Shown here one piece after another: positions 1-64,000 of a stretch of DNA of 64,000 bases. The DNA lies in the NCBI GenBank assembly GCA_023268155.1, contig JALNKM010000001.1, positions 248,001 to 312,000 of the forward strand, in the 5' to 3' direction. The position numbers were made by a program, and so were the translations under genes. Under the pieces are notes generated by a model that was not told where the DNA came from, made no database searches, and was given only the letters and a program-made list of their open reading frames with translations. The DNA is from Candidatus Geocrenenecus huangii (GTDB taxonomy: Archaea > Thermoproteota > Nitrososphaeria_A > Caldarchaeales > Wolframiiraptoraceae). How positions within the stretch are numbered: position 1 is the first letter of the stretch; every line of letters starts with the position of its first letter.

Positions 1-1016
1 CTCTTCTTTAGGGCGATTAGACCTGCATAATCGTAGGGTGCATGTCCAGGTACACTGTATACTACTCCCGTACCAAAGTTGGGGTCGACAAAGTCTGCTG
101 GAAGAATCGGTACGAGCACCCCTGTAAGCGGGGTCTCCACCATTTTACCGATAAATTTTGTAGGGTCGACCTCTGACAAAATCCTACTATTCTTCTTTTG
201 TTGAGAAAGCTTGTCTGCAGCCTTTGTAGATACTAAGAGCCTCTTTCCATCGACCTCCATGATAACGTATTGACTTTTCGGGTTTATCCATACGTTCGTT
301 ACTCCGAAGATCGTTTCTGGTCTAAGAGTTGCAGCGGCTAGATACAGGTCACCTACCTTGAAGTATACCAAGGTATATTCTTCAGGGGAGACCCCCTCCC
401 CAACTAATCTATCATGGTCTCCAGTAGCGCTACTACAATGCGGACACCATACCACTGGATGCTTACCTTTTATAACGTATCCTTTCTTCTTCAAGGTAAG
501 GTATTGCCAAGTGATAAATCTACCATAGTATGGGTGGAGGTCTGTGGTGTAGAATTCCCTTCTAAAATCTACTGAGAACCCGATTGCTTTTACAACTTTT
601 CTATTCTCATCAGTGTAATATCTGCTGATGTATTCGGGGTCTGTGAACTTTTCAACTATTTCAGGAGGAACAGCATCAATCTCTATTAGAACTTTTCTAA
701 TGAGTTGGTCTCCTTGCTTTAGCCTCTCACTTGTTCCTGCAACTGCTTCGCCAGTCCAATGCCAAGCCCATGGGAATAAAACATTGTATCCCTGCATTCT
801 CTTGAATCGTGCGTATGCGTCGCCTCTCGTGAAGGTGAATCCATGACCAATATGTAATGGGCCGTTCTGATATGAGTATGGAACACATACGAAAAACTTC
901 GGTTTCGATGGGTCTGGGTCTGCTTCAAATATTCTAGCTTCACTCCACTTTTCAGCCCACTTCTTCTCATACTCTAAACATGGTTCTATTATTGACTCTC
1001 CTCTACCTGGCTCCAT
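1..1016 (-). CDS. leuS: Leucyl-tRNA synthetase, N-terminal part (cut by window edge)
   Basis: Charges tRNA-Leu with leucine in the cytoplasm. I translated the minus strand by hand; it stays open from 1016 to the window edge, so the C-terminal part is missing. Visible are the class I HIGH signature in the context NGPLHIGHG, the archaeal block WAWHWTGEAVAG, a Cys pair (CPHC), and editing-domain motifs LRPETIFGVTN and GTGVVYSVPGHAPYD. These identify archaeal LeuRS. The ATG at 1016-1014 has GAGG 4 bases upstream. An in-frame TTG at 1031 has a stronger AGGAGG 5 bases upstream and would add five residues, so the start is not settled. No adjacent gene shares its strand upstream closely; a ferritin-like gene follows at 1198. 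Confidence 0.95.
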   Translation of the reverse strand, partial: MEPGRGESIIEPCLEYEKKWAEKWSEARIFEADPDPSKPKFFVCVPYSYQNGPLHIGHGFTFTRGDAYARFKRMQGYNVLFPWAWHWTGEAVAGTSERLKQGDQLIRKVLIEIDAVPPEIVEKFTDPEYISRYYTDENRKVVKAIGFSVDFRREFYTTDLHPYYGRFITWQYLTLKKKGYVIKGKHPVVWCPHCSSATGDHDRLVGEGVSPEEYTLVYFKVGDLYLAAATLRPETIFGVTNVWINPKSQYVIMEVDGKRLLVSTKAADKLSQQKKNSRILSEVDPTKFIGKMVETPLTGVLVPILPADFVDPNFGTGVVYSVPGHAPYDYAGLIALKK

Positions 1017-1197
1017 TCCGCCTCTAATCAAGAATGCCTCCTACTATTTAAGATTCCAAAATATTCTAAACTCGTATTATCGTATGTCTCCTTAACCTCA
1101 TCAATTCAAGTTACTTGATTGCCTACCTCCTTCCTACTATTCCTCTCTATGGAGACTAAATTTCATTCATGATCACGGGTAGACCGAAGATTGTGCA

Positions 1198-1728
1198 CTA
1201 TCCTTGCAGGGCATATGTCTTGATAGCATTAAGAATTTTTTCATGTCTCCTTTCATCCTCAACAATATATTCAAGTATATCCTTTAGAAAGCCTATCTCG
1301 ATCCCTTCATGTTCTATGAGAGTGCCCAGTAGCTTGATCTGGATCAAGTTAAAGTATTCTTCTCCGAAGTATTTCTCGAGATTGACTAGATCATCGAATT
1401 CTGAAGCAAGCTCTTTTAAAGAAATCTTCTCTATCCCCATCATGGACTTCTTAGAATCTTCGATTATACGGATTGCAGTTATTCCTAGAAGTTCCCCGCA
1501 CTCCTCTATGTCGACCTCATCAACTCCTAGATACTTAGAGACTCCTTGAAGAATCTTTGAATGTTTAAGTGAATCTTCAGCTATGTACTCTAGTAAGACT
1601 CTGACTACTTCATCATCAATTCTAGAAGCAATAGACTCATACGCCTGGGAAATCTTTTCCTCAATCAAACCACAACAGAAGAGAATCTTAACTAAATCCT
1701 TCCTCTCACTCAAATTCTCGAAATCCAT
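1198..1728 (-). CDS. Ferritin-like (rubrerythrin-type fold) protein
   Basis: A 176-residue all-helical protein. Two ExxH-type pairs are visible, EDSLKHSKIL (about residues 50-60) and EDERRHEKIL (about 155-165), with further acidic residues (EHEGIE) between. This spacing is that of the ferritin-like diiron fold, where two EXXH helices bind two metals. There is no rubredoxin Cys domain and no signal peptide. Likely roles are peroxide or iron handling in the cytoplasm, but the substrate cannot be read from sequence. It stands alone between leuS (same strand) and the divergent GTPase gene. Confidence 0.65.
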   Translation of the reverse strand: MDFENLSERKDLVKILFCCGLIEEKISQAYESIASRIDDEVVRVLLEYIAEDSLKHSKILQGVSKYLGVDEVDIEECGELLGITAIRIIEDSKKSMMGIEKISLKELASEFDDLVNLEKYFGEEYFNLIQIKLLGTLIEHEGIEIGFLKDILEYIVEDERRHEKILNAIKTYALQG

Positions 1729-1906
1729 AGATTATCATAGAAGGTTAAATGTCCAAAGATAAAAAGATTTTCCAAGAATAGAACAGCTTCTTGATCGCAC
1801 TTGTGAAGATGAATCTTCATGTGATTCTTAGGTTTGAAAGCTTCCGGAAAAATTTAACCTTTAAACTAACCGTTATCATCTTCTAATTAGGCTTGGTGAG
1901 TTTTCG

Positions 1907-3067
1907 ATGCCTACGAATCTCCCAGTAGAAGCACAGAAAGCACTTGCAAGGTATCAGCTAGCTAGGTCGATCCCTGAAAAGATAAAAGCATTAGAAGAAG
2001 CTTTGAGCTTGATCCCAGACCATAAGGGTACTGAGAAACTGAGGGGACAATTGAAGAGGAGAATAGCCGAGCTTAAGAAAGAAGCTGAGAGAAAAGCTGT
2101 AACGAAAACTGGTCGTAGGGATTTCTTCACAATATCTAAGGAGGGGGATTCCCAGGTCGTAATAATTGGTTCAACAAACTCTGGTAAATCAAGTCTACTA
2201 AGAGCTTTAACCAATGCTAGGCCTGTAGTTGCCCCATACCCCTTCTCGACAGATAAGCCTACGCCCGGGATGATGTATTACGACGATGTGGAGATACAGT
2301 TAGTAGAACTCCCTGCAATCTTGACTGATGAACTAGAGGAAACACAGTATACAAGCAAATCTCTCGGCCTTGTTAAGAATTCAGATGGGGTGATAATACT
2401 TCTTGATTGCTTAAACAATCCAGTAACACAACTGGAGAGGATCCTCCAGCTACTTGATGAGGCGGGAATCTCGATTAAACCGAAGAAAGGAGACATATTA
2501 TTAGAGAAAAAAGATAGCGGAGGGATTAGAATAGTTGCTTTCGGAAACTTTCATGGAACTTACCGAGAAGTAGAAGAATTATTAAGGAACGTCGGTATTA
2601 GAAATGCTGTAGTAAAGATATATGGAGAAGCATCCATAGAAGACCTTGAGGAAGCAATTATAAGAGAAACGGTATACAAGAAGACATTAATAGTATTAAA
2701 TAAGATAGATGCGGCGGAACCTTCAGAACTCAATAAGCTTAAAAATATCATGGAAGACCTCCAGATACCGTATACCTTCATCTCGGCTGAAAAGAAAGAA
2801 AACCTAGAAAAGCTAAAAGAAAGGATCTTCAGGACCCTCGGATTAATAAGGGTTTACACTCAGAAAGATGGTGTAGTTTCTAGGAAGCCGATCGTAATGA
2901 GAGAGAATGCAACAGTCCGAGAGCTTGCTGAAAGAATCCATAAAGATCTCGCTAGGAACATAAGGTATGCAAGAGTATGGGGTAGGTCTGTCAAGATTCA
3001 AGGACAGCAGGTTGGTCCAGACCATGTATTACGAGACCTCGATATAGTCGAAGTATACGCTGGATAG
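1907..3067 (+). CDS. DRG/Obg-family GTPase with TGS domain
   Basis: A 386-residue cytoplasmic GTPase. The order is an N-terminal helical region rich in Lys and Glu (about 1-70), the G domain with P-loop GSTNSGKS (about 87-94), switch region PYPFSTDKPTPGMM, DxxG-like VELPAIL (the Gly is replaced), NKID (G4), and SAEKKE (G5), then a C-terminal TGS domain ending in VLRDLDIVEVYAG. This architecture is the archaeal/eukaryotic developmentally regulated GTP-binding protein family, which associates with ribosomes. The length is close to the usual 360-390. It is followed within 65 bases by complex I genes, which is probably coincidence rather than a functional operon. Confidence 0.9.
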   Translation: MPTNLPVEAQKALARYQLARSIPEKIKALEEALSLIPDHKGTEKLRGQLKRRIAELKKEAERKAVTKTGRRDFFTISKEGDSQVVIIGSTNSGKSSLLRALTNARPVVAPYPFSTDKPTPGMMYYDDVEIQLVELPAILTDELEETQYTSKSLGLVKNSDGVIILLDCLNNPVTQLERILQLLDEAGISIKPKKGDILLEKKDSGGIRIVAFGNFHGTYREVEELLRNVGIRNAVVKIYGEASIEDLEEAIIRETVYKKTLIVLNKIDAAEPSELNKLKNIMEDLQIPYTFISAEKKENLEKLKERIFRTLGLIRVYTQKDGVVSRKPIVMRENATVRELAERIHKDLARNIRYARVWGRSVKIQGQQVGPDHVLRDLDIVEVYAG

Positions 3068-3131
3068 AATTGATTAGCCTAAACCATGATGAGACAACAT
3101 ATTTATGGAGGGAGAAGATAGTAAATCCAGA

Positions 3132-3377
3132 ATGAATATAGAAGTTCTAGAAGTATCTCTATTCATCTCTCTCATAGTCTTCTCGATAATAGCGGTAGAA
3201 TCCGAGAACTTGATTAGAGCAGTATTCGGCTTACTCGGCTTCATAATCTCTCTAAGCTTCATCTTCATTCTACTCTACGCTCTCCACGTAGGCTTAATGC
3301 TTCTACTGGTCTATGCAGGTGGAGCAATCGCTCTACTCATGATAGTTATAATGATGACTAACAGGAGGGAAGAGTAA
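3132..3377 (+). CDS. Complex I subunit J, N-terminal half (NuoJ-like)
   Basis: A small membrane protein with three hydrophobic helices. The second and third carry AVFGLLGFIISLSFIF and LLLVYAGGAIALLMI, matching the NuoJ/ND6 signature around the pi-bulge helix. It belongs to the proton-pumping membrane arm of NADH dehydrogenase-like complexes. An upstream ATG at 3105 would add nine hydrophilic residues. I prefer 3132 because a TATA-like CATATTTATG at 3099-3108 sits about 26 bases upstream, giving a leaderless message. The protein is only about 82 residues, half the usual NuoJ, and the rest is in the next gene, whose ATG overlaps this stop (TAATG). Confidence 0.8.
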   Translation: MNIEVLEVSLFISLIVFSIIAVESENLIRAVFGLLGFIISLSFIFILLYALHVGLMLLLVYAGGAIALLMIVIMMTNRREE

Positions 3378-3637
3378 TGAGAGGGTATCAGGTCTTCGGC
3401 TCGATTACAGCAATAATCTTTGCAACACTGCTCTTCCTTACTCTAGCCAGTAATCCGCCGATACATTCAGGATGGAGGAAAACTGTTGAAGAAATAAAAC
3501 CCTTAGACTTTAATACGATTGGCAGAGCTATAAGCCAATATATCTGGGAAAACTTCTACATGGCCTTCATGGCACTGATCTTGGTTGCAGTAGCGCTAGC
3601 TTTCTCTATAGTTGCATTACTGAGGAGAGGTGAATGA
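3377..3637 (+). CDS. Complex I subunit J, C-terminal half (NuoJ-like)
   Basis: An 86-residue membrane protein with an N-terminal helix (VFGSITAIIFATLLFLTLA), a polar loop of about 35 residues, and a C-terminal helix (AFMALILVAVALAFSIVALL). This is the topology of the C-terminal half of NuoJ: the loop followed by a last helix. It lies in a different frame from the upstream half and starts on the overlap TAATG, so the two are separate, translationally coupled products. Assignment rests on position between the NuoJ N-terminal half and NuoK and on topology, as sequence identity in this part of the family is low. Confidence 0.7.
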   Translation: MRGYQVFGSITAIIFATLLFLTLASNPPIHSGWRKTVEEIKPLDFNTIGRAISQYIWENFYMAFMALILVAVALAFSIVALLRRGE

Positions 3638-3950
3638 GTTGGCTCTACCACTATACTACTATCCGATAGTTGCAGGACTAATATTCACAATCGGAGTATA
3701 CTGTCTCGCAACGAAGAAGAGCATCGTCAAACAGATAATAGCTATAGAACTAATGGTGAACGCCGCCCATCTAAACTTCATCGCATTTGCATTGACGCCC
3801 ACAGGTATAGACCCCTACTCTCATAGCTTCGTAATACTCTCACTAGGAGTAGGAGGAGCAATAATCTCTGTAGCGATCCTTCTCGCTGTACAGATTTATA
3901 GGACATACGGTGCGCTAGACGTAACAATCCTTAGGAGATTAAGAAGATAA
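3630..3950 (+). CDS. nuoK: Complex I subunit K (NuoK/ND4L)
   Basis: A 106-residue protein with three transmembrane helices. The conserved motif LMVNAAHLNFIAF contains an ExxxxNxxxLNF pattern (IELMVNAAHLNF) characteristic of NuoK, where the Glu takes part in proton translocation. The start is GTG at 3630, overlapping the previous gene by 8 bases with GAGGAGAGG just upstream. Together with the two NuoJ parts it forms a short operon; NuoN is found at 10295-11782 on the other strand and the remaining subunits are outside the window. Confidence 0.92.
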   Translation: MNELALPLYYYPIVAGLIFTIGVYCLATKKSIVKQIIAIELMVNAAHLNFIAFALTPTGIDPYSHSFVILSLGVGGAIISVAILLAVQIYRTYGALDVTILRRLRR

Positions 3951-3951
3951 C

Positions 3952-4659
3952 ATGGAGAATCGTGAAGTAAGACTCCAAGATGTTCGTAGGAAGCTTCCGG
4001 AGATAACTGGTACGTGGAATCCAGTTACGGGATGCATGCATGGATGCATATATTGCTGGGCCAGAAGATATGCTGAGCGTCTCTCTAAAATGGAGGTCGA
4101 GCCATACGCTGAGAAGGGATTCCAGCCAGCCTTCATCCAAGACAGGCTTAGAAAAAAATTCTCAAAGAATTCTTTTATTTTTGTTTCGGATATGGGAGAC
4201 TTGTTAGGGGATTGGGTTCCAGATGAATGGATAGACAAAGTATTATCTAAGATTAAAATGTTACCTCATACACATTTCCTGCTACTAACTAAGAATCCTA
4301 AGAGGTATCTTAGCATAAGCCTCCCAGACAACGTTGTAGCAGGGGCCACGATTGAGAGCAATAGAGACTATCCAAACTTATCTAACGCTCCACCGCAGGG
4401 AGAAAGGATTGAAGTGATGAATAAGCTAAATCACGTATACAAAGCATTAGTGATAGAGCCCATACTCGAATTCGACATAGAAGAGTTTACTGAAATAGTC
4501 AAAGAGATATCTCCATCTCTAGTCTACGTAGGATACGATAATTATGGATTCAAACTACCCGAGCCCACCCTAAGGAAAACATTGGAGTTCATCAATAATC
4601 TATCAGAATTTACTGACGTTAGACTTGGAACTATTAGAAAGGCATTTTATGAAAAATGA
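3952..4659 (+). CDS. DUF5131 (phage Gp37/Gp68-like) family protein
   Basis: A 235-residue protein with TWNPVTGCMHGCIYCWARRYAER at about residues 20-42 written here in parts: TWNPVTGC, then HGCIYCWAR, then YAER. The CxxxCxYC arrangement resembles a radical SAM iron-sulfur site, and FVSDMGDLLGDWVP and LLLTKNPKR are the next family motifs. Proteins of this family occur in bacteria, archaea and phages. Their function is not established, although the Cys triad suggests a 4Fe-4S radical SAM-like enzyme. The start lies one base after the nuoK stop, so it may be co-transcribed with the complex I genes. No link in function is evident. Confidence 0.75.
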   Translation: MENREVRLQDVRRKLPEITGTWNPVTGCMHGCIYCWARRYAERLSKMEVEPYAEKGFQPAFIQDRLRKKFSKNSFIFVSDMGDLLGDWVPDEWIDKVLSKIKMLPHTHFLLLTKNPKRYLSISLPDNVVAGATIESNRDYPNLSNAPPQGERIEVMNKLNHVYKALVIEPILEFDIEEFTEIVKEISPSLVYVGYDNYGFKLPEPTLRKTLEFINNLSEFTDVRLGTIRKAFYEK

Positions 4660-4739
4660 CAGGTCCACCACTCTAGATAAAAATGGAGAATAGTGTGAAT
4701 TTTCTTTAACATCTATTGAAGATTAATCGGTGGAGCAGT

Positions 4740-5885
4740 ATGGAATATTTTGAGTGGTTCGCTACGACCATTAGTGGGCTGGAAGACCTCGCTGCAAGAG
4801 AGATCGAAGAACTAACCGGTCTTCCTACCCAACCAGATGTCGGTAAAGTCTTCTTTGAGGGAACCATTGAACATGCCGCCAAGATCAATTATTCATCTAC
4901 AATGGTCAATAAGGTTTACCTACTTTTAGAGAGGGAAGAGATACAAACCTTAGAAGACTTGTATAATGTTGCAAGAAGATTAGACTATTCATGGCTCATT
5001 GAGCCGAATCAAACATTCGCCGTTAAAGCTGAGAGGCATGACAAGAAGCTCCCATTCACTAGTATTAATGCTGCAGCATCCATAGGTCGAGCGATTATCG
5101 AAAGCTTTGCAGAATCTACAAAGATAAAGTTAAGAGTCGACCTCGATAACCCAGACCTCGAATTTTATTGTCTACTTAGAGATTCGAAGATGTTTCTAGG
5201 CCTAAACACTACTGGAGAATCCCTGCATAAGAGATACTACAAGGCATATTCTCATAGAGCTGGGTTGCAGTCTACTATCGCCTCCGCAATGATCAAGATA
5301 TCTGGGTGGGGAAAGAATCAAAGCTTGCTAGATCCTATGTGTGGTGGTGGAACGATACCTATAGAAGCGGCTATAAAGTTGAAGAATATTCCTCCGGGAT
5401 TTATGAGGAGAGAGCTGGACATTGAGAAGTTAAAGTTCGTCGACTCATTGTTTATTCAAGAACTAAGAAAGAAAATTGAAGAAAGCATTGACAGAGATGC
5501 TTTAGCAGAGATCGTTGGGAGTGATGTCTCACCCAAGAGTGCCGAGTATGCTAAGAGGAACGTTGAAGCCGCAGGTGTATCTGATACTGTGAGGATAGAG
5601 GTTAGAGATTGCCTAAAGATTAGCGAGTGGCTTAATTGGGAGCCGAGCCACGTAATCACGAACCCACCATACGGGGTAAGAATGAATATAGGAAACATAG
5701 TAGAATTCTATAGTAGATTTATCGAGAATATTAGGAGAGCTTCTCCAAACTCGAGGCTTACAGTCATCGTCTCTAAACCTAAGACGCTTACCAGCATTCT
5801 GAGAGAAAACAACTATAGAATAGTCTCAACTAGAGAAATAATGTATGGCAGGCTGAGAACAGTAATAATCTCTGCAGAAGGGTAA
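4740..5885 (+). CDS. THUMP-domain RNA (guanine-N2) methyltransferase, Trm14/RlmL type
   Basis: The order is an N-terminal ferredoxin-like/THUMP region (to about residue 150), a linker, then a Rossmann-type methyltransferase. SAM motif I appears as LLDPMCGGGTIPIEAA, and the catalytic NPPYG motif (TNPPYGVRMN) is typical of amino-group N2-guanine or N6-adenine methylation. This fits the archaeal Trm14/COG0116 family, which makes m2G in tRNA. I start it at the ATG at 4740, with GGTGGAG five bases upstream. A TTG at 4716 would add eight residues. The gene converges on the 16S rRNA gene, with only about 95 bases between. Confidence 0.85.
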   Translation: MEYFEWFATTISGLEDLAAREIEELTGLPTQPDVGKVFFEGTIEHAAKINYSSTMVNKVYLLLEREEIQTLEDLYNVARRLDYSWLIEPNQTFAVKAERHDKKLPFTSINAAASIGRAIIESFAESTKIKLRVDLDNPDLEFYCLLRDSKMFLGLNTTGESLHKRYYKAYSHRAGLQSTIASAMIKISGWGKNQSLLDPMCGGGTIPIEAAIKLKNIPPGFMRRELDIEKLKFVDSLFIQELRKKIEESIDRDALAEIVGSDVSPKSAEYAKRNVEAAGVSDTVRIEVRDCLKISEWLNWEPSHVITNPPYGVRMNIGNIVEFYSRFIENIRRASPNSRLTVIVSKPKTLTSILRENNYRIVSTREIMYGRLRTVIISAEG

Positions 5886-5927
5886 GTAACACATCCCAAG
5901 TAAAGAATTCTCTCGAACCGGAGATAA

Positions 5928-5968
5928 CACAGGGCCTCTATCACACTCTTCTGGAGAAGCTCCAGGCA
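5928..5968 (-). other. Pre-16S processing stem, 3' arm
   Basis: Three segments here are exact complements of segments upstream of the 16S 5' end: 5928-5938 pairs with 7610-7620 (11 bp), 5945-5952 pairs with 7596-7603 (8 bp), and 5960-5968 pairs with 7574-7582 (9 bp). The interrupted helix brings the 16S ends together and resembles the archaeal bulge-helix-bulge processing stem cleaved by the splicing endonuclease. The pairing is seen directly; the cleavage is known from other archaea. Confidence 0.8.
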
Positions 5969-5979
5969 AGAATTGGCGG

Positions 5980-7569
<1,590 letters not shown>

Positions 7570-7573
7570 TCTA

Positions 7574-7620
7574 TGCCTGGAGAGTTGGCTTCTCGAGAAG
7601 AGTTTTGTGGAGGCCCTGTG
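7574..7620 (-). other. Pre-16S processing stem, 5' arm
   Basis: This leader segment holds the partners of the 3' arm: 7610-7620, 7596-7603 and 7574-7582 are complementary to 5928-5938, 5945-5952 and 5960-5968. The rest of the leader, up to the promoter near 7770, contains further local inverted repeats, for example a 16S-proximal hairpin around 7629-7661 (GGACCTGAG with CTCAGGTCT). The 276 bases between the 16S 5' end and the SWIM gene hold only this leader and promoter. Confidence 0.75.
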
Positions 7621-7763
7621 TCGGACCTGAGTTCTACTTCTTTCTCAGGTCTCCATTCTGTGGCCACGGGAGGAGACCACCCATTCATTTCTGGGAGGGC
7701 CTCTCCCATTTCTTGGGTGGTACCGCCGTCGCGCCGTGGTCTTTTGCCATCATTATTATACTA

Positions 7764-7786
7764 TTGGTTTTATAAAAACTTTCTCT
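7764..7786 (-). promoter_or_regulatory. 16S rRNA promoter (TATA box and BRE)
   Basis: On the minus strand the sequence reads GAAAG followed by TTTTTATAAAA, a strong archaeal TATA box with a purine-rich BRE-like element just upstream. It lies about 200 bases upstream of the mature 16S 5' end. Transcription would begin about 25 bases further along, near 7745, just where the sequence turns GC-rich and the leader begins. The match to the archaeal consensus is good; the start site is inferred. Confidence 0.7.
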
Positions 7787-7845
7787 TTATAATGGTCTAT
7801 CCATGACTTCTTATCAACTCCGGTCGTATTTCATAAATATGCCTT

Positions 7846-8169
7846 CTAGGCCTCCTCTCCTCTTTTGTCAAGTAAATCTTCAAGTATCCTCATGTATGAG
7901 GTATCTTCTTTTTCTATGATACTGTATTTTTCTTCTTGAATTGATTTTTTGACGGCGAGGAGATGATAGCATGATGGTTTCTCCCCACTTATTACTCTGA
8001 AGAAGAAGTCATTACATGTACAATACTCTGCTTTCGGCAAGACCAGGTAGCGTCCATGCCTTCCAACTACTATCCAAAGTCTCCTACCGCTTGGTTTAAA
8101 GATGTACAGCTTAACTCTTTTCTCTCTAATAGCTTCTAGAGCTTTATAATCTAATTCTTCCGTAGTCAT
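7846..8169 (-). CDS. SWIM zinc-finger protein
   Basis: A 107-residue protein with a central SWIM motif: CTC near residue 50, followed after about 16 residues by CYH (CxC...CxH zinc ligands). SWIM domains bind DNA or proteins and occur in archaeal small proteins linked to recombination. Its ATG overlaps the stop of the upstream phosphoesterase gene by 4 bases, making it the last gene of a top6A-phosphoesterase-SWIM operon, which suggests a role in DNA repair or chromosome maintenance. Confidence 0.8.
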   Translation of the reverse strand: MTTEELDYKALEAIREKRVKLYIFKPSGRRLWIVVGRHGRYLVLPKAEYCTCNDFFFRVISGEKPSCYHLLAVKKSIQEEKYSIIEKEDTSYMRILEDLLDKRGEEA

Positions 8170-8969
8170 AGTATCTCATCTTTCAGCTTCTCTACATGTT
8201 CTAGTCTACCTAGGGACCTACCATCAAGTAAGATTATCTCAGCTAGAGATATTGAGAAACTGTTTGTCTTGATTAGAGGCCACAGTCTATCTTCTGGTCT
8301 TATATTGTTTATAGATATTCCCGTGAGGAGGGGGTTGAAAGCTGGTAAAATTATTAATTTTATTCTCCCTCGCACCTTCAATCTTGCACCATATTTCTCT
8401 CTGAAGACTTTAGCAATATTTTCTTTATCTCCTTCCATCAACATCCATACAGGTTTCTTGATTATGCTTCCCACGTCTGTTCTAAGATTAATCATTGGGT
8501 GAAGATGACCCATCAAGATTACATCACTCTCTAATATGTCGATGTTGGGCCATCTATGTCCATGATACAGGAAGAACTTCTTCTCACCTTCAATAAGTAG
8601 ACCACTACTGGATGCATACTTGATAGCGTTCCCCAACACTTTTTTTATGTTTCCGTCATGATTCCCCGGAACAAGCATTATCTTGACGCCGGTTTGCTTG
8701 ATCATCTCTATTGCTTTAGGCATCTCCTCCCATTCGATAGTTGAAGAATACGGGATCTTATGTTTTAAGTCTCCCAGAATTATGATTTTCCTAGGTTCTT
8801 GTTCTTCGATCAGTTTTATTAGCAGTTCCGTTATTCTCCATGTTTGGGATGGAATTCTTATCCCTCTTTCTCTAAATTCTGCTTCAAATCCAAAATGAAT
8901 ATCAGAGACTACGATGGCTGGTTCAGGTTTCTCGATCAGTATCGCTGGCCAGTTCTCCAAGAGCTTCAA
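8166..8969 (-). CDS. Calcineurin-like metallophosphoesterase, archaeal SbcD-related type
   Basis: A 267-residue phosphoesterase with the full set of metal motifs in order: SDIHFG, LGDLKHK, VPGNHDGN, YHGH and MGHLHP. The spacing and the N-terminal half match the archaeal family related to the nuclease SbcD/Mre11. A nuclease or phosphodiesterase acting on nucleic acid is likely, but the substrate is not known. The start is a TTG overlapping the top6A stop (TTGA) and the end overlaps the SWIM gene, so translation is coupled to both neighbours. Confidence 0.85.
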   Translation of the reverse strand: MKLLENWPAILIEKPEPAIVVSDIHFGFEAEFRERGIRIPSQTWRITELLIKLIEEQEPRKIIILGDLKHKIPYSSTIEWEEMPKAIEMIKQTGVKIMLVPGNHDGNIKKVLGNAIKYASSSGLLIEGEKKFFLYHGHRWPNIDILESDVILMGHLHPMINLRTDVGSIIKKPVWMLMEGDKENIAKVFREKYGARLKVRGRIKLIILPAFNPLLTGISINNIRPEDRLWPLIKTNSFSISLAEIILLDGRSLGRLEHVEKLKDEIL

Positions 8970-10087
8970 CGTTTCTGTAGCTCCGCTAACCTCTCAGGTA
9001 GAAATTCCTTAACAATGAAGTCTAACCCATATCTACTGAACGCTTCGAGTTCCGCCTTCCTCTTTATTTTCCAGAATTCTTTTATCTCCCTCCTCCATGG
9101 ATCATTCTGGTATCTAGGATCCTGCTCTAGTTCTTGAAGCCTCTTCACATCTTGCTCGTTCAATCTCATCGATGGGAGCTTGTATCTAGTTATGTCTGAA
9201 GCCCATACGCCTGCCCAGACTGCGTCTGGAACATTTATTCCTTTTATATGAGCGCTTAATGCTGAGCCATGTATTAGTACTGAAGCTATATGTACCCCGT
9301 AAGGGTCTGCGTCTGTAAAGACGTAGACTGGGAGATTCAATTCTTCATGAAGTCTTCTAATAAGTTTTCTAGCATTACGTGGTGACTGACCCGCAGTGTG
9401 TAGGAGCAGTGCTCTGTATTTCTTGTCTGCTTCTTCTTCGACGAATCTACTGAAGACTGCGCCTTTCTCTATTACGAATAATACTTCTGCACCGCATTTC
9501 ACGAATTCAGCTGTCGTTAGAGCTGGACCAATAGCGAAGCCATCTGGATGTGATGATAGGTCTACTCTTTTACCTCTGAATCCTGGAACAGTGTATTCTA
9601 TTACCAAGTCGCCATATATTGATGCTCTTTCTTCAGGGAAGATATGGAAGTCTTCTCTAGGGCTATCTATGATGCTCTCCAACTCCATTATCATCTCATC
9701 ACTTTCATCTTGGTCTTCGAAGTCTATTCCTTCACCTATCGCTACATAGTATGTATCTCTGAGAGTGGACGTTTTAGCTGCTTCGATCAGCTTTTTCCCG
9801 AAAGAAGCTATCCATAGTAATTGAGCAAATGGTCTTAGATGACGGATATTCTTAGTTGTTCTCTCCTTCATCTTGCCTGCTAGAACATACTGTCTAAGCT
9901 TCTCGTCATAGACGATATTCTTCGTCGTCCTCGACGGAATATTTAGTTCAGGGAATTCTCCTCTCGAAAGGTCTCGGTAGATTTTTTCTCCAAGCTTCTT
10001 CAATTTTCCTAATACTTCCTGCCTAATTGCATCTGCTTTATACGTCTTCTCTTCATCTTTCTTCTTAGGTGTCAAGTCCCTACCCAC
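8966..10087 (-). CDS. top6A: DNA topoisomerase VI subunit A
   Basis: Subunit A of the type IIB topoisomerase, related to Spo11, which makes the transient double-strand break. It has an N-terminal winged-helix domain with the catalytic Tyr in STLRDTYYVA (about residues 125-135) and a Toprim domain with a conserved Glu (EKGA) and the acidic cluster FTDADPYGVHI (about 255-265). The length of 373 is typical. The usual partner gene top6B is not adjacent; instead it leads an operon with a phosphoesterase and a SWIM protein. The GTG start at 10087 is tentative. The N-terminus (about 20 residues) is Lys-rich. Confidence 0.96.
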   Translation of the reverse strand: MGRDLTPKKKDEEKTYKADAIRQEVLGKLKKLGEKIYRDLSRGEFPELNIPSRTTKNIVYDEKLRQYVLAGKMKERTTKNIRHLRPFAQLLWIASFGKKLIEAAKTSTLRDTYYVAIGEGIDFEDQDESDEMIMELESIIDSPREDFHIFPEERASIYGDLVIEYTVPGFRGKRVDLSSHPDGFAIGPALTTAEFVKCGAEVLFVIEKGAVFSRFVEEEADKKYRALLLHTAGQSPRNARKLIRRLHEELNLPVYVFTDADPYGVHIASVLIHGSALSAHIKGINVPDAVWAGVWASDITRYKLPSMRLNEQDVKRLQELEQDPRYQNDPWRREIKEFWKIKRKAELEAFSRYGLDFIVKEFLPERLAELQKR

Positions 10088-10294
10088 AAGATACCCACTA
10101 GAAGTATCTTATAGATATTCTAGTCTTGCAGGAGAGAAAGTTACAGTTTTCGATATAGAAGACGCCTTCTATACTTTAAGCTTTCTCTTTACCTAGGCTG
10201 TGAAACTCAAATACATCATCTTCATGTAGAAGTTTTCCACAAAAACGTCATTCAGTGAGAGCCTCTGCGTGTAAGAAAACTCTTTAAGGTTCTT

Positions 10295-11782
10295 TTATGC
10301 GGTTAAGAGTTGTTCAGCAATTTTTTTCACTATATCCATGAATGGTGCAGGGTAGACACCTATCATTACCGCCAGTATGGATAACATTATGAGCGGCGCA
10401 AGCATCATCGGTGGTGCTTCCACTGCTTTCTCCGAGACATCTGTAGGAGGGCGGACGAACAGTATCTGGACCACTCTTAAGTAGTATGCTGCTCCGAGGA
10501 GTACGTTGAGTATCATTATAGCGGCATACAAGTATAGTTTAGCATCTATCGCAGCCGTTATTATCTGGAACTCACTGACAAAGCTATTCAATCCTGGAAT
10601 TCCTGCAAGAGAGAATGCTCCTATAGAGAAGCATGTAACAGTTATGGGCATTCTTCTACCTATTCCACTTAGTGTATCTAGATCTCTCGTCTTAACTGTA
10701 TGGATTAATGCTCCTGCTGAGAGGAAGAGGAGAGCCTTCATCGATGCATGATTTAGTATATGGAGTAGCCCTCCAGCGAGACCTGCTATCGTTCCTATCC
10801 CTAACGCGAAGACTATGTATCCTATGTGCGCTATACTGCTGAAAGCTAGTAGCCTCTTAATATCGTTTTGGAGCATAGCGAGAGTATTTCCAACTATCAT
10901 TGTAACTATGGAAAACAGTATTAACCCTATCTGCCAATTATATAGAGTTGATGGGAATATCAACGTTAATACTCTATACATCGCGTATACACCTGTCTTG
11001 ATTACTACTCCTGAAAGCATTGCACTTATGGGGCTCGGTGCGGCAGGGTGGGCATCTGGTAGCCAGCTGTGGAAGGGGGCCATAGCTGCATTCACTCCGA
11101 AGCCTGTTATCAGTAATGCTATCGAGAGATACGTCCAGGCATTATTCTGGAGTCCCGATATTTTTAGAGCTTCCGACAAGCTCGTAAAGGTTAATGTTCC
11201 CACCATACCGTAGAGGAGCGACATTCCGAATAGTATTGATGCTGTTCCAGCCGTACTCATTATCAAGTACTTGAATGATGCTTCTACCGCCTCCCATCTA
11301 CGGTAGAAGAAAGCTACTAGAACATAGGCGGTTAAGCTCATCATCTCCCAGAAGATGAATAAAGTTACAAAGTCCCCTGAGAATACTACTCCTACCATTC
11401 CTGTAACCATGGCGACTAGGAGTGGATAGTACTCTCTCTTCCTCTCCTCAATATACTCCGTTGAGAATACAGATGCCATGAGTCCGATGAACACGAATAT
11501 CGATGCCACATACATCGAAAGGTCGTCTACAAATATCTGGGAAGATACTAATTGATATTGTGATGCATAGATCTTCACGGGTCCGCTGTTAAGTATAAAC
11601 TGGTTTATGGATAGGAGGAATGTTACCAAAAACCCCGCTATAACGTATATTTCGACTATCTTCTCCCTCTTTCCTTTCGCGAATACTGCAAGCATTGCAG
11701 AAGTAAGTGTGAAGAATATTAAGGAATTAAGAGTTTCGGAGAAGTTTACTGAGAGGATGCTAGATAAAATCATTATGATCAT
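10295..11782 (-). CDS. nuoN: Complex I subunit N (NuoN-like antiporter subunit)
   Basis: A 495-residue polytopic membrane protein with about 14 hydrophobic helices. Conserved antiporter-family features include the membrane Glu in FWEMMSLTAYVLVAF, the broken-helix motif GFGVNAAMAPFHSWLPDAHPAAPS, and a Lys/His-bearing region (AHIGYIVFALGIG, HILNHASMKALLFLSAG). It pumps protons in the membrane arm of the respiratory NADH dehydrogenase-like complex. MrpD/NuoL-type relatives look similar; length and the downstream helix pattern favour NuoN. It stands alone here, about 6 kb from nuoJ/nuoK and on the other strand. Confidence 0.85.
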   Translation of the reverse strand: MIIMILSSILSVNFSETLNSLIFFTLTSAMLAVFAKGKREKIVEIYVIAGFLVTFLLSINQFILNSGPVKIYASQYQLVSSQIFVDDLSMYVASIFVFIGLMASVFSTEYIEERKREYYPLLVAMVTGMVGVVFSGDFVTLFIFWEMMSLTAYVLVAFFYRRWEAVEASFKYLIMSTAGTASILFGMSLLYGMVGTLTFTSLSEALKISGLQNNAWTYLSIALLITGFGVNAAMAPFHSWLPDAHPAAPSPISAMLSGVVIKTGVYAMYRVLTLIFPSTLYNWQIGLILFSIVTMIVGNTLAMLQNDIKRLLAFSSIAHIGYIVFALGIGTIAGLAGGLLHILNHASMKALLFLSAGALIHTVKTRDLDTLSGIGRRMPITVTCFSIGAFSLAGIPGLNSFVSEFQIITAAIDAKLYLYAAIMILNVLLGAAYYLRVVQILFVRPPTDVSEKAVEAPPMMLAPLIMLSILAVMIGVYPAPFMDIVKKIAEQLLTA

Positions 11783-12196
11783 TGTATGGGTAAAACATCG
11801 TAAATATTAACATTCTCATACATGTATCGCGTCATTATTATGGATATATAGTTGGGAAGGAAGAAAATCTCAGTAAGATAATATGTTTATAACAGATATC
11901 GTCTTAGATGCGGAGGGAAAACCATTGACTAAGGAATTTGAAGGTTTATGTACAAGGTGTAATGTATTCTAGGTAGAGATAACTAGGAATGCTGTAGAGG
12001 GACAGGTTCCGAGAAAACTTAAATTCATATTATCTAGTCTTCTTCTGTGAAGGTGCTCTATGATTACGCGTGTATGGCCAATCTATCTCCATTTTCATGG
12101 TCTCTATTTAAGTTGTGGCCCATTTTTAGATAAGGCCTACCATTTTCAGTAACCTCTCCAGCTTATAAACTATGTTTGAAATCTGCTCGATAGAGC
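11783..12196 (+). other. Intergenic region, no gene supported
   Basis: This 414-base AT-rich stretch separates divergent nuoN and the DNA polymerase operon and must hold both promoters. The only short reading frame of note is a 29-codon one at 11883-11972 ending with a CxxC; it has no ribosome-binding site or family signature. I see no tRNA, repeat or convincing C/D box RNA. Confidence 0.5.
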
Positions 12197-12472
12197 ATGG
12201 GTAGAACTACGTTAACATATAGGCAGAGACTTGAGCTCGAGCTTGAACGTTGGAGAATGTTTAGAAGAACTTTACTAAAGGATGAGAGAGAAGTATTTGA
12301 TAGCTTAGTTGGTCACATATACAGATACTCTCATGCAGCTTCAATGTATCCTGAAAGAGACGTATTTGATCTATTCATCATGTCTGGACTTCTATCTCAT
12401 GAAGAGAGATTGAGGATCTTGGAGAGGGAATTGAGGCGGGAGATGAATATCGGTGCAAGGCTGGCTCCTTGA
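12197..12472 (+). CDS. Small conserved-looking protein upstream of DNA polymerase
   Basis: A 91-residue, strongly charged helical protein, rich in Arg, Glu and Leu, with no Cys, membrane helix or motif I recognise. The polymerase gene starts inside its last 20 bases in another frame, so the two are translationally coupled and probably work together. It may be a polymerase-associated helical subunit, but that is inferred from context only. Confidence 0.65.
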   Translation: MGRTTLTYRQRLELELERWRMFRRTLLKDEREVFDSLVGHIYRYSHAASMYPERDVFDLFIMSGLLSHEERLRILERELRREMNIGARLAP

Positions 12473-14639
12473 CATACATCCTATAAGTAGAGATGAAGTC
12501 TGCGTATGGATAAAGAGAAAAGATGGAAGAGTAGAGTTAGAGAAGATTAAATGGATGCCTAAAATCTATGTTGTAGGACCGTTCGACAAGCTTGTCCAAC
12601 TTAGCCAGATACTTTCAAGCAAGTATGATTTAGAATTTGTTGAGAAACATATCTACGCAGGAGGCTCTCTGGAAACAGTACTAGAAGTCAAGATACCTTT
12701 TGGAGAGAGAAAGAAGATAGCTAAAGAAGTCCTAGACATCGGTAATCACATATTCTATAGAGTATTCAACGTAGATTTACCATCTATGCAGGAATTCTTG
12801 TATCACCATAATCTTTATCCTACCGCATACATAGACTATTCAAATAATAACTTCAAAATATTAGATGATGTTGGAGACCTCGATTATGATACATCGTGGA
12901 TTAAGATAGCATACCTCGATGCCAAGATAGCTTCTAACAGTATTCTACCATCCCTCCAAGATAAGCTTACCGAGCTATCATTGAAGATTCAAGATGAAGA
13001 AATAATATTGGATTTTTCAGAAGAATTCATACTTGAAGAACTATCCAAAATACTAGATTCCCTAGATGTAGACATAATTGTAACTGAATGTGGAGATTCA
13101 TTCCTCATGCCCTACCTCCATCATAGAGCTAGAGTAAATAATGTTAAGCTAAGGCTTGGTAGATTAGACCATGAACCTAGGTTAGAGATATCATCTAGAT
13201 CCTACTTTAGCTATGGTAGAGTATGTCATAAGTTTAGAGGATTTAAGCTTAGAGGTAGAATACATGTAGACTCATCTAATTCGATGCTCTATCAGGAAAC
13301 AGGCATAGATGGAGTATTGGAGATCTCTAGAGTATGTAGGATACCTATTCAAGATGCTTCAAGATATACTATCGGTTCATGCATGTCGTCCCTCCAGTAT
13401 TATGAAGCCTACAAGCTTGGAATACTTCTACCGTGGATTCCATGTAGGGAAAACTACATGAATGGAAGACAGCTCAACATAGCTGACAGGGGAGGATTAA
13501 TACTTGACGCTAAGCCCGAAATATTCTGGAATGTTGGGGAAATAGATTTCAAAAGTCTTTACCCGATGTTAATGTATAGATACAATATTTCGGGAGAAAC
13601 AATCAATTGCGAATGCTGTAGATACGAGAAGATAGAAATACCTGAAGTCGGATACCATGTTTGTAGAAGATGGAGAGGGGTTGTTCCAAGAGCCATAGAG
13701 TTACCATTGAAGAAACGACTACAATATAAGAAGTTATCGGAAGAAGTAGGAAAATCTTATTTGAGACAAATATATGGTAGGAGAGCCGATGCACTGAAGT
13801 GGATTCTAGTAACTGCTTTCGGATATCTAGGTTTTAAGAAAGCAAAGTTCGGGTCAAGAGAAGCCCATCTAGCTGTATGTGCATTAGCTAGAGATACGCT
13901 GATAAAAACTATAAGGATTGCTGAAGAATCAGGGTTTAGAGTAGTTCATGGATTGGTTGACTCACTCTGGATAGTTAAAGAAGATGCTGAAGATGAAGAC
14001 TACGTGAAGCTGATCGAAAAAATAGAAGATAAACTTAAGTTACCCGTAAGCTATGAGGGAAGATATAAATGGATAATCTTTCTGAAATCTAAGATAAACC
14101 CATTCAAGCCTGTCAATAATAGGTATTTTGGAGTATTACTCGACGGTAGAATAAAGTATAGAGGAATAGAGGCTAGGAGAAGAGACGCCCCACTTATAGT
14201 TAAGAAAATGCAGTTACAGATGCTGGAGAGGCTATCCAAAGCAAACACGTTGAGAGAACTTAGAGAGAAAGCTTTAGAGTGCTTGGAGATCTATAGAGAA
14301 TACGCTAAGAAGATAGTATTAGGTGAAGCACATGTAGATGATTTAATCATTACGAAAAGCCTAAGCAAGCATATAAGAGAATACATAAACAAAGTACTAC
14401 ATGTTACTGTAGCCAGAAAACTTGAATCACTAGGGTATGTGATAGAACCAGGTCAACCGATAAGATACGTAGTAACCGGTGGGAAGTGTGTTGACGCAAG
14501 TCTTCCACAATCCTGCGAAGTGGGAGAATACAATAGTAGAGAGTACTTGAAGATCCTTGAGGGGGCTGCAGAGACAATACTTGAGCCAATAATCGGTCAA
14601 GAAAAAATATATTACATAACGTCAAAAATAATAGATTAA
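12453..14639 (+). CDS. Family B DNA polymerase, accessory (PolB3-like) type
   Basis: A 728-residue protein. Motif A is DFKSLYPMLM (Asp365), motif B contains a conserved Lys (ALKWILVTAFGYLG, about 447-460) with an unusual VTAFGYLG in place of NSxYG, and motif C is HGLVDSLW (about 499-506), keeping the second Asp (503) but not the first of the usual DTD. Exonuclease motif I reads LDAKI where DxE is expected, so the Glu is lost. A Cys-rich insert (CECC ... H.C, 386-404) follows motif A and resembles a zinc-binding finger. These features suit a crenarchaeal accessory polymerase such as PolB3, used in repair or bypass rather than main replication. It starts at GTG in overlap with the small upstream gene. 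Confidence 0.85.
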   Translation: MQGWLLDIHPISRDEVCVWIKRKDGRVELEKIKWMPKIYVVGPFDKLVQLSQILSSKYDLEFVEKHIYAGGSLETVLEVKIPFGERKKIAKEVLDIGNHIFYRVFNVDLPSMQEFLYHHNLYPTAYIDYSNNNFKILDDVGDLDYDTSWIKIAYLDAKIASNSILPSLQDKLTELSLKIQDEEIILDFSEEFILEELSKILDSLDVDIIVTECGDSFLMPYLHHRARVNNVKLRLGRLDHEPRLEISSRSYFSYGRVCHKFRGFKLRGRIHVDSSNSMLYQETGIDGVLEISRVCRIPIQDASRYTIGSCMSSLQYYEAYKLGILLPWIPCRENYMNGRQLNIADRGGLILDAKPEIFWNVGEIDFKSLYPMLMYRYNISGETINCECCRYEKIEIPEVGYHVCRRWRGVVPRAIELPLKKRLQYKKLSEEVGKSYLRQIYGRRADALKWILVTAFGYLGFKKAKFGSREAHLAVCALARDTLIKTIRIAEESGFRVVHGLVDSLWIVKEDAEDEDYVKLIEKIEDKLKLPVSYEGRYKWIIFLKSKINPFKPVNNRYFGVLLDGRIKYRGIEARRRDAPLIVKKMQLQMLERLSKANTLRELREKALECLEIYREYAKKIVLGEAHVDDLIITKSLSKHIREYINKVLHVTVARKLESLGYVIEPGQPIRYVVTGGKCVDASLPQSCEVGEYNSREYLKILEGAAETILEPIIGQEKIYYITSKIID

Positions 14640-14689
14640 TAATCAAGATTAGGGGACTAATCTTCTATTAAGTTGAATACTAAGTCATC

Positions 14690-17371
14690 TTATGAAATTA
14701 CACAGTTAGCCCATCCACAATCTAAACATTTTACGCAGCCTTCCTGATAGACTATGTTGATACTCTTACACATCGGACATTTCTCAACCTTCTTTGGAGA
14801 CGACTTCAACCCAGTCTTTATTTCTTCTTCAACAGCGACCTCTGACCCATTAATTCCTGTAAGGATTAGTTTCACTCCAGATTTGATAGAACCATTCTGC
14901 TTCTCTTCATGTTCATTATTTATCTTCGGAGGCTCTATGCCTAACTTCTTCATTAATTCTAGAGTTTTATTCGGCGTTAATGCTATGTACTTGTTCAGTC
15001 TTTGAGAAGGAGTTACCAAGACTTGTACTGATTTACTTGTATCTCTGTATATTGTTATACCTTTTAGGCCAAGTTTGTAAGCGAACATATATGCTTTCAT
15101 AACATCATCTACTGTAACCCATGCGGGCATGTTTATAGTCTTACTTACAGAAGCATCAACCCATTTCTGCATCTCATACTGAGCTCTCACATGATCCCAC
15201 CATGGAATATCGTATGCTACTAGGAAGACTTTTCTAATATCTTCAGGCATGTCTTCTAATCCCTGTACCGATCCCCCATTCTCTGCAACCTTCTTCAGTA
15301 CATCTTCATTGAGTAGGCCTCGTTCTTTTAGTTGCCTCTCAAATTCTATATCTGTGTAGAAGAATGTTCCAACTGTTACTCTCTTCTCGTAGACTAATGC
15401 AAACTGAGGCTCGAGACCAGAAGAAACATCCAACAACATAGATATACTACCTGTGGGCGCGATAGTCGTTACATGGCTATTCCTTATTCCTTTCTTCTTT
15501 AATTCCTCTGCTAGCTCTCTCCATGGTAGAGTCCACAATTCAGGATTATGGAATCCTTCAATGGGGAATACACCTTTAGGATAGTCTGACTGAGAGTATA
15601 ATGGAAATACACCTTTCTCTTCAGCTAGCTCTATGCTTGTCTTGTATGCATGGAATGCTATGAACTCCATTACCTTACTCATCATCTGGAAGCCTTCTTC
15701 GCTATTATATGGTATTCCGAGCGCGTAGAGCATGTCAGCCATACCCATTATGCCTAAACCTATCCTTCTACTCTTCTTCGTCTTATATTCTATCTGCTCA
15801 AGCGGATACTTGTTAACTTCTATTACGTTGTCTAAGAACCTAACAGACCACTTTACAGCTTCCTTCAAAGAATCCCAATCTATTTCATTTTTTTCTCCAA
15901 CTCTTTTTATGAAAGCGTAGAGATTTATGCTTCCGAGATTGCATGATTCATAAGTATATAGGGGTTGTTCACCACACGGATTCGTCGCTCTAATATCGCC
16001 TAGGAAATTCCTAAAGAGATTATGTTTATTGATGTTGTCGAAGAATAGTACTCCTGGGTCAGCTGTCTTCCATGCAGCCTCGGCTATTTCTCTAAATAAT
16101 CTTGCAGGGTCTACTGTTCTCCAAGTCGACCCATCTCTCGGATTCTTAAGCGGGTACGGCTTCTTCTCTTCATAGTATTTCCAGAAGTCCGGAGTAATCA
16201 AGACAGAGATATTGAAGTTTTCAAGAAAGTTTTCCTTCTCTTTACTATGTATAAAGTTTTCTATGTCTGGATGCCATATCTCTATTATACCCATGTTCGC
16301 TCCTCTACGTTTTCCCCCTTGCTTAACTACCTCAGTGACTGTATCTATTATTCTCATAAATGAGACCGGCCCTGAAGCTACACCATATGTTGAGAATACT
16401 AGATCTCCTTCAGGTCTAAGTTTAGAGTAATTTATCCCGACTCCTCCACCTGACTTAAATATTATAGCAGCATCTTTGGCCGCATTCATTATAGACTCGA
16501 TATCATCATCAATATCTAGGACGAAGCATGCTGATAATTGTCCAAGCCTTGTACCTGCATTGAATAACGTTGGGCTATTCGGCATGAATTTCTTCTCAAC
16601 CATTAACCTATAGTATCGTAGGCAGTTTTCATAATATTTTTCGAAGAACCCGTCTAACAGCATGTTCAGGAAAGCTGACCATGGAACTCTCATATGCCCA
16701 CTAGAATTAAGTTCATCGTACAAGTTCTTCATTCTTTCTAGGTGCCATTTATTCCATTTGAAATCATACTCACCGTTCGGCAGCTTGCCTAGACCGAGTC
16801 TACCACTCCAGGCATCGAAATCGAACTCCTCCCATGTATGAGCTGGTTGACCACCACTTATATCGTATACTTCGGGATCGTACAGAATGTCTGGGATTAC
16901 TATTAATGCGGCAACCCGCTTAAACATTTCTTTAGGTCCTTCTCTCAATTTACCTTTTTCGTCTCTCAATAGATATCTGCTTGCCATAAGCCGTAAAGCG
17001 TTTACCGAGAATGCTTTATCCACTTCATCTACGTAGTCCTTCTCTAAGATCCTCTTCTTTTCTTCTCTAATTTTCTCTCTTTCTTTTCTATAGATTATGT
17101 ATGCTTTAGCAACTTCGTATAGATCGAATTTAACTAGAGACAACTCAACGATATCTTGTATCTCTTCGACGTGGGGTATTTTCTCTGAGCCGAATTTTTC
17201 AGCTATTATCTTTAATATGTAGTCAACGACCTGTCTAAGAGTTACTTCATCATACATATTCACATGCAACATTGCTTTCCTTACAGCTTCCCTTATCCTG
17301 TTCTCATCGAAATCCACTACTCTTCCGTCTCTTTTTATGACCTTTCGAACTGGGTAGGCACCGTACCCCAT
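14690..17371 (-). CDS. nrdJ: Ribonucleoside-diphosphate reductase, adenosylcobalamin-dependent (class II)
   Basis: Reduces ribonucleotides to deoxyribonucleotides. The 893 residues contain an N-terminal ATP-cone ([20 protein letters not shown] in parts), the specificity-site region, the finger-loop NPCGEQPLY and SCNLGSINL with catalytic Cys, the motif [18 protein letters not shown], and a C-terminal Cys-rich tail with two CxxC pairs (CPMC, CLDC). The zinc-ribbon tail and absence of an adjacent small subunit point to the vitamin B12-dependent class. No intein is present despite inteins being common in this family. The gene starts at ATG 17371 and is flanked by a long intergenic region. Confidence 0.93.
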
Positions 17372-17837
17372 TTTGTTAGACCTCTCTCCCTAACTTCTTC
17401 GACTACCACAGTAGAATTGATCTAGCCTATTAATAAAAGGTTTACACTTAGCCAAAAGTGCATCATGACTTGAATATGAGAACACCAAATAGGAAAAAGA
17501 TATGAAAATACCATATCTTGAATCTCTAAATTTCTAGTGTCGAATTGGAAGGAAAGACATGGAACTCAGAATGGTTTCTGATCTGGCTATATTCCATCTT
17601 TTAAATATCGGAATGGCCAAAGAAGTCCTATGAATAATTGATGAAGATGTGGCTCCGAACATGTTTCTCCAATTTTTTGGTGTGGCCATACTCGCCTCGG
17701 TAAGAATCCTAATATTTAAAAAAGGGTTAATAACCAATAATCGGTCGAGAATAATTACAAGTAAACTAGTCCTCTAGGAGAAGCTTTTGTTAACCGTTAT
17801 ATTTAATTCATGCATTCATACCGATTTCTAATAGGAG
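17372..17837 (-). other. Intergenic region upstream of nrdJ and tyrS
   Basis: This 466-base region lies between two divergent genes. It holds a palindrome at 17498-17518 (AGATATG, 7-base spacer, CATATCT), about 130 bases upstream of nrdJ, which could be a hairpin or an operator. The core GTTATATTTAATTC at about 17796-17809 would serve as the tyrS promoter. A 67-codon frame on the minus strand (17534-17737) shows no protein-like pattern and I do not accept it. Confidence 0.5.
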
Positions 17838-18929
17838 ATGGATTTAGAAAGAAGGCTAGAATTAATAACTAGGCCGCCTACGGAAGAGGTTATAACTTTA
17901 GAAGATTTAAGAATACTTCTCGAGACAGAGGCTCATCCTATAGCTTATGATGGCTTTGAGCCTAGTGGTTTAGCCCATCTGCCATTCGGAGTCCTTAGAG
18001 CAATCAAGCTTCAAGACATGCTAGATGCAGGGTGCAGATTCAAGCTTCTCCTCGCTGATTGGCATGCGATGATCAATAATAAGATGGGGGGAGACCTAGA
18101 AAAAATAAGAAGAGTTGGAGAATACTTTATCGAAGTCTGGAAGGCGGCTGGAATAGATTTATCAAAGGTTGAGATTGTATGGGCTAACGACCTAGTCAAT
18201 AGTAGAGATTACTGGAGGCAGGTTATACTCGTCGCTAAGAATATTACCTTGAAGCGAGCTTTAAGAGCTCTACCCATCATGGGTAGAAGAGAGGGAGAGA
18301 TGCAGGAGGCAGCACAGATAATATATCCAGCTATGCAGGTATCTGATATATTCTACATGGGGGTAGACATATGCCAGCTAGGTTTGGATCAGCGACGTGC
18401 AAACATACTCGCAAGAGAACTTGCACCCAAGCTCAGCGTTAAGAAGCCTGTAGCCGTCCACCACCATATGTTGATGGGGCTTCAAGGCCCAGTCGAGTCG
18501 GGCGGATTCGAAGAAGATGCGGAAATGAATTTAGAGATAGCTTCAAAGATGAGTAAGAGTATTCCAGAAACAAGCATATTCGTACATGATGACTTCGAGA
18601 CAATAAAGAAGAAGATCGATGATGCGTATTGTCCTCCCAGAATCATTCGGGGAAACCCAATTCTAGAATATGTAAAATACATCATCTTCAGGAAGATGAA
18701 ATCTCTCTACATTGAGAGACCCCCAAAATATGGTGGAGATATAGAATACTGGAGTTACGAAGAATTGGAGAAAGATTATGTCATGGGTAAGTTGCATCCC
18801 GCAGACTTGAAGAATGCTGTTGCGAAGGCACTAGACCAAGTGATAAAACCAATAAGAGAGCATTTCGAGAAAGATCCAGACGCTAAAAAACTGTATGAAT
18901 TCGTAAAATCACAAGAAGTAACACGATGA
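17838..18929 (+). CDS. tyrS: Tyrosyl-tRNA synthetase, archaeal type
   Basis: Activates tyrosine and charges tRNA-Tyr. The 363 residues begin with an archaeal-type catalytic core: the HIGH-like motif appears as GLAHLPFG in YDGFEPSGLAHLPFG, the tyrosine pocket as YPAMQVSDIFYMGVDICQLGLDQRR, and the KMSKS loop as SKMSKSIPETSIF. The C-terminal domain is the short archaeal anticodon-binding part without an S4 domain. ATG at 17838 is preceded by AGGAG. No operon partner is seen. Confidence 0.95.
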   Translation: MDLERRLELITRPPTEEVITLEDLRILLETEAHPIAYDGFEPSGLAHLPFGVLRAIKLQDMLDAGCRFKLLLADWHAMINNKMGGDLEKIRRVGEYFIEVWKAAGIDLSKVEIVWANDLVNSRDYWRQVILVAKNITLKRALRALPIMGRREGEMQEAAQIIYPAMQVSDIFYMGVDICQLGLDQRRANILARELAPKLSVKKPVAVHHHMLMGLQGPVESGGFEEDAEMNLEIASKMSKSIPETSIFVHDDFETIKKKIDDAYCPPRIIRGNPILEYVKYIIFRKMKSLYIERPPKYGGDIEYWSYEELEKDYVMGKLHPADLKNAVAKALDQVIKPIREHFEKDPDAKKLYEFVKSQEVTR

Positions 18930-19065
18930 TATCCTAGTCATTTGAGAATTTAAGATTATATTAGTGTTCTCCAAGCAATCCTGGCTAATTCATACGATAT
19001 TTTAAGGGGGAGACTCTCTATGCATCTTCCGCTCTGCCTCAAGTGGATATTCGACGAGGATGGGA

Positions 19066-19380
19066 TTACTCATGCCTGTAATGACGGTCAACGAAGTCGA
19101 CAGTAACGGTAATTGCTACCAGCATGCCTATTATCATCAGATTTATTATTAGGTCCACCCAAATGATTCGAAGATCAATCTTCACCAAAACCGATTTCAT
19201 TGTAGTTATTAAGGAGTCCGCAGATGCTTTAATCCCAGCAACAATTTTAGGCCCATTATTAATAATGGTAATAATAATGAAGAGTGTAACGATCTTCATA
19301 ACAACACTTAACACTTTAAGAAGAGAGGCCCTTATTCTATCCCACCACATGAGTATCAAATATCCATATGTCAACATCAT
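19066..19380 (-). CDS. Possible small membrane protein
   Basis: A 104-residue reading frame on the minus strand with two hydrophobic segments (VVMKIVTLFIIITIINNG and LIINLMIIGMLVAITVTV) joined by an amphipathic linker, and a charged C-terminus. No family is recognised. The opposite strand is also open for 87 codons here (19124-19387), and no ribosome-binding site precedes the ATG, so the coding claim is weak. The more even amphipathic pattern and positively charged inside loops favour the minus frame. Confidence 0.35.
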   Translation of the reverse strand: MMLTYGYLILMWWDRIRASLLKVLSVVMKIVTLFIIITIINNGPKIVAGIKASADSLITTMKSVLVKIDLRIIWVDLIINLMIIGMLVAITVTVDFVDRHYRHE

Positions 19381-19483
19381 TAACTAAGTTTTTTATTTCC
19401 TATCACCGCATCTTTATTTTGAACCCATTGACTTCATGATCGAATTTTCTATAATGATTTTTATCTGCGTCTCTACGACTAAA

Positions 19484-19562
19484 TGTACCCCACCGCCGAC
19501 AACCCCTCATCATTGGGAGGGCTCACACCTCTCTCCAAGAGGCTTAAGGAAGCGGTGGGGCC
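19484..19562 (+). ncRNA. Candidate structured small RNA (three-way junction)
   Basis: This GC-rich island in AT-rich intergenic DNA folds as three helices: P1 19488-19496 with 19552-19560 (9 bp, CCCCACCGC/GCGGTGGGG), P2 19504-19508 with 19517-19521 (CCCTC/GAGGG), and P3 19528-19532 with 19538-19542 (CCTCT/AGAGG). A TATA-like TTTTTATC at 19458-19465 lies about 26 bases before the first helix, consistent with a plus-strand transcript starting near 19485. GC-rich islands in AT-rich hyperthermophile genomes are often RNA genes. It does not fit tRNA, 5S, C/D box or a riboswitch I know. It lies downstream of tyrS and beyond the 3' end of pheT. Confidence 0.55.
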
Positions 19563-19606
19563 AGATAAAAAGTAATAAGTCGGTATTATTAACCTTTCTA
19601 GAGCTC

Positions 19607-21286
19607 TTAATGTTCTTTATTCCCTATCATGAAATGCATGATCTCATGGATGTACAATTCTAATGCAGCGACAGGAAATGTGATCTCCCAGTTCTCTAAT
19701 ACCTGGGGGTTTATCTCTCCTAGGATTCCTACTTCTGCTGAGTTTACGATTATTTTCGCTGCTCTACCCTCAATGAATGGCGGTTGATCATATGGTTTAA
19801 GCTTCCATTCTCCTATAGATAGGTTCCTGAGTATCTCTTCGCAGATAGATTTTATCTCTGAGTAGGATGCTTCTGCATGGCATGAAACACACCCTAGCCT
19901 CATTTTTCTCGCAGCTCTCTCGGGGAGAGATGGATCCGGCTCGATCACATCTCCTATCTCGAATATTTTCTGTGGATATAATGAACCCCTATTATGTGAT
20001 AATGTTTTCATTAAGCTTGGCAAGATCCAAGTCCTCATTATGGTATAATCGCTTGATACAGGGTTTAGAAGTTTCACATGTAGAGCATGCTTAACAGCCA
20101 TCTTTTCATATTCATCAACCGCGTTTGTCAAAGTAAAGTTCATAACTTCAGTGTATCCTAATCCTAACATCACCTCCCTTACTAATTCTTCGATCTTCGT
20201 CGCTGGATGGTATTTGCCGTAAGTTAAGACTTGGGGCTGCCTAGGTTCCAGGGAGTCGTATCCCAAACCCATCGCAACGTCTTCTACGAAGTCGACGGTA
20301 TGCATTATGTCGACACGATATGGTGGAGGTGTCACTATAATTGTTTTCCCGCTAATCTTTACTCCATGCCTCATCCTCCTTAAAGCTTTAGCGATCTCTA
20401 GAGGGGAGAGGTTCAAGCCGAGTAGAGAATTCACGTACTCGACGTTTATTCTCCATTTTTTAGTCTTATAGTTTGGAGTGGCCATAGATTTCCCCGGATA
20501 TATTATCTTGACTTGCTCGATTCTACCACCCATATCGTGAAGTGCTGTCGTAAGGATATTGAGAGTCTTCTGTAGAGCATCCAAGTCTAATCCAGTAACA
20601 TCGATGAATAGATTCTTCGTTCCTGAGGTTAACTCTGTTAGAGCAGAATTTATTATAGGTGGAAACGATAGTACTTCTCCTCTTGAATCCAGAATTAATG
20701 GGTACATAGGTTTATCCGTTAGGAGATGACCATACTTAAGGCCTTTTTCATGTTTTTCAAGTATCTCATTTAAGGTCATCTTCCTCCAGCTTCCAAGAGG
20801 TGTAAAGCTATACTCATCGCCTTTAGCCGCGATGTATCTAAACGGAGGCTTCAAGACGTCTAGATTATGTAATCCTATAGCTACCTTCCTCCTGTCTCTA
20901 CCAAGTATCCAATGTAGGTCTTCCTGCATAGTTATTAATTCTTCAATCTTATCAGAATCGAGGTTAAAACCTCTAACTATGGCCCCAACAATGTATGGTC
21001 TAATGTTTTCAACGTTCGGGTCAACCTTAACGTAAGTTTTAGGTGGGGTCAGCCTATATTTTGGGAAACCTACCTCAATTCCTAGAAGTCCACGTGCAGC
21101 TCTCGTTATTCCACTAAGGCTAGAATAGTCTGGCCTATTTGGATTGTATTCAACCCTGAAGAATTCAGTAGATACTTCTTCGACATCCATTCCAAGATTA
21201 TGGAGAAGGTTCGACAACTCTAAGTCAGATAGACGCTTACCCAAAAGTTGCCAAAACCTTTCTTTTTTAACTAAGAGAATAGGCAA
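19607..21286 (-). CDS. pheT: Phenylalanyl-tRNA synthetase beta subunit, archaeal type
   Basis: The 559-residue archaeal/eukaryotic-type beta subunit, shorter than the bacterial 780-residue form. It has a B1-like N-terminal domain, the B3/B4 editing-site region (SGTKNLFIDVTGLD), the B5 domain (PPYRVDIMHTVDFVEDVAMGLGY in parts), and the catalytic-like core with FTLTNAVDEYEKM and ILPSLMKTLSHN. It pairs with PheS to aminoacylate tRNA-Phe; pheS is not in this window. The start is TTG at 21286. It may carry an extra C-terminal tail of about ten residues ending near 19607. Confidence 0.95.
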   Translation of the reverse strand: MPILLVKKERFWQLLGKRLSDLELSNLLHNLGMDVEEVSTEFFRVEYNPNRPDYSSLSGITRAARGLLGIEVGFPKYRLTPPKTYVKVDPNVENIRPYIVGAIVRGFNLDSDKIEELITMQEDLHWILGRDRRKVAIGLHNLDVLKPPFRYIAAKGDEYSFTPLGSWRKMTLNEILEKHEKGLKYGHLLTDKPMYPLILDSRGEVLSFPPIINSALTELTSGTKNLFIDVTGLDLDALQKTLNILTTALHDMGGRIEQVKIIYPGKSMATPNYKTKKWRINVEYVNSLLGLNLSPLEIAKALRRMRHGVKISGKTIIVTPPPYRVDIMHTVDFVEDVAMGLGYDSLEPRQPQVLTYGKYHPATKIEELVREVMLGLGYTEVMNFTLTNAVDEYEKMAVKHALHVKLLNPVSSDYTIMRTWILPSLMKTLSHNRGSLYPQKIFEIGDVIEPDPSLPERAARKMRLGCVSCHAEASYSEIKSICEEILRNLSIGEWKLKPYDQPPFIEGRAAKIIVNSAEVGILGEINPQVLENWEITFPVAALELYIHEIMHFMIGNKEH

Positions 21287-21381
21287 TCTTTACAATCCCC
21301 CGGCTGAGTAATCTCTACTATATCTTTTATCCTTAACTAGTCATACTAAAGTTTATCTATAGGCTAACTTATCACAAAGTG

Positions 21382-21738
21382 ATGATTATTAAAAACGAAG
21401 AAGGCGTTAAGCCTATACTCATAGAAGGCTCAGAACAAGCCTTTATTCAACCTCTCATAACTAGGTTTGATGGTGCTCCAAACTTCGAGCTAAGAAAATT
21501 CACAATTAAGCCTGGAGGAAGAATTCCAGCCCATCTTCATCCTGAGATAGAGCATGTACAATACGTTTTAAAGGGCAGATATAGAGTAAAGATAGGTGAA
21601 GAAATACACGATGTGAAACCAGGTGATGCTATACTTATACCTCCAAATACAGTGCACTATTATGAAAATAGTGGAGACGAAGATGCCGTATTCCTTTGCA
21701 TAATTCCTCGCAGAGAATATTCAACTATAATGCTATAA
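21382..21738 (+). CDS. Cupin-domain protein
   Basis: A single-domain cupin of about 118 residues. Motif 1 is GGRIPAHLHPEIEHVQYVLKG (His, His, Glu and further His as metal ligands) and motif 2 is PGDAILIPPNTVHYYENSG (His). Such small cupins bind a metal and act as sugar isomerases, dioxygenases or sensors, so the substrate cannot be told. ATG at 21382 follows a GTG at 21379; a TATA-like TTTATCTA about 26 bases upstream suggests a leaderless message. Confidence 0.85.
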   Translation: MIIKNEEGVKPILIEGSEQAFIQPLITRFDGAPNFELRKFTIKPGGRIPAHLHPEIEHVQYVLKGRYRVKIGEEIHDVKPGDAILIPPNTVHYYENSGDEDAVFLCIIPRREYSTIML

Positions 21739-21811
21739 GGTTACTTGATTCTTATGGAGAAATCTTATGAGAAAACCTATTAGATAGCGATTAATAGATG
21801 TATCCAAGAAA

Positions 21812-22240
21812 ATGACTGATGGAGAAGATGAAGAACTCGAGTATATTAAGAGGAAGATGATGAGAGAATTATTAGGCAGGGCTAACATGAACAGGCAATC
21901 TAGAAACGCTATATCTAGACCTATCATAGCTACAGACCATAATTTTAATGAGCTTATAAATCGTTACCCTCTAGTATTCGTAGATTTTTGGGCAGACTGG
22001 TGTCTACCATGTAGAGTAATAGCTCCAGTAATTGAGGAACTAGCAGAAGAATTCGCTGGCAAAATAGTATTCTTGAAGGTAAACGTTGATGAAAACCCTA
22101 TTACTGCTTCTAGATACGGGATCACTAGTATACCGACCTTGATGATATTTAAGAATGGGAGACCGGCGGATGTAATAGTAGGCGCTTATCCGAAGAAAGT
22201 TATAGAAGAGAGAATTAAGAAGAACTTGATGGATATTTAG
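21812..22240 (+). CDS. Thioredoxin
   Basis: A 142-residue protein with a charged N-terminal extension of about 45 residues followed by a thioredoxin fold. The active site is DFWADWCLPCR, that is CLPC rather than the usual CGPC, with the cis-Pro loop SIPTLMIF and the C-terminal helix. It is a cytoplasmic disulfide reductase. The extension, rich in acidic and basic residues, is unlike typical 105-residue thioredoxins and may mediate partner binding. Confidence 0.9.
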   Translation: MTDGEDEELEYIKRKMMRELLGRANMNRQSRNAISRPIIATDHNFNELINRYPLVFVDFWADWCLPCRVIAPVIEELAEEFAGKIVFLKVNVDENPITASRYGITSIPTLMIFKNGRPADVIVGAYPKKVIEERIKKNLMDI

Positions 22241-22285
22241 GAAAGATTTTTTAATGAAGAATCTATCACTTAGGTAGAAGAGATA

Positions 22286-23212
22286 TTGGTATTTGAAGGC
22301 ATGGAAGAACTAGAAGAGTACATTGGAAAACTTAGAAGAGAGTTTAACCAACACATATACAAGAAGCTAAAGAGCGATTTAGATTCTCGTTTAGTGGAGG
22401 ATGTTATATCAGGTGGAAAAAGGCTTAGACCTGTTCTTCTACTTCTTGTTTTTAAAGCTCTAAACGGTAAAGATTTAGAAAGAGCTTTAGATGTAGCCTC
22501 TGCGTTAGAACTGGCACATAATGCTAGCCTAACGCATGATGACATAATAGATGTAGACTTTGAGAGGAGAGGAAAACCTACTCTATGGAGGCAGATAGGT
22601 ATAGGCAGAGCCTTAATAGAAGGTCACAGAATGATAAATCTAGCTTTCCAGATTGCATTAAACGAGGGATTAGAAATCGCCAAGATATTTCTAGAGGCGT
22701 GGGATAGAGCCTCCAACGGCGTCCTCAAAGAATTAATGCATCGAGATCTACCGGGTAAAACTCTATACTTGAGTATTATCAAAGAGAAGACAGCTTCACT
22801 TTTTGAAGCTGCAGCCGAATGTGGAGCGTTAATAGCAGGTGCGTCGGCTGAAATTATTCAGCAAGCTAAGAAGTATGGTGAGAAAGTGGGGATTGCATAT
22901 CAGTTGGCGGATGACTACGTCGACATGGTTAGGGGAAGATTTTCTCTAAGGTCGCATTTAGTATTTTACAATAGGTTCGAGGAGAAAATCAGGCAGATTA
23001 TGTTGGCAGTTAAACTTAAGACGACTGTACCCCTTAGAAATATACTGGCTCCAAAGATAGATTGGGGACGGTTCTTGATAGAAGAATTAGCTAAGAATAT
23101 TACCGAAGCCAAACAGATTGTAGAGAAAATATATCTACCTGAACCTGAGAAGATGTATTTGAAGAAATTCCCAGAGTATTGTGTCTACTCAATGTTGAGA
23201 GAAGTCAGTTAA
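22286..23212 (+). CDS. Polyprenyl (geranylgeranyl-type) diphosphate synthase
   Basis: Condenses isopentenyl diphosphate units for archaeal membrane lipids. The first Asp-rich motif is THDDIIDVDF (DDxxD form) and the second is LADDYVDM (DDxxD); the motif GGKRLRP near residue 45 is typical of the family. The length of 308 is normal. The region between the motifs is somewhat divergent from the farnesyl synthase consensus, so exact chain length is not predicted, though geranylgeranyl is likely. The start given is TTG at 22286; ATG at 22301 is an alternative. UbiA (43129) uses the likely product. Confidence 0.88.
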   Translation: MVFEGMEELEEYIGKLRREFNQHIYKKLKSDLDSRLVEDVISGGKRLRPVLLLLVFKALNGKDLERALDVASALELAHNASLTHDDIIDVDFERRGKPTLWRQIGIGRALIEGHRMINLAFQIALNEGLEIAKIFLEAWDRASNGVLKELMHRDLPGKTLYLSIIKEKTASLFEAAAECGALIAGASAEIIQQAKKYGEKVGIAYQLADDYVDMVRGRFSLRSHLVFYNRFEEKIRQIMLAVKLKTTVPLRNILAPKIDWGRFLIEELAKNITEAKQIVEKIYLPEPEKMYLKKFPEYCVYSMLREVS

Positions 23213-23271
23213 TTAAAGAACATTTTTCAAGAAGACACTCGGCATTATTACTGGAACTGGGGAGGCACTAG

Positions 23272-24843
23272 ATGGATCTAGCGATGATATTCACGATATT
23301 ATCAGCGATAGGATATTCATGGTTGAGGATGACTGTCGGATTGAGCATTTCCCTCCTATTCTCTTTCGCTGTAGGTATAGCTGCGGCCACTAGCAGAACT
23401 CTAGAAAAGATTATTATACCGGTCCTCGACATCCTCCAATCTATACCTATACTCAGCTTCTTCCCCATCGCCCTCTATGCCTTCATCTCCCTACACCCTG
23501 TGATAGGCCCTGAACTAGCAGCCGTATTCCTAATATTTACGAGTCAGGTCTGGAACATCTCTTTCGGAGTCTATGAAGCTATAAAGTTTATACCTACCGA
23601 AACACTCGAAGTAACTAACTTCCTGAGGTTCAGCATAGTAGACAAAATCCAGCACCTATATATTCGTGCTTCTTTTCCGAAGGTCGCTGCTAATCTTCCT
23701 TCTTCTTGGGCGAATGGTTTATACTTCCTAGTTGCATGCGAGATTATCACAATAGGTGAAGCAGAGTATAGATTGTATGGTATAGGTTCGATAACTACTC
23801 AACTGATAGCCTCTGGGATGGTCTTAGAATCAGTACTTGCTTTATGTCTCGTTATGTTCTTCGTGGTATTGATGAATTTACTAGTGTTCATTCCGATGAT
23901 TAGGATAAGCATGAAGTATAGATTTGAAGCTTACGCTGTTGAGGTCCCACACGCATGGTTTGAAAGAGTTATCAAACCATTCACTATACCCATTAAGATG
24001 ATAGCACATAAACCTAGATTTGCAGAGCATTGGAAGATTGGATTAGGGCTGCGGAGCTTCATCTCTCTCATTACAAGACATAGAAGATATGTTGAGACGT
24101 TGATATTATTAACCATACTAGCTATTCTGATGCTTACTGTGAGATGTGAAGATGTAATTAAGTTCTCACATCTAGTTTTTAATGGATTATCGAGACTAGG
24201 GTATATCGAGCCTTTAATTATGCTTGGATATTCTCTAGCTAGAGTTTCCACAGTTACACTTATAACCTTAGGCTGGACCATACCTGTCTCCATAATCCTC
24301 TACGAGAATAAGACTCTGGAAAAGATTCTTACCCCAATCTTTCAAGCTATTGCTTCTTTCCCTGCTACTCTTCTGATACCTTTCATCATGGATTTTAATG
24401 TAAAAATCGGGTTAATGAAAGAATTCGGAGCACTTATTATAATACTACTGGGAACTACGTGGTATATGCTCTTCTCTCTCCGAGGAGCTCTCTCATTAAT
24501 GCCTAGTGAAGAAGAAGAGCTATTCAAGCTACTTAGAATAAGAGGGTTAAAGAAGTTATGGCATCTATATCTTCCTCGGATGACTCCCTCGATGATCACC
24601 GGATGCATTATTACGGTTGGAGGTGGATGGAACACTCTAGTTATAGCTGAGAGAACAGTTCTAGACCATCTTGTATGGGAGGTGGAGAATCCCGGGATCG
24701 GTAAGACTATGAATGTAGCTACGTCGACGGGTGATATACAGCTACTGGTAGCGACGACTATATGGATGGCCCTCTTTATAGTGTTGATAAACAGGCTTGT
24801 TTGGAGAAGAATATATGAAATAGCTGTAAGAAGAATCGTCTAG
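23272..24843 (+). CDS. ABC transporter permease, two fused permease domains (NitT/TauT-like)
   Basis: A 523-residue membrane protein built from two BPD_transp_1 units. The first EAA-type loop is near residues 130-165 (YIRASFPKVAANLPSSWANG in parts) and the second near 425-460 (YLPRMTPSMITGC, followed by GGWNTLVIAE). Each half has about six helices, so one polypeptide replaces the usual permease dimer. Family features fit nitrate/sulfonate/taurine-type importers. ATG at 23272 has GGGGAGG six bases upstream. The ATPase gene starts 5 bases after its stop. No solute-binding protein gene is nearby. Confidence 0.88.
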   Translation: MDLAMIFTILSAIGYSWLRMTVGLSISLLFSFAVGIAAATSRTLEKIIIPVLDILQSIPILSFFPIALYAFISLHPVIGPELAAVFLIFTSQVWNISFGVYEAIKFIPTETLEVTNFLRFSIVDKIQHLYIRASFPKVAANLPSSWANGLYFLVACEIITIGEAEYRLYGIGSITTQLIASGMVLESVLALCLVMFFVVLMNLLVFIPMIRISMKYRFEAYAVEVPHAWFERVIKPFTIPIKMIAHKPRFAEHWKIGLGLRSFISLITRHRRYVETLILLTILAILMLTVRCEDVIKFSHLVFNGLSRLGYIEPLIMLGYSLARVSTVTLITLGWTIPVSIILYENKTLEKILTPIFQAIASFPATLLIPFIMDFNVKIGLMKEFGALIIILLGTTWYMLFSLRGALSLMPSEEEELFKLLRIRGLKKLWHLYLPRMTPSMITGCIITVGGGWNTLVIAERTVLDHLVWEVENPGIGKTMNVATSTGDIQLLVATTIWMALFIVLINRLVWRRIYEIAVRRIV

Positions 24844-24848
24844 AAAAC

Positions 24849-25625
24849 ATGTTATCAGGGAAAGATGACGAGGCACTGCTGGCTCTGAAGAACATATCCT
24901 TTAGTTACAAGATGAGGAAAGGAGACAGGCTCTTAATTTTTGATAATCTATCTTTAAACATAATGTTTGCTGAATTCGTAGGGATAGCGGGTCCAAGCGG
25001 TTGCGGCAAAAGCACATTACTCAGGATGATGGCGGGGTTACTGAAGCCGGATTCAGGCGAGATATACTTTAGAGGTAGACCATTAAATGGTCCGGACCCC
25101 AGAATATCTATGGTCTTCCAGAACCCTACTCTTCTCCCATGGTACACGATTATAAAGAACGTTATGCTTGGACTAATTAACGAGAGAGAGCTAACGGAAA
25201 AAGAAAAAGAAGAAAAAGCTAGAACGTTTCTCGACATGATGGGTTTGATAGGATTCGAGAATGCTTATCCAGCAGAGCTGAGTGGCGGGATGAAGCAAAG
25301 AGTTGCCATAGCTAGAGCTCTAGTATCTCATCCAGATCTGCTCTTAATGGATGAGCCTTTCAGCAACCTAGACCAATTGACGGCTATAACGCTCAGAAGA
25401 GAATTAGAGAATCTCTGGTTAAATCAGGCGCTTCCCATATCATCGATCGTTCTGGTAAGCCACGATATAGAAGAGCTCGTAGAGATAAGCGATAGAGTAA
25501 TTGTCTTAACAGTTAGACCTACTAAAGTTGCAGGAATAGTTAAGATAGATCTGAAAAGACCTAGATCAAGGAGGAGCCAAGAATTTTACGAGTACGTAGA
25601 CCAGATCTATACATTACTGAGTTAG
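24849..25625 (+). CDS. ABC transporter ATP-binding protein (NitT/TauT-like)
   Basis: A 258-residue ATPase with Walker A GPSGCGKST, Q-loop MVFQNPTLLPW, signature LSGGMKQR, Walker B LLLMDEPFSNLD, and the switch His in VSHDIEE. The N-terminal A-loop aromatic is present near residue 17. It powers the fused permease encoded directly upstream. The end overlaps the convergent neighbour by four bases (25622-25625). Confidence 0.95.
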   Translation: MLSGKDDEALLALKNISFSYKMRKGDRLLIFDNLSLNIMFAEFVGIAGPSGCGKSTLLRMMAGLLKPDSGEIYFRGRPLNGPDPRISMVFQNPTLLPWYTIIKNVMLGLINERELTEKEKEEKARTFLDMMGLIGFENAYPAELSGGMKQRVAIARALVSHPDLLLMDEPFSNLDQLTAITLRRELENLWLNQALPISSIVLVSHDIEELVEISDRVIVLTVRPTKVAGIVKIDLKRPRSRRSQEFYEYVDQIYTLLS

Positions 25626-26113
25626 TGCTTCTTCTTGTAGAATTTCTTTTCTTCACCTTTATAGTGGATAGCTTCAGCATAAAGGAGCCACTCAAGTATG
25701 AAGGAGTAGAATTGTTCAATATCTAGAGATTCTTCTTCGAAGAATTTCTTGTCGTCAAGTTCATTTATCAATTCTTCTTTAGTAAATTCACCGGTTTTGT
25801 GGGCTAGCCTCAATGCTGTAGCGAAGGGTTCGATATTTTTTATCGCTTCCCTTAGCATTAACTTCTTCCTAGATGGATGTGCCTGGATAAACTTCTTTCC
25901 TTCTTCCGTTAACACTGCGTCTCCATTTTCCACCCTCACGAATCCAATAGCCTCACTTACATCCACAACTGGCAGAAGGTCATCCACATCTGTTTGAAGC
26001 ATAATAGAAATCCTAGCTAGATCTACTCTTCCCCCCAAACTATATATCAAATCGAGCAAACCAATTAGCTTACTTGGTGTAACGGAAGGAGGTATCTTGA
26101 GACTTCTACTCAT
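25622..26113 (-). CDS. AAA-associated (NitT/TauT ATPase C-terminal type) domain protein
   Basis: A 163-residue protein resembling the domain found at the C-terminus of some nitrate/sulfonate-type ABC ATPases. It has a winged-helix-like N-terminal part (LLDLIYSLGGRVDLARISIML in parts) and a helical C-terminal half with acidic and aromatic residues. Here it is a separate gene on the opposite strand to the ATPase, converging and overlapping by four bases. A regulatory role for the transporter, such as sensing the substrate, is inferred from the family. Confidence 0.75.
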   Translation of the reverse strand: MSRSLKIPPSVTPSKLIGLLDLIYSLGGRVDLARISIMLQTDVDDLLPVVDVSEAIGFVRVENGDAVLTEEGKKFIQAHPSRKKLMLREAIKNIEPFATALRLAHKTGEFTKEELINELDDKKFFEEESLDIEQFYSFILEWLLYAEAIHYKGEEKKFYKKKH

Positions 26114-26167
26114 TTATTTGCCATATTATAAATGAAAAATTTATAAGATAAACTTTTCTCATGAAGT

Positions 26168-27346
26168 TTATCTATCAGCTTTGTCTAAGATAAGCTCAAT
26201 CTCTTCGAGGACCCATTTGATAGGGTTAGATAACTTGAAAGCTTCAGAATAACGTTGTGCATTCTTACGAAACTTGCAATCTAGAAGACGGTTGAGCGTC
26301 TCTCTCAATGTTTCCTCGTTTAAAGATTCTTCGTCGAGTTTTACTCCAGCATTATTTTCCTCTACTGACGAAGCATTTCCATATTGTTCAGCATGGCCAG
26401 GTATGGGTATCATGAGCACCGGTTTTCCTAATGCAAGGATCTTCGCAAGGGTAGTCTGACCAGCCCTAGTAATAACTACATCCGATATTCTAACAAGTTC
26501 TAGAGGGTCTTCGACCCATTCATAAATTCGTAAATTACTCTCCCTCTTGGGAGAGTCTACATGTAAACCTCCCGATGTAACAACTACTTCGAATTCTCTA
26601 TCAAGCTTCTCCAGGATGGGGGTCATCTTTTTGATCAACATTTGCCTCTCGTAAAATGGGCCTGTGGCCTTAAACAATATTACCGGCTTCCCGTCTAGAC
26701 CTATGCCATATTTCCTTCTAAGATCGCCGACGTCCACAAGTTTTTTAACAGAACTCTCTACTATCGGTCCGATGTATTTTACTTTTCTTCTCACTTTTGT
26801 GTCTTCTGGAAATGTGAGAGTCTCTTTAGAGATTGTTAAGGGCGGAGGATAATCTGCTATTAATATTCTATCACTTCTAAGCCATATCCATCCAACGAGG
26901 TATGAGGCGGCCTCAAGACTTTCTATAACCCACCTGTACCTGGGATAGAGTATTCTGACGTTGAATTGATTTAGGATGGTCAAGACCGGTTTGCCAAGCA
27001 TTTTCGCTGCAATCACTGTAGAAGCCCTAGTATCTGATATGACTACGTCGGTATCTTTATCGATTAGAGATAACTCGTAAGAAGTCTGCTCTAAAACTCT
27101 TACTGGCAGTAGAATATTTTTGAAGATCGTCATCTTTATACTTACTTTTCCCTCATGGAGTACTCCATATGATACTTCGGGAACCTTGTAAACATCTAGA
27201 CCAAACCTCTTCAAGTATTCGAGACCTTCACCATAAGAGGAGATGCTAAACCCCCATCCTCTCTCTTTTATAGCCTCTGCTATCTGGACAGCTCTAGAAG
27301 CATGTCCAAATCCTATCCCGCATACTCCCAGATGGATCTTCGGCAT
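26168..27346 (-). CDS. Glycosyltransferase, GT28/MurG-like
   Basis: A 392-residue GT-B-type glycosyltransferase. The N-terminal domain begins with GVCGIGFGHASRAVQIAEAI, a nucleotide-fold start with the His typical of UDP-sugar transferases, and the C-terminal donor-binding region has SDVVITRAGQTTLAKILALGKP and PIPGHAEQYGNA. It would transfer a sugar from a nucleotide donor to a lipid or glycan on the cytoplasmic side of the membrane. The acceptor is unknown. No operon partner is adjacent; the gap to the AMMECR1 gene upstream is 30 bases. Confidence 0.85.
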   Translation of the reverse strand: MPKIHLGVCGIGFGHASRAVQIAEAIKERGWGFSISSYGEGLEYLKRFGLDVYKVPEVSYGVLHEGKVSIKMTIFKNILLPVRVLEQTSYELSLIDKDTDVVISDTRASTVIAAKMLGKPVLTILNQFNVRILYPRYRWVIESLEAASYLVGWIWLRSDRILIADYPPPLTISKETLTFPEDTKVRRKVKYIGPIVESSVKKLVDVGDLRRKYGIGLDGKPVILFKATGPFYERQMLIKKMTPILEKLDREFEVVVTSGGLHVDSPKRESNLRIYEWVEDPLELVRISDVVITRAGQTTLAKILALGKPVLMIPIPGHAEQYGNASSVEENNAGVKLDEESLNEETLRETLNRLLDCKFRKNAQRYSEAFKLSNPIKWVLEEIELILDKADR

Positions 27347-27375
27347 CTCTCCAAGATTCTAATTCAAGTAATATG

Positions 27376-27999
27376 TTAACATTTTCTCAGAGAAAGCTCT
27401 TCTTCGACTACTTCTCCATTAGGTTCCACTTCTGAGAATATTTGAGCCGTGAACCTGTATATCTTTGCTTTCTTGGTTAACCAATGTGTTGATTCAAGAC
27501 CAGCTTTCAAACATAGATGCATCAAGTATTCTTCAACACTCCAATTATATTCTACAGGGACTTGGGGTAGAAGTAGACCGGAGTAGGGACCCGACTTAAT
27601 GATTAAACCATCTCTTCCGATAACTATTTTCTCCAGTAATTCCTTTGAGTCTCTATAAATGATTTCTTCAGGAGGGGTCAACACGCTAACCTCTATCACT
27701 ACGTTATTTAGTTCATCGAGTTTTAATGGTCTAAACCTTGGATCTTTTGTAGCTGAGGCTATGGCTGCCTCCACGGTTGCCTCATATAAGGCCTTAGTAG
27801 GTAATGGAAAACCTATACATCCCCTAAGATCCTTCATCGGAAATTTGTATAGAGTGACAAAAACCCCTCTCTTCTCTTTCAATTTCTCTGTCGGCGGAGC
27901 AGGAGGGACAACCTCAACCTTCCTAAGATAGTCATTTATAGTCTGGCGTGCAAGTTTAACCAGAAATCTCCCTTCTTCTAGGTTAAGATCTCCTACCAA
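27376..27999 (-). CDS. AMMECR1-domain protein
   Basis: A 207-residue protein of the AMMECR1 family. The hallmarks RGCIGFPLPTKALYEATVEAAIASATKDPRF (given in part: RGCIGF, AIASATKDPRF), LPQVPVEYNWSVEEYLMHLCLKAGL (in part: LLPQVP) are all present. The family is conserved from archaea to man, its chemical function unknown. It is the third gene of an operon with a CBS protein and a Mut7-C nuclease; it starts at TTG 27999 inside the Mut7-C gene. Confidence 0.93.
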   Translation of the reverse strand: MVGDLNLEEGRFLVKLARQTINDYLRKVEVVPPAPPTEKLKEKRGVFVTLYKFPMKDLRGCIGFPLPTKALYEATVEAAIASATKDPRFRPLKLDELNNVVIEVSVLTPPEEIIYRDSKELLEKIVIGRDGLIIKSGPYSGLLLPQVPVEYNWSVEEYLMHLCLKAGLESTHWLTKKAKIYRFTAQIFSEVEPNGEVVEEELSLRKC

Positions 28000-28435
28000 T
28001 CTTTTTCGCCTCTTCTAGTATCCGAGTAATGTTCTTCCAGTGTCTTCCCATCCAGTACCGTTTTCCACAATTACTACATATCCATTCATCCCTGAAAACA
28101 CCCTTGTTTCTTCGAAGAAGATGATTACATGTTGGACATCTAGTATTCTCAGGGTCGAACTCCAGAGATATTTTATTCTTCCGATTCAGTGCTCCGAGAA
28201 TTTGGGCAGTATTATTTCCATCTATAAGTACGGCCTGTACACCGCATCTCATCGAATAAACGTATAGCTCCCTATCCTTAGTTAATATTATCCTATCCTC
28301 TTCTAAGGCTTTCTGTACTAGTTTTCCATCATCTCCATCCCAATACTCTGAATCATATCCCAATATTCTCAGCCATGAGACGATGTTGCCAAGCATCGCA
28401 TCAACGAGAAAACGCTGACCTCTATTACCGTTCAT
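27983..28435 (-). CDS. Mut7-C RNase domain protein with zinc ribbon
   Basis: A 150-residue protein. The N-terminal PIN-like part has FLVDAMLGNIVSWLRILGYD and EEDRIILTKDREL with conserved acidic residues, and the C-terminal part has a zinc ribbon CPTC ... CSNCGKRYW. This is the Mut7-C family of predicted ribonucleases, named after the C. elegans exonuclease. It lies in an operon, overlapping the upstream CBS gene by 4 bases and the downstream AMMECR1 gene by 17. Confidence 0.9.
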   Translation of the reverse strand: MNGNRGQRFLVDAMLGNIVSWLRILGYDSEYWDGDDGKLVQKALEEDRIILTKDRELYVYSMRCGVQAVLIDGNNTAQILGALNRKNKISLEFDPENTRCPTCNHLLRRNKGVFRDEWICSNCGKRYWMGRHWKNITRILEEAKKIGRRS

Positions 28436-29001
28436 TCTCCTGCTCCTCTCTTACTAAACTCGAGTCTACATTCTTCACATAAGTATCTTCCATCAATGTT
28501 TAGAAGCATATCAGACCATTCTCCACACTCATCACAATAGCCCTCAACATATCCTTCTCTACTCTCGGATAGAGTTATCCCTCTAATCTTTAGGTTTTCC
28601 TTCACTATCTCGAGGATCTCAGGAGTTACTTGGAGAATGTCCTTAACGCTGACTAGACCGACCAACTTGTTCTTGTACGTTACCGCGAGCCTGCTGACTT
28701 TTAGAGTTGTCATCTTACGGAGTGCTTCTTCAATAGATGTCTCTGGCTCGACAGTATGTATCGGGCTACTCATTATACTTGAAACTTTAACTTCGGAAGG
28801 TTTAAGATTCCTAGACACAACTTTCCATACTAGGTCTGTCTTAGTCACTATGCCTACTGGAGTCCCACCTCTAGTGATAACGACGGAACCAACATTGTAT
28901 TTCTCCATCTTCTGCGCTATCTCCTCGGCGGTATCGTTCTCACTACCTTCTATCACTGGACTCGACATTACGTCTCTAACCTTCAACTCATCAGGTAGCA
29001 T
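28432..29001 (-). CDS. CBS-domain pair protein with C-terminal zinc ribbon
   Basis: Two CBS domains, VRDVMSSPVIEG to about residue 60 and VSSIMSSPIHTV to about 125, bind adenine nucleotides in other members. The C-terminal part has CDECGEWSDM ... CEECRLEF, two CxxC pairs typical of a zinc ribbon. It may regulate transcription or an enzyme in response to energy charge. I start it at ATG 29001, with AAGG six bases upstream, rather than TTG at 29007. It is the first gene of the CBS/Mut7-C/AMMECR1 operon. Confidence 0.88.
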   Translation of the reverse strand: MLPDELKVRDVMSSPVIEGSENDTAEEIAQKMEKYNVGSVVITRGGTPVGIVTKTDLVWKVVSRNLKPSEVKVSSIMSSPIHTVEPETSIEEALRKMTTLKVSRLAVTYKNKLVGLVSVKDILQVTPEILEIVKENLKIRGITLSESREGYVEGYCDECGEWSDMLLNIDGRYLCEECRLEFSKRGAGE

Positions 29002-29194
29002 GGTCAACCTTATTCAACCCTTTACTTCTAATCTAAGAAAATAATTGAAGTTTAAAAGCTTAGCGGATATTTAACTCGTTTTTAGATAATTATGTTTTAA
29101 TAATGAATCCCCCATTAAGATCATATCCGGCCCTGCGATCGAGTCACTAATTAGACGTATTTGTAAAGTTATCTACACAATCTTTGAATTAAAC

Positions 29195-31108
29195 TTAATG
29201 CTTGGTGATCGAGCCACGTCCATAAGGGATGATCTTCATTATATCCTCGATTAATTCTTTCTTCTTCCTATCTTCAACTTCTCCGAAGATACGTTTAATT
29301 ACTTCTTCAGCCAATTCTTTTGCTCTCTCTTTACCTGGAGTTATCTTAATTATTCTTGTAGTCCTCCCTTCAAGAGTTTGAGATGGCCCCCATACTAGCC
29401 TACTATCTTCTACTCCGATAGCTATCTCAAGCTTAACGGTTACATACTTCTTCTCCCCCTTTATGATCACTCCTCCTTTAGGTACGTAATGTCCCGGAGG
29501 CGGCGAGAAGGATAATTGGTCAGGTTTCACATAGTAGACACTAATATATTGTAACCCTTCTTTCCATGCTCGACTATAGCATGCAGCAAATTGCGCTGCT
29601 TCCAATATCGATCTCTCAGTAGAGTCGGCTCCTTTCTTTAAGATTAAGATTGGCGCTCCTCTAACTTCTGAGTGGAAGACTAAATCTTCTTTTTCTAGAT
29701 GTCTCCGTAATAGTGCGTGATTGCTGGAGACGTCTTTCCCCGCAACGGCTAGAAAGCCTTCGGAAGTATAGAACCACCTATACTTTTCATACCAATTCAT
29801 CTTACCACGCGTAATCTTAGCAGATATAGTCTCCAACTTCTCAACAACTAAGTGCTCCCTCCTATTCAACAGCTTCTTTATCTTTTCACCAATCTCGTCA
29901 GCTTCCCTCTTTAATTCATCAATACGGGAATCTATATTTTTAGCCTCATCAAATATTCTCGATGCCTGTTTTGCAATCGATTCATTAAGGGTCAGCTGGA
30001 CTTCTCCATAAGATGAAGATATCGAGATTTTTCTACTAAATTTGTCAACTCTCACCATTAGCTCATCTATCCTCACTTCTCCAGGTGGTTCAGCGTATCT
30101 CAGCTTCTCGATCTCGCTCGAGTAGGTGAGTATAAACTTGGCCAAACTTCTCTTCTGGCTTGATAACGCTTTCAGTTTTTCCAATGTTTTATGCTTATTC
30201 TCAAGTTCCTCGTTCAGTGACTTGATCTCTTTTTCTATCTTCTCTAGTGTTTCTCGTGCAGCCTCGTATGTTAGATTCTTTTCATAAGCTATTCTTACAG
30301 CCTCGTTGAAACTGGATGCCTGAATCACTTTTAGATCACGTAGCTTTAGAGATTCAGGCAAGTATGGTAGAGGATAGACTTCAAGTTTAGATTCTACGAT
30401 GACTGGTTTACCGGTTTCAATCTCTTCGAGAACTCTCATAATCGCTTTTCTAATTTTTTCATACTCACCTATCGATATCTCTGAGAATTTCTTACTCTTC
30501 TCTACGCCCGCTATATAGGCTACTTCTTCAGCGTATCTTCCACCTAGACCCGCCTCGATGGCCAACGCTGAAACTATCTTCCTGTTCTTGTCTATCGATT
30601 CTAGTACTTGCTCTACATCTTGAGTACTCGTGATAATGCGTCTTCGAGGCGGAGGCTTGTACTCTTTTCCCACAATGATCTCCCTATCCTTCATTAATAG
30701 TTTTTCCAAACATTCAAGGATCCTCCCAGAGCTATCTGTTACTATCAACGTGCCTTTTGGCAAGAATTCAATTATTAAATTCAATCTTTCAGCATAGGGT
30801 CTCTGCAATTCAAAGATAACTATTCTCTCGCCTTCTAGTAATTCTACTTTTACTATTATCGAGTTGTTCAATATCTTTCTGAGCTTAGTTATTGTTTCTG
30901 AAGGCTTTGGAGGTTTCTGGTATTCACCTCTAACCAAGAACATGCATCTACCCGGAGAAATCCTCAATTCGTATCTATCATTATCCTTCTTAAGCTTCAG
31001 GATGATCGAGCCATCATCCATGCTGTAAACGTTTTCAATTCTGCTATCCACCAATTCATCACTGATCTCTTTCATCAATCTCTTGAACTCGAAAAAGGAA
31101 AGCTCCAT
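29195..31108 (-). CDS. NEMF/Rqc2/RqcH homologue (NFACT family)
   Basis: About 637 residues with the NFACT-N domain (MELSFFEFKRLM ...), a helix-hairpin-helix part, a long coiled coil (about 290-430, KEIKSLNEELENKHKTLEKL in part) and NFACT-R (YRWFYTSEGFLAVAGKD, HSEVRGAPILILK). These proteins bind 50S subunits with stalled peptidyl-tRNA. The family's DR motif in NFACT-N appears as GER, about residues 94-95 from this start. I start at ATG 31108, preceded by GGTGA at a good distance; the TTG at 31156 would add 16 residues. Confidence 0.9.
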   Translation of the reverse strand: MELSFFEFKRLMKEISDELVDSRIENVYSMDDGSIILKLKKDNDRYELRISPGRCMFLVRGEYQKPPKPSETITKLRKILNNSIIVKVELLEGERIVIFELQRPYAERLNLIIEFLPKGTLIVTDSSGRILECLEKLLMKDREIIVGKEYKPPPRRRIITSTQDVEQVLESIDKNRKIVSALAIEAGLGGRYAEEVAYIAGVEKSKKFSEISIGEYEKIRKAIMRVLEEIETGKPVIVESKLEVYPLPYLPESLKLRDLKVIQASSFNEAVRIAYEKNLTYEAARETLEKIEKEIKSLNEELENKHKTLEKLKALSSQKRSLAKFILTYSSEIEKLRYAEPPGEVRIDELMVRVDKFSRKISISSSYGEVQLTLNESIAKQASRIFDEAKNIDSRIDELKREADEIGEKIKKLLNRREHLVVEKLETISAKITRGKMNWYEKYRWFYTSEGFLAVAGKDVSSNHALLRRHLEKEDLVFHSEVRGAPILILKKGADSTERSILEAAQFAACYSRAWKEGLQYISVYYVKPDQLSFSPPPGHYVPKGGVIIKGEKKYVTVKLEIAIGVEDSRLVWGPSQTLEGRTTRIIKITPGKERAKELAEEVIKRIFGEVEDRKKKELIEDIMKIIPYGRGSITKH

Positions 31109-31285
31109 CTTCTTCACCAATCTTGAGTGGGGACGCTCACTATCTCTTATGAACAATTAGAAGTATTAAGTTTTCAAGGTTACCCATAAAATAGGATAGA
31201 TCCATGTATCTCTGAGGTAGTTTAAAGCAGACCTGCTTCTGATACTCGTTTGTTTAATTTTATATAAAGCTGGAGAATACCTTAG

Positions 31286-31570
31286 ATGAGTGATTCTGTC
31301 TTGATGCCTGAAGACAAGATTTATTGGGGTAGAGCTATAGGCGGATGTATATTAGGGTTGTTAACAACGATATTTAGATTAGATAGGTTCGGCTCCATAG
31401 TTGCTATAATTATTGCGATAACCGTTTATTTTGTCTCAACGATTGTCTTACGGGTTCTCATCGATTCTGAGACACGTGCAACTCTAGGTAGAAAGTTATA
31501 TCTTACAGGATCCGGGACGTATGGAGCATTATGGTTGTTAACCTGGATTTTTTCACATAATCTTATGTAG
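31286..31570 (+). CDS. Small membrane protein, EMC6-like
   Basis: A 94-residue protein with three predicted helices: GRAIGGCILGLLTTIFRL, SIVAIIIAITVYFVSTIVLR and TYGALWLLTWIFSH. The topology and length match EMC6/Rab5-interacting family proteins, known in archaea as relatives of an ER insertase subunit. This is a fold-level resemblance only. It is divergent from the NFACT gene, which acts at the ribosome. Confidence 0.55.
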   Translation: MSDSVLMPEDKIYWGRAIGGCILGLLTTIFRLDRFGSIVAIIIAITVYFVSTIVLRVLIDSETRATLGRKLYLTGSGTYGALWLLTWIFSHNLM

Positions 31571-31650
31571 TCTTTACTCTAATCCAAAATATTGTTAGTA
31601 GTCTAAAGTATCATGAACCTCTTTCAGCCGTCTCATCTCCGTAAATCGAA

Positions 31651-32076
31651 CTATTCTGATTCTTCTTCCTCTAGTTCTCTAAATGATTCTATCTGTTCAG
31701 GGGATTCTTCTGGTTTAGACTCTTTCTTTTCAATCTTATGAGGTGTAGGCAGTTTGTCCATAATATTGACTAGATCGAGCCATGTCTGTAGAAATTCCCT
31801 CGGAGGATTATACGATTCCTCCAGCAATTTCTTCATCTCGTTTTTTAATGTCTCCCTATCTACGCCATCTAAGTATCGCTCCCACAGTTTGAAGATGTAG
31901 GAGTCCCTATCATCGTTAACGTAGGAGTAGTATATTCCGTATAGTGCTTTATAATATGGATTGTGGTCTCCAATCTTCTTCCTAATATACTCTAGGCTTT
32001 TCTCAGATTCGCTTATCTTCCCACTGAAAAGGAGTGCATAGAATTTCCTGACCGACTTTATAGGCATCTCGCTCAT
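31651..32076 (-). CDS. Uncharacterised protein coupled to radA
   Basis: A 141-residue, helix-rich soluble protein with a charged tail of about 30 residues (many Glu, Lys, Ser and Pro). I recognise no family motif. Its ATG overlaps the radA stop by four bases (ATGA), so it is translated with RadA and may assist it. That link is inferred from gene order alone. Confidence 0.7.
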
Positions 32077-34184
32077 GCTTGTTCCTCCTCTAAGTCTTCT
32101 ACTCCATTCTCTGTTATCTTAAATATTGCTTCTCCCTCTGGGAGATACGGGCTAGATACTAGTCTAGCTATACGAGTATTCTTTCCAGCTGCTTTTCTAA
32201 GATATACTCGTGTATGGCTTGTGTGTCCAACTATGTGTCCTCCTACCGGTAGAACAGCCATGGCGCTAAAGTATTCATCTGGTCTAGCCATAACCTGGTT
32301 CGTGACTACTGCCGCTGCATTGAAGGCTCTTGCAAGTCTAAGAAGCTTATGCATATGTTTATTCAATTTCTGCTGACGCTCCGGAAGGCTCTGCCTACCC
32401 ACGTACTCGCTTCTAAAATGTGCTGTCAATGAATCGATAATGATTAAACGTATATTGTTTTCTTTTATTACTTTGTCAGCTTTCTCTAATAGGAGTATCT
32501 GATGGTCACTGTTATAAGCTTCTGCGTATATTATTTTTTCAACTACTTGGTCTGGGTCTAGTCCTAGGAACTTAGCCATTTGAACTATTCTCTCTATTCT
32601 GAAAGTATTCTCTGTATCTATGTATAGTGCTCCTCCATTCAACCCTCCACGTTCTGGCGGGAGCTGGACGTTAACCGCTAGTTGATGACATATCTGGCTA
32701 TTGTGGAATATCGTAGGCATATTCCCCCCTATGAAATTCTCTGTCTCCGGCACATTAAAGTCGTATACGTAATCATTGTATAGCTCGTAAGAAATCTCTG
32801 TTACGAAATCCCATGAAAGCTGTTTTATCATCGCTAGTCTTCTAATCGCTTCATCGATTTTCCTTATTCCCTCATTTATCTCCATGCTTGATGTCTTCTG
32901 ATGTTTGATCTTAAATGGAAGTGAATAGAATAGTTTCGTATTTTCTCCGGTTACGTAGACTTCATAGTATTTCTCTTCTTTGACCTTCTTTTCTTTAATG
33001 ATGGTGTTAATGCCCAGCTTAGATAAGAGATATGACATACTTAGTGCGAGGATAGGATTCTTAGTGTATGTTATGATTCCTCTAGACGGCGTATACCCAT
33101 TGGCATCTATGTATCCAGCTAGAAATTGACGGATTACATTTCTCGAGCTATTGAATAGAGTCTCCGGAATAGATTTTTCTTTATCATTATCGATCTTTAC
33201 AACTCTTTCTAGAAATTCCTTTACGGATTCTCCTAACAATATCTTGAAAAGTCCAGCTCGTCTCTCAATTTCGGGAGTGATGTCGAACTTCTTCTCAATA
33301 TAATGCTCAACCCAATTTTTCAGAGTTTCATTATTAACAATTACGGAAGAGGGGCTAGATTCCCCAGCAGCTATGAATAATCCCGTAAAATAAGCATCAT
33401 CAAGGCTTAAGCAATCTTCAGATTCTTCTATAGCTAGTATAGATGGGGCAGCTATCGGTGTCCCATGCTTAATCTCTCTAGCATCTACCCACGTTATTTC
33501 ACCTTTCTCGTTTATTGAGAGGAATTTATGTGTTGGAGTAACTTTGAGCTCTCGCCCATTCTCAGTCTTTATTACTATAAGCTTATCCGTCCATTCTCTA
33601 TACATGAATGCTGCTTCAACAGGCTTAATCCCGTCGCCTATAAAGGACAAGACTCTAACGCCGTTGAGAGGAATTATGAATCCCCGTCCATAAGGTAGTT
33701 CCCCATACATTGATCTATATTTTTCATAGATGGATTCTATCGGTTCTAGGTGGAGCTTAGTAGGGTTTAGATACATCACATACGTTCCTCTTGCAACGCA
33801 TTTTCCTGAACCATACTCTCCGAAGAATTCTGTAATCGTCTGCGTCTCTACTCCTCCACCGATTAGTTTATCAAGTGTCTTACTCCCAGTCGTTATTCTG
33901 CCAACAGTCTTTTTTAATTCTGCAAGGTCCTTAGCAGTTACCCAACTTATCTCTATGGCCTGCCTGGCCGCAGCTATTATTTCTGCTGCTCTTTTCTCAC
34001 TTATACCCGCTGCCGCCAATTCAGCAATAGTCGCTGTAGCTAGAGACTCTATTGTTGAGAAACCTATTTCTCTAAGCTTAGCTGCGGTTGCGTTACCTAC
34101 TGAGGGGAGGTCTTCTATCTTTAAGTATACTTTTCTCTCTTCTTTCTGTTCTACAGGTTCTGTTTTCTTCTCTTTGGGAGACAT
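32073..34184 (-). CDS. radA: DNA repair recombinase RadA precursor with intein
   Basis: Archaeal RecA/Rad51-family recombinase, which forms filaments on single-stranded DNA. The extein starts with a helix-hairpin-helix domain ([14 protein letters not shown]) and the ATPase core. The Walker A motif GEYGSGK is interrupted after Lys128 by an intein (residues 129-495) and resumes with [15 protein letters not shown]. Walker B is [14 protein letters not shown] and the L2 region lies around [12 protein letters not shown]. Mature RadA after splicing would be 336 residues, the usual length. Splicing is required for activity, as the P-loop is split. The downstream 141-residue gene overlaps the stop. 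Confidence 0.95.
32700..33800 (-). mobile_element. RadA intein (367 residues, degenerate LAGLIDADG endonuclease)
   Basis: The intein begins with Cys (CVARGTYV) and ends with His-Asn (FHN), followed by extein Ser. Block B has TPTHKFLS with the conserved TxxH, and block F is [15 protein letters not shown]. All splicing residues are in place. Between blocks B and F lie two LAGLIDADG-like helices, [12 protein letters not shown] (about 137-148 of the intein) and [11 protein letters not shown] (about 226-236). The catalytic acid, normally before the last Gly, is Ala in the first and Asn in the second. Thus the protein probably splices but cannot cut DNA. Insertion at the P-loop is a known RadA/RecA intein site. 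Confidence 0.92.
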
Positions 34185-34252
34185 CCTTCTTCTAGTATAT
34201 GGTTTCTAAAAGTTGTATTTAAGGAGAGGGTTGAGGGGGAGCTGAAAATGGA

Positions 34253-34915
34253 TTACTTCTTCCTCTCTCTCTGAGGAGCGATGTATCTATCAAGATATTC
34301 GTGGAAGAAAAACCAGATAGCAAATATAGCCAGCGATGCACCTATACCTATCGATAAGCCTAGGTATAGTGATTCTTTAACAGATTCGCTCAACGTGGTA
34401 ACATCAATTATCATAGACGTCAGGAGTAGAGTGACTATAAAGAAGATGTATCCTCTAAGCCTTGATTCAACCCTAATCTTCTCTATGACTAGATTGAATA
34501 TTGCAAAGAATAATAATGCGACGACTACGACGCTTATTATCCTAGTCCCGTAAAGTATGATAGAAGATACAGATTGCATATATTCCGGAGTAGCGAAAAG
34601 CATTAAGATACTGTATATGGATGCTAGCAGAACAGCGATGTAGACGAGGAAGGAAATCAGCCTATTAAAAGAAAAAGGCAATTCTCCACCCCAATATTTT
34701 TTCATTAGGCCATCAATATTAGCAAAGCCTAGAAGCTTCTTCATAACGTATCCGAGTATCCTGAGAGAGAGATAGGCGATCACGACTATCAATACAGCGA
34801 TAATAATCTTCGGAACGAGTTGAGTAATCTCTCCAGAAATTAACCGTAAAAATTCTTCTACTATGTTGACCTGCGCCTTAACCACACGAACCATGATATT
34901 TAATTGGTTGTTCAT
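34253..34915 (-). CDS. Membrane protein resembling a mechanosensitive channel transmembrane part
   Basis: A 220-residue protein with five predicted helices. The first (PKIIIAVLIVVIAYLSLRIL) and the segment GFANIDGLMKKYWGGELPFSFNRLISFLVYIAVLL resemble the conserved TM helix repeats of archaeal/bacterial small-conductance mechanosensitive channel-like proteins. The soluble MscS beta domain is absent. The start is ATG at 34915, five bases after the upstream transporter gene ends. Confidence 0.65.
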   Translation of the reverse strand: MNNQLNIMVRVVKAQVNIVEEFLRLISGEITQLVPKIIIAVLIVVIAYLSLRILGYVMKKLLGFANIDGLMKKYWGGELPFSFNRLISFLVYIAVLLASIYSILMLFATPEYMQSVSSIILYGTRIISVVVVALLFFAIFNLVIEKIRVESRLRGYIFFIVTLLLTSMIIDVTTLSESVKESLYLGLSIGIGASLAIFAIWFFFHEYLDRYIAPQRERKK

Positions 34916-34919
34916 CTAT

Positions 34920-36248
34920 TTAGGGTATCCCCATAAGGAAGAATAAGAACCTATAGAGGATATAGAGTATCAATAATGTTGTTGCGATGGCCGCTATTTT
35001 TAAACCTAGAATGATCGATTCCCTAATGGTATCAACTATTATCGTGTAACCCATTATACTGTTACTGTAGAGTAGATATGAATATGTTCTAGCATACTCT
35101 TCGGGAACTATCGCCACTTCCATTATAGTGAAGTAGGCTATCGCAACTGATAATATTCTAATAGCAGCCGAAAAAATAAACAACGCAGTGTAATTGTCCT
35201 GAAAGATCAACCCGAAGGGCGTAGCCAACAATTGTGAAATATTTGCTATAATCGTTAAGAGAATGCTTACTCTTAATACACCTAGCCAACTCTTGTATCT
35301 AGCGAATAGAAAGTTTCCGAGAAAGTTTGCTCCAGTAAATGTGAAACCACCATAAGCGGAGATACCAATGTGTAATAGTGGGTAGGGAGTTATCATAGAG
35401 AGTATCGGAGTGAGCGATGCAAGTCCGAGAGAATACCTAAGATTCTTTAATGATGCCTTCGCCCACACAACTGATGAGACGATGCTTGCGATACTTCCAG
35501 CGAAATTTATCGCCGCAACTATGTAATCTGGGGAGTTTAAAACATTCATTAAGAATGGTGTCCAAGCTAGTCCAAGGAGATTCGCAGACGTAAGTAGAGT
35601 AATGAAGAAAGATGAAGAGGAAAACATCTGTTCAGGCTTACTGACTTGCTCAAACATCTTCAAACTTTCAACGTCTCTAATTCTAATGGTGATTATCGAG
35701 ATTGTTGAGAGTACGCCTAGTAATCCTCCAAGAGTAAATAATGCTTGAAACTTGGTGGCTGGCGAAAGAGAATAAATTAAGAATATTGTAATCAGATATC
35801 CTATGATCGTCATGATGTTTGATGCTATAGTTCTCTTCGCCGTTACATCTTTAATGTCTGCTTCACTGAATAAACCATATATTATAAAGTTCGTGTAGGT
35901 TGAAGAAAAAATATATGAAATATTTGCAAGCGTGTAGCATAACGTAATCACTGAGAAGTTTTGAATATAGACTATCGGAATGAAGATGACTTTTTCGAGA
36001 GCATGGAAGAATAAAGATTTCTCAGTAATCTTGTTTACAAATATTGTTGGACGTTTATAGATTATCAAGGAGACTATGGTTGATATTAGAGTTGATATTA
36101 GTATTATGATTGATATTGTTAAGATGTCGAAACCTATCGAGACAAGGTAAAGTATGAAGATATTCCTAGTCATGACGAGGTATAGGCCGTAGAAAGCAGC
36201 CTCGCTAGCGAGGTAGATCTTCAGCAAACTTCTCGAAAGCCGCAGCAT
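34920..36248 (-). CDS. Multi-pass membrane transporter, MFS-like
   Basis: A 442-residue protein with about 11-12 hydrophobic helices spread over the whole length. No strong signature sequence is seen; the N-terminal YGLYLVMTRNIFILYLVSIGFDILTISIII and the pseudo-symmetric halves suggest a major facilitator-type fold. The substrate is unknown. It precedes the mechanosensitive-type gene on the same strand by four bases, so they are probably co-transcribed. Confidence 0.65.
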   Translation of the reverse strand: MLRLSRSLLKIYLASEAAFYGLYLVMTRNIFILYLVSIGFDILTISIIILISTLISTIVSLIIYKRPTIFVNKITEKSLFFHALEKVIFIPIVYIQNFSVITLCYTLANISYIFSSTYTNFIIYGLFSEADIKDVTAKRTIASNIMTIIGYLITIFLIYSLSPATKFQALFTLGGLLGVLSTISIITIRIRDVESLKMFEQVSKPEQMFSSSSFFITLLTSANLLGLAWTPFLMNVLNSPDYIVAAINFAGSIASIVSSVVWAKASLKNLRYSLGLASLTPILSMITPYPLLHIGISAYGGFTFTGANFLGNFLFARYKSWLGVLRVSILLTIIANISQLLATPFGLIFQDNYTALFIFSAAIRILSVAIAYFTIMEVAIVPEEYARTYSYLLYSNSIMGYTIIVDTIRESIILGLKIAAIATTLLILYILYRFLFFLMGIP

Positions 36249-36377
36249 ATAATTCTAGCTTCATTCTTCTAAATAGGTTAATTAAAGAATTTCTATCGGA
36301 ATTCATGTATGCTTTGCGCTTATGCTTTTATCGTAGAATAGTATTTATGAGACCCTTGAACTGGATTAACAGAGAAT

Positions 36378-37610
36378 ATGAAGGCCGTCCTGATTGTTTG
36401 TGATGGTATGGGGGATAGACCTACAAAAACCCTAAACAATCTTACACCACTCCAAGCAGCAAATGCACCCACTTTTAATAGAATTGCCTCTCTAGGTGAA
36501 TCAGGTATAATGGATATAATCTCTCCAGGTCAGCCTCCTGGAAGTGATACGGCTCATCTAGCTATCTTCGGATACGACCCTTATACGCAATATTCAGGTA
36601 GGGGAGCCTACGAAGCATTAGGCGCAGGATTAAATTTGAGGCCAGGAGATGTGGCCTTCAGATGTAATTTCGCAACCATCAACGAGGAAGGAGTAGTTAT
36701 CGATAGAAGAGCTGGAAGGATAAGTACAGAGGAAGCGAGAATACTCGCTGAAGCATTAAGAGATCTCGTGCTCGAAGACGTGGAAGCACTCTTTACTCCT
36801 ACTACTGAGCATAGAGGCGTTCTAGTTCTTAGAGGTGATAAACTTTCCAGGATGGTTTCAGACATAGATGTCCATGAAGTAGGAGTAAGAATCGGTAAAC
36901 CAAGACCTCTAGACGATAGCATAGAAGCAGAACATACAGCTAAAATTCTAGAAGAATTCGTTACGAAAACAAGAAGAATACTGGAAAATCACCCTCTCAA
37001 TAAAGAGAGGGTTGCGAAAGGTTTGAGACCTGCGAATGCTGTTTTACCCAGAGGTGCAGGAACACTACCCAACGTCAAGCCTTTCAAAGAGATATGGGAT
37101 ATGAAGACAGCAGCCATAGCTGGTGGAGCATTGTATAAAGGTGTTGCGAGAGCTCTAGGATTTGACTTGATCGAGGTTCCAGATGCAACAGGAACCGTTA
37201 ACACAAACTTGAAAGGAAAAATAAAGCACGCTACAGATGCTCTGAAAACCTATGATTTCATATTCCTGCATATCAAGGCGACCGACACCGTAAGCCATGA
37301 TAAAAATCCAGTTAAAAAGAAGGAAGTAATTGAATGGATATCGCGAGAAATTACGCCTCTAGTTGATATGGTCGAAGCAGAGGAGTACTACTTAATTTTG
37401 ACCGCAGATCATACAACCCCTTCAGAAGTAGGAGAGCATAGAGGAGACCCCGTACCAGTAGCTATAATGGGGCCGGATGTTCGGAGAGATTGGATAGAGA
37501 AGTTTGATGAATTGTCATGTTCTAGAGGTGGTCTAAGCCGTATTAGGGGAACCGACTTAATGAAGATCCTCATGAACTATCTCGGGAAAGTTCCCCTCTT
37601 CGGAGAGTAA
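36378..37610 (+). CDS. apgM: Cofactor-independent phosphoglycerate mutase, archaeal type
   Basis: Interconverts 3- and 2-phosphoglycerate in glycolysis/gluconeogenesis. The alkaline-phosphatase-like motifs are seen in order: VCDGMGDRP, the catalytic Ser region PPGSDTAHLAIFGYDP, GRGAYEALGAG, FLHIKATDTVSHDKNP, and TADHTTPSEVGEHRGDPVP with metal-binding Asp and His. The 410-residue length is that of the archaeal ApgM group. It stands as a single gene with its own upstream promoter-like sequence. Confidence 0.96.
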   Translation: MKAVLIVCDGMGDRPTKTLNNLTPLQAANAPTFNRIASLGESGIMDIISPGQPPGSDTAHLAIFGYDPYTQYSGRGAYEALGAGLNLRPGDVAFRCNFATINEEGVVIDRRAGRISTEEARILAEALRDLVLEDVEALFTPTTEHRGVLVLRGDKLSRMVSDIDVHEVGVRIGKPRPLDDSIEAEHTAKILEEFVTKTRRILENHPLNKERVAKGLRPANAVLPRGAGTLPNVKPFKEIWDMKTAAIAGGALYKGVARALGFDLIEVPDATGTVNTNLKGKIKHATDALKTYDFIFLHIKATDTVSHDKNPVKKKEVIEWISREITPLVDMVEAEEYYLILTADHTTPSEVGEHRGDPVPVAIMGPDVRRDWIEKFDELSCSRGGLSRIRGTDLMKILMNYLGKVPLFGE

Positions 37611-37803
37611 TTAAACACTTCTAACAAAATAGTTCAAGACAAGAATTACGACAGTAATCATCGATACAAGGGTTAAGTTTTATTCTAAGTATCCAATGAG
37701 CTATCATCAATCATGGTTAAAGCTTTCTTTCCAACATGATATAATCGTAATATTAAAAAGTGCGACCTAGAACTAATATTTGCAAATTCGGAGGATGATC
37801 TAT

Positions 37804-38187
37804 ATGTCTGAACCTCCATCTCATAAGATGAGAATTCCAATAAACATAGATATAGAAGAGGTCGGCATCCTCGAAGGCGAGTTCATTCGATTCTACGCAC
37901 CCTTAACGATAAGAGAGCTACTCAAGATGATGCCGATAGAGGGTTTTGCTGCAAAATGGGGATACGCCGTATATATTCAAGTAAACTTAAAGAGAGGAGC
38001 TGAAAAACCCGCTGAGAAAATTAACCCTGGAGATATCCTATACTGGCCTCCAGGTCCATACTTGTTGCTCTCCTTTAAAGAAGCCACTCCACCATCTCAG
38101 AGTGTAAGAATCGGGAAGATAGATAAGAATTACGGTTTACTAGAACAAGTTAAGCCTGGTTCAAGAATAAGATTCATTTTAAAATAA
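37804..38187 (+). CDS. Cyclophilin-like fold protein (archaeal cyclophil-like family)
   Basis: About 127 residues with a cyclophilin-like beta-barrel pattern: IPINIDIEEVG, FIRFYAPLTIRELL, WGYAVYIQV, INPGDILYWPPGPYLLLSF. It matches a small archaeal/bacterial family of unknown activity, whose structures resemble cyclophilin but lack the prolyl isomerase site. I prefer ATG 37804, with GGAGG nine bases upstream, over TTG 37780, which would add eight residues. It converges with the S25e gene, leaving two bases between. Confidence 0.82.
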   Translation: MSEPPSHKMRIPINIDIEEVGILEGEFIRFYAPLTIRELLKMMPIEGFAAKWGYAVYIQVNLKRGAEKPAEKINPGDILYWPPGPYLLLSFKEATPPSQSVRIGKIDKNYGLLEQVKPGSRIRFILK

Positions 38188-38189
38188 GT

Positions 38190-38573
38190 TTATTTTGTTT
38201 TAGTCTTTTTCTTGGATGCTACAGGTTTTTCTTTAGTCTCTTCAGAGCTTTTAACGCTTTCCGCAACTACTTCTAATGGTGCAAAGATTCTGAGATCACT
38301 ATTCCCTGAGACGAATCTTACCAGCTTCATTTCTGCAAGCTTGTTCAATACCTGCTTAGCTATAGACAATCTAATTCCGAATTTTTCCGATATGACGGAG
38401 GGCGTAAGATACTTCTGAGTCTTAGCAAAAGCAACTACTTCCTCTATACTTGGAGGGACTACATCACTTACTATTTTCTCTTTCTTCTGTGGTTGTTTCT
38501 CGCTTTCTTCCTCTTTTGGTTTTGTAGTCTTTTTCTCTAATTGGCTTAAACGTGGCTTCTTAGCTCCACCCAA
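38190..38573 (-). CDS. rps25e: Ribosomal protein S25e
   Basis: A 127-residue small-subunit protein found in TACK archaea and eukaryotes but not euryarchaea. It has the family's GGAKKPRLSQLEKK start, a Lys/Glu/Gln-rich tail to about residue 40, then a winged-helix domain (TPSVISEKFGIRLSIAKQVLNKLAE) and the VRFVSGNSDLRIFAP strand. A TTG start at 38573 gives the typical MGGAKK N-terminus. Its C-terminal tail (about 20 residues) is Lys-rich. Confidence 0.93.
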   Translation of the reverse strand: MGGAKKPRLSQLEKKTTKPKEEESEKQPQKKEKIVSDVVPPSIEEVVAFAKTQKYLTPSVISEKFGIRLSIAKQVLNKLAEMKLVRFVSGNSDLRIFAPLEVVAESVKSSEETKEKPVASKKKTKTK

Positions 38574-38754
38574 ACTATTTTACCTCCCGGATAGAATCAC
38601 TATTCGCTAATAAAAACTTAACGGCCCTTATACTTACGAAATCAGCAATTCAAGGCTTCATATTGTTTTCACTAATATTATTATAAATAGTCAAAATGAT
38701 GGAAATCTGCAATCTGGTTAGGATTTTTGCCGTTAATATGACTTTTTTTCGTTC

Positions 38755-38801
38755 AAAAGATATATATCATGGCAAATCTATGTTAAATTGCGAAAGGAGG
38801 G
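38755..38801 (+). promoter_or_regulatory. Promoter and leader of the AsnA-like gene
   Basis: A TATA-like AAAAGATATATATC (38755-38768) should give a start near 38788. The short leader contains AAAGGAGGG (38793-38801), a near-perfect Shine-Dalgarno. The nearest ATG, 38804, is out of frame with the enzyme and opens a 10-codon frame ending at 38836; the enzyme's ATG lies 13 bases from the GGAGG. The positions are seen; use of either start is not known. Confidence 0.55.
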
Positions 38802-38813
38802 TAATGAGTATAA

Positions 38814-39776
38814 ATGGAGTATCGGTTACAAGATAAGCAAATATCGTATTTGGCTTCAGTAATGAGAATAAACGATTCTAAATTACCGGCTATTCTTAGA
38901 ATACAGAGTAAAGTCTTGAAGACCATGACCGACATATTGTTAGAGAAAGACTTCCAATGGGTACTCCCGGTAATGTTAGCGAAGTCTACGGATCCTCTAT
39001 GGCCTGACCCAGGCTACAGCATTGAAGAGAGAATCGAGGTCGAAGTCTATGGTACGAAGGTTAAGACTATGCAGAGTATGATCGTCCATAAGAGAGTTCT
39101 CGTATCTCTGGGTCCTGAGAAGATCTTCATCTTATCTCCGAACATTAGAATAGAATCAAGGAAGAGGATGACAACGGGTAAGCATCTATACGAGTTTACT
39201 CAGCTAGACCTTGAGTCAGCCTATGCTAAGATGAGGGATATATTTCAATTGTTTGAAGAACTGGTCACCAAATCTATCGAGGTGGTCAAGAAGGAAATGC
39301 GTAGGGAATTAGAGATCCTCTCAAGAGATCTACGAGTACCAAATACTCCTTTCCGAGTCTACAAGAGGTCAGAGCTTGAAAAAGAGTATGGGGATAACTG
39401 GGAAGAAGAAATATCTAAAACATCAGAGGATCCTGTGTGGGTAACGGATATACCGAGAGAATTCTATGACTACCAGGATTTCGAGACCGGTGAATGGAGG
39501 AACTATGACTTGATCCTTCCAGAAGGATATGGAGAAGTACTGTCTGGAGCGGAGAGAGAATACGAGTACGAGAAACTCTTAAAGAAGATAACTAGAGACG
39601 GGCTGAGGAAAGAAGACTACAGAATCATATTAGATCTTGCTGAGAAAAAACTTCTAAAACCATCAGCTGGAGCGGGAATCGGAGTAGAAAGATTCATACG
39701 ATATATCTGTGGATTAAAACATGTAGGGGAGGTTCAACCGTTCCCCCGTATCCCAGGCATAGTTCCAGACCTATAG
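38814..39776 (+). CDS. Archaeal asparagine synthetase A-like enzyme (AsnRS-related)
   Basis: A 320-residue class II synthetase core without the tRNA-anticodon domain, matching the archaeal AsnRS paralogue that makes asparagine from aspartate with ammonia. Motif 2 region MTTGKHLYEFTQLDLESAYA and motif 3 SAGAGIGVERFIRYICGLKHVGEVQPFPRIPG are visible. The class II core without a preceding OB domain is the decisive feature. If so, it supplies asparagine. A short out-of-frame leader frame overlaps its start (see promoter entry). Confidence 0.85.
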   Translation: MEYRLQDKQISYLASVMRINDSKLPAILRIQSKVLKTMTDILLEKDFQWVLPVMLAKSTDPLWPDPGYSIEERIEVEVYGTKVKTMQSMIVHKRVLVSLGPEKIFILSPNIRIESRKRMTTGKHLYEFTQLDLESAYAKMRDIFQLFEELVTKSIEVVKKEMRRELEILSRDLRVPNTPFRVYKRSELEKEYGDNWEEEISKTSEDPVWVTDIPREFYDYQDFETGEWRNYDLILPEGYGEVLSGAEREYEYEKLLKKITRDGLRKEDYRIILDLAEKKLLKPSAGAGIGVERFIRYICGLKHVGEVQPFPRIPGIVPDL

Positions 39777-40088
39777 ACTAGATACTTGTATTTGAAAGAA
39801 AACAGAGGAGAATTACTCTTGGATACACTGATGAAATGACGTAACCAAGCGTTGGGCCTCAAAAACGTATAAGAATCTTCTTAATCTAATTTCACGAATG
39901 AGGTAAGGAGAGAAGGTTCCAATAGCTGATAACCTTTTCAAACTGATTATTCAATACCTAGATCATGCCGATACCTGTTCTATGACGATTTTCTCCTCTA
40001 CGAAACCATTAAGCCGTTTCTGGCAATATCCGATATTTGTCTCATCCTCACGTAAATATAATACTTGGAAGAGGCGGTACCTTGATAG
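39777..40088 (+). other. Intergenic region, nothing identified
   Basis: In these 312 bases between the AsnA-like and methyltransferase genes I find no convincing coding frame, tRNA or repeat. An AT-rich run GTAAATATAATACTTGG near 40052-40068 could be the TATA box of the downstream gene, about 25-30 bases before its GTG start. Confidence 0.5.
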
Positions 40089-40931
40089 GTGGAGTTGAGG
40101 TTTAAAGACTTCCTAGCGGAGAAACTTCCAGAGGCGCCTCGTAACAAGCTACCTTCTAGAGCTAGAGTCATCGATAGAATTGCAATTATCCGTATTCCGG
40201 AAGAACTAGAGCAATGGGTTAGCGAGATAGGTAAGCTGACTCTCCAATTTTATCCAAGAGTCCGAGGTGTCTATAGATGGTTCGGGGTCCAGGGTACTGA
40301 GAGGAAACCTATCGTGCACCATATAGCTGGAGAATATATCAGGGTTGTCGAGCATGGCGAGTATGGTTGGAGGCTTAGATTGGATATCGAGAGAATGATG
40401 CTCTGTCTTGGAAATAGTTATGAAAGACTTAGAATAGCTAAAATGATTTCAAGAGACGAAGTGGTAGTTGACATGTTCGCAGGGGTAGGACAATTCACTA
40501 TACCGATAGCCGTCATTGGGAGACCGAGAAAAATATATGCTATCGAGATAAATCCAGAAGCATATCATTACTTAAAAGAAAACATTGTACTAAATAACGT
40601 TCAGGAAATCGTAGAGCCTATTCTAGGAGACTGCAAGAAGATAGTCGGTGAAGAAGTTAGAGACATCGCAGACAGAATAGTTATGGGTTACTTTGGCGGT
40701 ACCTTAGAAGCAATCCCTCAAGCTCTCCAAGGATTAAAAAACAGTGGAGGGATAATTCATTTCCATGAATTAGTCAGGAGGGGCAGCGAAGAAGAATTCG
40801 TTAAGATAGTTTGTGAAAAAATCCGGGAACAGGGATATGAATCAGAGATAAGAAATTGGAGGATTGTCAAATCATATTCTAAGACTAGGAATCACCTAGT
40901 CATAGATATTTATTCTCGTCTGAATATTTAA
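40089..40931 (+). CDS. Class I SAM-dependent tRNA methyltransferase/transferase, Trm5/TYW2 family
   Basis: A 280-residue protein with an N-terminal D2-type domain (ARVIDRIAIIRIPEE) and a Rossmann domain: SAM motif I DMFAGVGQFTIPIAV, YAIEINPEAYHYLKENI, then GDCKKIV. The post-IV motif here is MGYFGGTLEAIPQAL rather than the MNLP-type motif of Trm5. This suggests TYW2/Taw2, which transfers the aminocarboxypropyl group in wybutosine synthesis at position 37 of tRNA-Phe, but Trm5 cannot be excluded. It starts at GTG 40089; an in-frame TTG lies two codons later. Confidence 0.82.
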   Translation: MELRFKDFLAEKLPEAPRNKLPSRARVIDRIAIIRIPEELEQWVSEIGKLTLQFYPRVRGVYRWFGVQGTERKPIVHHIAGEYIRVVEHGEYGWRLRLDIERMMLCLGNSYERLRIAKMISRDEVVVDMFAGVGQFTIPIAVIGRPRKIYAIEINPEAYHYLKENIVLNNVQEIVEPILGDCKKIVGEEVRDIADRIVMGYFGGTLEAIPQALQGLKNSGGIIHFHELVRRGSEEEFVKIVCEKIREQGYESEIRNWRIVKSYSKTRNHLVIDIYSRLNI

Positions 40932-40956
40932 TAATCGAGCCGACAACGTATATACG

Positions 40957-41310
40957 ATGTCTTCAGAGCTCATATCTACATTGAAGAAAATAATCGACGA
41001 CGTAAACTCCGATTACGTTACTAAGAAAATTCTTCCGTCAGAACCATTAGTGATAGAATTGAGAACAACAGACAATGAGTCAATATATGTTGAGATAAGC
41101 GAGAACGGCTTAAGAATGTTAGATAGATTTGACGGGCGGCCGGAAAGCATAGTCATAAGTAGCAGTGAGAATCTCGTAAAATTGCTAAGAGGCGAGCTAG
41201 ACCCTGTCAAAGCATTCTTCTTCGGTAAAGTTAAAGTTGAAGGAAGCCTAGACATAGCCTACATACTATATGAGAAACTGAAAGACTACAATAGAGTTAG
41301 AAAAATATGA
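40957..41310 (+). CDS. SCP2-like sterol-carrier domain protein
   Basis: A 117-residue single-domain protein with the SCP2 pattern: alternate strands (PLVIELRTTDNESIYVEI) leading to the family's GRPESIVISSSENLVKLLRGELDPVKAFFFGKVKVEGSL, seen here as LLRGELDPVKAF and GKVKVEGSL. Such proteins bind lipids or long hydrophobic molecules. It starts 25 bases after the tRNA-modifying gene and may be co-transcribed with it. Confidence 0.88.
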   Translation: MSSELISTLKKIIDDVNSDYVTKKILPSEPLVIELRTTDNESIYVEISENGLRMLDRFDGRPESIVISSSENLVKLLRGELDPVKAFFFGKVKVEGSLDIAYILYEKLKDYNRVRKI

Positions 41311-41378
41311 AACTTTAGGATCTAGACATATCTCGTGAACCAAAAAAGTTTAATAATAGATCTCGACGAAACTAGCCT

Positions 41379-41636
41379 GTGTGCGCAAGGAGAGATGTTC
41401 CGAGAGAGAACATTCCATGGTATCCAACCATAGTCGAGGAGCTATGTAATGGATGTCAGAAATGTTTTAGGATGTGTCCTACAAAAGTCTATGAATGGAG
41501 TGAAGAGAAAAAGATCCCGATAGTTAAAAACCCATTTAAGTGTATCATCGGATGTAGCAATTGCGCTAATGTCTGTCCAACCAAAGGGATACTCTTTCCG
41601 CCGAGAGAGATTTTACAAAGCTTTGGAAGATTCTAG
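41379..41636 (+). CDS. 4Fe-4S ferredoxin (two clusters)
   Basis: An 85-residue protein with two CxxCxxxCP motifs: CNGCQKCFRMCP and CIIGCSNCANVCP, the second with an extra residue between the first two Cys. It is a low-potential electron carrier in the cytoplasm. It starts at GTG 41379, and a TATA-like AAGTTTAATAATAG about 26-30 bases upstream makes a leaderless transcript plausible. Confidence 0.9.
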   Translation: MCARRDVPRENIPWYPTIVEELCNGCQKCFRMCPTKVYEWSEEKKIPIVKNPFKCIIGCSNCANVCPTKGILFPPREILQSFGRF

Positions 41637-41675
41637 GAGAATTAAACAATAGACTTGATTGCAGATTGCGGCAGA

Positions 41676-42110
41676 TTAGATTATCATGCCAGCTATGTTC
41701 GCTACTCTAGGCCACCTCTCGGCCGCCTCTCTAGCGACAGGCCCTTTAATCTCTGTCGCTTTTACATCTCCTTCGGGTGTCACCAGTACTGCAGCTGTGT
41801 CCTCAAACGCTATCCACATTCCGTCCGGTCTTCTATAAGGCATCCTCTGCCTAATTATTACAGCATGCATGACTTTCTTCCTCAAATCTATAGGCCCCTT
41901 CTTCACCGTGACGGAGACTAGGTCTCCTACCCCAGCACACGGATGCTGTCTAAGCCTCGTCTTAACGCCATGCACTTGTACGATCTTTAATATTTGTGCT
42001 CCAGAATTGTCTGCGCATACCACTTCTGACCCTACATTTATAGTTCTAGGTATGTTCGGCCTCCTCTCCAGGATTCCTATCGCAGCTACGGCTCTACTCT
42101 TCTTAGACAT
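41676..42110 (-). CDS. rpl14: Ribosomal protein L14
   Basis: The 144-residue large-subunit protein uL14 shows GSEVVCADNSGAQILKIVQV, AGVGDLVSVTVKKG, HAVIIRQRMPYRRPDGMWIAFEDTAAVLV and the C-terminal GPVAREAAERWPRVANIAGMII (quoted as GPVAREAAERWP). An N-terminal extension of about 20 residues is typical of archaea. It is the last gene of a three-gene cluster with S17 and the RNase P protein. The cluster ends here, without L24 following. Confidence 0.97.
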   Translation of the reverse strand: MSKKSRAVAAIGILERRPNIPRTINVGSEVVCADNSGAQILKIVQVHGVKTRLRQHPCAGVGDLVSVTVKKGPIDLRKKVMHAVIIRQRMPYRRPDGMWIAFEDTAAVLVTPEGDVKATEIKGPVAREAAERWPRVANIAGMII

Positions 42111-42233
42111 CTATTACACCTTTATCCAATTAACAAGGTTTAATCCGTCTATATAACTATCACTAGCTGGAAACTATACTAAGAGCATCTCAACCTGGAT
42201 AGAAATTAGGGAGATAGTTTTAATATTGTTAAT

Positions 42234-42557
42234 TTATAGTTTTTCTATTACTACGAAGCTGACGGTTTTGCTGATGGGTTTGCATTCAGCGATCTTTACC
42301 TTATCTCCTTCATTCACTTCTATACAAGGTGGCAAGTGTGCTGAGATATTGCTCCTCCTTCTTTCATATCTCTTATACTTCTTAACATAGTGGAGGTATT
42401 CTCGTCTTACTACTACTGTCTTATTCATCTTCTTCTTGTAAACAGTTCCAGTCAGAAGGACCCCTCTAACTTTCAAATGGCCATGGAATGGACAATCAGG
42501 ATCATCGCATTCTTTCTCAGGAGACTTTACAGGTATTCCAATATTCTTCACTACCAT
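42234..42557 (-). CDS. rps17: Ribosomal protein S17
   Basis: The 107-residue small-subunit protein uS17 carries GVLLTGTVYKKKMNKTVVVRREYLHYVKKYKRYERRRSNISAHLPPCIEV (in part: GTVYKKKMNKTVVV and SNISAHLPPCIEV), typical of archaeal S17 with a CDDPDCPFHGHL N-terminal Cys pair that may bind zinc. It overlaps the Rnp1 gene upstream by seven bases and is followed by L14. Confidence 0.97.
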   Translation of the reverse strand: MVVKNIGIPVKSPEKECDDPDCPFHGHLKVRGVLLTGTVYKKKMNKTVVVRREYLHYVKKYKRYERRRSNISAHLPPCIEVNEGDKVKIAECKPISKTVSFVVIEKL

Positions 42558-42877
42558 CTTCTCACCTTCTTCTTCAATCTATCCTCAGGTCTACCTATCA
42601 GTGCTGATCCCTCAACCCGCACTTTTTCATTATTTGGTAAGGTAAACTCAAATATATATGCATCTTTGACCAATCTGACTAATCTACCGTCATTTCTTAA
42701 GATTTTAATAGTCTTCATGGTTTCTCCTACGACTTCTCCTGCATGTTCTATTCTCTGCTTTACCCCTTCAGCTCTTACACTTAATCCGAGTAATTCATGT
42801 CTTAATATGTTTCTAGCGTTTAGAGTCTTGTACTCATTTCTAGATGAACCTTTCTTTACCTCCACTATCCTATCCAT
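42551..42877 (-). CDS. rnp1: RNase P protein subunit Rnp1 (p29)
   Basis: A 108-residue Sm-like-fold protein that is part of archaeal RNase P (tRNA 5' maturation). Visible are LRHELLGLSVRA, HAGEVVGETMKTIKIL, RLVRLVKDAYIFEFTLPN and VRVEGSALIGRPEDRLKKKVRRW (in part), matching the p29/Rpp29 family. In archaea its gene is usually next to S17; here it is first in a Rnp1-S17-L14 cluster and divergent from the prenyltransferase gene. Confidence 0.93.
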   Translation of the reverse strand: MDRIVEVKKGSSRNEYKTLNARNILRHELLGLSVRAEGVKQRIEHAGEVVGETMKTIKILRNDGRLVRLVKDAYIFEFTLPNNEKVRVEGSALIGRPEDRLKKKVRRW

Positions 42878-43128
42878 TCTATGCAGAATCGCCTCCAGAA
42901 ACTATTCTGAAACTCGGATACACATACTTTATTATGGTCTAGTCACATATAACTCTATAACCTTTCTCCGTAAAATCTTGACTTACTATCTCGAGAACAT
43001 TTTTCTGAAGTTTCTAGGATTAGCATGTCTCCTTAATCTTTAATGGTTTAAGTAGCTTCTCCTAGATTAAAATGTTCTGGGAAGACAATGAAATAAATAC
43101 ATTAAATCCTACCGTGTATTAATCATCT

Positions 43129-43983
43129 ATGATGAATCGATTGAGAGCATATTTATCGATTACGAGACCTCCGAATGGTCTCCTCATGTTTATAGGGGTG
43201 TTAGCAGGTGTTTCCATCTCGTACTCTAAGATGATCCGTCTCGAAGAACTCATCTACTCATTCATTATAGCGTATAGTTTGAGTGGTAGCTCAATGGTCC
43301 TAAACGATTATTTTGATAAGGAAGTGGATAAGGTGAATGCTCCCCATCGACCTATACCTTCAGGACTAATTAGGCCTATCCATGCAATACTGTATTCATT
43401 CGCACTTGGATTAACCGGCATATTCTTCTCAAGCCTAATCTCTATACACTGCTTGATTATAGCTGCGTCATCCTATATTGCAGCGTTCCTATACAATTCG
43501 GTCTTGAAGAGAACCGGTCTAACAGGCAACCTGGTTGTAAGCTTAATCGTCGCAGCCCCTTTCATCTTCGGTGCAACTATGAGCGACGGATATGTATCTG
43601 ATAGGATTATATTGTTTATCACCCCGGTTATATTGTCGAATACTGGGCGGGAGGTAATCAAGGGAATCGCTGACGTGGAAGGCGACGCAGTCAGACATAT
43701 TAATTCTATTGCGAGGACTAAAGGCCTGCGTAGAGCTGCAGTAATAGGGTCAGCTCTATACATTCTGGCCGTCTTGGTCAGTCCTGCACCCTATGTGTTT
43801 GGATGTGTTTCAGAGTATTATCTGCCAATAGTCTTAGCTGCAGACATTGGATTTATCATTTCTGCACGGAAAATACTGAAGAACCCCAATAAAGAGAATG
43901 CTATAAAAGTTAAGAACCAGACATTGATCTGGATGTTTATCGCACTGCTAGCATATATAATTGGGGGGTCCTATGATTTCTGA
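43129..43983 (+). CDS. UbiA prenyltransferase, digeranylgeranylglyceryl phosphate synthase-like
   Basis: A 284-residue membrane enzyme with about eight or nine helices. The Asp-rich motifs are NDYFDKEVDKVNAPHRPIPSG and DVEGDAVRHINSIA (NDxxDxxxD and DxxxD types). The N-terminal LSITRPPNGLLMFIGVLAG is typical for archaeal geranylgeranylglyceryl phosphate geranylgeranyltransferases. It attaches the second C20 chain in archaeal ether-lipid synthesis. Its substrate would come from the synthase at 22286. It converges with and overlaps the next gene by 13 bases. Confidence 0.9.
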   Translation: MMNRLRAYLSITRPPNGLLMFIGVLAGVSISYSKMIRLEELIYSFIIAYSLSGSSMVLNDYFDKEVDKVNAPHRPIPSGLIRPIHAILYSFALGLTGIFFSSLISIHCLIIAASSYIAAFLYNSVLKRTGLTGNLVVSLIVAAPFIFGATMSDGYVSDRIILFITPVILSNTGREVIKGIADVEGDAVRHINSIARTKGLRRAAVIGSALYILAVLVSPAPYVFGCVSEYYLPIVLAADIGFIISARKILKNPNKENAIKVKNQTLIWMFIALLAYIIGGSYDF

Positions 43984-44819
43984 GCTGGTTTCTTCTCGAG
44001 GATATAGTAGCAACAATCGTTCCTTAAGTTCTTGAGAACCTCGGTTACAGCATATCCTCTTGGAAGATAGTGTTCAAATATCTTCCTAGTAGTTTCTCTC
44101 CATTCTATAGCTATTGATAGGTCCTTCTTCTTTATGGACTCTATGTTTGTAGGGATCTCCAAACAGAGTTTATCATTATTCAAGTTTAACCTATAATCTA
44201 GTATTCTCTTAAACGAACCATCACGAACTACTAGAACACTCTTTTCTAATATGTCCAAGTTAACTTCGCTTACTTCTTCTTCCACTTCCCTGGATAATTT
44301 TTCTTTAACTTCTTTAGAATCCAGATCCCACCTGACTATAAGTCTGTCTGATTCTAGACCTCTGTTCTGAGGATCTCTCATCAATCCATAAAAGTTCCTT
44401 ATATATTCTCTAGCTACTCCACCTAGCTTATGAATACTCATGTACGCTTCAATTGGATTTAATGGATCGATGAGCCACATCGCTTGTCGTATGCCTTCTT
44501 CAAGAAGAGATTCTCTCGCCGTCATCCTCAGTTGCTTAGATAGATCGGTATGGCTGTATTCAGGTAGTACTCCACAGAAATGTATGTAATGGAATACTTC
44601 TCCATTTTTGAATGAATTGTATCCGCATAATAAACCTATAGGCCGATTATTCTCGTCGTATGCAACTAGGACTACTCCACCTATTTCTTGGAATGCGATT
44701 AGAACGTGGTATGGAATTATATCTCCTCTCCCGAAAAATACGGTTTGAAAAAATTCAAGTTGCTTGAAAGATTCACGGTCTGTTATCCTAACTATCTTAA
44801 AAAAATTGTCTTGCTTCAT
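43971..44819 (-). CDS. GNAT-superfamily acetyltransferase (COG3375-like)
   Basis: A 282-residue protein. The N-terminal part has VRITDRESFKQLEFFQTVFFGRGDIIPYHVLIAFQEIGGVVLVAYDENNRPIGLLCGY, seen here in part as IGLLCGYNS, with YSHTDLSKQLRMTAR as the acetyl-CoA loop and MWLIDPLNPIEAYMSIHKLGG as the next block. It resembles a distinct archaeal/bacterial GNAT group of larger size. Acyl donor and acceptor are unknown. It converges with the prenyltransferase. Confidence 0.78.
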   Translation of the reverse strand: MKQDNFFKIVRITDRESFKQLEFFQTVFFGRGDIIPYHVLIAFQEIGGVVLVAYDENNRPIGLLCGYNSFKNGEVFHYIHFCGVLPEYSHTDLSKQLRMTARESLLEEGIRQAMWLIDPLNPIEAYMSIHKLGGVAREYIRNFYGLMRDPQNRGLESDRLIVRWDLDSKEVKEKLSREVEEEVSEVNLDILEKSVLVVRDGSFKRILDYRLNLNNDKLCLEIPTNIESIKKKDLSIAIEWRETTRKIFEHYLPRGYAVTEVLKNLRNDCCYYILEKKPAQKS

Positions 44820-44965
44820 GATGTCCTAATTGTAATATATACGACTCAAGTATTAAGACTTTACTACTAATACGATTATATAGAATTAATATTGAATAAA
44901 TTAGGGTTTTGTATAAGATTGAGCAAAGTATTTCTGACACAGAATTATCTAGGATTTAGAGGTAA

Positions 44966-46162
44966 ATGGAGATACCTAAAATACTGGGAGGAGAACCTGT
45001 AAGAAAGAAGCCTTTTCCCAGCTGGCCGATCTTCGATGAGAAAGAAAGAGAATTGTTACTGAAAGTTTTAGAGAGTGGGAGATGGGGGGTTGGAGGGAAA
45101 CTTCAAGAAGAGTTTGAGAATAAGTTTGCTGAATTCCAAGATGCTAAATATGCTCTACTATGCTCTTCTGGAACTACGGCGCTAAAGATCGCTTTAAAGG
45201 CTATGGGCATCTCGCCTGGAGATGAGGTGATCGTTCCATCATACACATTTATTGGAACCGCAACTGCAGTTCTCGATCTAAACGCAAACATAGTATATGC
45301 GGATATATGTCCCGAAACATATACGATAGATGTTGAAAACCTGAAGAATAAGATCACGGAAAAGACAAAAGTAGTCATACCGGTACATTTCGCGGGTAGA
45401 CCGGCTGATATGGATGCTGTGAAAGAATTCGCTGAACAACACAATCTAATGGTTTTGGAGGACGCTGCTCAAGCACATGGAGCGGAATGGAGGAATAGGA
45501 GGGTAGGAGCATTAGGAGACGCAGGAGCCTTCAGTTTCCAGTCATCTAAAAACATCACTGCAGGCGAAGGTGGGGCGGTCACCACGGACGATGACGAGAT
45601 AGCCTCTATCGCATGGTCGCTGAGAAATGTTGGTAGACCCAGAGGGGGGCCATGGTACGAGCATAGATTATTTGGATGGAATTATCGAATTACAGAATGG
45701 CAAGCGGCTATCTTGCTTGCACAGCTTGAGCGAGCTCCTAAACTAATGGAGAAGAGAGACTCATCTGCAAGATATCTTGATAAACTGCTGGGGGAGGTAG
45801 ATGGAGTTGAACCATTAAAATCCGACCCGAGGATAACCAGACATGCATACCACCTCTACGTCTTTAGATACGATCCCTCCCAGTTTAATGGATTGGATAA
45901 AGAGTTGTTTATTCAATCTTTAAGAGAAGAAGGGATACCATGCAATTCAGGTTATAGACCATTATACAGCTACACATTCCTACCCAAGTCGAAGCCGTTA
46001 CCGAATACGGAGAAAGCAGCATACATCGAGGCAATATGGATACCTCAACCAGTACTATTAGCTGAAAAAGAAGATCTAGAAGATGTCATCATAGCTATAA
46101 AGAAGATAAAGAAGTACTCTAAAAAGATCAAAGAAGAGTGCAAGACATTCTCTGCGAGATAA
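44966..46162 (+). CDS. DegT/DnrJ/EryC1/StrS-family PLP aminotransferase
   Basis: A 398-residue PLP enzyme. The fold-type I features include CSSGTTALKIALKAMGISPGDEVIVPSYTFIGTATAV (in part: SSGTTALKIAL), VLEDAAQAHGAEW with the PLP-binding Asp, and FSFQSSKNITAGEGGAV with the Schiff-base Lys. It makes amino sugars from keto sugars for surface glycans or secondary metabolites in other organisms. The start is ATG 44966, with AGAGGT at a suitable distance. It is the last protein gene before tRNA-Leu. Confidence 0.93.
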   Translation: MEIPKILGGEPVRKKPFPSWPIFDEKERELLLKVLESGRWGVGGKLQEEFENKFAEFQDAKYALLCSSGTTALKIALKAMGISPGDEVIVPSYTFIGTATAVLDLNANIVYADICPETYTIDVENLKNKITEKTKVVIPVHFAGRPADMDAVKEFAEQHNLMVLEDAAQAHGAEWRNRRVGALGDAGAFSFQSSKNITAGEGGAVTTDDDEIASIAWSLRNVGRPRGGPWYEHRLFGWNYRITEWQAAILLAQLERAPKLMEKRDSSARYLDKLLGEVDGVEPLKSDPRITRHAYHLYVFRYDPSQFNGLDKELFIQSLREEGIPCNSGYRPLYSYTFLPKSKPLPNTEKAAYIEAIWIPQPVLLAEKEDLEDVIIAIKKIKKYSKKIKEECKTFSAR

Positions 46163-46279
46163 CCTCCCTCCACTTTCACCCGGGTACATAAGCTTTCCGC
46201 AAAAAGCATGATTAAACCATAAAATTTATGTAGAGAATAAAAGAGTAAATACGAAGAAGAAAAATTTCTGATAATGGAT

Positions 46280-46364
46280 GCGGGGGTAGCCAAGCCTGGT
46301 CAAAGGCGCAGGACTGAGGCTCCTGTCCCATAGGGGTTCGTGGGTTCAAATCCCACCCCCCGCA
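46280..46364 (+). tRNA. tRNA-Leu (GAG)
   Basis: The 85-base gene has a 7-bp acceptor GCGGGGG (46280-46286) with CCCCCGC (46357-46363), discriminator A46364, an anticodon stem CAGGA/TCCTG with loop CTGAGGC (anticodon GAG, 46316-46318), a long variable arm and T-arm GTGGG-TTCAAAT-CCCAC (46340-46356). The long variable arm fits the class II tRNA for Leu. No CCA is encoded and no intron is seen. It lies about 1.5 kb before the viral structural cluster; tRNA 3' ends are common integration sites, but I find no repeat of it here. Confidence 0.95.
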
Positions 46365-46647
46365 CATAGATCTACATGCCTGCATCCATAACGGTCACCA
46401 TCTCCTAGGAGGAAAAGGTAGTGAATCTTTAGAATTGTTAAGGGTTAGGAAGGACCCCAGATGATCCTTACACTCGTTCCTGGAGAACTGTTGTTGAGGT
46501 TTTCACTGGTATAGTTTAATGCCCCAGATATACTATGCTTTATCAGGTTAGCACATCATATGAGTCGGATATTGTGAACTAGACCAGCTTATTGTATCCA
46601 CAAGTAACTGTAGGTATGGGTTTTTCTTTCATGTTGAACTTGTTCTT

Positions 46648-47661
46648 CTATCTGATTCTGCTCACGCTTCTCCTAAAGAGTAATACAGCTACCCCAATTA
46701 TTACAATTGCTACTACAACCACTACCCCAACAATCATTTCGAGAGGCAGTCCAGCAGCCTCTACACTAGGCTTGGTTGTCTCAGTCTTAATCGAGGTGGC
46801 TGCCGACGTAGTTGTGGCTATGCTTGTTGGGCTGGTCTCTGACTTAGTGGTAGTCGTGGGTGTCGTAGTAACTGTCTTCGGGGTTGATTCAGGAAGCGTT
46901 GTTACATAGGTTATCGTGGATGTTATTGTTTTCTCAGGCTCAGTTATTGTGCGGGCTCCGGCCGGTAAAGTTACAACAGTGGATATCGTTGTTCCAGGGA
47001 ATAATGTTGTCTCAGTATACGTTGTTCCAGGCGTGATAGTTATGGTTGTTAGCGTTGATAACGGTATTTCTTCCACACCTTCAAGAGTGATTGTCGTCCC
47101 CTCAAACGAGTACGTCATCTCAGGATATGCATAATATAGTGTAGCAGGAACACTTCCCATAATAATTGTTACTTCTTCTAATACTTGTATTGTCTGACAG
47201 CTTGACACTATTTCTGCGTAGATAGGGAAAGGCATAGAGAATGTCTGGCCATACATCGTAGTAGCGAACTCTATAACTGTATATCCTGTCGTGGTTGTGA
47301 CTCCATCTTCTTCATAGATTGTAGAATATTTTATCGTAGGCTCGGTTATTACTGTTTGCATAGTTGCGCCCGGGACAGTTATAGTTGTACCGGGGATCTC
47401 TATCACCCCATCTTCAGGTTTTAGGGGCTTCACTACTATAGTGCATGTTTTATCCGGATATTTTTCTACAATTATCATGGTGTATCTTGGAACAATCATG
47501 GTCACTATACTTTCTCCACCCTCAAATGTCGTAACATACGTTGTTCCGGGAATAGTTAAGACGGTAGTAGTCGTAGTCGTTATAACTTGTTGAGCTATCC
47601 CCGTTGTTAAGAAACCTAGTAACAATACGAAGAGGAACAAGACCTTAAACTTCTTCTCCAA
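46648..47661 (-). CDS. Thr-rich secreted/membrane-anchored surface protein
   Basis: A 337-residue protein with an N-terminal signal peptide (LFLFVLLLGFLTTGIAQQ), a Thr-rich extracellular part and a single C-terminal helix (IVGVVVVVAIVIIGVAVLL) followed by RRSVSRIR, so it is anchored with the bulk outside. The repeated unit PGTT or PGAT with runs of Thr recurs at least six times. The stretch before the anchor is Thr/Ser-rich (about 265-305) and likely glycosylated. TTG start with GGTGA upstream. It may be an S-layer-associated or stalk protein. It lies between tRNA-Leu and the viral genes. Confidence 0.8.
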   Translation of the reverse strand: MEKKFKVLFLFVLLLGFLTTGIAQQVITTTTTTVLTIPGTTYVTTFEGGESIVTMIVPRYTMIIVEKYPDKTCTIVVKPLKPEDGVIEIPGTTITVPGATMQTVITEPTIKYSTIYEEDGVTTTTGYTVIEFATTMYGQTFSMPFPIYAEIVSSCQTIQVLEEVTIIMGSVPATLYYAYPEMTYSFEGTTITLEGVEEIPLSTLTTITITPGTTYTETTLFPGTTISTVVTLPAGARTITEPEKTITSTITYVTTLPESTPKTVTTTPTTTTKSETSPTSIATTTSAATSIKTETTKPSVEAAGLPLEMIVGVVVVVAIVIIGVAVLLFRRSVSRIR

Positions 47662-47906
47662 TCTCTCACCAAGTTACCTCACTAACCATCAATGTAGATG
47701 GATATAAGTCTTTTGAAAAGTAAAGGAAAAGTGTAGGGTGAGACATAGTTGAACAGGTTTTTGCTCCTGTTTTCACGATGATAAAGAGTTTTCAAATAAT
47801 GTAAACGTCGTTCAATCCATAAAACATCTAGAAATATTTAACATGATTTAAAATAGGATAGATCATTTTCTCAGATGATTAAGGGATCAGGCTTCGTTTT
47901 TCTGTG

Positions 47907-48311
47907 ATGAACTATACCCACGTAATTCTAGGTTTGATAGCAGGCACGATCTACTCTATCCTCGGATATCTTAAGAATACTGTTGGAAGCTTTGAAATAG
48001 ATCCAAGAGAGATCGCTGAGAAGATACTTGATGAAAAAAATGAATATGAAAAAGTAGAGGAGACCGCATACTTAGTCAGCTTGATTATATGGAGTAAGAT
48101 CTACGGGGAGAAACTATATTTCAATTGGGGAGAATTCTTGAAGACGGTGATTCATGGATTAGCTATAGGCATCTTGATGGGCTTCCTAAACTTACCGTTG
48201 GATTCTGCTGTTTCACTCATATCTCAGCTAGGGCTTATCACAACTACGAGGAAAGCTGTAACAATAGTGAATAATACTACTAAAAAGATGGTCAAATTCT
48301 CAAAAAGATAA
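47907..48311 (+). CDS. Small protein with two membrane helices at provirus left edge
   Basis: A protein of about 134 residues with an N-terminal hydrophobic helix (HVILGLIAGTIYSILGYL) and a second near residues 80-95 (HGLAIGILMGFL), and a Lys-rich tail. It has no recognised family. Its place just before the capsid protease could suit a holin or a virion membrane-interacting protein. Equally it could be a host gene. ATG 47907 follows a GTG at 47904. Confidence 0.55.
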   Translation: MNYTHVILGLIAGTIYSILGYLKNTVGSFEIDPREIAEKILDEKNEYEKVEETAYLVSLIIWSKIYGEKLYFNWGEFLKTVIHGLAIGILMGFLNLPLDSAVSLISQLGLITTTRKAVTIVNNTTKKMVKFSKR

Positions 48312-48337
48312 TCTTAGCCTACTATGGGTTCTCAGAA

Positions 48338-49522
48338 ATGTCTGAAAAAGCATTCCAAACGATATTGTTCCTAGAACCAGTGATGGTCAAAGAAGATATT
48401 GCAGAAGAAGAATTTATCGGATTCTTTGAAGGTATCGCGTCAACGGCGGACGTCGATCTTGAAGGTGATAAGATAATGCCAGAGGTGTTGATAGAGAATG
48501 CTCGGAATCTTAAGGGTAAACCTATACTGCTACTACATGGTAGAGAGAGCGGTATAGGCGGTAAGCCGGTCGGCAGAATAATTGATGCATGGATAGAGGA
48601 TAAAGCATTAAAGATTAAAGCGGGGATATACCGTGCATTTAGCGAAATCTGGGATTATGTAAAGAAGGGAGTATTGAAAGCATTAAGCATAGGAGGGGTT
48701 GTGAAGAAGCTCAAGCGTGTTGGAGATATAAACATTATCGAGGAAGCAGAGATACGTGAGGTAAGCCTTACACCTAGAGGAGTAAATCCTTCAGCTAAAA
48801 TAATAAGGATACTTGGTAAATCCTACAGTATCTCAAATGGTTTTCTCAGAGAAATAACTAGTACAGATCCTGAAGAATACATGAATGAACCTTTACGGCT
48901 TGAGAAAGTAGACTACGACTTAAAAATTGTTGAGAGGGGGGAATGGGATGGTAGAGAAGCAGCTAAAAGAATACTCGATTGGGCTGAGAGAGAAGATGGG
49001 ACGATTGATAGAGAGAAAGCTTCTAAGCTATTTCTGGTAGTCGAAGGCGACGGAAAGAATAGAAGTGATTACTCATGGCCGGTAGGCGACATCGTTGATG
49101 GGAAACCCGTGTTAGTTACGAGTGGCATAATGACGGCGGTCAAGTATGCCAGTGGAGCGAGGGGGGTTAGCCCTCCAGCTGAAGTTAAGGAAGCATTAGA
49201 GAAACTTGTTAACCGTATGATTGAAGAAGGTTTTCTAACTGAAAACTATATCGTCCCATGGAAGAGGTCTGAGAAATCTCTAGGAGCATGCTATCTCGGA
49301 ACAGTTGATGTAAGAGTAATTGAAGACATACACAATAGATTGGAGAAGTTGGAGAAACATGTAATGTATAAGAGTATTCAGACCGACTCTGAGAATACTG
49401 AGAAAGGGCTCATTGTAAAAGATGAACTGGTCTCTAAGAATAATAGTAGAGACCATAGATTGGATAAGTCATCTATGCTGGTTAAACTCTACAGGGAGAT
49501 TTACGATGAATTCTCAGACTAA
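48338..49522 (+). CDS. HK97-type prohead protease (S78) with C-terminal extension
   Basis: Cleaves the capsid scaffold during head maturation. The protease part shows FEGIASTADVDLEGDKIMPEVL, the catalytic His in LLLHGR (H67), the catalytic Ser in ALSIGG (S117) and the following EVSLTPRGVNPSA. The C-terminal part (about 190-300) has WDGREAAKRILDWA, KLFLVVEGDG and SGARGVSPPAEVKEAL, which resembles a domain often seen in phage scaffold or protease proteins. Length 394 is longer than the usual 200-residue protease, so the extra part may be the scaffold. A major capsid gene follows after 26 bases. Confidence 0.85.
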   Translation: MSEKAFQTILFLEPVMVKEDIAEEEFIGFFEGIASTADVDLEGDKIMPEVLIENARNLKGKPILLLHGRESGIGGKPVGRIIDAWIEDKALKIKAGIYRAFSEIWDYVKKGVLKALSIGGVVKKLKRVGDINIIEEAEIREVSLTPRGVNPSAKIIRILGKSYSISNGFLREITSTDPEEYMNEPLRLEKVDYDLKIVERGEWDGREAAKRILDWAEREDGTIDREKASKLFLVVEGDGKNRSDYSWPVGDIVDGKPVLVTSGIMTAVKYASGARGVSPPAEVKEALEKLVNRMIEEGFLTENYIVPWKRSEKSLGACYLGTVDVRVIEDIHNRLEKLEKHVMYKSIQTDSENTEKGLIVKDELVSKNNSRDHRLDKSSMLVKLYREIYDEFSD

Positions 49523-49548
49523 ATAATCTTCTGTAGGGTATAGCATAC

Positions 49549-50502
49549 ATGAATAAGTTAGATATCGGTAAAAGCTTTGAAGCATACCTAGAATTCTATA
49601 AAGCTTTGACAAGCGGAGATACAGGTTTTCCGGAAATCCCGGAGGTAGTTGCAAGAGATATCATAGAATATGTATGGAAGAAGACATACGTTAGACAGCT
49701 ATTCCCCTGGATAACGATGGATTCAGATATAGTAAAATGGTATGTCGAGTCAGGAACGGTGGAGGTGTACTCTCCATCTTCAGAAGGAGCGGAGATCGAG
49801 GAGAGCAAGATATTGTTCGGTACACCTGTGGAGCTCATAGCTAAAGAGATACGTGCATGGACATCGATTACGGACGTAGCGTCAGAGGAAGCCAAGATAG
49901 ATGTAATCGCTAGAAGTGTACTTCATCTAGGTAAGAAATTCGCAGAATGTGAAGAAAGAAATGCCTTAACAGGCGACGGGTCAGGGTCTGACGCCTATAA
50001 TCTATTCACGGGTTTATCGAGGCTAACAGCTTCAGATGAAGCTAAGATAGTAGACTTAGAGAAAAACGCTCTAACATTAAATGATATCAGTAATGCTTTA
50101 TCATACTTTGAAGAACAAGGATATGCTGATAATTTAGTCTGTTTCCTGAATCCGTTTGCAGCCTCCTATCTTAGAAAAGACCTCTCAGATAAAGGCTTAG
50201 ATACTCTCTCATCTCAAGTTATCTCGTCTGGAGAATTACCAACGATATACGGTGTGAAGATTATTGAGACAAGCTATCTGTCTCGGAGAAATTACTCAGC
50301 AGCTGACCAGACCCTAGTTAGCGATGTGATAATATGTAATCCAAGCCTAGCAGCTGTTGGTGGAGATAGAAGAAGGATTCTTATCGAGAGAGATAGAGAT
50401 GTGAAGAAAGGATTAACAATAATCGTGGCCTCCGAGAGGTTTGCGTGGAGAATACTTAGACCAGACGCAGTCTACATAATCAAGAATACCCTAAGCCAGT
50501 AG
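49549..50502 (+). CDS. HK97-fold major capsid protein
   Basis: A 317-residue protein with the order of the HK97 fold: an N-terminal arm, the E-loop region around ESGTVEVYSPSSEGAEIEESKI, the spine-helix region around ITDVASEEAKIDVIARSVLHLGKKFAECEE (in part: ASEEAKIDVIARSV), and the A-domain strand region SGELPTIYGVKIIETSYL. These shapes are typical, although sequence identity in this family is low. It follows the protease as in most tailed viruses and forms the shell of the head. No cleavable long N-terminal scaffold is obvious; the protease extension may replace it. Confidence 0.82.
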   Translation: MNKLDIGKSFEAYLEFYKALTSGDTGFPEIPEVVARDIIEYVWKKTYVRQLFPWITMDSDIVKWYVESGTVEVYSPSSEGAEIEESKILFGTPVELIAKEIRAWTSITDVASEEAKIDVIARSVLHLGKKFAECEERNALTGDGSGSDAYNLFTGLSRLTASDEAKIVDLEKNALTLNDISNALSYFEEQGYADNLVCFLNPFAASYLRKDLSDKGLDTLSSQVISSGELPTIYGVKIIETSYLSRRNYSAADQTLVSDVIICNPSLAAVGGDRRRILIERDRDVKKGLTIIVASERFAWRILRPDAVYIIKNTLSQ

Positions 50503-50530
50503 AACCTCGACTATCCGATTCTCACACCAA

Positions 50531-50541
50531 TATTTTTTTAT
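50531..50541 (+). promoter_or_regulatory. T-rich element between capsid and ABC/GNAT genes
   Basis: TATTTTTTTAT lies 28 bases after the capsid stop and about 22 bases before the GTG of the ABC/GNAT gene. A run of seven T could terminate the capsid transcript, since archaeal terminators are oligo-T. The same element is a fair TATA box placed for a leaderless transcript starting at about 50560. The next gene has no Shine-Dalgarno, in agreement with the latter. Confidence 0.45.
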
Positions 50542-50557
50542 TACACATATCTTTGGC

Positions 50558-52021
50558 GTGAAGCTCAAGATCAAGTATAGGCCCAGCTATAGATTCCAGA
50601 AACTTTTCCGAGTAGATAAAGAGTTTAGAGTTATTGCTCCTGTAACTAGAAGGACGGTGGAAGTTGCTAGAGCATTCGGTTTAGGGATAGATGAGGAGAA
50701 AGCATTCACGTTGTTCAGAGAATTTGAGGTAGACATCAACCCCGGCGACATCGTATATGTTACGGGGGAGAGCGGGGGAGGGAAAACAACTCTCCTATTA
50801 ATGCTTGCTGAGGAAATGAGTAAACATAAAGAATTTATGCCGATCGTAACCGAGAGAAACATCGCCATAAGAAGAAACGAGTTGGTGATACATGGTGTTG
50901 GTGAATCATTTCAGCAGGCTCTAGAGATACTTAACTATACTGGTCTCAGCGACGCCTACATTTACTTGAGAAGATATGAAGAGCTAAGTGATGGGCAAAA
51001 ATATAGGTATAAGCTTGCTAAAGCCTTAGATAAGAATGCCAAGACCTTAGTGTTTGATGAATTCTGCGCAACCCTTGATAGAGAGACGGCGAAGGTTGTA
51101 GCTTACCTAATCCAGAAGATATGCCGTAAGATGGGGATAACTCTAGTTGTGGCCACTACCCATGAAGATTTGATCTATGATGCGAACCCAAACATCTTGA
51201 TAAGAAAAGGTTTAGGCCCAGAAGTCGAGATAGAATACTTCAAGCCTGAACCTAGAGAATGTAGTTTAATGAAAAACATTGTTATTGAGCAAGGTGATAT
51301 GAGAGATCTCAAAAGCTTAGAATTTTGGCATTATAAAGGTGGGTTTAGAGGATGGGGGTCGAAGATCTACCGTGCAAAGCTAGGAGGGAAAGTAGTCGGC
51401 GTAATTCTATACACATACCCGCATGCATACTTGAAGGCGAGATATGAGGCCTTTACACATCTAAGAGAATTAAGTAGAAAATCTAGAAAAAGTTATCTAG
51501 ACTATGTTAATAGATGTTTTAGGAGGCTTGCGAGAATAATAGTTCACCCTAAGTATAGAGGTATAGGGCTTTCGGTCAAGCTAATTAGAGAGACTATGCC
51601 TTTGCTAGGTGTCCCGTATATTGAGTGCCTTGCAGCAATGGCCAGGTACCACCCATTCCTCGAGAAAGCCGGGATGATGAGAATAGATACTAGGCCTTCG
51701 GAAATGATCGAGTACATCTATAGGAGACTGGAGGAGATGGGATTCAGACTGGATATGATACAATCGAAAAAACACAACTTGGAGGTATTGAAGACATTAG
51801 ATAAGCCTGTCTTGAAGAGGTTGAAGAAGATCATGTTGAAGACGTATAATCCGAAGTTTAAGAGAGATGCCAAGCTACTAAAGAAAGTAGTTTACGGAGA
51901 TATTGAGGCAATGGCTGAAGCCTTGAAGAAAACTCCTATCCCTACAGTATACTATGTCTGGAAGAACCCAGTATACAAAGAGTACCCCGACCCACAGAAT
52001 CTGAATTCTCAGAAAAATTAG
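50558..52021 (+). CDS. ABC-type ATPase fused to a GNAT acetyltransferase domain (COG2401-like)
   Basis: A 487-residue two-domain protein. The N-terminal ABC ATPase has Walker A GESGGGKTT (residues 70-78), signature LSDGQ (142-146), Walker B TLVFDEF (162-168) and switch His TTHED. The second half (about 240-400) has the GNAT fold, with the acetyl-CoA loop HPKYRGIGLSVKLIRE. Helices follow to the end. No membrane helix is present, so it is not a transporter. The COG2401-type combination is known in archaea and viruses without a clear role. It sits between capsid and connector genes and may have its own promoter. Confidence 0.85.
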   Translation: MKLKIKYRPSYRFQKLFRVDKEFRVIAPVTRRTVEVARAFGLGIDEEKAFTLFREFEVDINPGDIVYVTGESGGGKTTLLLMLAEEMSKHKEFMPIVTERNIAIRRNELVIHGVGESFQQALEILNYTGLSDAYIYLRRYEELSDGQKYRYKLAKALDKNAKTLVFDEFCATLDRETAKVVAYLIQKICRKMGITLVVATTHEDLIYDANPNILIRKGLGPEVEIEYFKPEPRECSLMKNIVIEQGDMRDLKSLEFWHYKGGFRGWGSKIYRAKLGGKVVGVILYTYPHAYLKARYEAFTHLRELSRKSRKSYLDYVNRCFRRLARIIVHPKYRGIGLSVKLIRETMPLLGVPYIECLAAMARYHPFLEKAGMMRIDTRPSEMIEYIYRRLEEMGFRLDMIQSKKHNLEVLKTLDKPVLKRLKKIMLKTYNPKFKRDAKLLKKVVYGDIEAMAEALKKTPIPTVYYVWKNPVYKEYPDPQNLNSQKN

Positions 52022-52045
52022 ATATCCAAGCAACATCATTTCCTG

Positions 52046-52888
52046 ATGAGTTACTGTAGTGTAGGGGATCTTAGAAGGTTTCTACAATTTACTCCGATAA
52101 GAGTCACAGACGAGAAGATCGGAGTAGGCGACGGGGTGACGAAAGAATTTCATACATTGTTTAAACCGATAGTAGACCCAGATTACGATGGAGTAGTAAT
52201 AGATGATGTAGAAGTTAAAGTCGGTGGACTGCCCGTTCAAGTATCTAGCGTAGATTGTGATGAGGGATGTATAAGTTTGCTTGAGTCTCCACCTCCAGGC
52301 CTAGATGTTACAGCATCTTATTCATGGCATCCAGTAAGTGACCATGAACTTAAAGTAGCCATAGATGCAGCAGAAGGAGAAATAGACTCAGAATGTGGAA
52401 GAAGCTTTAAAGAATCACTACATGAAGAACGAGTATACCTGTCTCACGGGAACACTATATCTCTCCTCAATACTCCAGTCATCAGGATCGAGTCAATAAT
52501 CGTTGAATCGCATAATGGTGAAGTATTGGAAGAGCTCAAACCAAGCATGTATGAATGTTACCCTGAGCTTGGAGTAATCAGGTTGAAAAAATATTGTGCA
52601 GGGGTGGTCCTTCCACCCTGGTATGTCCCTACTGCATTCTATGTAAGGGTGAGATATCTTTCAGGATACTCTGAGGTACCTGGAATAGTTAAGCAAGCTG
52701 CCTTACTATTATCATCCTATCATGTCCTCTCTAGGATAAGCATGCTGTACACTACTGAGCCAGAATACCAGGGAAGAATATCTATGGTGTTCAAGAAGCC
52801 TGGAGAAATATTCAGCAGATTAGAGTTTCTCAGGAAAGAAGTTGAACGAATCAAGAAGAATCTTCCTAGACAGGTTAAGGTGCTGTAG
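52046..52888 (+). CDS. Head-tail connector protein (gp6-like)
   Basis: A 280-residue protein beginning SYCSVGDLRRFLQ, where the C-terminal half has VAIDAAEGEIDSECGRSFKESLHEE, similar to adaptor proteins of the HK97 gp6/SPP1 gp15 type which start with a short helix-loop and have an alpha-helical bundle. The N-terminal third has an inserted domain (about 20-100) with GVGDGVTKEFHTLF, a beta-type segment. It joins the portal ring to the tail. Assignment rests on position after capsid and before tail completion, and on these motifs. Confidence 0.65.
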   Translation: MSYCSVGDLRRFLQFTPIRVTDEKIGVGDGVTKEFHTLFKPIVDPDYDGVVIDDVEVKVGGLPVQVSSVDCDEGCISLLESPPPGLDVTASYSWHPVSDHELKVAIDAAEGEIDSECGRSFKESLHEERVYLSHGNTISLLNTPVIRIESIIVESHNGEVLEELKPSMYECYPELGVIRLKKYCAGVVLPPWYVPTAFYVRVRYLSGYSEVPGIVKQAALLLSSYHVLSRISMLYTTEPEYQGRISMVFKKPGEIFSRLEFLRKEVERIKKNLPRQVKVL

Positions 52889-52889
52889 C

Positions 52890-53270
52890 ATGCCTATACC
52901 TGGAATTCTAGAGAAACTCGCAGAAGAGATTAAGCAGATCGTAGGCATACCCGTTAAGACTGCATGGATATCTAACAACGACTTAATCCCGCTAATCACG
53001 ATAATCCAGAATAATGGTTCATCAGAACCGATAGCATTAACAAATCTTCAGTATAGAGTCTATGAATTCCAGATTGACGTATGGGCAATATCCGCTAAAC
53101 AACGTGATGAGATAGTTGAGAAGATACTGGGAAGTCTTCTCAGCAGATCTTCTGAAAACTATCTAAGATATGGATGGTACCCAATACGTTTCTACAGGAT
53201 CATAGATATTGAGGAGGGGGGAATTCATCGGAAAAGCATGATACTCGTGTTAAAGGAGGTTTCAAGATAG
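52890..53270 (+). CDS. Tail completion/terminator-like protein
   Basis: About 126 residues: PIPGILEKLAEEIKQIVGIPVKTAWIS, NLQYRVYEFQIDVWAISAKQRDEIVEKILGSLL, GWYPIRFYRIIDIEEGG. The alpha-beta pattern and position suit tail terminators or completion proteins (gpU/gp17-like). I take ATG 52890, two bases after the connector stop, since the longer reading from 52842 lies in the upstream gene. The next gene's ATG directly follows the stop. Confidence 0.6.
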   Translation: MPIPGILEKLAEEIKQIVGIPVKTAWISNNDLIPLITIIQNNGSSEPIALTNLQYRVYEFQIDVWAISAKQRDEIVEKILGSLLSRSSENYLRYGWYPIRFYRIIDIEEGGIHRKSMILVLKEVSR

Positions 53271-54482
53271 ATGTGCATCTACAGAATTAAGTTTTCCTCA
53301 AGATACGTATGTGGGAAAAGGCTTCCTCTACAATGCTGTGAAAACGTCTGTCCCTTCGGCCCAAGCAAGTGGAGGATGCTGGTATCTAAAGATAGAGGGG
53401 ATACTTCAAGACATTACTGGGTCTGCAGGCTGTCTGGAGAAATCGAGAAAGTAGAAGATGCAGAATCAGCTATAGAGAGAGTTAGGAGGGGGGAGGGAGC
53501 CCATGTTTGCAGAGGCTTAAGATACAGGTTTTTAAGCAGTTACAAAAATCAGAAAGACGGCGGATTCGAAGAAGCCCTGAGATTAACACGATTCATAGAT
53601 ATACATTTAGAAGAAGAGAGAGGAAAAGGATGCGAGGTAGCAATAATAGATTCTGGAGCGTCAGAAGATACTCCGAGCAAAGCTAAGATATCAATATACG
53701 AGGCATCGATAATAGATGGTGAAGGCCATGGAAGATACATACACTCGATAATCCATAAGCTTATCCCCGAAGCAAACATCCACGTTATACAGGTTTTCGA
53801 AGAAGAAGGGGCTATCCCAGACTACGTAGTAATAACGGCTTTGAAAAACTGTATAGAATTGAGAGTTCACGCTGTCAATCTAAGTATCCAGAGCGAGACA
53901 TGGAGTGATGGATGTGATCCCCTAAGCTTATACGTAAACTATCTTTCACAAGAGAAGAAGATAGCAGTGGTGGTGGCGGCGGGAAATGGTGGACCTAGAA
54001 TGATGTCTGTAGGTTCACCCGGAGCGGCCAGACATGCTATAACTGTAGGCGCAACCGATACTAAAGGCAAGTTGTGGAAATACTCAAGCCGTGGCCCCAC
54101 ACTCGATGGAAGATTTAAGCCAGACTTAGTTGCTCCAGGTTTATTCATCTTGAACGATGTATCTTTGAAGGGCACAAGTTTTGCAGCTCCATGGGTTACA
54201 GCTACCGCATCTATAATAAACAGAGACTTGAACTCTGCAATAGCTACTAGACGTATTCTACATCTTTCTTCTAGACCTCTCCCGTTAGACTATCAAGCAG
54301 ATAGAATACTCCTCTTCAAAGAGAAGAAACCCAAGAATGTTAGGAAGCTATCTATGGTATTCTCTGAACAACTTCCCCTGATTCTAGATCCTAGAAACTT
54401 ATTTGGAGCAGGTCTGCTAGACGTTAAGTCAGCTATCGATATGAAGAATGAACTCTTCTCAGAGATTAAAAGTATTTCATAG
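53271..54482 (+). CDS. Subtilisin-like serine protease (S8) in the virion module
   Basis: A 403-residue protein. The S8 triad is complete: Asp127 in CEVAIIDSGA, His153 in GHGRYIHSI, Ser303 in GTSFAAP, and Asn239 in VAAGNGGP forms the oxyanion hole. The N-terminal 90 residues hold Cys at 2, 14, 22, 23, 27, 52 and 80 and may be a zinc-bound or disulfide domain. No signal peptide is seen, unlike secreted archaeal subtilases. It starts directly after the tail completion stop and precedes tail tube, so it is expressed with structural genes. It could process tail proteins or break the host S-layer in the virion; neither is shown. Confidence 0.9.
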   Translation: MCIYRIKFSSRYVCGKRLPLQCCENVCPFGPSKWRMLVSKDRGDTSRHYWVCRLSGEIEKVEDAESAIERVRRGEGAHVCRGLRYRFLSSYKNQKDGGFEEALRLTRFIDIHLEEERGKGCEVAIIDSGASEDTPSKAKISIYEASIIDGEGHGRYIHSIIHKLIPEANIHVIQVFEEEGAIPDYVVITALKNCIELRVHAVNLSIQSETWSDGCDPLSLYVNYLSQEKKIAVVVAAGNGGPRMMSVGSPGAARHAITVGATDTKGKLWKYSSRGPTLDGRFKPDLVAPGLFILNDVSLKGTSFAAPWVTATASIINRDLNSAIATRRILHLSSRPLPLDYQADRILLFKEKKPKNVRKLSMVFSEQLPLILDPRNLFGAGLLDVKSAIDMKNELFSEIKSIS

Positions 54483-54494
54483 AATGTTTAAACC

Positions 54495-55391
54495 ATGCTG
54501 TCGGGATACATGATCAGGAAGCTGTATTACGGTGAGGAAGAAGAGTATGGTGAGCCAGCATCTATGCTAGATGTTCTAGGGATAGCTAGGAGATGGAATT
54601 CTGGAGGAGAGCTAGTATATCAGGATGTCAGGGTGGGCGAAAGAGAAAACTATGATAGAATACCCATAGGGTTGAACTTCTCTCCAACTATAGAGTTCCT
54701 ACCCATCTCTGGAAAATTCTTAAAATACGTTTTTGGAAAAGTAGTTAGTAGTGGTTCAAGCTCCCCATACACTCATCTTATTGAGTTTGGGAACAGCTTA
54801 AAGTCTATCACGGTGGAGGCTGCCAGGATCGGTGAGACGTCGATCGCTGAAAGAGCTACTGGGGTTTTAGTCGACTCAGCCGACATCTCTATAGAATCTG
54901 ATGGACTCGTTACAGTCTCTCTAGAGTGTAGAGCTAAGTCAGTATCTATAGTCTCCCCATACACCGACCCAGCCATAAGCTTACCGAACAAGAAGCCTTA
55001 TAGATTCAACGATATGAAATTGTATATTGAGGGGGTAGAATATGCATCTATAGTTAGTGCGAGCCTATCCATAAGCAACAATCTAGAAGAGATGCCTAGG
55101 GTCGGGGACCACGTATCAGGTTTCAAGTTGACGAAAGCTGAATGCGAAGGAGAATTAGACCTAATCTTCGAAGATGCTATATTGCTGGATAAGTTTCTAT
55201 CAAGAAGCATCGTTGATATCGAGTTGAGGTTGACCCGCTCCAGTGATGACTACATACACTTCAATCTCCAGGATTGCTTAATAGAGGCCGAGGCAGAAGT
55301 ACCCTTCGAGGCGGAGGTACTTATGCAGACTATTAGACTCTACCCTAAGAAGATAAACGTCGAGGTAAAAGACGACATCGAAGAATATTAG
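54495..55391 (+). CDS. Tail tube (major tail) protein
   Basis: A 298-residue protein of mostly beta pattern, starting MLSGYMIRKLYYGEEEEYGEP and continuing with RIPIGLNFSPTIEFLPISGKFLKYVFGK and EMPRVGDHVSGFKLTKAECEGELDLIFEDA (given in part). This pattern is found in archaeal/phage tail-tube proteins of Siphoviridae. Size is larger than the usual 150-200 and it may hold an extra domain. It lies between the protease and gp10-like genes, the usual place near tail assembly chaperones. Confidence 0.65.
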   Translation: MLSGYMIRKLYYGEEEEYGEPASMLDVLGIARRWNSGGELVYQDVRVGERENYDRIPIGLNFSPTIEFLPISGKFLKYVFGKVVSSGSSSPYTHLIEFGNSLKSITVEAARIGETSIAERATGVLVDSADISIESDGLVTVSLECRAKSVSIVSPYTDPAISLPNKKPYRFNDMKLYIEGVEYASIVSASLSISNNLEEMPRVGDHVSGFKLTKAECEGELDLIFEDAILLDKFLSRSIVDIELRLTRSSDDYIHFNLQDCLIEAEAEVPFEAEVLMQTIRLYPKKINVEVKDDIEEY

Positions 55392-55397
55392 GGATAG

Positions 55398-55763
55398 ATG
55401 ATGTTTGAGGTAATCTTGAAAGAAGAGGAGAACCTGAAAGATTCCTTGATGAAGATCTATGAGAAGATACGCAGGAAAACATCAGACACGCTCCTAGAAG
55501 CATCTATAGAAGCATACAATACTGCCAGGGAGACGGTGCATGTAAGGACTGGTAGACTTCGCAGCTCCATAAATCTAGAGAGACGTGGAGACTTCGAGTT
55601 TAGAATAGTTGCTGGATACCCATCTAGGGAGAAGGGTAAACCATATTATGCTCCTTTCGTCGAGTTCGGAACTAGGAGGATGCCTCCTAGACCATTCATG
55701 AAGCCTGCTGCAGAGAAAGCTATAGCTAGGGTAAAGTCCTCTTTCAATCTCTTAAGATCATGA
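55398..55763 (+). CDS. HK97 gp10-like tail component
   Basis: A 121-residue protein: an N-terminal helix (LMKIYEKIRRKTSDTLLEASIEAYNTA in part) then VHVRTGRLRSSI, YYAPFVEFGTRRMPPRPFMKPAAEKA, the signature of the HK97 gp10 family (GTRRMPPRPFM is its key part). It takes part in head-tail joining or tail tip assembly. It starts 6 bases after the tail tube stop, with an ATGATG start. Confidence 0.88.
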   Translation: MMFEVILKEEENLKDSLMKIYEKIRRKTSDTLLEASIEAYNTARETVHVRTGRLRSSINLERRGDFEFRIVAGYPSREKGKPYYAPFVEFGTRRMPPRPFMKPAAEKAIARVKSSFNLLRS

Positions 55764-55783
55764 TGTCTGAGGGTTGATAGAAT

Positions 55784-56215
55784 ATGAGCGTTGAGAAGCT
55801 TAGAGAATTCGCAGGTGAGGCTAGCCGGGAGAAGCTTTTCCAGAAAATCAAAGAAGTGGAGGTTGGGGGAAGAAGGTATACTATCCGTCGACCAACCCGT
55901 GGAGAGATGTACTGTACGGGTATAAGCCAGCTCTCTACTTTACTTTCTATTCTCGAACGCCAGATAATGAGTGAGGAAGACTTCGAGAAAAAGAAGAAGC
56001 TTATAGAAGAGAAAGAGAAGGTCCAGTACGAATTTGAGAAGAGGCTTCTCCATCTCTGCGTTAAAGGATTAAGTGAAGATGAAATGAATAAGCTAGAGTA
56101 CAGCGAATGGTATACCTTGTTCTCGGAGGTCAACGACTTCGTATTCATGGCCCCTTTTCAAGAATTATTAAGGCAGCGGAGATTGCGGGAAAACTTGATG
56201 CAGGATACTTCATAG
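55784..56215 (+). CDS. Tail assembly chaperone, zero-frame product (gpG-like)
   Basis: A 143-residue, mainly helical, charged protein, located between the gp10-like gene and the tape measure gene as in lambda-type tails. Such proteins bind the tape measure and help the tube assemble. Near its end is the codon pair CCT-TTT preceded by C, which forms the slippery heptamer at 56152-56158. Reading normally, it ends at TAG 56213-56215. On a -1 shift, a longer fusion of about 197 residues would be made with the downstream frame. No sequence family is evident beyond position and frameshift. Confidence 0.8.
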   Translation: MSVEKLREFAGEASREKLFQKIKEVEVGGRRYTIRRPTRGEMYCTGISQLSTLLSILERQIMSEEDFEKKKKLIEEKEKVQYEFEKRLLHLCVKGLSEDEMNKLEYSEWYTLFSEVNDFVFMAPFQELLRQRRLRENLMQDTS

Positions 56216-56376
56216 AACACATTATCGCTGAACACTATCACTGGACGCATCAAGATATAATGAATCTTACAGATGGAGAGATAACATACTATCTCGCTAC
56301 GTTGATTATACATGACCTCGAGTATGCTAAGAAAGCCTCTTCTAAGAAATTTAAAAAAGGTCGGGGGACTACATAG
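56107..56376 (+). CDS. Tail assembly chaperone, -1 frame extension (gpT-like)
   Basis: This frame overlaps the first chaperone gene by about 109 bases and lies at -1 to it. Its coding part is probably only that after the shift, from 56158 (SRIIKAAEIAGKLDAGYFIEH) to the stop at 56374-56376, 72 residues. The aromatic and His-rich centre (HYHWTHQD, LATLIIHDLE) resembles the C-terminal part of fused tail chaperones that recruits tail-tube protein. There is no good ribosome-binding site of its own. The tape measure gene starts two bases after its stop. Confidence 0.75.
   Translation: MVYLVLGGQRLRIHGPFSRIIKAAEIAGKLDAGYFIEHIIAEHYHWTHQDIMNLTDGEITYYLATLIIHDLEYAKKASSKKFKKGRGTT
56152..56158 (+). promoter_or_regulatory. 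-1 ribosomal frameshift site C CCU UUU
   Basis: The heptamer fits X XXY YYZ exactly in the zero frame, with codons CCT (Pro) and TTT (Phe) able to re-pair one base back as CCC and TTT. The -1 frame then stays open for 73 codons including the stop. Position is in the overlap of two chaperone frames before the tape measure gene, where tailed phages use this mechanism. A following structure was not established. Confidence 0.82.
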
Positions 56377-56378
56377 AG

Positions 56379-58724
56379 ATGGCTGAGATTGGAACATACA
56401 CGGTATCCATCCTGCTAAAAGCACAAGAAAACATATCTAACGCTGTAAGAAAAGCGGTTGATTCTCTTAACCAGTTAAGGGACGAATCTAACAGGTTGGG
56501 CAGCTCTATTAAAGAAGTTGGTAAAATCAGCCTAGGAGTAATCTCAGGATTCATAGGCTTCAACATATTTTCTCAAGTAAGTAGTTGGGTGAGAGAAAGC
56601 GTGAATGCATTTAGTGTATTTGAGGCTGAATCGCTGAGGCTTGCCTCATTATCCAGAGAAGCAGGTCAAAGCATTGAGGGATTGGCTGCTGGACTCAGGG
56701 TTGTGGCCTCTGCTGCAGCACGAGAACTCGCAGTCTCTGGAAAAGAGGCTGTAACCGCTCTTGGAAACCTCGTTAAAGCCGGCTTGAGCGGTCGTGAAGC
56801 TGCACTCGCATTGAAAGACGCTATCATGCTCGCCAAGATCGAGAACGTTGATTTTGCTACCGCTTCAGCAAACCTCGTCCAAGTCATGGCCCAATTCGGC
56901 GTAGCTGGAAGTGAAGCAAAGAGGGTTGTCGACGCGTTGGTTAATGCTTCACGTCTCGGTATAGGTTCTGCGAATGATTTCGCTCAGGGATTGGCTAACG
57001 TGGGTGCAACGGCCAGAGCCATGGGTATGAGTTTGGAAGAAACGACTTCATGGCTTATCGTTCTGGAACGTAGGTTCGGGTCAGCGCAGGAAGCTGGAAC
57101 ACATCTAAACCGTTTCCTCCTAGAACTCTATGAGATAGCTGGAAAACTTGGTGTACCAATACATGACTTGGATGGGAGTCTCAGGTCCACGACCAAGGTC
57201 ATGCTTGATGTAGTAAATATTGTGAAGATGGGCGGCATGAGCTTCGACGAGTTACAGGAGAAGCTTAAAGGTGTCGACATTAGAGCCTTGAAGGCCTTGT
57301 TCACGTTTACGCAGATGAATGAAAGTATAGCGGAATTGGCTGAAGAGGTTTCTAGGAGCGGCTCCGCGTGGGAGACCTACATGCGTTATCTTGAGACTAC
57401 AGAGGGGAAGATGGCGAGATTGAAGGCAGAGAATGATAGGTTGATGAGAAGCATAGGTGAAGGGGCCTCAGCGATCTTGACGATGGTTGCACCCTCATTC
57501 CTGAAGGCTGTAGACGCTGTGATGTCTGCTTGGAGAAGCATCATGGGGGCGATCACGAAATCGGATCTTGAACGCTATCTAGGATATTTGGAGTTTGAGG
57601 TTAGAGTGATGGGCAGAGTCTCCGAGGAAAAAGCGGCACAATACATTAAGGCATGGGTTGACATGGGCGAGATAACTGTGGCCGAGGGTCTCAAGATTGC
57701 TGAAAGCATAGGAGTCTACAACGAGACGATTCAAGAACTAATAGATAGAGCTGTGGAGATGGGTGTCTCCGTTCCTGAAGGCTTTCAGGCCATGGCCTCA
57801 GCAGCCACAATATCTTCTCAGCAGACAGCAAACTCGATAAAAATGGTTGAGGAGCAGATTAAGAGTCTGCAGAGTGAGTTAAAGATTCTATCATCATCAT
57901 TCGATATTCTAGGGAAGAGCATCAGTTTAGGAGAAAACCTTTACGACGTTACAATATCTATCATGGAGGCACTTGGTGAAGACGTTCAATTATCAGAGGA
58001 GGCTAAGGCTAGTAAGGAGAGATTAGCGGCAGCTCAAAAAGTACTGAACTACGCCACTCAAGCCGGCTCTCTTGTCCAACAAGCTTTACAGTTAAGCATT
58101 ATGGGGGCCACAGACGCCTCGAACATGTTGCTTAACGGTCTGACAGCGTTGACATCATCGCTTGAAGATGGGATAGTAACACATGAGGAGTTCATAAGCA
58201 TTCTGAGGCAAATGGGGGTCGATGCTCAAAACGTTGCTGGCTCACTACATAACATTCTGATTCAAGCCTTGAATGCTACTAGAGACGCGATACAGGGCAA
58301 CATAGAAACTGCGAGGAACTTCATAGATGTGTTGAAAGTTCTGGACGGCTTGACCGTCCACACATACCATTACCATCATATCATTACGGTTGAAGGTGGA
58401 GGAAAGAAAAGTGAGAGTGCTGGACAGACTTTGTATCCAGGTGGAGAGGAGACGAGGAAGGGAGTGGAGAGGCTGTGGAGGTATTTGCCGAAGGCGCAGT
58501 CTGGAGCATGGTTCACCTCAGAGGGAGCATACTATCTACATCGTGGAGAGATGATTCTGCCTAGACATGTTGCTGAATGGTTTAGAAACTATGGCCCTAC
58601 TACGGTAACTAGAAACATAAGCGTAAGCGTAAACGTAAACGCAGGTGGAGTAGCCGATCCACATGAACTGGCAGAGATTCTCTCGAGGCAGATAGTTAGA
58701 AATCTGAGGTGTATGGGTGCATGA
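56379..58724 (+). CDS. Tail tape measure protein
   Basis: A 781-residue protein that sets tail length. The N-terminal third has the tape-measure minor tail (TP901-type) core: RELAVSGKEAVTALGNLVKAGLSGREA, DFATASANLVQVMAQFG, AQGLANVGATARAMGMSLEET. The centre is helical and the C-terminal part ends with the typical GAYYLHRGEMILPRHVAEWF. A hydrophobic segment lies near residues 47-60 (LGVISGFIGFNIF). It is GC-richer than its neighbours to judge by eye. The last bases overlap the next gene's ATG. At about 0.15 nm per residue, as in other siphoviruses, the tail would be near 115-120 nm. Confidence 0.92.
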   Translation: MAEIGTYTVSILLKAQENISNAVRKAVDSLNQLRDESNRLGSSIKEVGKISLGVISGFIGFNIFSQVSSWVRESVNAFSVFEAESLRLASLSREAGQSIEGLAAGLRVVASAAARELAVSGKEAVTALGNLVKAGLSGREAALALKDAIMLAKIENVDFATASANLVQVMAQFGVAGSEAKRVVDALVNASRLGIGSANDFAQGLANVGATARAMGMSLEETTSWLIVLERRFGSAQEAGTHLNRFLLELYEIAGKLGVPIHDLDGSLRSTTKVMLDVVNIVKMGGMSFDELQEKLKGVDIRALKALFTFTQMNESIAELAEEVSRSGSAWETYMRYLETTEGKMARLKAENDRLMRSIGEGASAILTMVAPSFLKAVDAVMSAWRSIMGAITKSDLERYLGYLEFEVRVMGRVSEEKAAQYIKAWVDMGEITVAEGLKIAESIGVYNETIQELIDRAVEMGVSVPEGFQAMASAATISSQQTANSIKMVEEQIKSLQSELKILSSSFDILGKSISLGENLYDVTISIMEALGEDVQLSEEAKASKERLAAAQKVLNYATQAGSLVQQALQLSIMGATDASNMLLNGLTALTSSLEDGIVTHEEFISILRQMGVDAQNVAGSLHNILIQALNATRDAIQGNIETARNFIDVLKVLDGLTVHTYHYHHIITVEGGGKKSESAGQTLYPGGEETRKGVERLWRYLPKAQSGAWFTSEGAYYLHRGEMILPRHVAEWFRNYGPTTVTRNISVSVNVNAGGVADPHELAEILSRQIVRNLRCMGA

Positions 58725-60625
58725 CAATATACTTCGAGGTTTTTGATGGAACGACGTGGATCGATAAGACGTCAAAATGTGTAAGCTTTAGAAGAAGCAT
58801 ATCTATGAGAAGTCTTGAAACGTTTGAGGCAGTCTTTTTGGAACCCATCCCCACCGGAGCAAGGGTTAGGCTTAGGAGAGACTCTATCGTACTATTTGAA
58901 GGCGTGGTTTATGAGTCTAGCAAGACTCACAGGGGTGGCGACATCGCGAGATGTAGGATAACGGCTTACACAGACTTAATCCAATATGACAGGCTCGTCG
59001 TTTACAGAGTTTACAATACGGGAACCAAGGCAGGAACGATCGTAAAAGATCTTGCGAGTCTGGAGAATGATGTGGACCTATCGAATGTGGATGAAGATGG
59101 TACTCCTGAGCTCTTATCGCCTTGGGAGATAGAGAATGAGGTAGCGTTGAAGATAATGCAGGCAGTAGCGAGAGGTACAAACTATTGGCTGAGAATGAAA
59201 CCTGGGAAGAAACTATACTTTAAACCAAAGTCCATCGGACCATACTTATCCGTAATTAATGATAGCATGATCCTCTCAGCCGAATATTCGGAAGATAAGT
59301 GGAAGCTGAGAAACAGGGTGATCTATGTTGGCGCGAACGGTGAAGTTTTGGCGGACGTCAGTGAGGGGTCCGGGGATATGCCACTCGTTGTTCATGATCC
59401 TTTCCTGACAGATAGGAGTGAAGCTTTGAGACGAGCAAACATTAGATTGGCTTTGAATCGTGAGTATGGGAGACAACTTAGGGTAGAAATGCATCAAGTG
59501 GATTTCGAGGCCATGAACATCGATTTAGGCGATACCGTTAGAGTTAGTCTAGCTTCACTAGGACTAAACAACGTTGACATGCATCTCATGGAGATAGAGT
59601 ACGACCCGGAAAAGCTACGATATACTTTGACCTTAGGAGGGAAACTAGAAATCTTTGAGGAATTTTTTGAGGAGGCTGTAAAAGGGGATGTGGCCGCCCG
59701 ATTCGGTCAAGCCATTAAGATTCCCGAGATGCTTTCAACGATCACAATAACGACTGAAGAAATAGCTCAAGTATTAAAATATATCGGAGAAGTAAAATAT
59801 CCAGTATACGTGAATAAACCTCCTTTAACACTTTACAATTCGCAGAATATTGTATTGGATTCGGATGGGTATGCCGTATTAGCCTCAGGTGCAACTCAAG
59901 GTAGCTTCGAGGTTTCAATCTTGCCTGAATCAAGAAAGTTCACAATATTCACTAAATGCGAATGGATAACCGATAAGGGTGATGGCTCGATATCTGCCCA
60001 TATACTAGATGTTGATGATAGAGTTGTGGAAAGCGTCTATGATGCATGTGATTCTCAATTCGTATATGTTTCCAGATGGCCTAAAGGGTTTGGCAGTTTT
60101 ACATGTAAAAATGCCTCAAATTATGGAACAGTGAACGCATCAGTCTCAGATATACCTTTCGGCTTACTTAACAAGTACTGCTTAAAGCTCACGACTTCAA
60201 CGCAAGGCCAAGACGGAGAAATATATTATCCAAGCACAAAGGACTTGAATATACTTCTCAGTAGATTCAAGTATGTAAGACTATATCTTTACGGAGACTA
60301 CATTTCAAACTTCTCAATCAAGGTCAGACTATGCCAAGACAATAATAATTACCTTGAGGGAAATATTACCATTAAAGCGGGCAAATGGGAGAAGTACGAG
60401 AGCTTCATATCAACGTTTAGGAAAGTTGGAGACCCATTAACACTAAACTGGATAAGCATTATTTCTCCATACAGTCTCCTGATCGATAGCGATTACATCT
60501 TATTACCATTTTTACGTGAGGTTTTAAGATTAAAATTTACTCTAAGACGCGACTCACCCAGTATGAGTTCTCCTAGAGTGAAGTTAGTCAAGATTATTTG
60601 GCGGGAGGGAGACTATCAGGCATGA
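58721..60625 (+). CDS. Tail hub / distal tail protein
   Basis: About 634 residues. The N-terminal half begins with a beta-type domain (TIYFEVFDGTTWIDKTSKCVSFRRSISMRS in part), followed by a baseplate hub-like (gp27/gpJ-type) region with RNRVIYVGANGEVLADVSEGSG and LGDTVRVSLASLGLNNVDMHLMEIEY. The C-terminal third is beta-rich (LWI ... jelly-roll-like, about 440-600), possibly carbohydrate-binding. ATG 58721 overlaps the tape measure stop as ATGA; an upstream alternative at 58709 adds four residues. It forms the tip to which fibres attach. Confidence 0.75.
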   Translation: MTIYFEVFDGTTWIDKTSKCVSFRRSISMRSLETFEAVFLEPIPTGARVRLRRDSIVLFEGVVYESSKTHRGGDIARCRITAYTDLIQYDRLVVYRVYNTGTKAGTIVKDLASLENDVDLSNVDEDGTPELLSPWEIENEVALKIMQAVARGTNYWLRMKPGKKLYFKPKSIGPYLSVINDSMILSAEYSEDKWKLRNRVIYVGANGEVLADVSEGSGDMPLVVHDPFLTDRSEALRRANIRLALNREYGRQLRVEMHQVDFEAMNIDLGDTVRVSLASLGLNNVDMHLMEIEYDPEKLRYTLTLGGKLEIFEEFFEEAVKGDVAARFGQAIKIPEMLSTITITTEEIAQVLKYIGEVKYPVYVNKPPLTLYNSQNIVLDSDGYAVLASGATQGSFEVSILPESRKFTIFTKCEWITDKGDGSISAHILDVDDRVVESVYDACDSQFVYVSRWPKGFGSFTCKNASNYGTVNASVSDIPFGLLNKYCLKLTTSTQGQDGEIYYPSTKDLNILLSRFKYVRLYLYGDYISNFSIKVRLCQDNNNYLEGNITIKAGKWEKYESFISTFRKVGDPLTLNWISIISPYSLLIDSDYILLPFLREVLRLKFTLRRDSPSMSSPRVKLVKIIWREGDYQA

Positions 60626-61677
60626 CCGAGCTTGTGATAATAACTAAGCCTAGAACCCGTATATTTAAGTGGATTGGGGGTGGTGTTTACAAACAGTATT
60701 CAACGCCTATAAGTCATACAATAAGCTGGAGCCAGACAAATCTTACTGGAGCATCATACAATACGGTTCGTCTCGGAGGCGGAAACTATGAAAGGTATAG
60801 ATGCCAGCAGTTCATAACGCCGAACTTTACGGTTAAGATTGTGAAGGTTGTTCTACACGTAGTGAAAAATGCGAATTTTACTGATACCGTTTATGTTAGG
60901 ATATGCCCTGACAACGGCAGCAATATGCCAGACGTGAACAATGTTATTGCCACTATAGGCACGTTCACGGGAAGTGATGTTGGGACGAGTGAGACACAGC
61001 TAACATTCACGGGCAGTGTACCAACACTTCAAGCAAACACGAAATACTGGGTGGTCGTGGAGAGACCAACAACAAATACTAGTCAATATCCATCGCTTTA
61101 TTTATCCAGCACAGACTATAACACTTCACTATACTCGGCAGATAGTTATGGTAGTAATTGGACTCAGCGAACATATGACTACAAGATGCGGATATTCTGC
61201 TATGAAAACCCCAACACGTTGAACATAGACTTCATATACGATGGCCCCGTAACGAAAAGGCTGGATGTTTCAGCGTCCGTATCCAACACCACGATAAACA
61301 ACTACACGCTTAACAGTCAAACCTTCACTTCGATAACCAGAGAAACCGATATACCGCAGTCAAACATCTACACATTAACCGTGAACTACACGGAGAACAC
61401 AGCTCAGTCCTCAGGCTACGTGAACCTCACTATCCAGAGATGGCTATACTATTCATCCACATCCTGCACGCTCGAACATTTGAACGTATCCGAAGCATAC
61501 GTGCAGGAAATATTGTTTGGGTCAACTGGAGGAGTATTAAGGATTGATGATGATCCATCCGCAGACCTGGTAGGCCAAGCAAACGAGAAAATAGTATTCA
61601 TTGACGTTATTGTACCTTTCAGAAAACTTGAGTGGGTGTCAGGCAATGGAGAAGTAATGATATTAGGTGTAGAGTAA
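60622..61677 (+). CDS. Adhesin/tail-fibre-like protein
   Basis: About 351 residues, beta-strand and Thr/Asn/Ser/Tyr rich, for example VRICPDNGSNMPDV, TKYWVVVERPTTNTSQYPSLYLSSTDYN, and ENPNTLNIDFIYDGP. The middle pattern (YWVVVE with an aromatic run) resembles choice-of-anchor or jelly-roll domains seen in surface-binding proteins. Such a gene between hub and chaperone-tailed fibre suits a receptor-binding protein. ATG 60622 overlaps the upstream stop as ATGA. Confidence 0.62.
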   Translation: MTELVIITKPRTRIFKWIGGGVYKQYSTPISHTISWSQTNLTGASYNTVRLGGGNYERYRCQQFITPNFTVKIVKVVLHVVKNANFTDTVYVRICPDNGSNMPDVNNVIATIGTFTGSDVGTSETQLTFTGSVPTLQANTKYWVVVERPTTNTSQYPSLYLSSTDYNTSLYSADSYGSNWTQRTYDYKMRIFCYENPNTLNIDFIYDGPVTKRLDVSASVSNTTINNYTLNSQTFTSITRETDIPQSNIYTLTVNYTENTAQSSGYVNLTIQRWLYYSSTSCTLEHLNVSEAYVQEILFGSTGGVLRIDDDPSADLVGQANEKIVFIDVIVPFRKLEWVSGNGEVMILGVE

Positions 61678-61678
61678 C

Positions 61679-62260
61679 ATGATGCGGAGAATAGATACTG
61701 GAACAGGCCTACCGATTGAGGCCGCTGAGAAGCTTAAGGTCTGGCTCGAGGCACTTGAAGAGGAAGACTTAAAATTAAAAAATCAAAATATTTTTCTTGA
61801 AAGAAAGATCGCTGAGATCGAGAATGGGTCATTAGGGGTCAGAAGAATAAGCGATGAGCGTGGAGGTGGGATAGAGTTTTCTCCTTCGGAAGAATTAACG
61901 ATACGACTAACGTTAGAAGGAGTACTGAAACCTCCAGATCGAAATATACTGAAGATCGGCGACTTAGATGCTTATCTGAATGATGTGGTTACCGCGAATA
62001 TAACGATTGGGTCTAGCGTAGATGACAAGACTGAGATAAGGGAACTAAATGAGGCGGAATTGGAAAAGATCGTTTTTCCGAAACCTAAGAAATATAAGCG
62101 GAAGATAGGGCAGAGCAGAGAGGAGATAGGGTTCATAGCGGAAGAGCTACCTGAAATCGTAAGGAGGGAGAATGGATACGACCTAAAAGCCCTAATAGCC
62201 ATACTTGTCTGGAAAATATCCAGGCTAGAAGAGAAGCTAAACAAAAACAATACAAGATGA
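61679..62260 (+). CDS. Tail fibre with S74-type intramolecular chaperone domain
   Basis: A 193-residue protein: an N-terminal coiled coil (EEEDLKLKNQNIFLERKIAEIE) that would trimerise, a short beta segment, and a C-terminal domain SSVDDKTEIREL ... KPKKYKRKIGQ ... IGFIAEELPEIV ... YDLKALIAILVWKISRLEEKL. The last part matches the S74 endosialidase-type chaperone: a Ser/Asp-Lys start, GFIAEEL, and a closing helix. In phages this domain folds the trimeric fibre and then cuts itself off at the Ser. Here it is very short with little fibre upstream. The last fibre-like gene before trmO. Confidence 0.75.
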   Translation: MMRRIDTGTGLPIEAAEKLKVWLEALEEEDLKLKNQNIFLERKIAEIENGSLGVRRISDERGGGIEFSPSEELTIRLTLEGVLKPPDRNILKIGDLDAYLNDVVTANITIGSSVDDKTEIRELNEAELEKIVFPKPKKYKRKIGQSREEIGFIAEELPEIVRRENGYDLKALIAILVWKISRLEEKLNKNNTR

Positions 62261-62276
62261 ATACATGGGTTGTAGA

Positions 62277-62801
62277 TCATAGATCTGGTATTCTCTTCCC
62301 ACTTTCTCCTTCAACCTTCTTTCTCAGTTGGATGTACCATCCAGGGAAACCCAAATCCATTACCGCTCTATCAAGCGTATATGGCTTGATATCTATTATT
62401 GGTGTACCATCGAACAAGTCTAGTTTCTTCACGTATAGTATGTTTTCCTCTCTCTTCACGAGTTGAACTATTGTCAGAGCTACCGGGTTTGGACGATGAG
62501 GTGAGTCTGTACAAAAGACTCCAACCTCTGGAAGGTCTTTCTCATTGAAACCGAGTCTCACTAATCTCTTATGCTTTACTTTAAGAACACTTCTTTGTTC
62601 ACCGGTTACCTTGTGTAAATAAGCTATGACTATGAGATGAGTAAAGCCATCTATGCCCTCAAGTCCCTCCGCATATTCTTCAAATATCTCTAGTCTCCCA
62701 TCAACACCTTCAAAAGAATCTTTGACTAATTCATCCTCGAGGTCAACTCTAACGACGCCTATCGGATTAAACGTAAACTTCACCATCCTGGGATCCGCCA
62801 T
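62277..62801 (-). CDS. TrmO/TsaA-like tRNA methyltransferase
   Basis: A 174-residue protein with the TrmO beta-barrel motifs: FTHLIVIAYLHKVTG, VGVFCTDSPHRPNPVALTIVQLV, LYVKKLDLFDGTPIIDIKPY. It is the family that methylates t6A37 in tRNA-Thr in bacteria, with archaeal members. The gene is on the minus strand, the only one so oriented in the viral region, and is flanked by viral genes on both sides. It appears intact. It is either a host gene marking the junction of two elements or a cargo gene of the virus. Confidence 0.88.
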   Translation of the reverse strand: MADPRMVKFTFNPIGVVRVDLEDELVKDSFEGVDGRLEIFEEYAEGLEGIDGFTHLIVIAYLHKVTGEQRSVLKVKHKRLVRLGFNEKDLPEVGVFCTDSPHRPNPVALTIVQLVKREENILYVKKLDLFDGTPIIDIKPYTLDRAVMDLGFPGWYIQLRKKVEGESGKRIPDL

Positions 62802-62902
62802 ACCTGATTAAACAACCATGCAACAAAATATAAGGATACAGGATATGGATCATCTAGGATTTCAAAGTACAGTGTTTCAGATTCTTAATGTGCTATTAGT
62901 CG

Positions 62903-63145
62903 ATGAGTTCTGTGAGCTGGCTACTCCATAGTCGTAAAGAAGAGTACCCACCTAAGACTAGTGAAGTATTGTATGGGGTAAGCCTTGCCGTTAAGAAGGT
63001 CGGAGAAGACATAGTTATTGAAGGTAAAGCGAGGACGCTAAACGATATCATACGTCTTAAACGTTTAGCCGAGGAAATCCTAAGCGAGATGATTAGAGGA
63101 TATGGAGATAAGCGAGTTAGCTCAGCTTCTTCTAGATATCGCTGA
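62903..63145 (+). CDS. Small protein ahead of terminase (possible small terminase)
   Basis: An 80-residue protein starting MSSVSWLLHSRKEEYPPKT, with a basic C-terminus (KRVSSASSRYR). It overlaps the terminase large subunit by 44 bases in another frame, and lies where terminase small subunits usually are. It is short for that role and no HTH is obvious, so this is only a positional guess. Confidence 0.5.
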   Translation: MSSVSWLLHSRKEEYPPKTSEVLYGVSLAVKKVGEDIVIEGKARTLNDIIRLKRLAEEILSEMIRGYGDKRVSSASSRYR

Positions 63146-64000
63146 TGTAGGGATAAAGCTATATGATTGGCAGAGAAGATGGCTTGACGATAAAAGTAGG
63201 TTTAGAGTAATGTTGAAGTCTAGGGCGGTAGGTGGAAGCTTTACGATCGCTTTAGAATCATTAACGTGGAGCCTCATAAAACCACTCCATACAATCCTTC
63301 TTCTCAGCTACTCGTTAAGACAGAGCATGGAGCTATTCAAGAAGATTAAAGAATCCCTATCAATACTGAAAGGTAGGAAAGTAAGGATAGGAGAACATAC
63401 ATACTCTACAAACATCGTTGAATCTGAGTCTAAAACTGAGATAACATTCAAGAATGGAAGCAGGATCGTATGTTTGCCGAATAACCCAGACACGATACGA
63501 GGGTTTAGAGCTGACCACGTATACGTAGATGAGGTGGCCATGTTCAGGAACGATATGGAGATCAAAGCGGCTGTCATACCGATCATCGCTGGAAAATCGG
63601 GTAGATTATCATTGATATCGACTCCTAAAGGCAGGAGGGGTTGGTTCTATGAAGCATGGGTCAGCGGAGTCTACTCAAAACATAGAATACATTATACCGA
63701 CTCACCTCACATTACAAGCGAAGACCTCGAAGGATTGAGGAAGACCTTATCCCACATAGCATGGATGCAGGAGATGGAGATGGAGTTCCTCGAAGAATTA
63801 AACAGTTTATTCCCAACAGAATTAATATTTTCATGTCTAGAAGATTATCAATACGCTGACTATACAGAGGTCAAGACTTCTAATCCTCTATACGTTGGAA
63901 TCGATTTAGGAAGATATAGAGACTCCACCGTAATAATAGTCCTCGAGAAGACGACAGAAGACCTTCTAAGAATAGTCTTCGTCAAAGAATTCACCGAGGT
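63102..64000 (+). CDS. Terminase large subunit, N-terminal part (cut by window edge)
   Basis: I translated this open frame from ATG 63102 by hand; it continues past the edge. It shows a deviant Walker A with Lys at the start, KSRAVGGSFT, as in lambda gpA; Walker B HVYVDEVAMF; the coupling motif SLISTPKGRR; and the start of the RNase H-like nuclease domain, YVGIDLGRYRDSTVI, with the catalytic Asp. It is the packaging motor that cuts and translocates virus DNA into heads. About 300 residues are visible; the end and any portal gene are beyond the window. Confidence 0.9.
   Translation, partial: MEISELAQLLLDIADVGIKLYDWQRRWLDDKSRFRVMLKSRAVGGSFTIALESLTWSLIKPLHTILLLSYSLRQSMELFKKIKESLSILKGRKVRIGEHTYSTNIVESESKTEITFKNGSRIVCLPNNPDTIRGFRADHVYVDEVAMFRNDMEIKAAVIPIIAGKSGRLSLISTPKGRRGWFYEAWVSGVYSKHRIHYTDSPHITSEDLEGLRKTLSHIAWMQEMEMEFLEELNSLFPTELIFSCLEDYQYADYTEVKTSNPLYVGIDLGRYRDSTVIIVLEKTTEDLLRIVFVKEFTE

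Follow-up and report, generated by a model that had tools for sequence, protein, structure and literature searches.

A predicted programmed -1 ribosomal frameshift in the tail assembly chaperone genes of Caldarchaeales head-tailed proviruses

Head-tailed proviruses of the Caldarchaeales (formerly Aigarchaeota) very probably use a programmed -1 ribosomal frameshift, as judged from comparative sequence analysis, to produce a tail assembly chaperone pair of the lambda G/GT type. The arrangement is exemplified by a provirus of the genus Geocrenenecus, part of which occupies the window (the whole 64,000-nt stretch of Candidatus Geocrenenecus huangii DNA that was analysed), and recurs in related elements, where both the slip site and the frame under coding constraint can be followed.

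Provirus locus and predicted chaperone proteins

Head-tailed proviruses are already known in Caldarchaeales (PMC10547907). Close homologues of the tape measure protein of the window are found only in Caldarchaeales and viral contigs, together with a single distant match from a different class of the phylum; the same-genus relative is Ca. Geocrenenecus arthurdayi (contig L027/L043). The ORF1/ORF2 pair is located between the tail tube and tape measure genes (Table 1), the position expected of a G/GT pair. Genes for a head-tail adaptor, the major capsid protein and a candidate protease lie farther 5' of the chaperone pair, and a likely portal gene, judged from its translation, is 3' of the terminase gene in the contig. 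The preliminary description reported two overlapping frames directly before the tape measure gene, the second at -1, with a C_CCT_TTT heptamer in zero-frame phase inside the overlap and 72 residues in the shifted reading. These details are all exact: the zero-frame codons at the site are GCC CCT TTT CAA, and the product of a -1 slip would comprise 125 + 72 = 197 residues.

Other genes of the locus include one with an ABC-type ATPase domain (Table 1), to which a similar gene is noted 5' of the tape measure gene of a distant relative (G079, L042). This relative was found by its tape measure gene and has no recognisable chaperone pair 5' of that gene. The virus genes of the window may be split around the minus-strand TrmO/TsaA-type gene.

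Table 1. Features of the provirus locus, in window coordinates
Feature	Position	Strand	Evidence or remark
Gene with ABC-type ATPase domain, within structural module	50558..52021		Pfam E=5e-13; second half of product resembles acetyltransferase
Subtilisin-like protease gene (Peptidase_S8), between candidate tail terminator and tail tube genes	53271..54482		E=7e-28
Tail tube protein (Phage_tube_2)	54495..55391	+	profile matches
HK97 gp10-like tail completion / neck protein	55398..55763	+	profile matches
ORF1, predicted G-like tail assembly chaperone, zero frame, 143 aa	55784..56215	+	ORF reading; phrog_344 matches of homologues; predicted fold
ORF2, predicted T-like extension, -1 frame	open from 56092, stop 56376; in-frame ATG 56107; 72 codons past slip site	+	T domain conserved among relatives; L061 match to phrog_9001
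Shine-Dalgarno-like GGAGGT, 21 nt 5' of heptamer	56125..56130	+	role doubtful; place differs in most relatives
22-nt block GCCCCTTTTCAAGAATTATTAA, identical in window and L027	56150..56171	+	pair comparison
Slippery heptamer C_CCT_TTT, zero-frame phase	56152..56158	+	sequence; varies among more distant relatives
Tape measure protein gene, 781 aa	56379..58724	+	PhageMin_Tail E=6.8e-28; phrog_991 tape measure E=8.9e-26
Gene resembling TrmO/TsaA-type protein, between tail module and terminase gene	62277..62801	-	resemblance of product
Terminase large subunit gene	start at 63102		

The ORF1 product (G) resembles phage tail assembly chaperones by profile and by predicted fold. In profile searches, 6/12 G homologues match the phrog_344 tail assembly chaperone family (best E=3.5e-4); the G of the window itself has no named profile match and matches one unnamed family only. 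Modelled with AlphaFold2, G has a mean pLDDT of 82; the confident part spans roughly residues 20-120, and confidence drops at around residue 121, close to slip codon 125. The predicted fold has a best match of E=1.5e-4 in a library of viral structures (BFVD), where many of the function-named matches are tail assembly chaperones (e.g., of the Mycobacterium phages Madruga and Predator), these chaperone-named matches being weaker (E=0.006 upward, TM-scores of about 0.4-0.5). No meaningful match for G is detected in the PDB by sequence or by fold, and G has no recognisable sequence homology to lambda G. Of the T domains, that of L061, one relative, matches the phrog_9001 tail assembly chaperone family (E=0.0072), and that of one member weakly matches Phage_P2_GpE (E=0.16). 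Profiles of the T domains compared between groups of elements give no significant match, and the T domains of groups A/B are accordingly not presented as homologous to those of groups C/D.

Overlap and coding constraint in related elements

All usable relatives were surveyed over the stretch 5' of the tape measure gene or that surrounding the T ORF, and the resulting set at -1 comprises 22 elements, the window included. The tape measure protein succeeded as a query for this purpose, and G gave no match when searched against viral contigs and a phage collection. In groups A and C, GT directly precedes the tape measure gene; in group B, the gp10-like gene, and in some elements also a nuclease, is found between the two. 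A thermonuclease-like secreted ORF (DTFDAFPSGRVRLADINTPER) lies between the gp10-like and tape measure genes of the Caldarchaeum-type elements L028, L030, L033 and L035. The tape measure gene itself is split across frames in G011 (L039, G011:C22), while in G008 (L038, G008:C14) its open frame is longer and the middle part matches poorly; these proviruses may be decaying or diverged.

Conservation among homologues was one of the checks proposed by the preliminary description, and both elements of the prediction recur: the T-like ORF overlaps the G-like ORF at -1 in 22/22 elements, and the transition carries a strict X_XXY_YYZ heptamer in 15/22 (the window and 14 relatives), the sole one in each overlap, and a near-canonical heptamer in the remaining 7/22. 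Strict in-phase heptamers occupy 27 of 14,706 codon positions (0.18%) in the long genes of the window. The chance of one in this particular overlap is about 7%, and thus the window taken alone is no more than suggestive. Background rates from the window and the loci of its relatives predict 1.0 strict heptamer in the 22 overlaps where 15 are observed (P ~5e-16), and 0.5 where 9 are observed among ten dissimilar representatives chosen by eye (P ~8e-12); both P values assume independent overlaps, though related elements are not entirely independent, and the ten-representative figure is the fairer one.

The frame under selection changes at the site. When the window is compared with L027, the 20 codons 5' of the site differ at ORF1 codon positions 1, 2 and 3 in 0/20, 1/20 and 11/20 cases, while from the site to the ORF1 stop the corresponding values are 1/21, 7/21 and 1/22. 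The changes past the site thus fall at third positions of the -1 frame, which indicates that selection keeps the -1 frame and not the zero-frame tail of G. The 22-nt block at the site is unchanged, although the 20 codons before it carry the 11 third-position changes. The same switch in periodicity from frame 0 to -1 is observed in 13/13 of the -1 pairs when 150 nt upstream and 130 nt downstream are compared, the short ORF1 tail alone having too few changes to be informative in several of them. A sequencing error or pseudogene indel, to which the metagenomic origin of the assemblies might point, is hardly conceivable given this constraint on both sides of the site and the same frame relation in 22 elements from independent assemblies.

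Without frameshifting, ORF2 could also be a separate gene, translated either from a start codon of its own or after ribosomes re-initiate at the ORF1 stop. Such a gene would be consistent with the in-frame ATG of ORF2 in the window, which is 5' of the slip site, and with start codons found at the ORF1 stop in five elements, as an ATGA overlap (L032, L034 and L037) or as GTG or ATG (L004 and L040). By contrast, the T frame includes no ATG, GTG or TTG before the ORF1 stop in 12/22 elements, where frameshifting (or an equally unusual route) is thus the sole way to reach T from a common start codon. The ATG of the window is disfavoured as a true start because positions 56092-56151 evolve as frame 0 (11/12 changes between the window and L027 are at ORF1 third positions), the stretch that follows it being unconstrained in the ORF2 frame. 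As a separate gene would also leave the heptamers unexplained, this arrangement is considered very improbable; in the five elements with a start codon at the ORF1 stop, re-initiation could supply extra free T in addition to the frameshift product.

Predicted slip sites and direction of the shift

Six strict heptamer sequences are noted among the 15 elements: C_CCT_TTT (window, L027 and L037), C_CCT_TTA (L032 and L034), T_TTT_TTA (L061, L085 and L086), G_GGT_TTT (L030, L004, L036 and L039), A_AAT_TTC (L040) and A_AAT_TTT (L062 and L090). The two near-canonical sequences are G_GAT_TTT (L028, L029, L031, L033, L035 and L088) and G_GGG_TTT (L038, also as viral contig L057). The heptamer of the window is invariant in Ca. 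G. arthurdayi and exchanged for other heptamers in more distant relatives. The site has also shifted position: among the elements whose chaperones are closest to those of the window, the T_TTT_TTA of L085 and L086 is a few codons 5' of the position of C_CCT_TTT. At all 22 of the -1 sites, the second codon is UUN.

The G/GT arrangement put forward in the preliminary description is supported by these overlaps and heptamers and by the chaperone-like profile and fold of G, all derived from sequence. In the proposed mechanism, the majority of ribosomes would end at 56215 to yield G (143 aa). In a minority, Pro-tRNA on CCU and Phe-tRNA on UUU would slip back one base on C_CCU_UUU to CCC UUU, and translation would continue to yield GT (197 aa). 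If the proteins act as in lambda, G would coat the tape measure protein, the T domain would recruit the tail tube protein, and the G:GT ratio would tune tail assembly. In G/GT pairs as a class, G greatly outnumbers GT, the two proteins bind the tape measure protein, T also binds the tube protein, and the virion contains neither.

Elements that might stimulate slippage are not apparent. RNA structure 3' of the site is no better than that of shuffled sequences in the window (z=0.28) or L027 (z=0.46), with z near 0 in most elements. A well-placed Shine-Dalgarno element is likewise not detected: the GGAGGT of the window is at a spacing beyond the usual distance of bacterial Shine-Dalgarno stimulators, and it does not occupy a fixed place in the relatives. 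Stimulators are common at frameshift sites but do not define them; thus, their absence lowers the expected efficiency of the putative slippage and not its class membership.

A sister group of viral contigs (L058 845-1367, L059 5076-5598 and L060 5149-5593) has the T-like ORF at +1. In these contigs, G ends in AAT TTT CGA CCG TAA or ACC TTT CGG CCA TGA (L058/L059 and L060), and downstream changes are mostly at ORF1 position 1 (27/44, 18/43 and 8/43 for positions 1, 2 and 3), a third position when read at +1. In the tape measure tree, L058-L060 group together with moderate support (87/52), and the tree does not resolve where they branch among the -1 lineages. In the same tree, L089 and L090 are close sisters (100/100), yet their chaperone pairs are of different families, such that G/GT is apparently swapped between elements as a unit.

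Slippage of RNA polymerase on a homopolymer run, which would generate mRNAs of mixed length, could be suggested by the T-rich sites and by the run of seven T in L086. Polymerase slip sites, however, are usually longer than most of these runs, which have only 3-5 identical bases (C4T4 for the window); heptamer phase is kept among the elements and run length is not; and the TTT_CGN of the +1 clade has no long run. A transcriptional origin of the shift is therefore very improbable.

A variant of ribosomal slippage that is not exclusive of the proposed mechanism is the slip of a single tRNA, in which a P-site Phe-tRNA slides on U_UUN before a slow codon and the P-site half of the heptamer is less important. 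The UUN second codon common to all 22 sites would fit this variant, as would the six G_GAT_TTT sites, where re-pairing from GAU to GGA is poor. CGC or CGT follows 4/6 of the latter sites as well as the G_GGT_TTT of L030, and the +1 clade likewise pivots on UUU before CGN. While such slippage would not need the X_XXY half, the full heptamer is present in 15/22 elements, and T_TTT_TTA and A_AAT_TTC are not followed by CGN. Single-tRNA slippage is thus regarded as rather unlikely, and tandem slippage of the two tRNAs is favoured.

It is tentatively proposed that Phe-tRNA on UUU/UUN is the pivot of frameshifting in the tailed viruses of Caldarchaeales, and that, in a single virus family, the direction may have switched between -1, at U_UUU, and +1, at UUU_CGN, with the chaperone fusion kept. 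In other systems, position-37 modification of Phe-tRNA influences how U-rich sites slip (PMC5009743). Of the wyosine genes, a Taw1-type match is present in the host and TYW3/Taw3 is not detected there. The position-37 pathway of the host Phe-tRNA thus looks incomplete, and any link to the frameshift is speculation.

Relation to known frameshift systems

The lambda slip site is G_GGA_AAG, which differs from the -1 sites described here in that all of the latter have a UUN second codon and an archaeal host. Conserved frameshifting in tail assembly genes was reportedly described by Xu, Hendrix and Duda in 2004. In archaea, -1 frameshifting is poorly documented, as the preliminary description states, with one experimentally studied case and a few predicted viral ones (PMC8211752). 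The studied case, fucA1 of Saccharolobus solfataricus (reviewed in PMC8211752), is likewise a -1 frameshift of a thermophilic archaeon but concerns a host enzyme gene and a different site. The further suggestion that the G/GT arrangement is seldom shown in archaea holds in that cases are few, but -1 shifts of this type have already been proposed for the archaeal head-tailed viruses HVTV-1 and HCTV-1, -2 and -5 (PMC5009743, PMC8211752) and Hardycor1 (PMC7911831), in each before the tape measure gene. Thus, the Caldarchaeales represent a new group and not the first. The haloarchaeal viruses have purine-type sites, in contrast to the X_XXU_UUN of the Caldarchaeales elements, for which comparative evidence spans 22 elements. 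In a further haloarchaeal comparison, the annotated chaperone genes of HHTV-2 do not overlap. In the haloviruses of the HF1 group, the first chaperone ORF has a TTT-CGN motif at its end (PMC7230728), as does the G of L058-L060; the HF1 group and HSTV-2 use a +1 shift (PMC7230728, PMC5009743), whereas the window and its closer relatives are at -1.

A limited search of the open-access literature found no paper on a -1 G/GT shift in Caldarchaeales or other thermophilic Thermoproteota. The presence of the shift in Caldarchaeales, the exclusive use of UUN second codons, the turnover of sites and the sister clade that uses +1 at UUU_CGN all appear to be new. The comparison strongly supports -1 frameshifting in thermophilic members of the Thermoproteota, and its 22 elements supply a set of naturally occurring sites suited to reporter work. 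Gene calling frame by frame misses or mis-starts the T half of these archaeal tail chaperones. If the proposed change of direction around a Phe-tRNA pivot is true, these viruses would constitute a natural series on what sets the direction of frameshifting in archaea.
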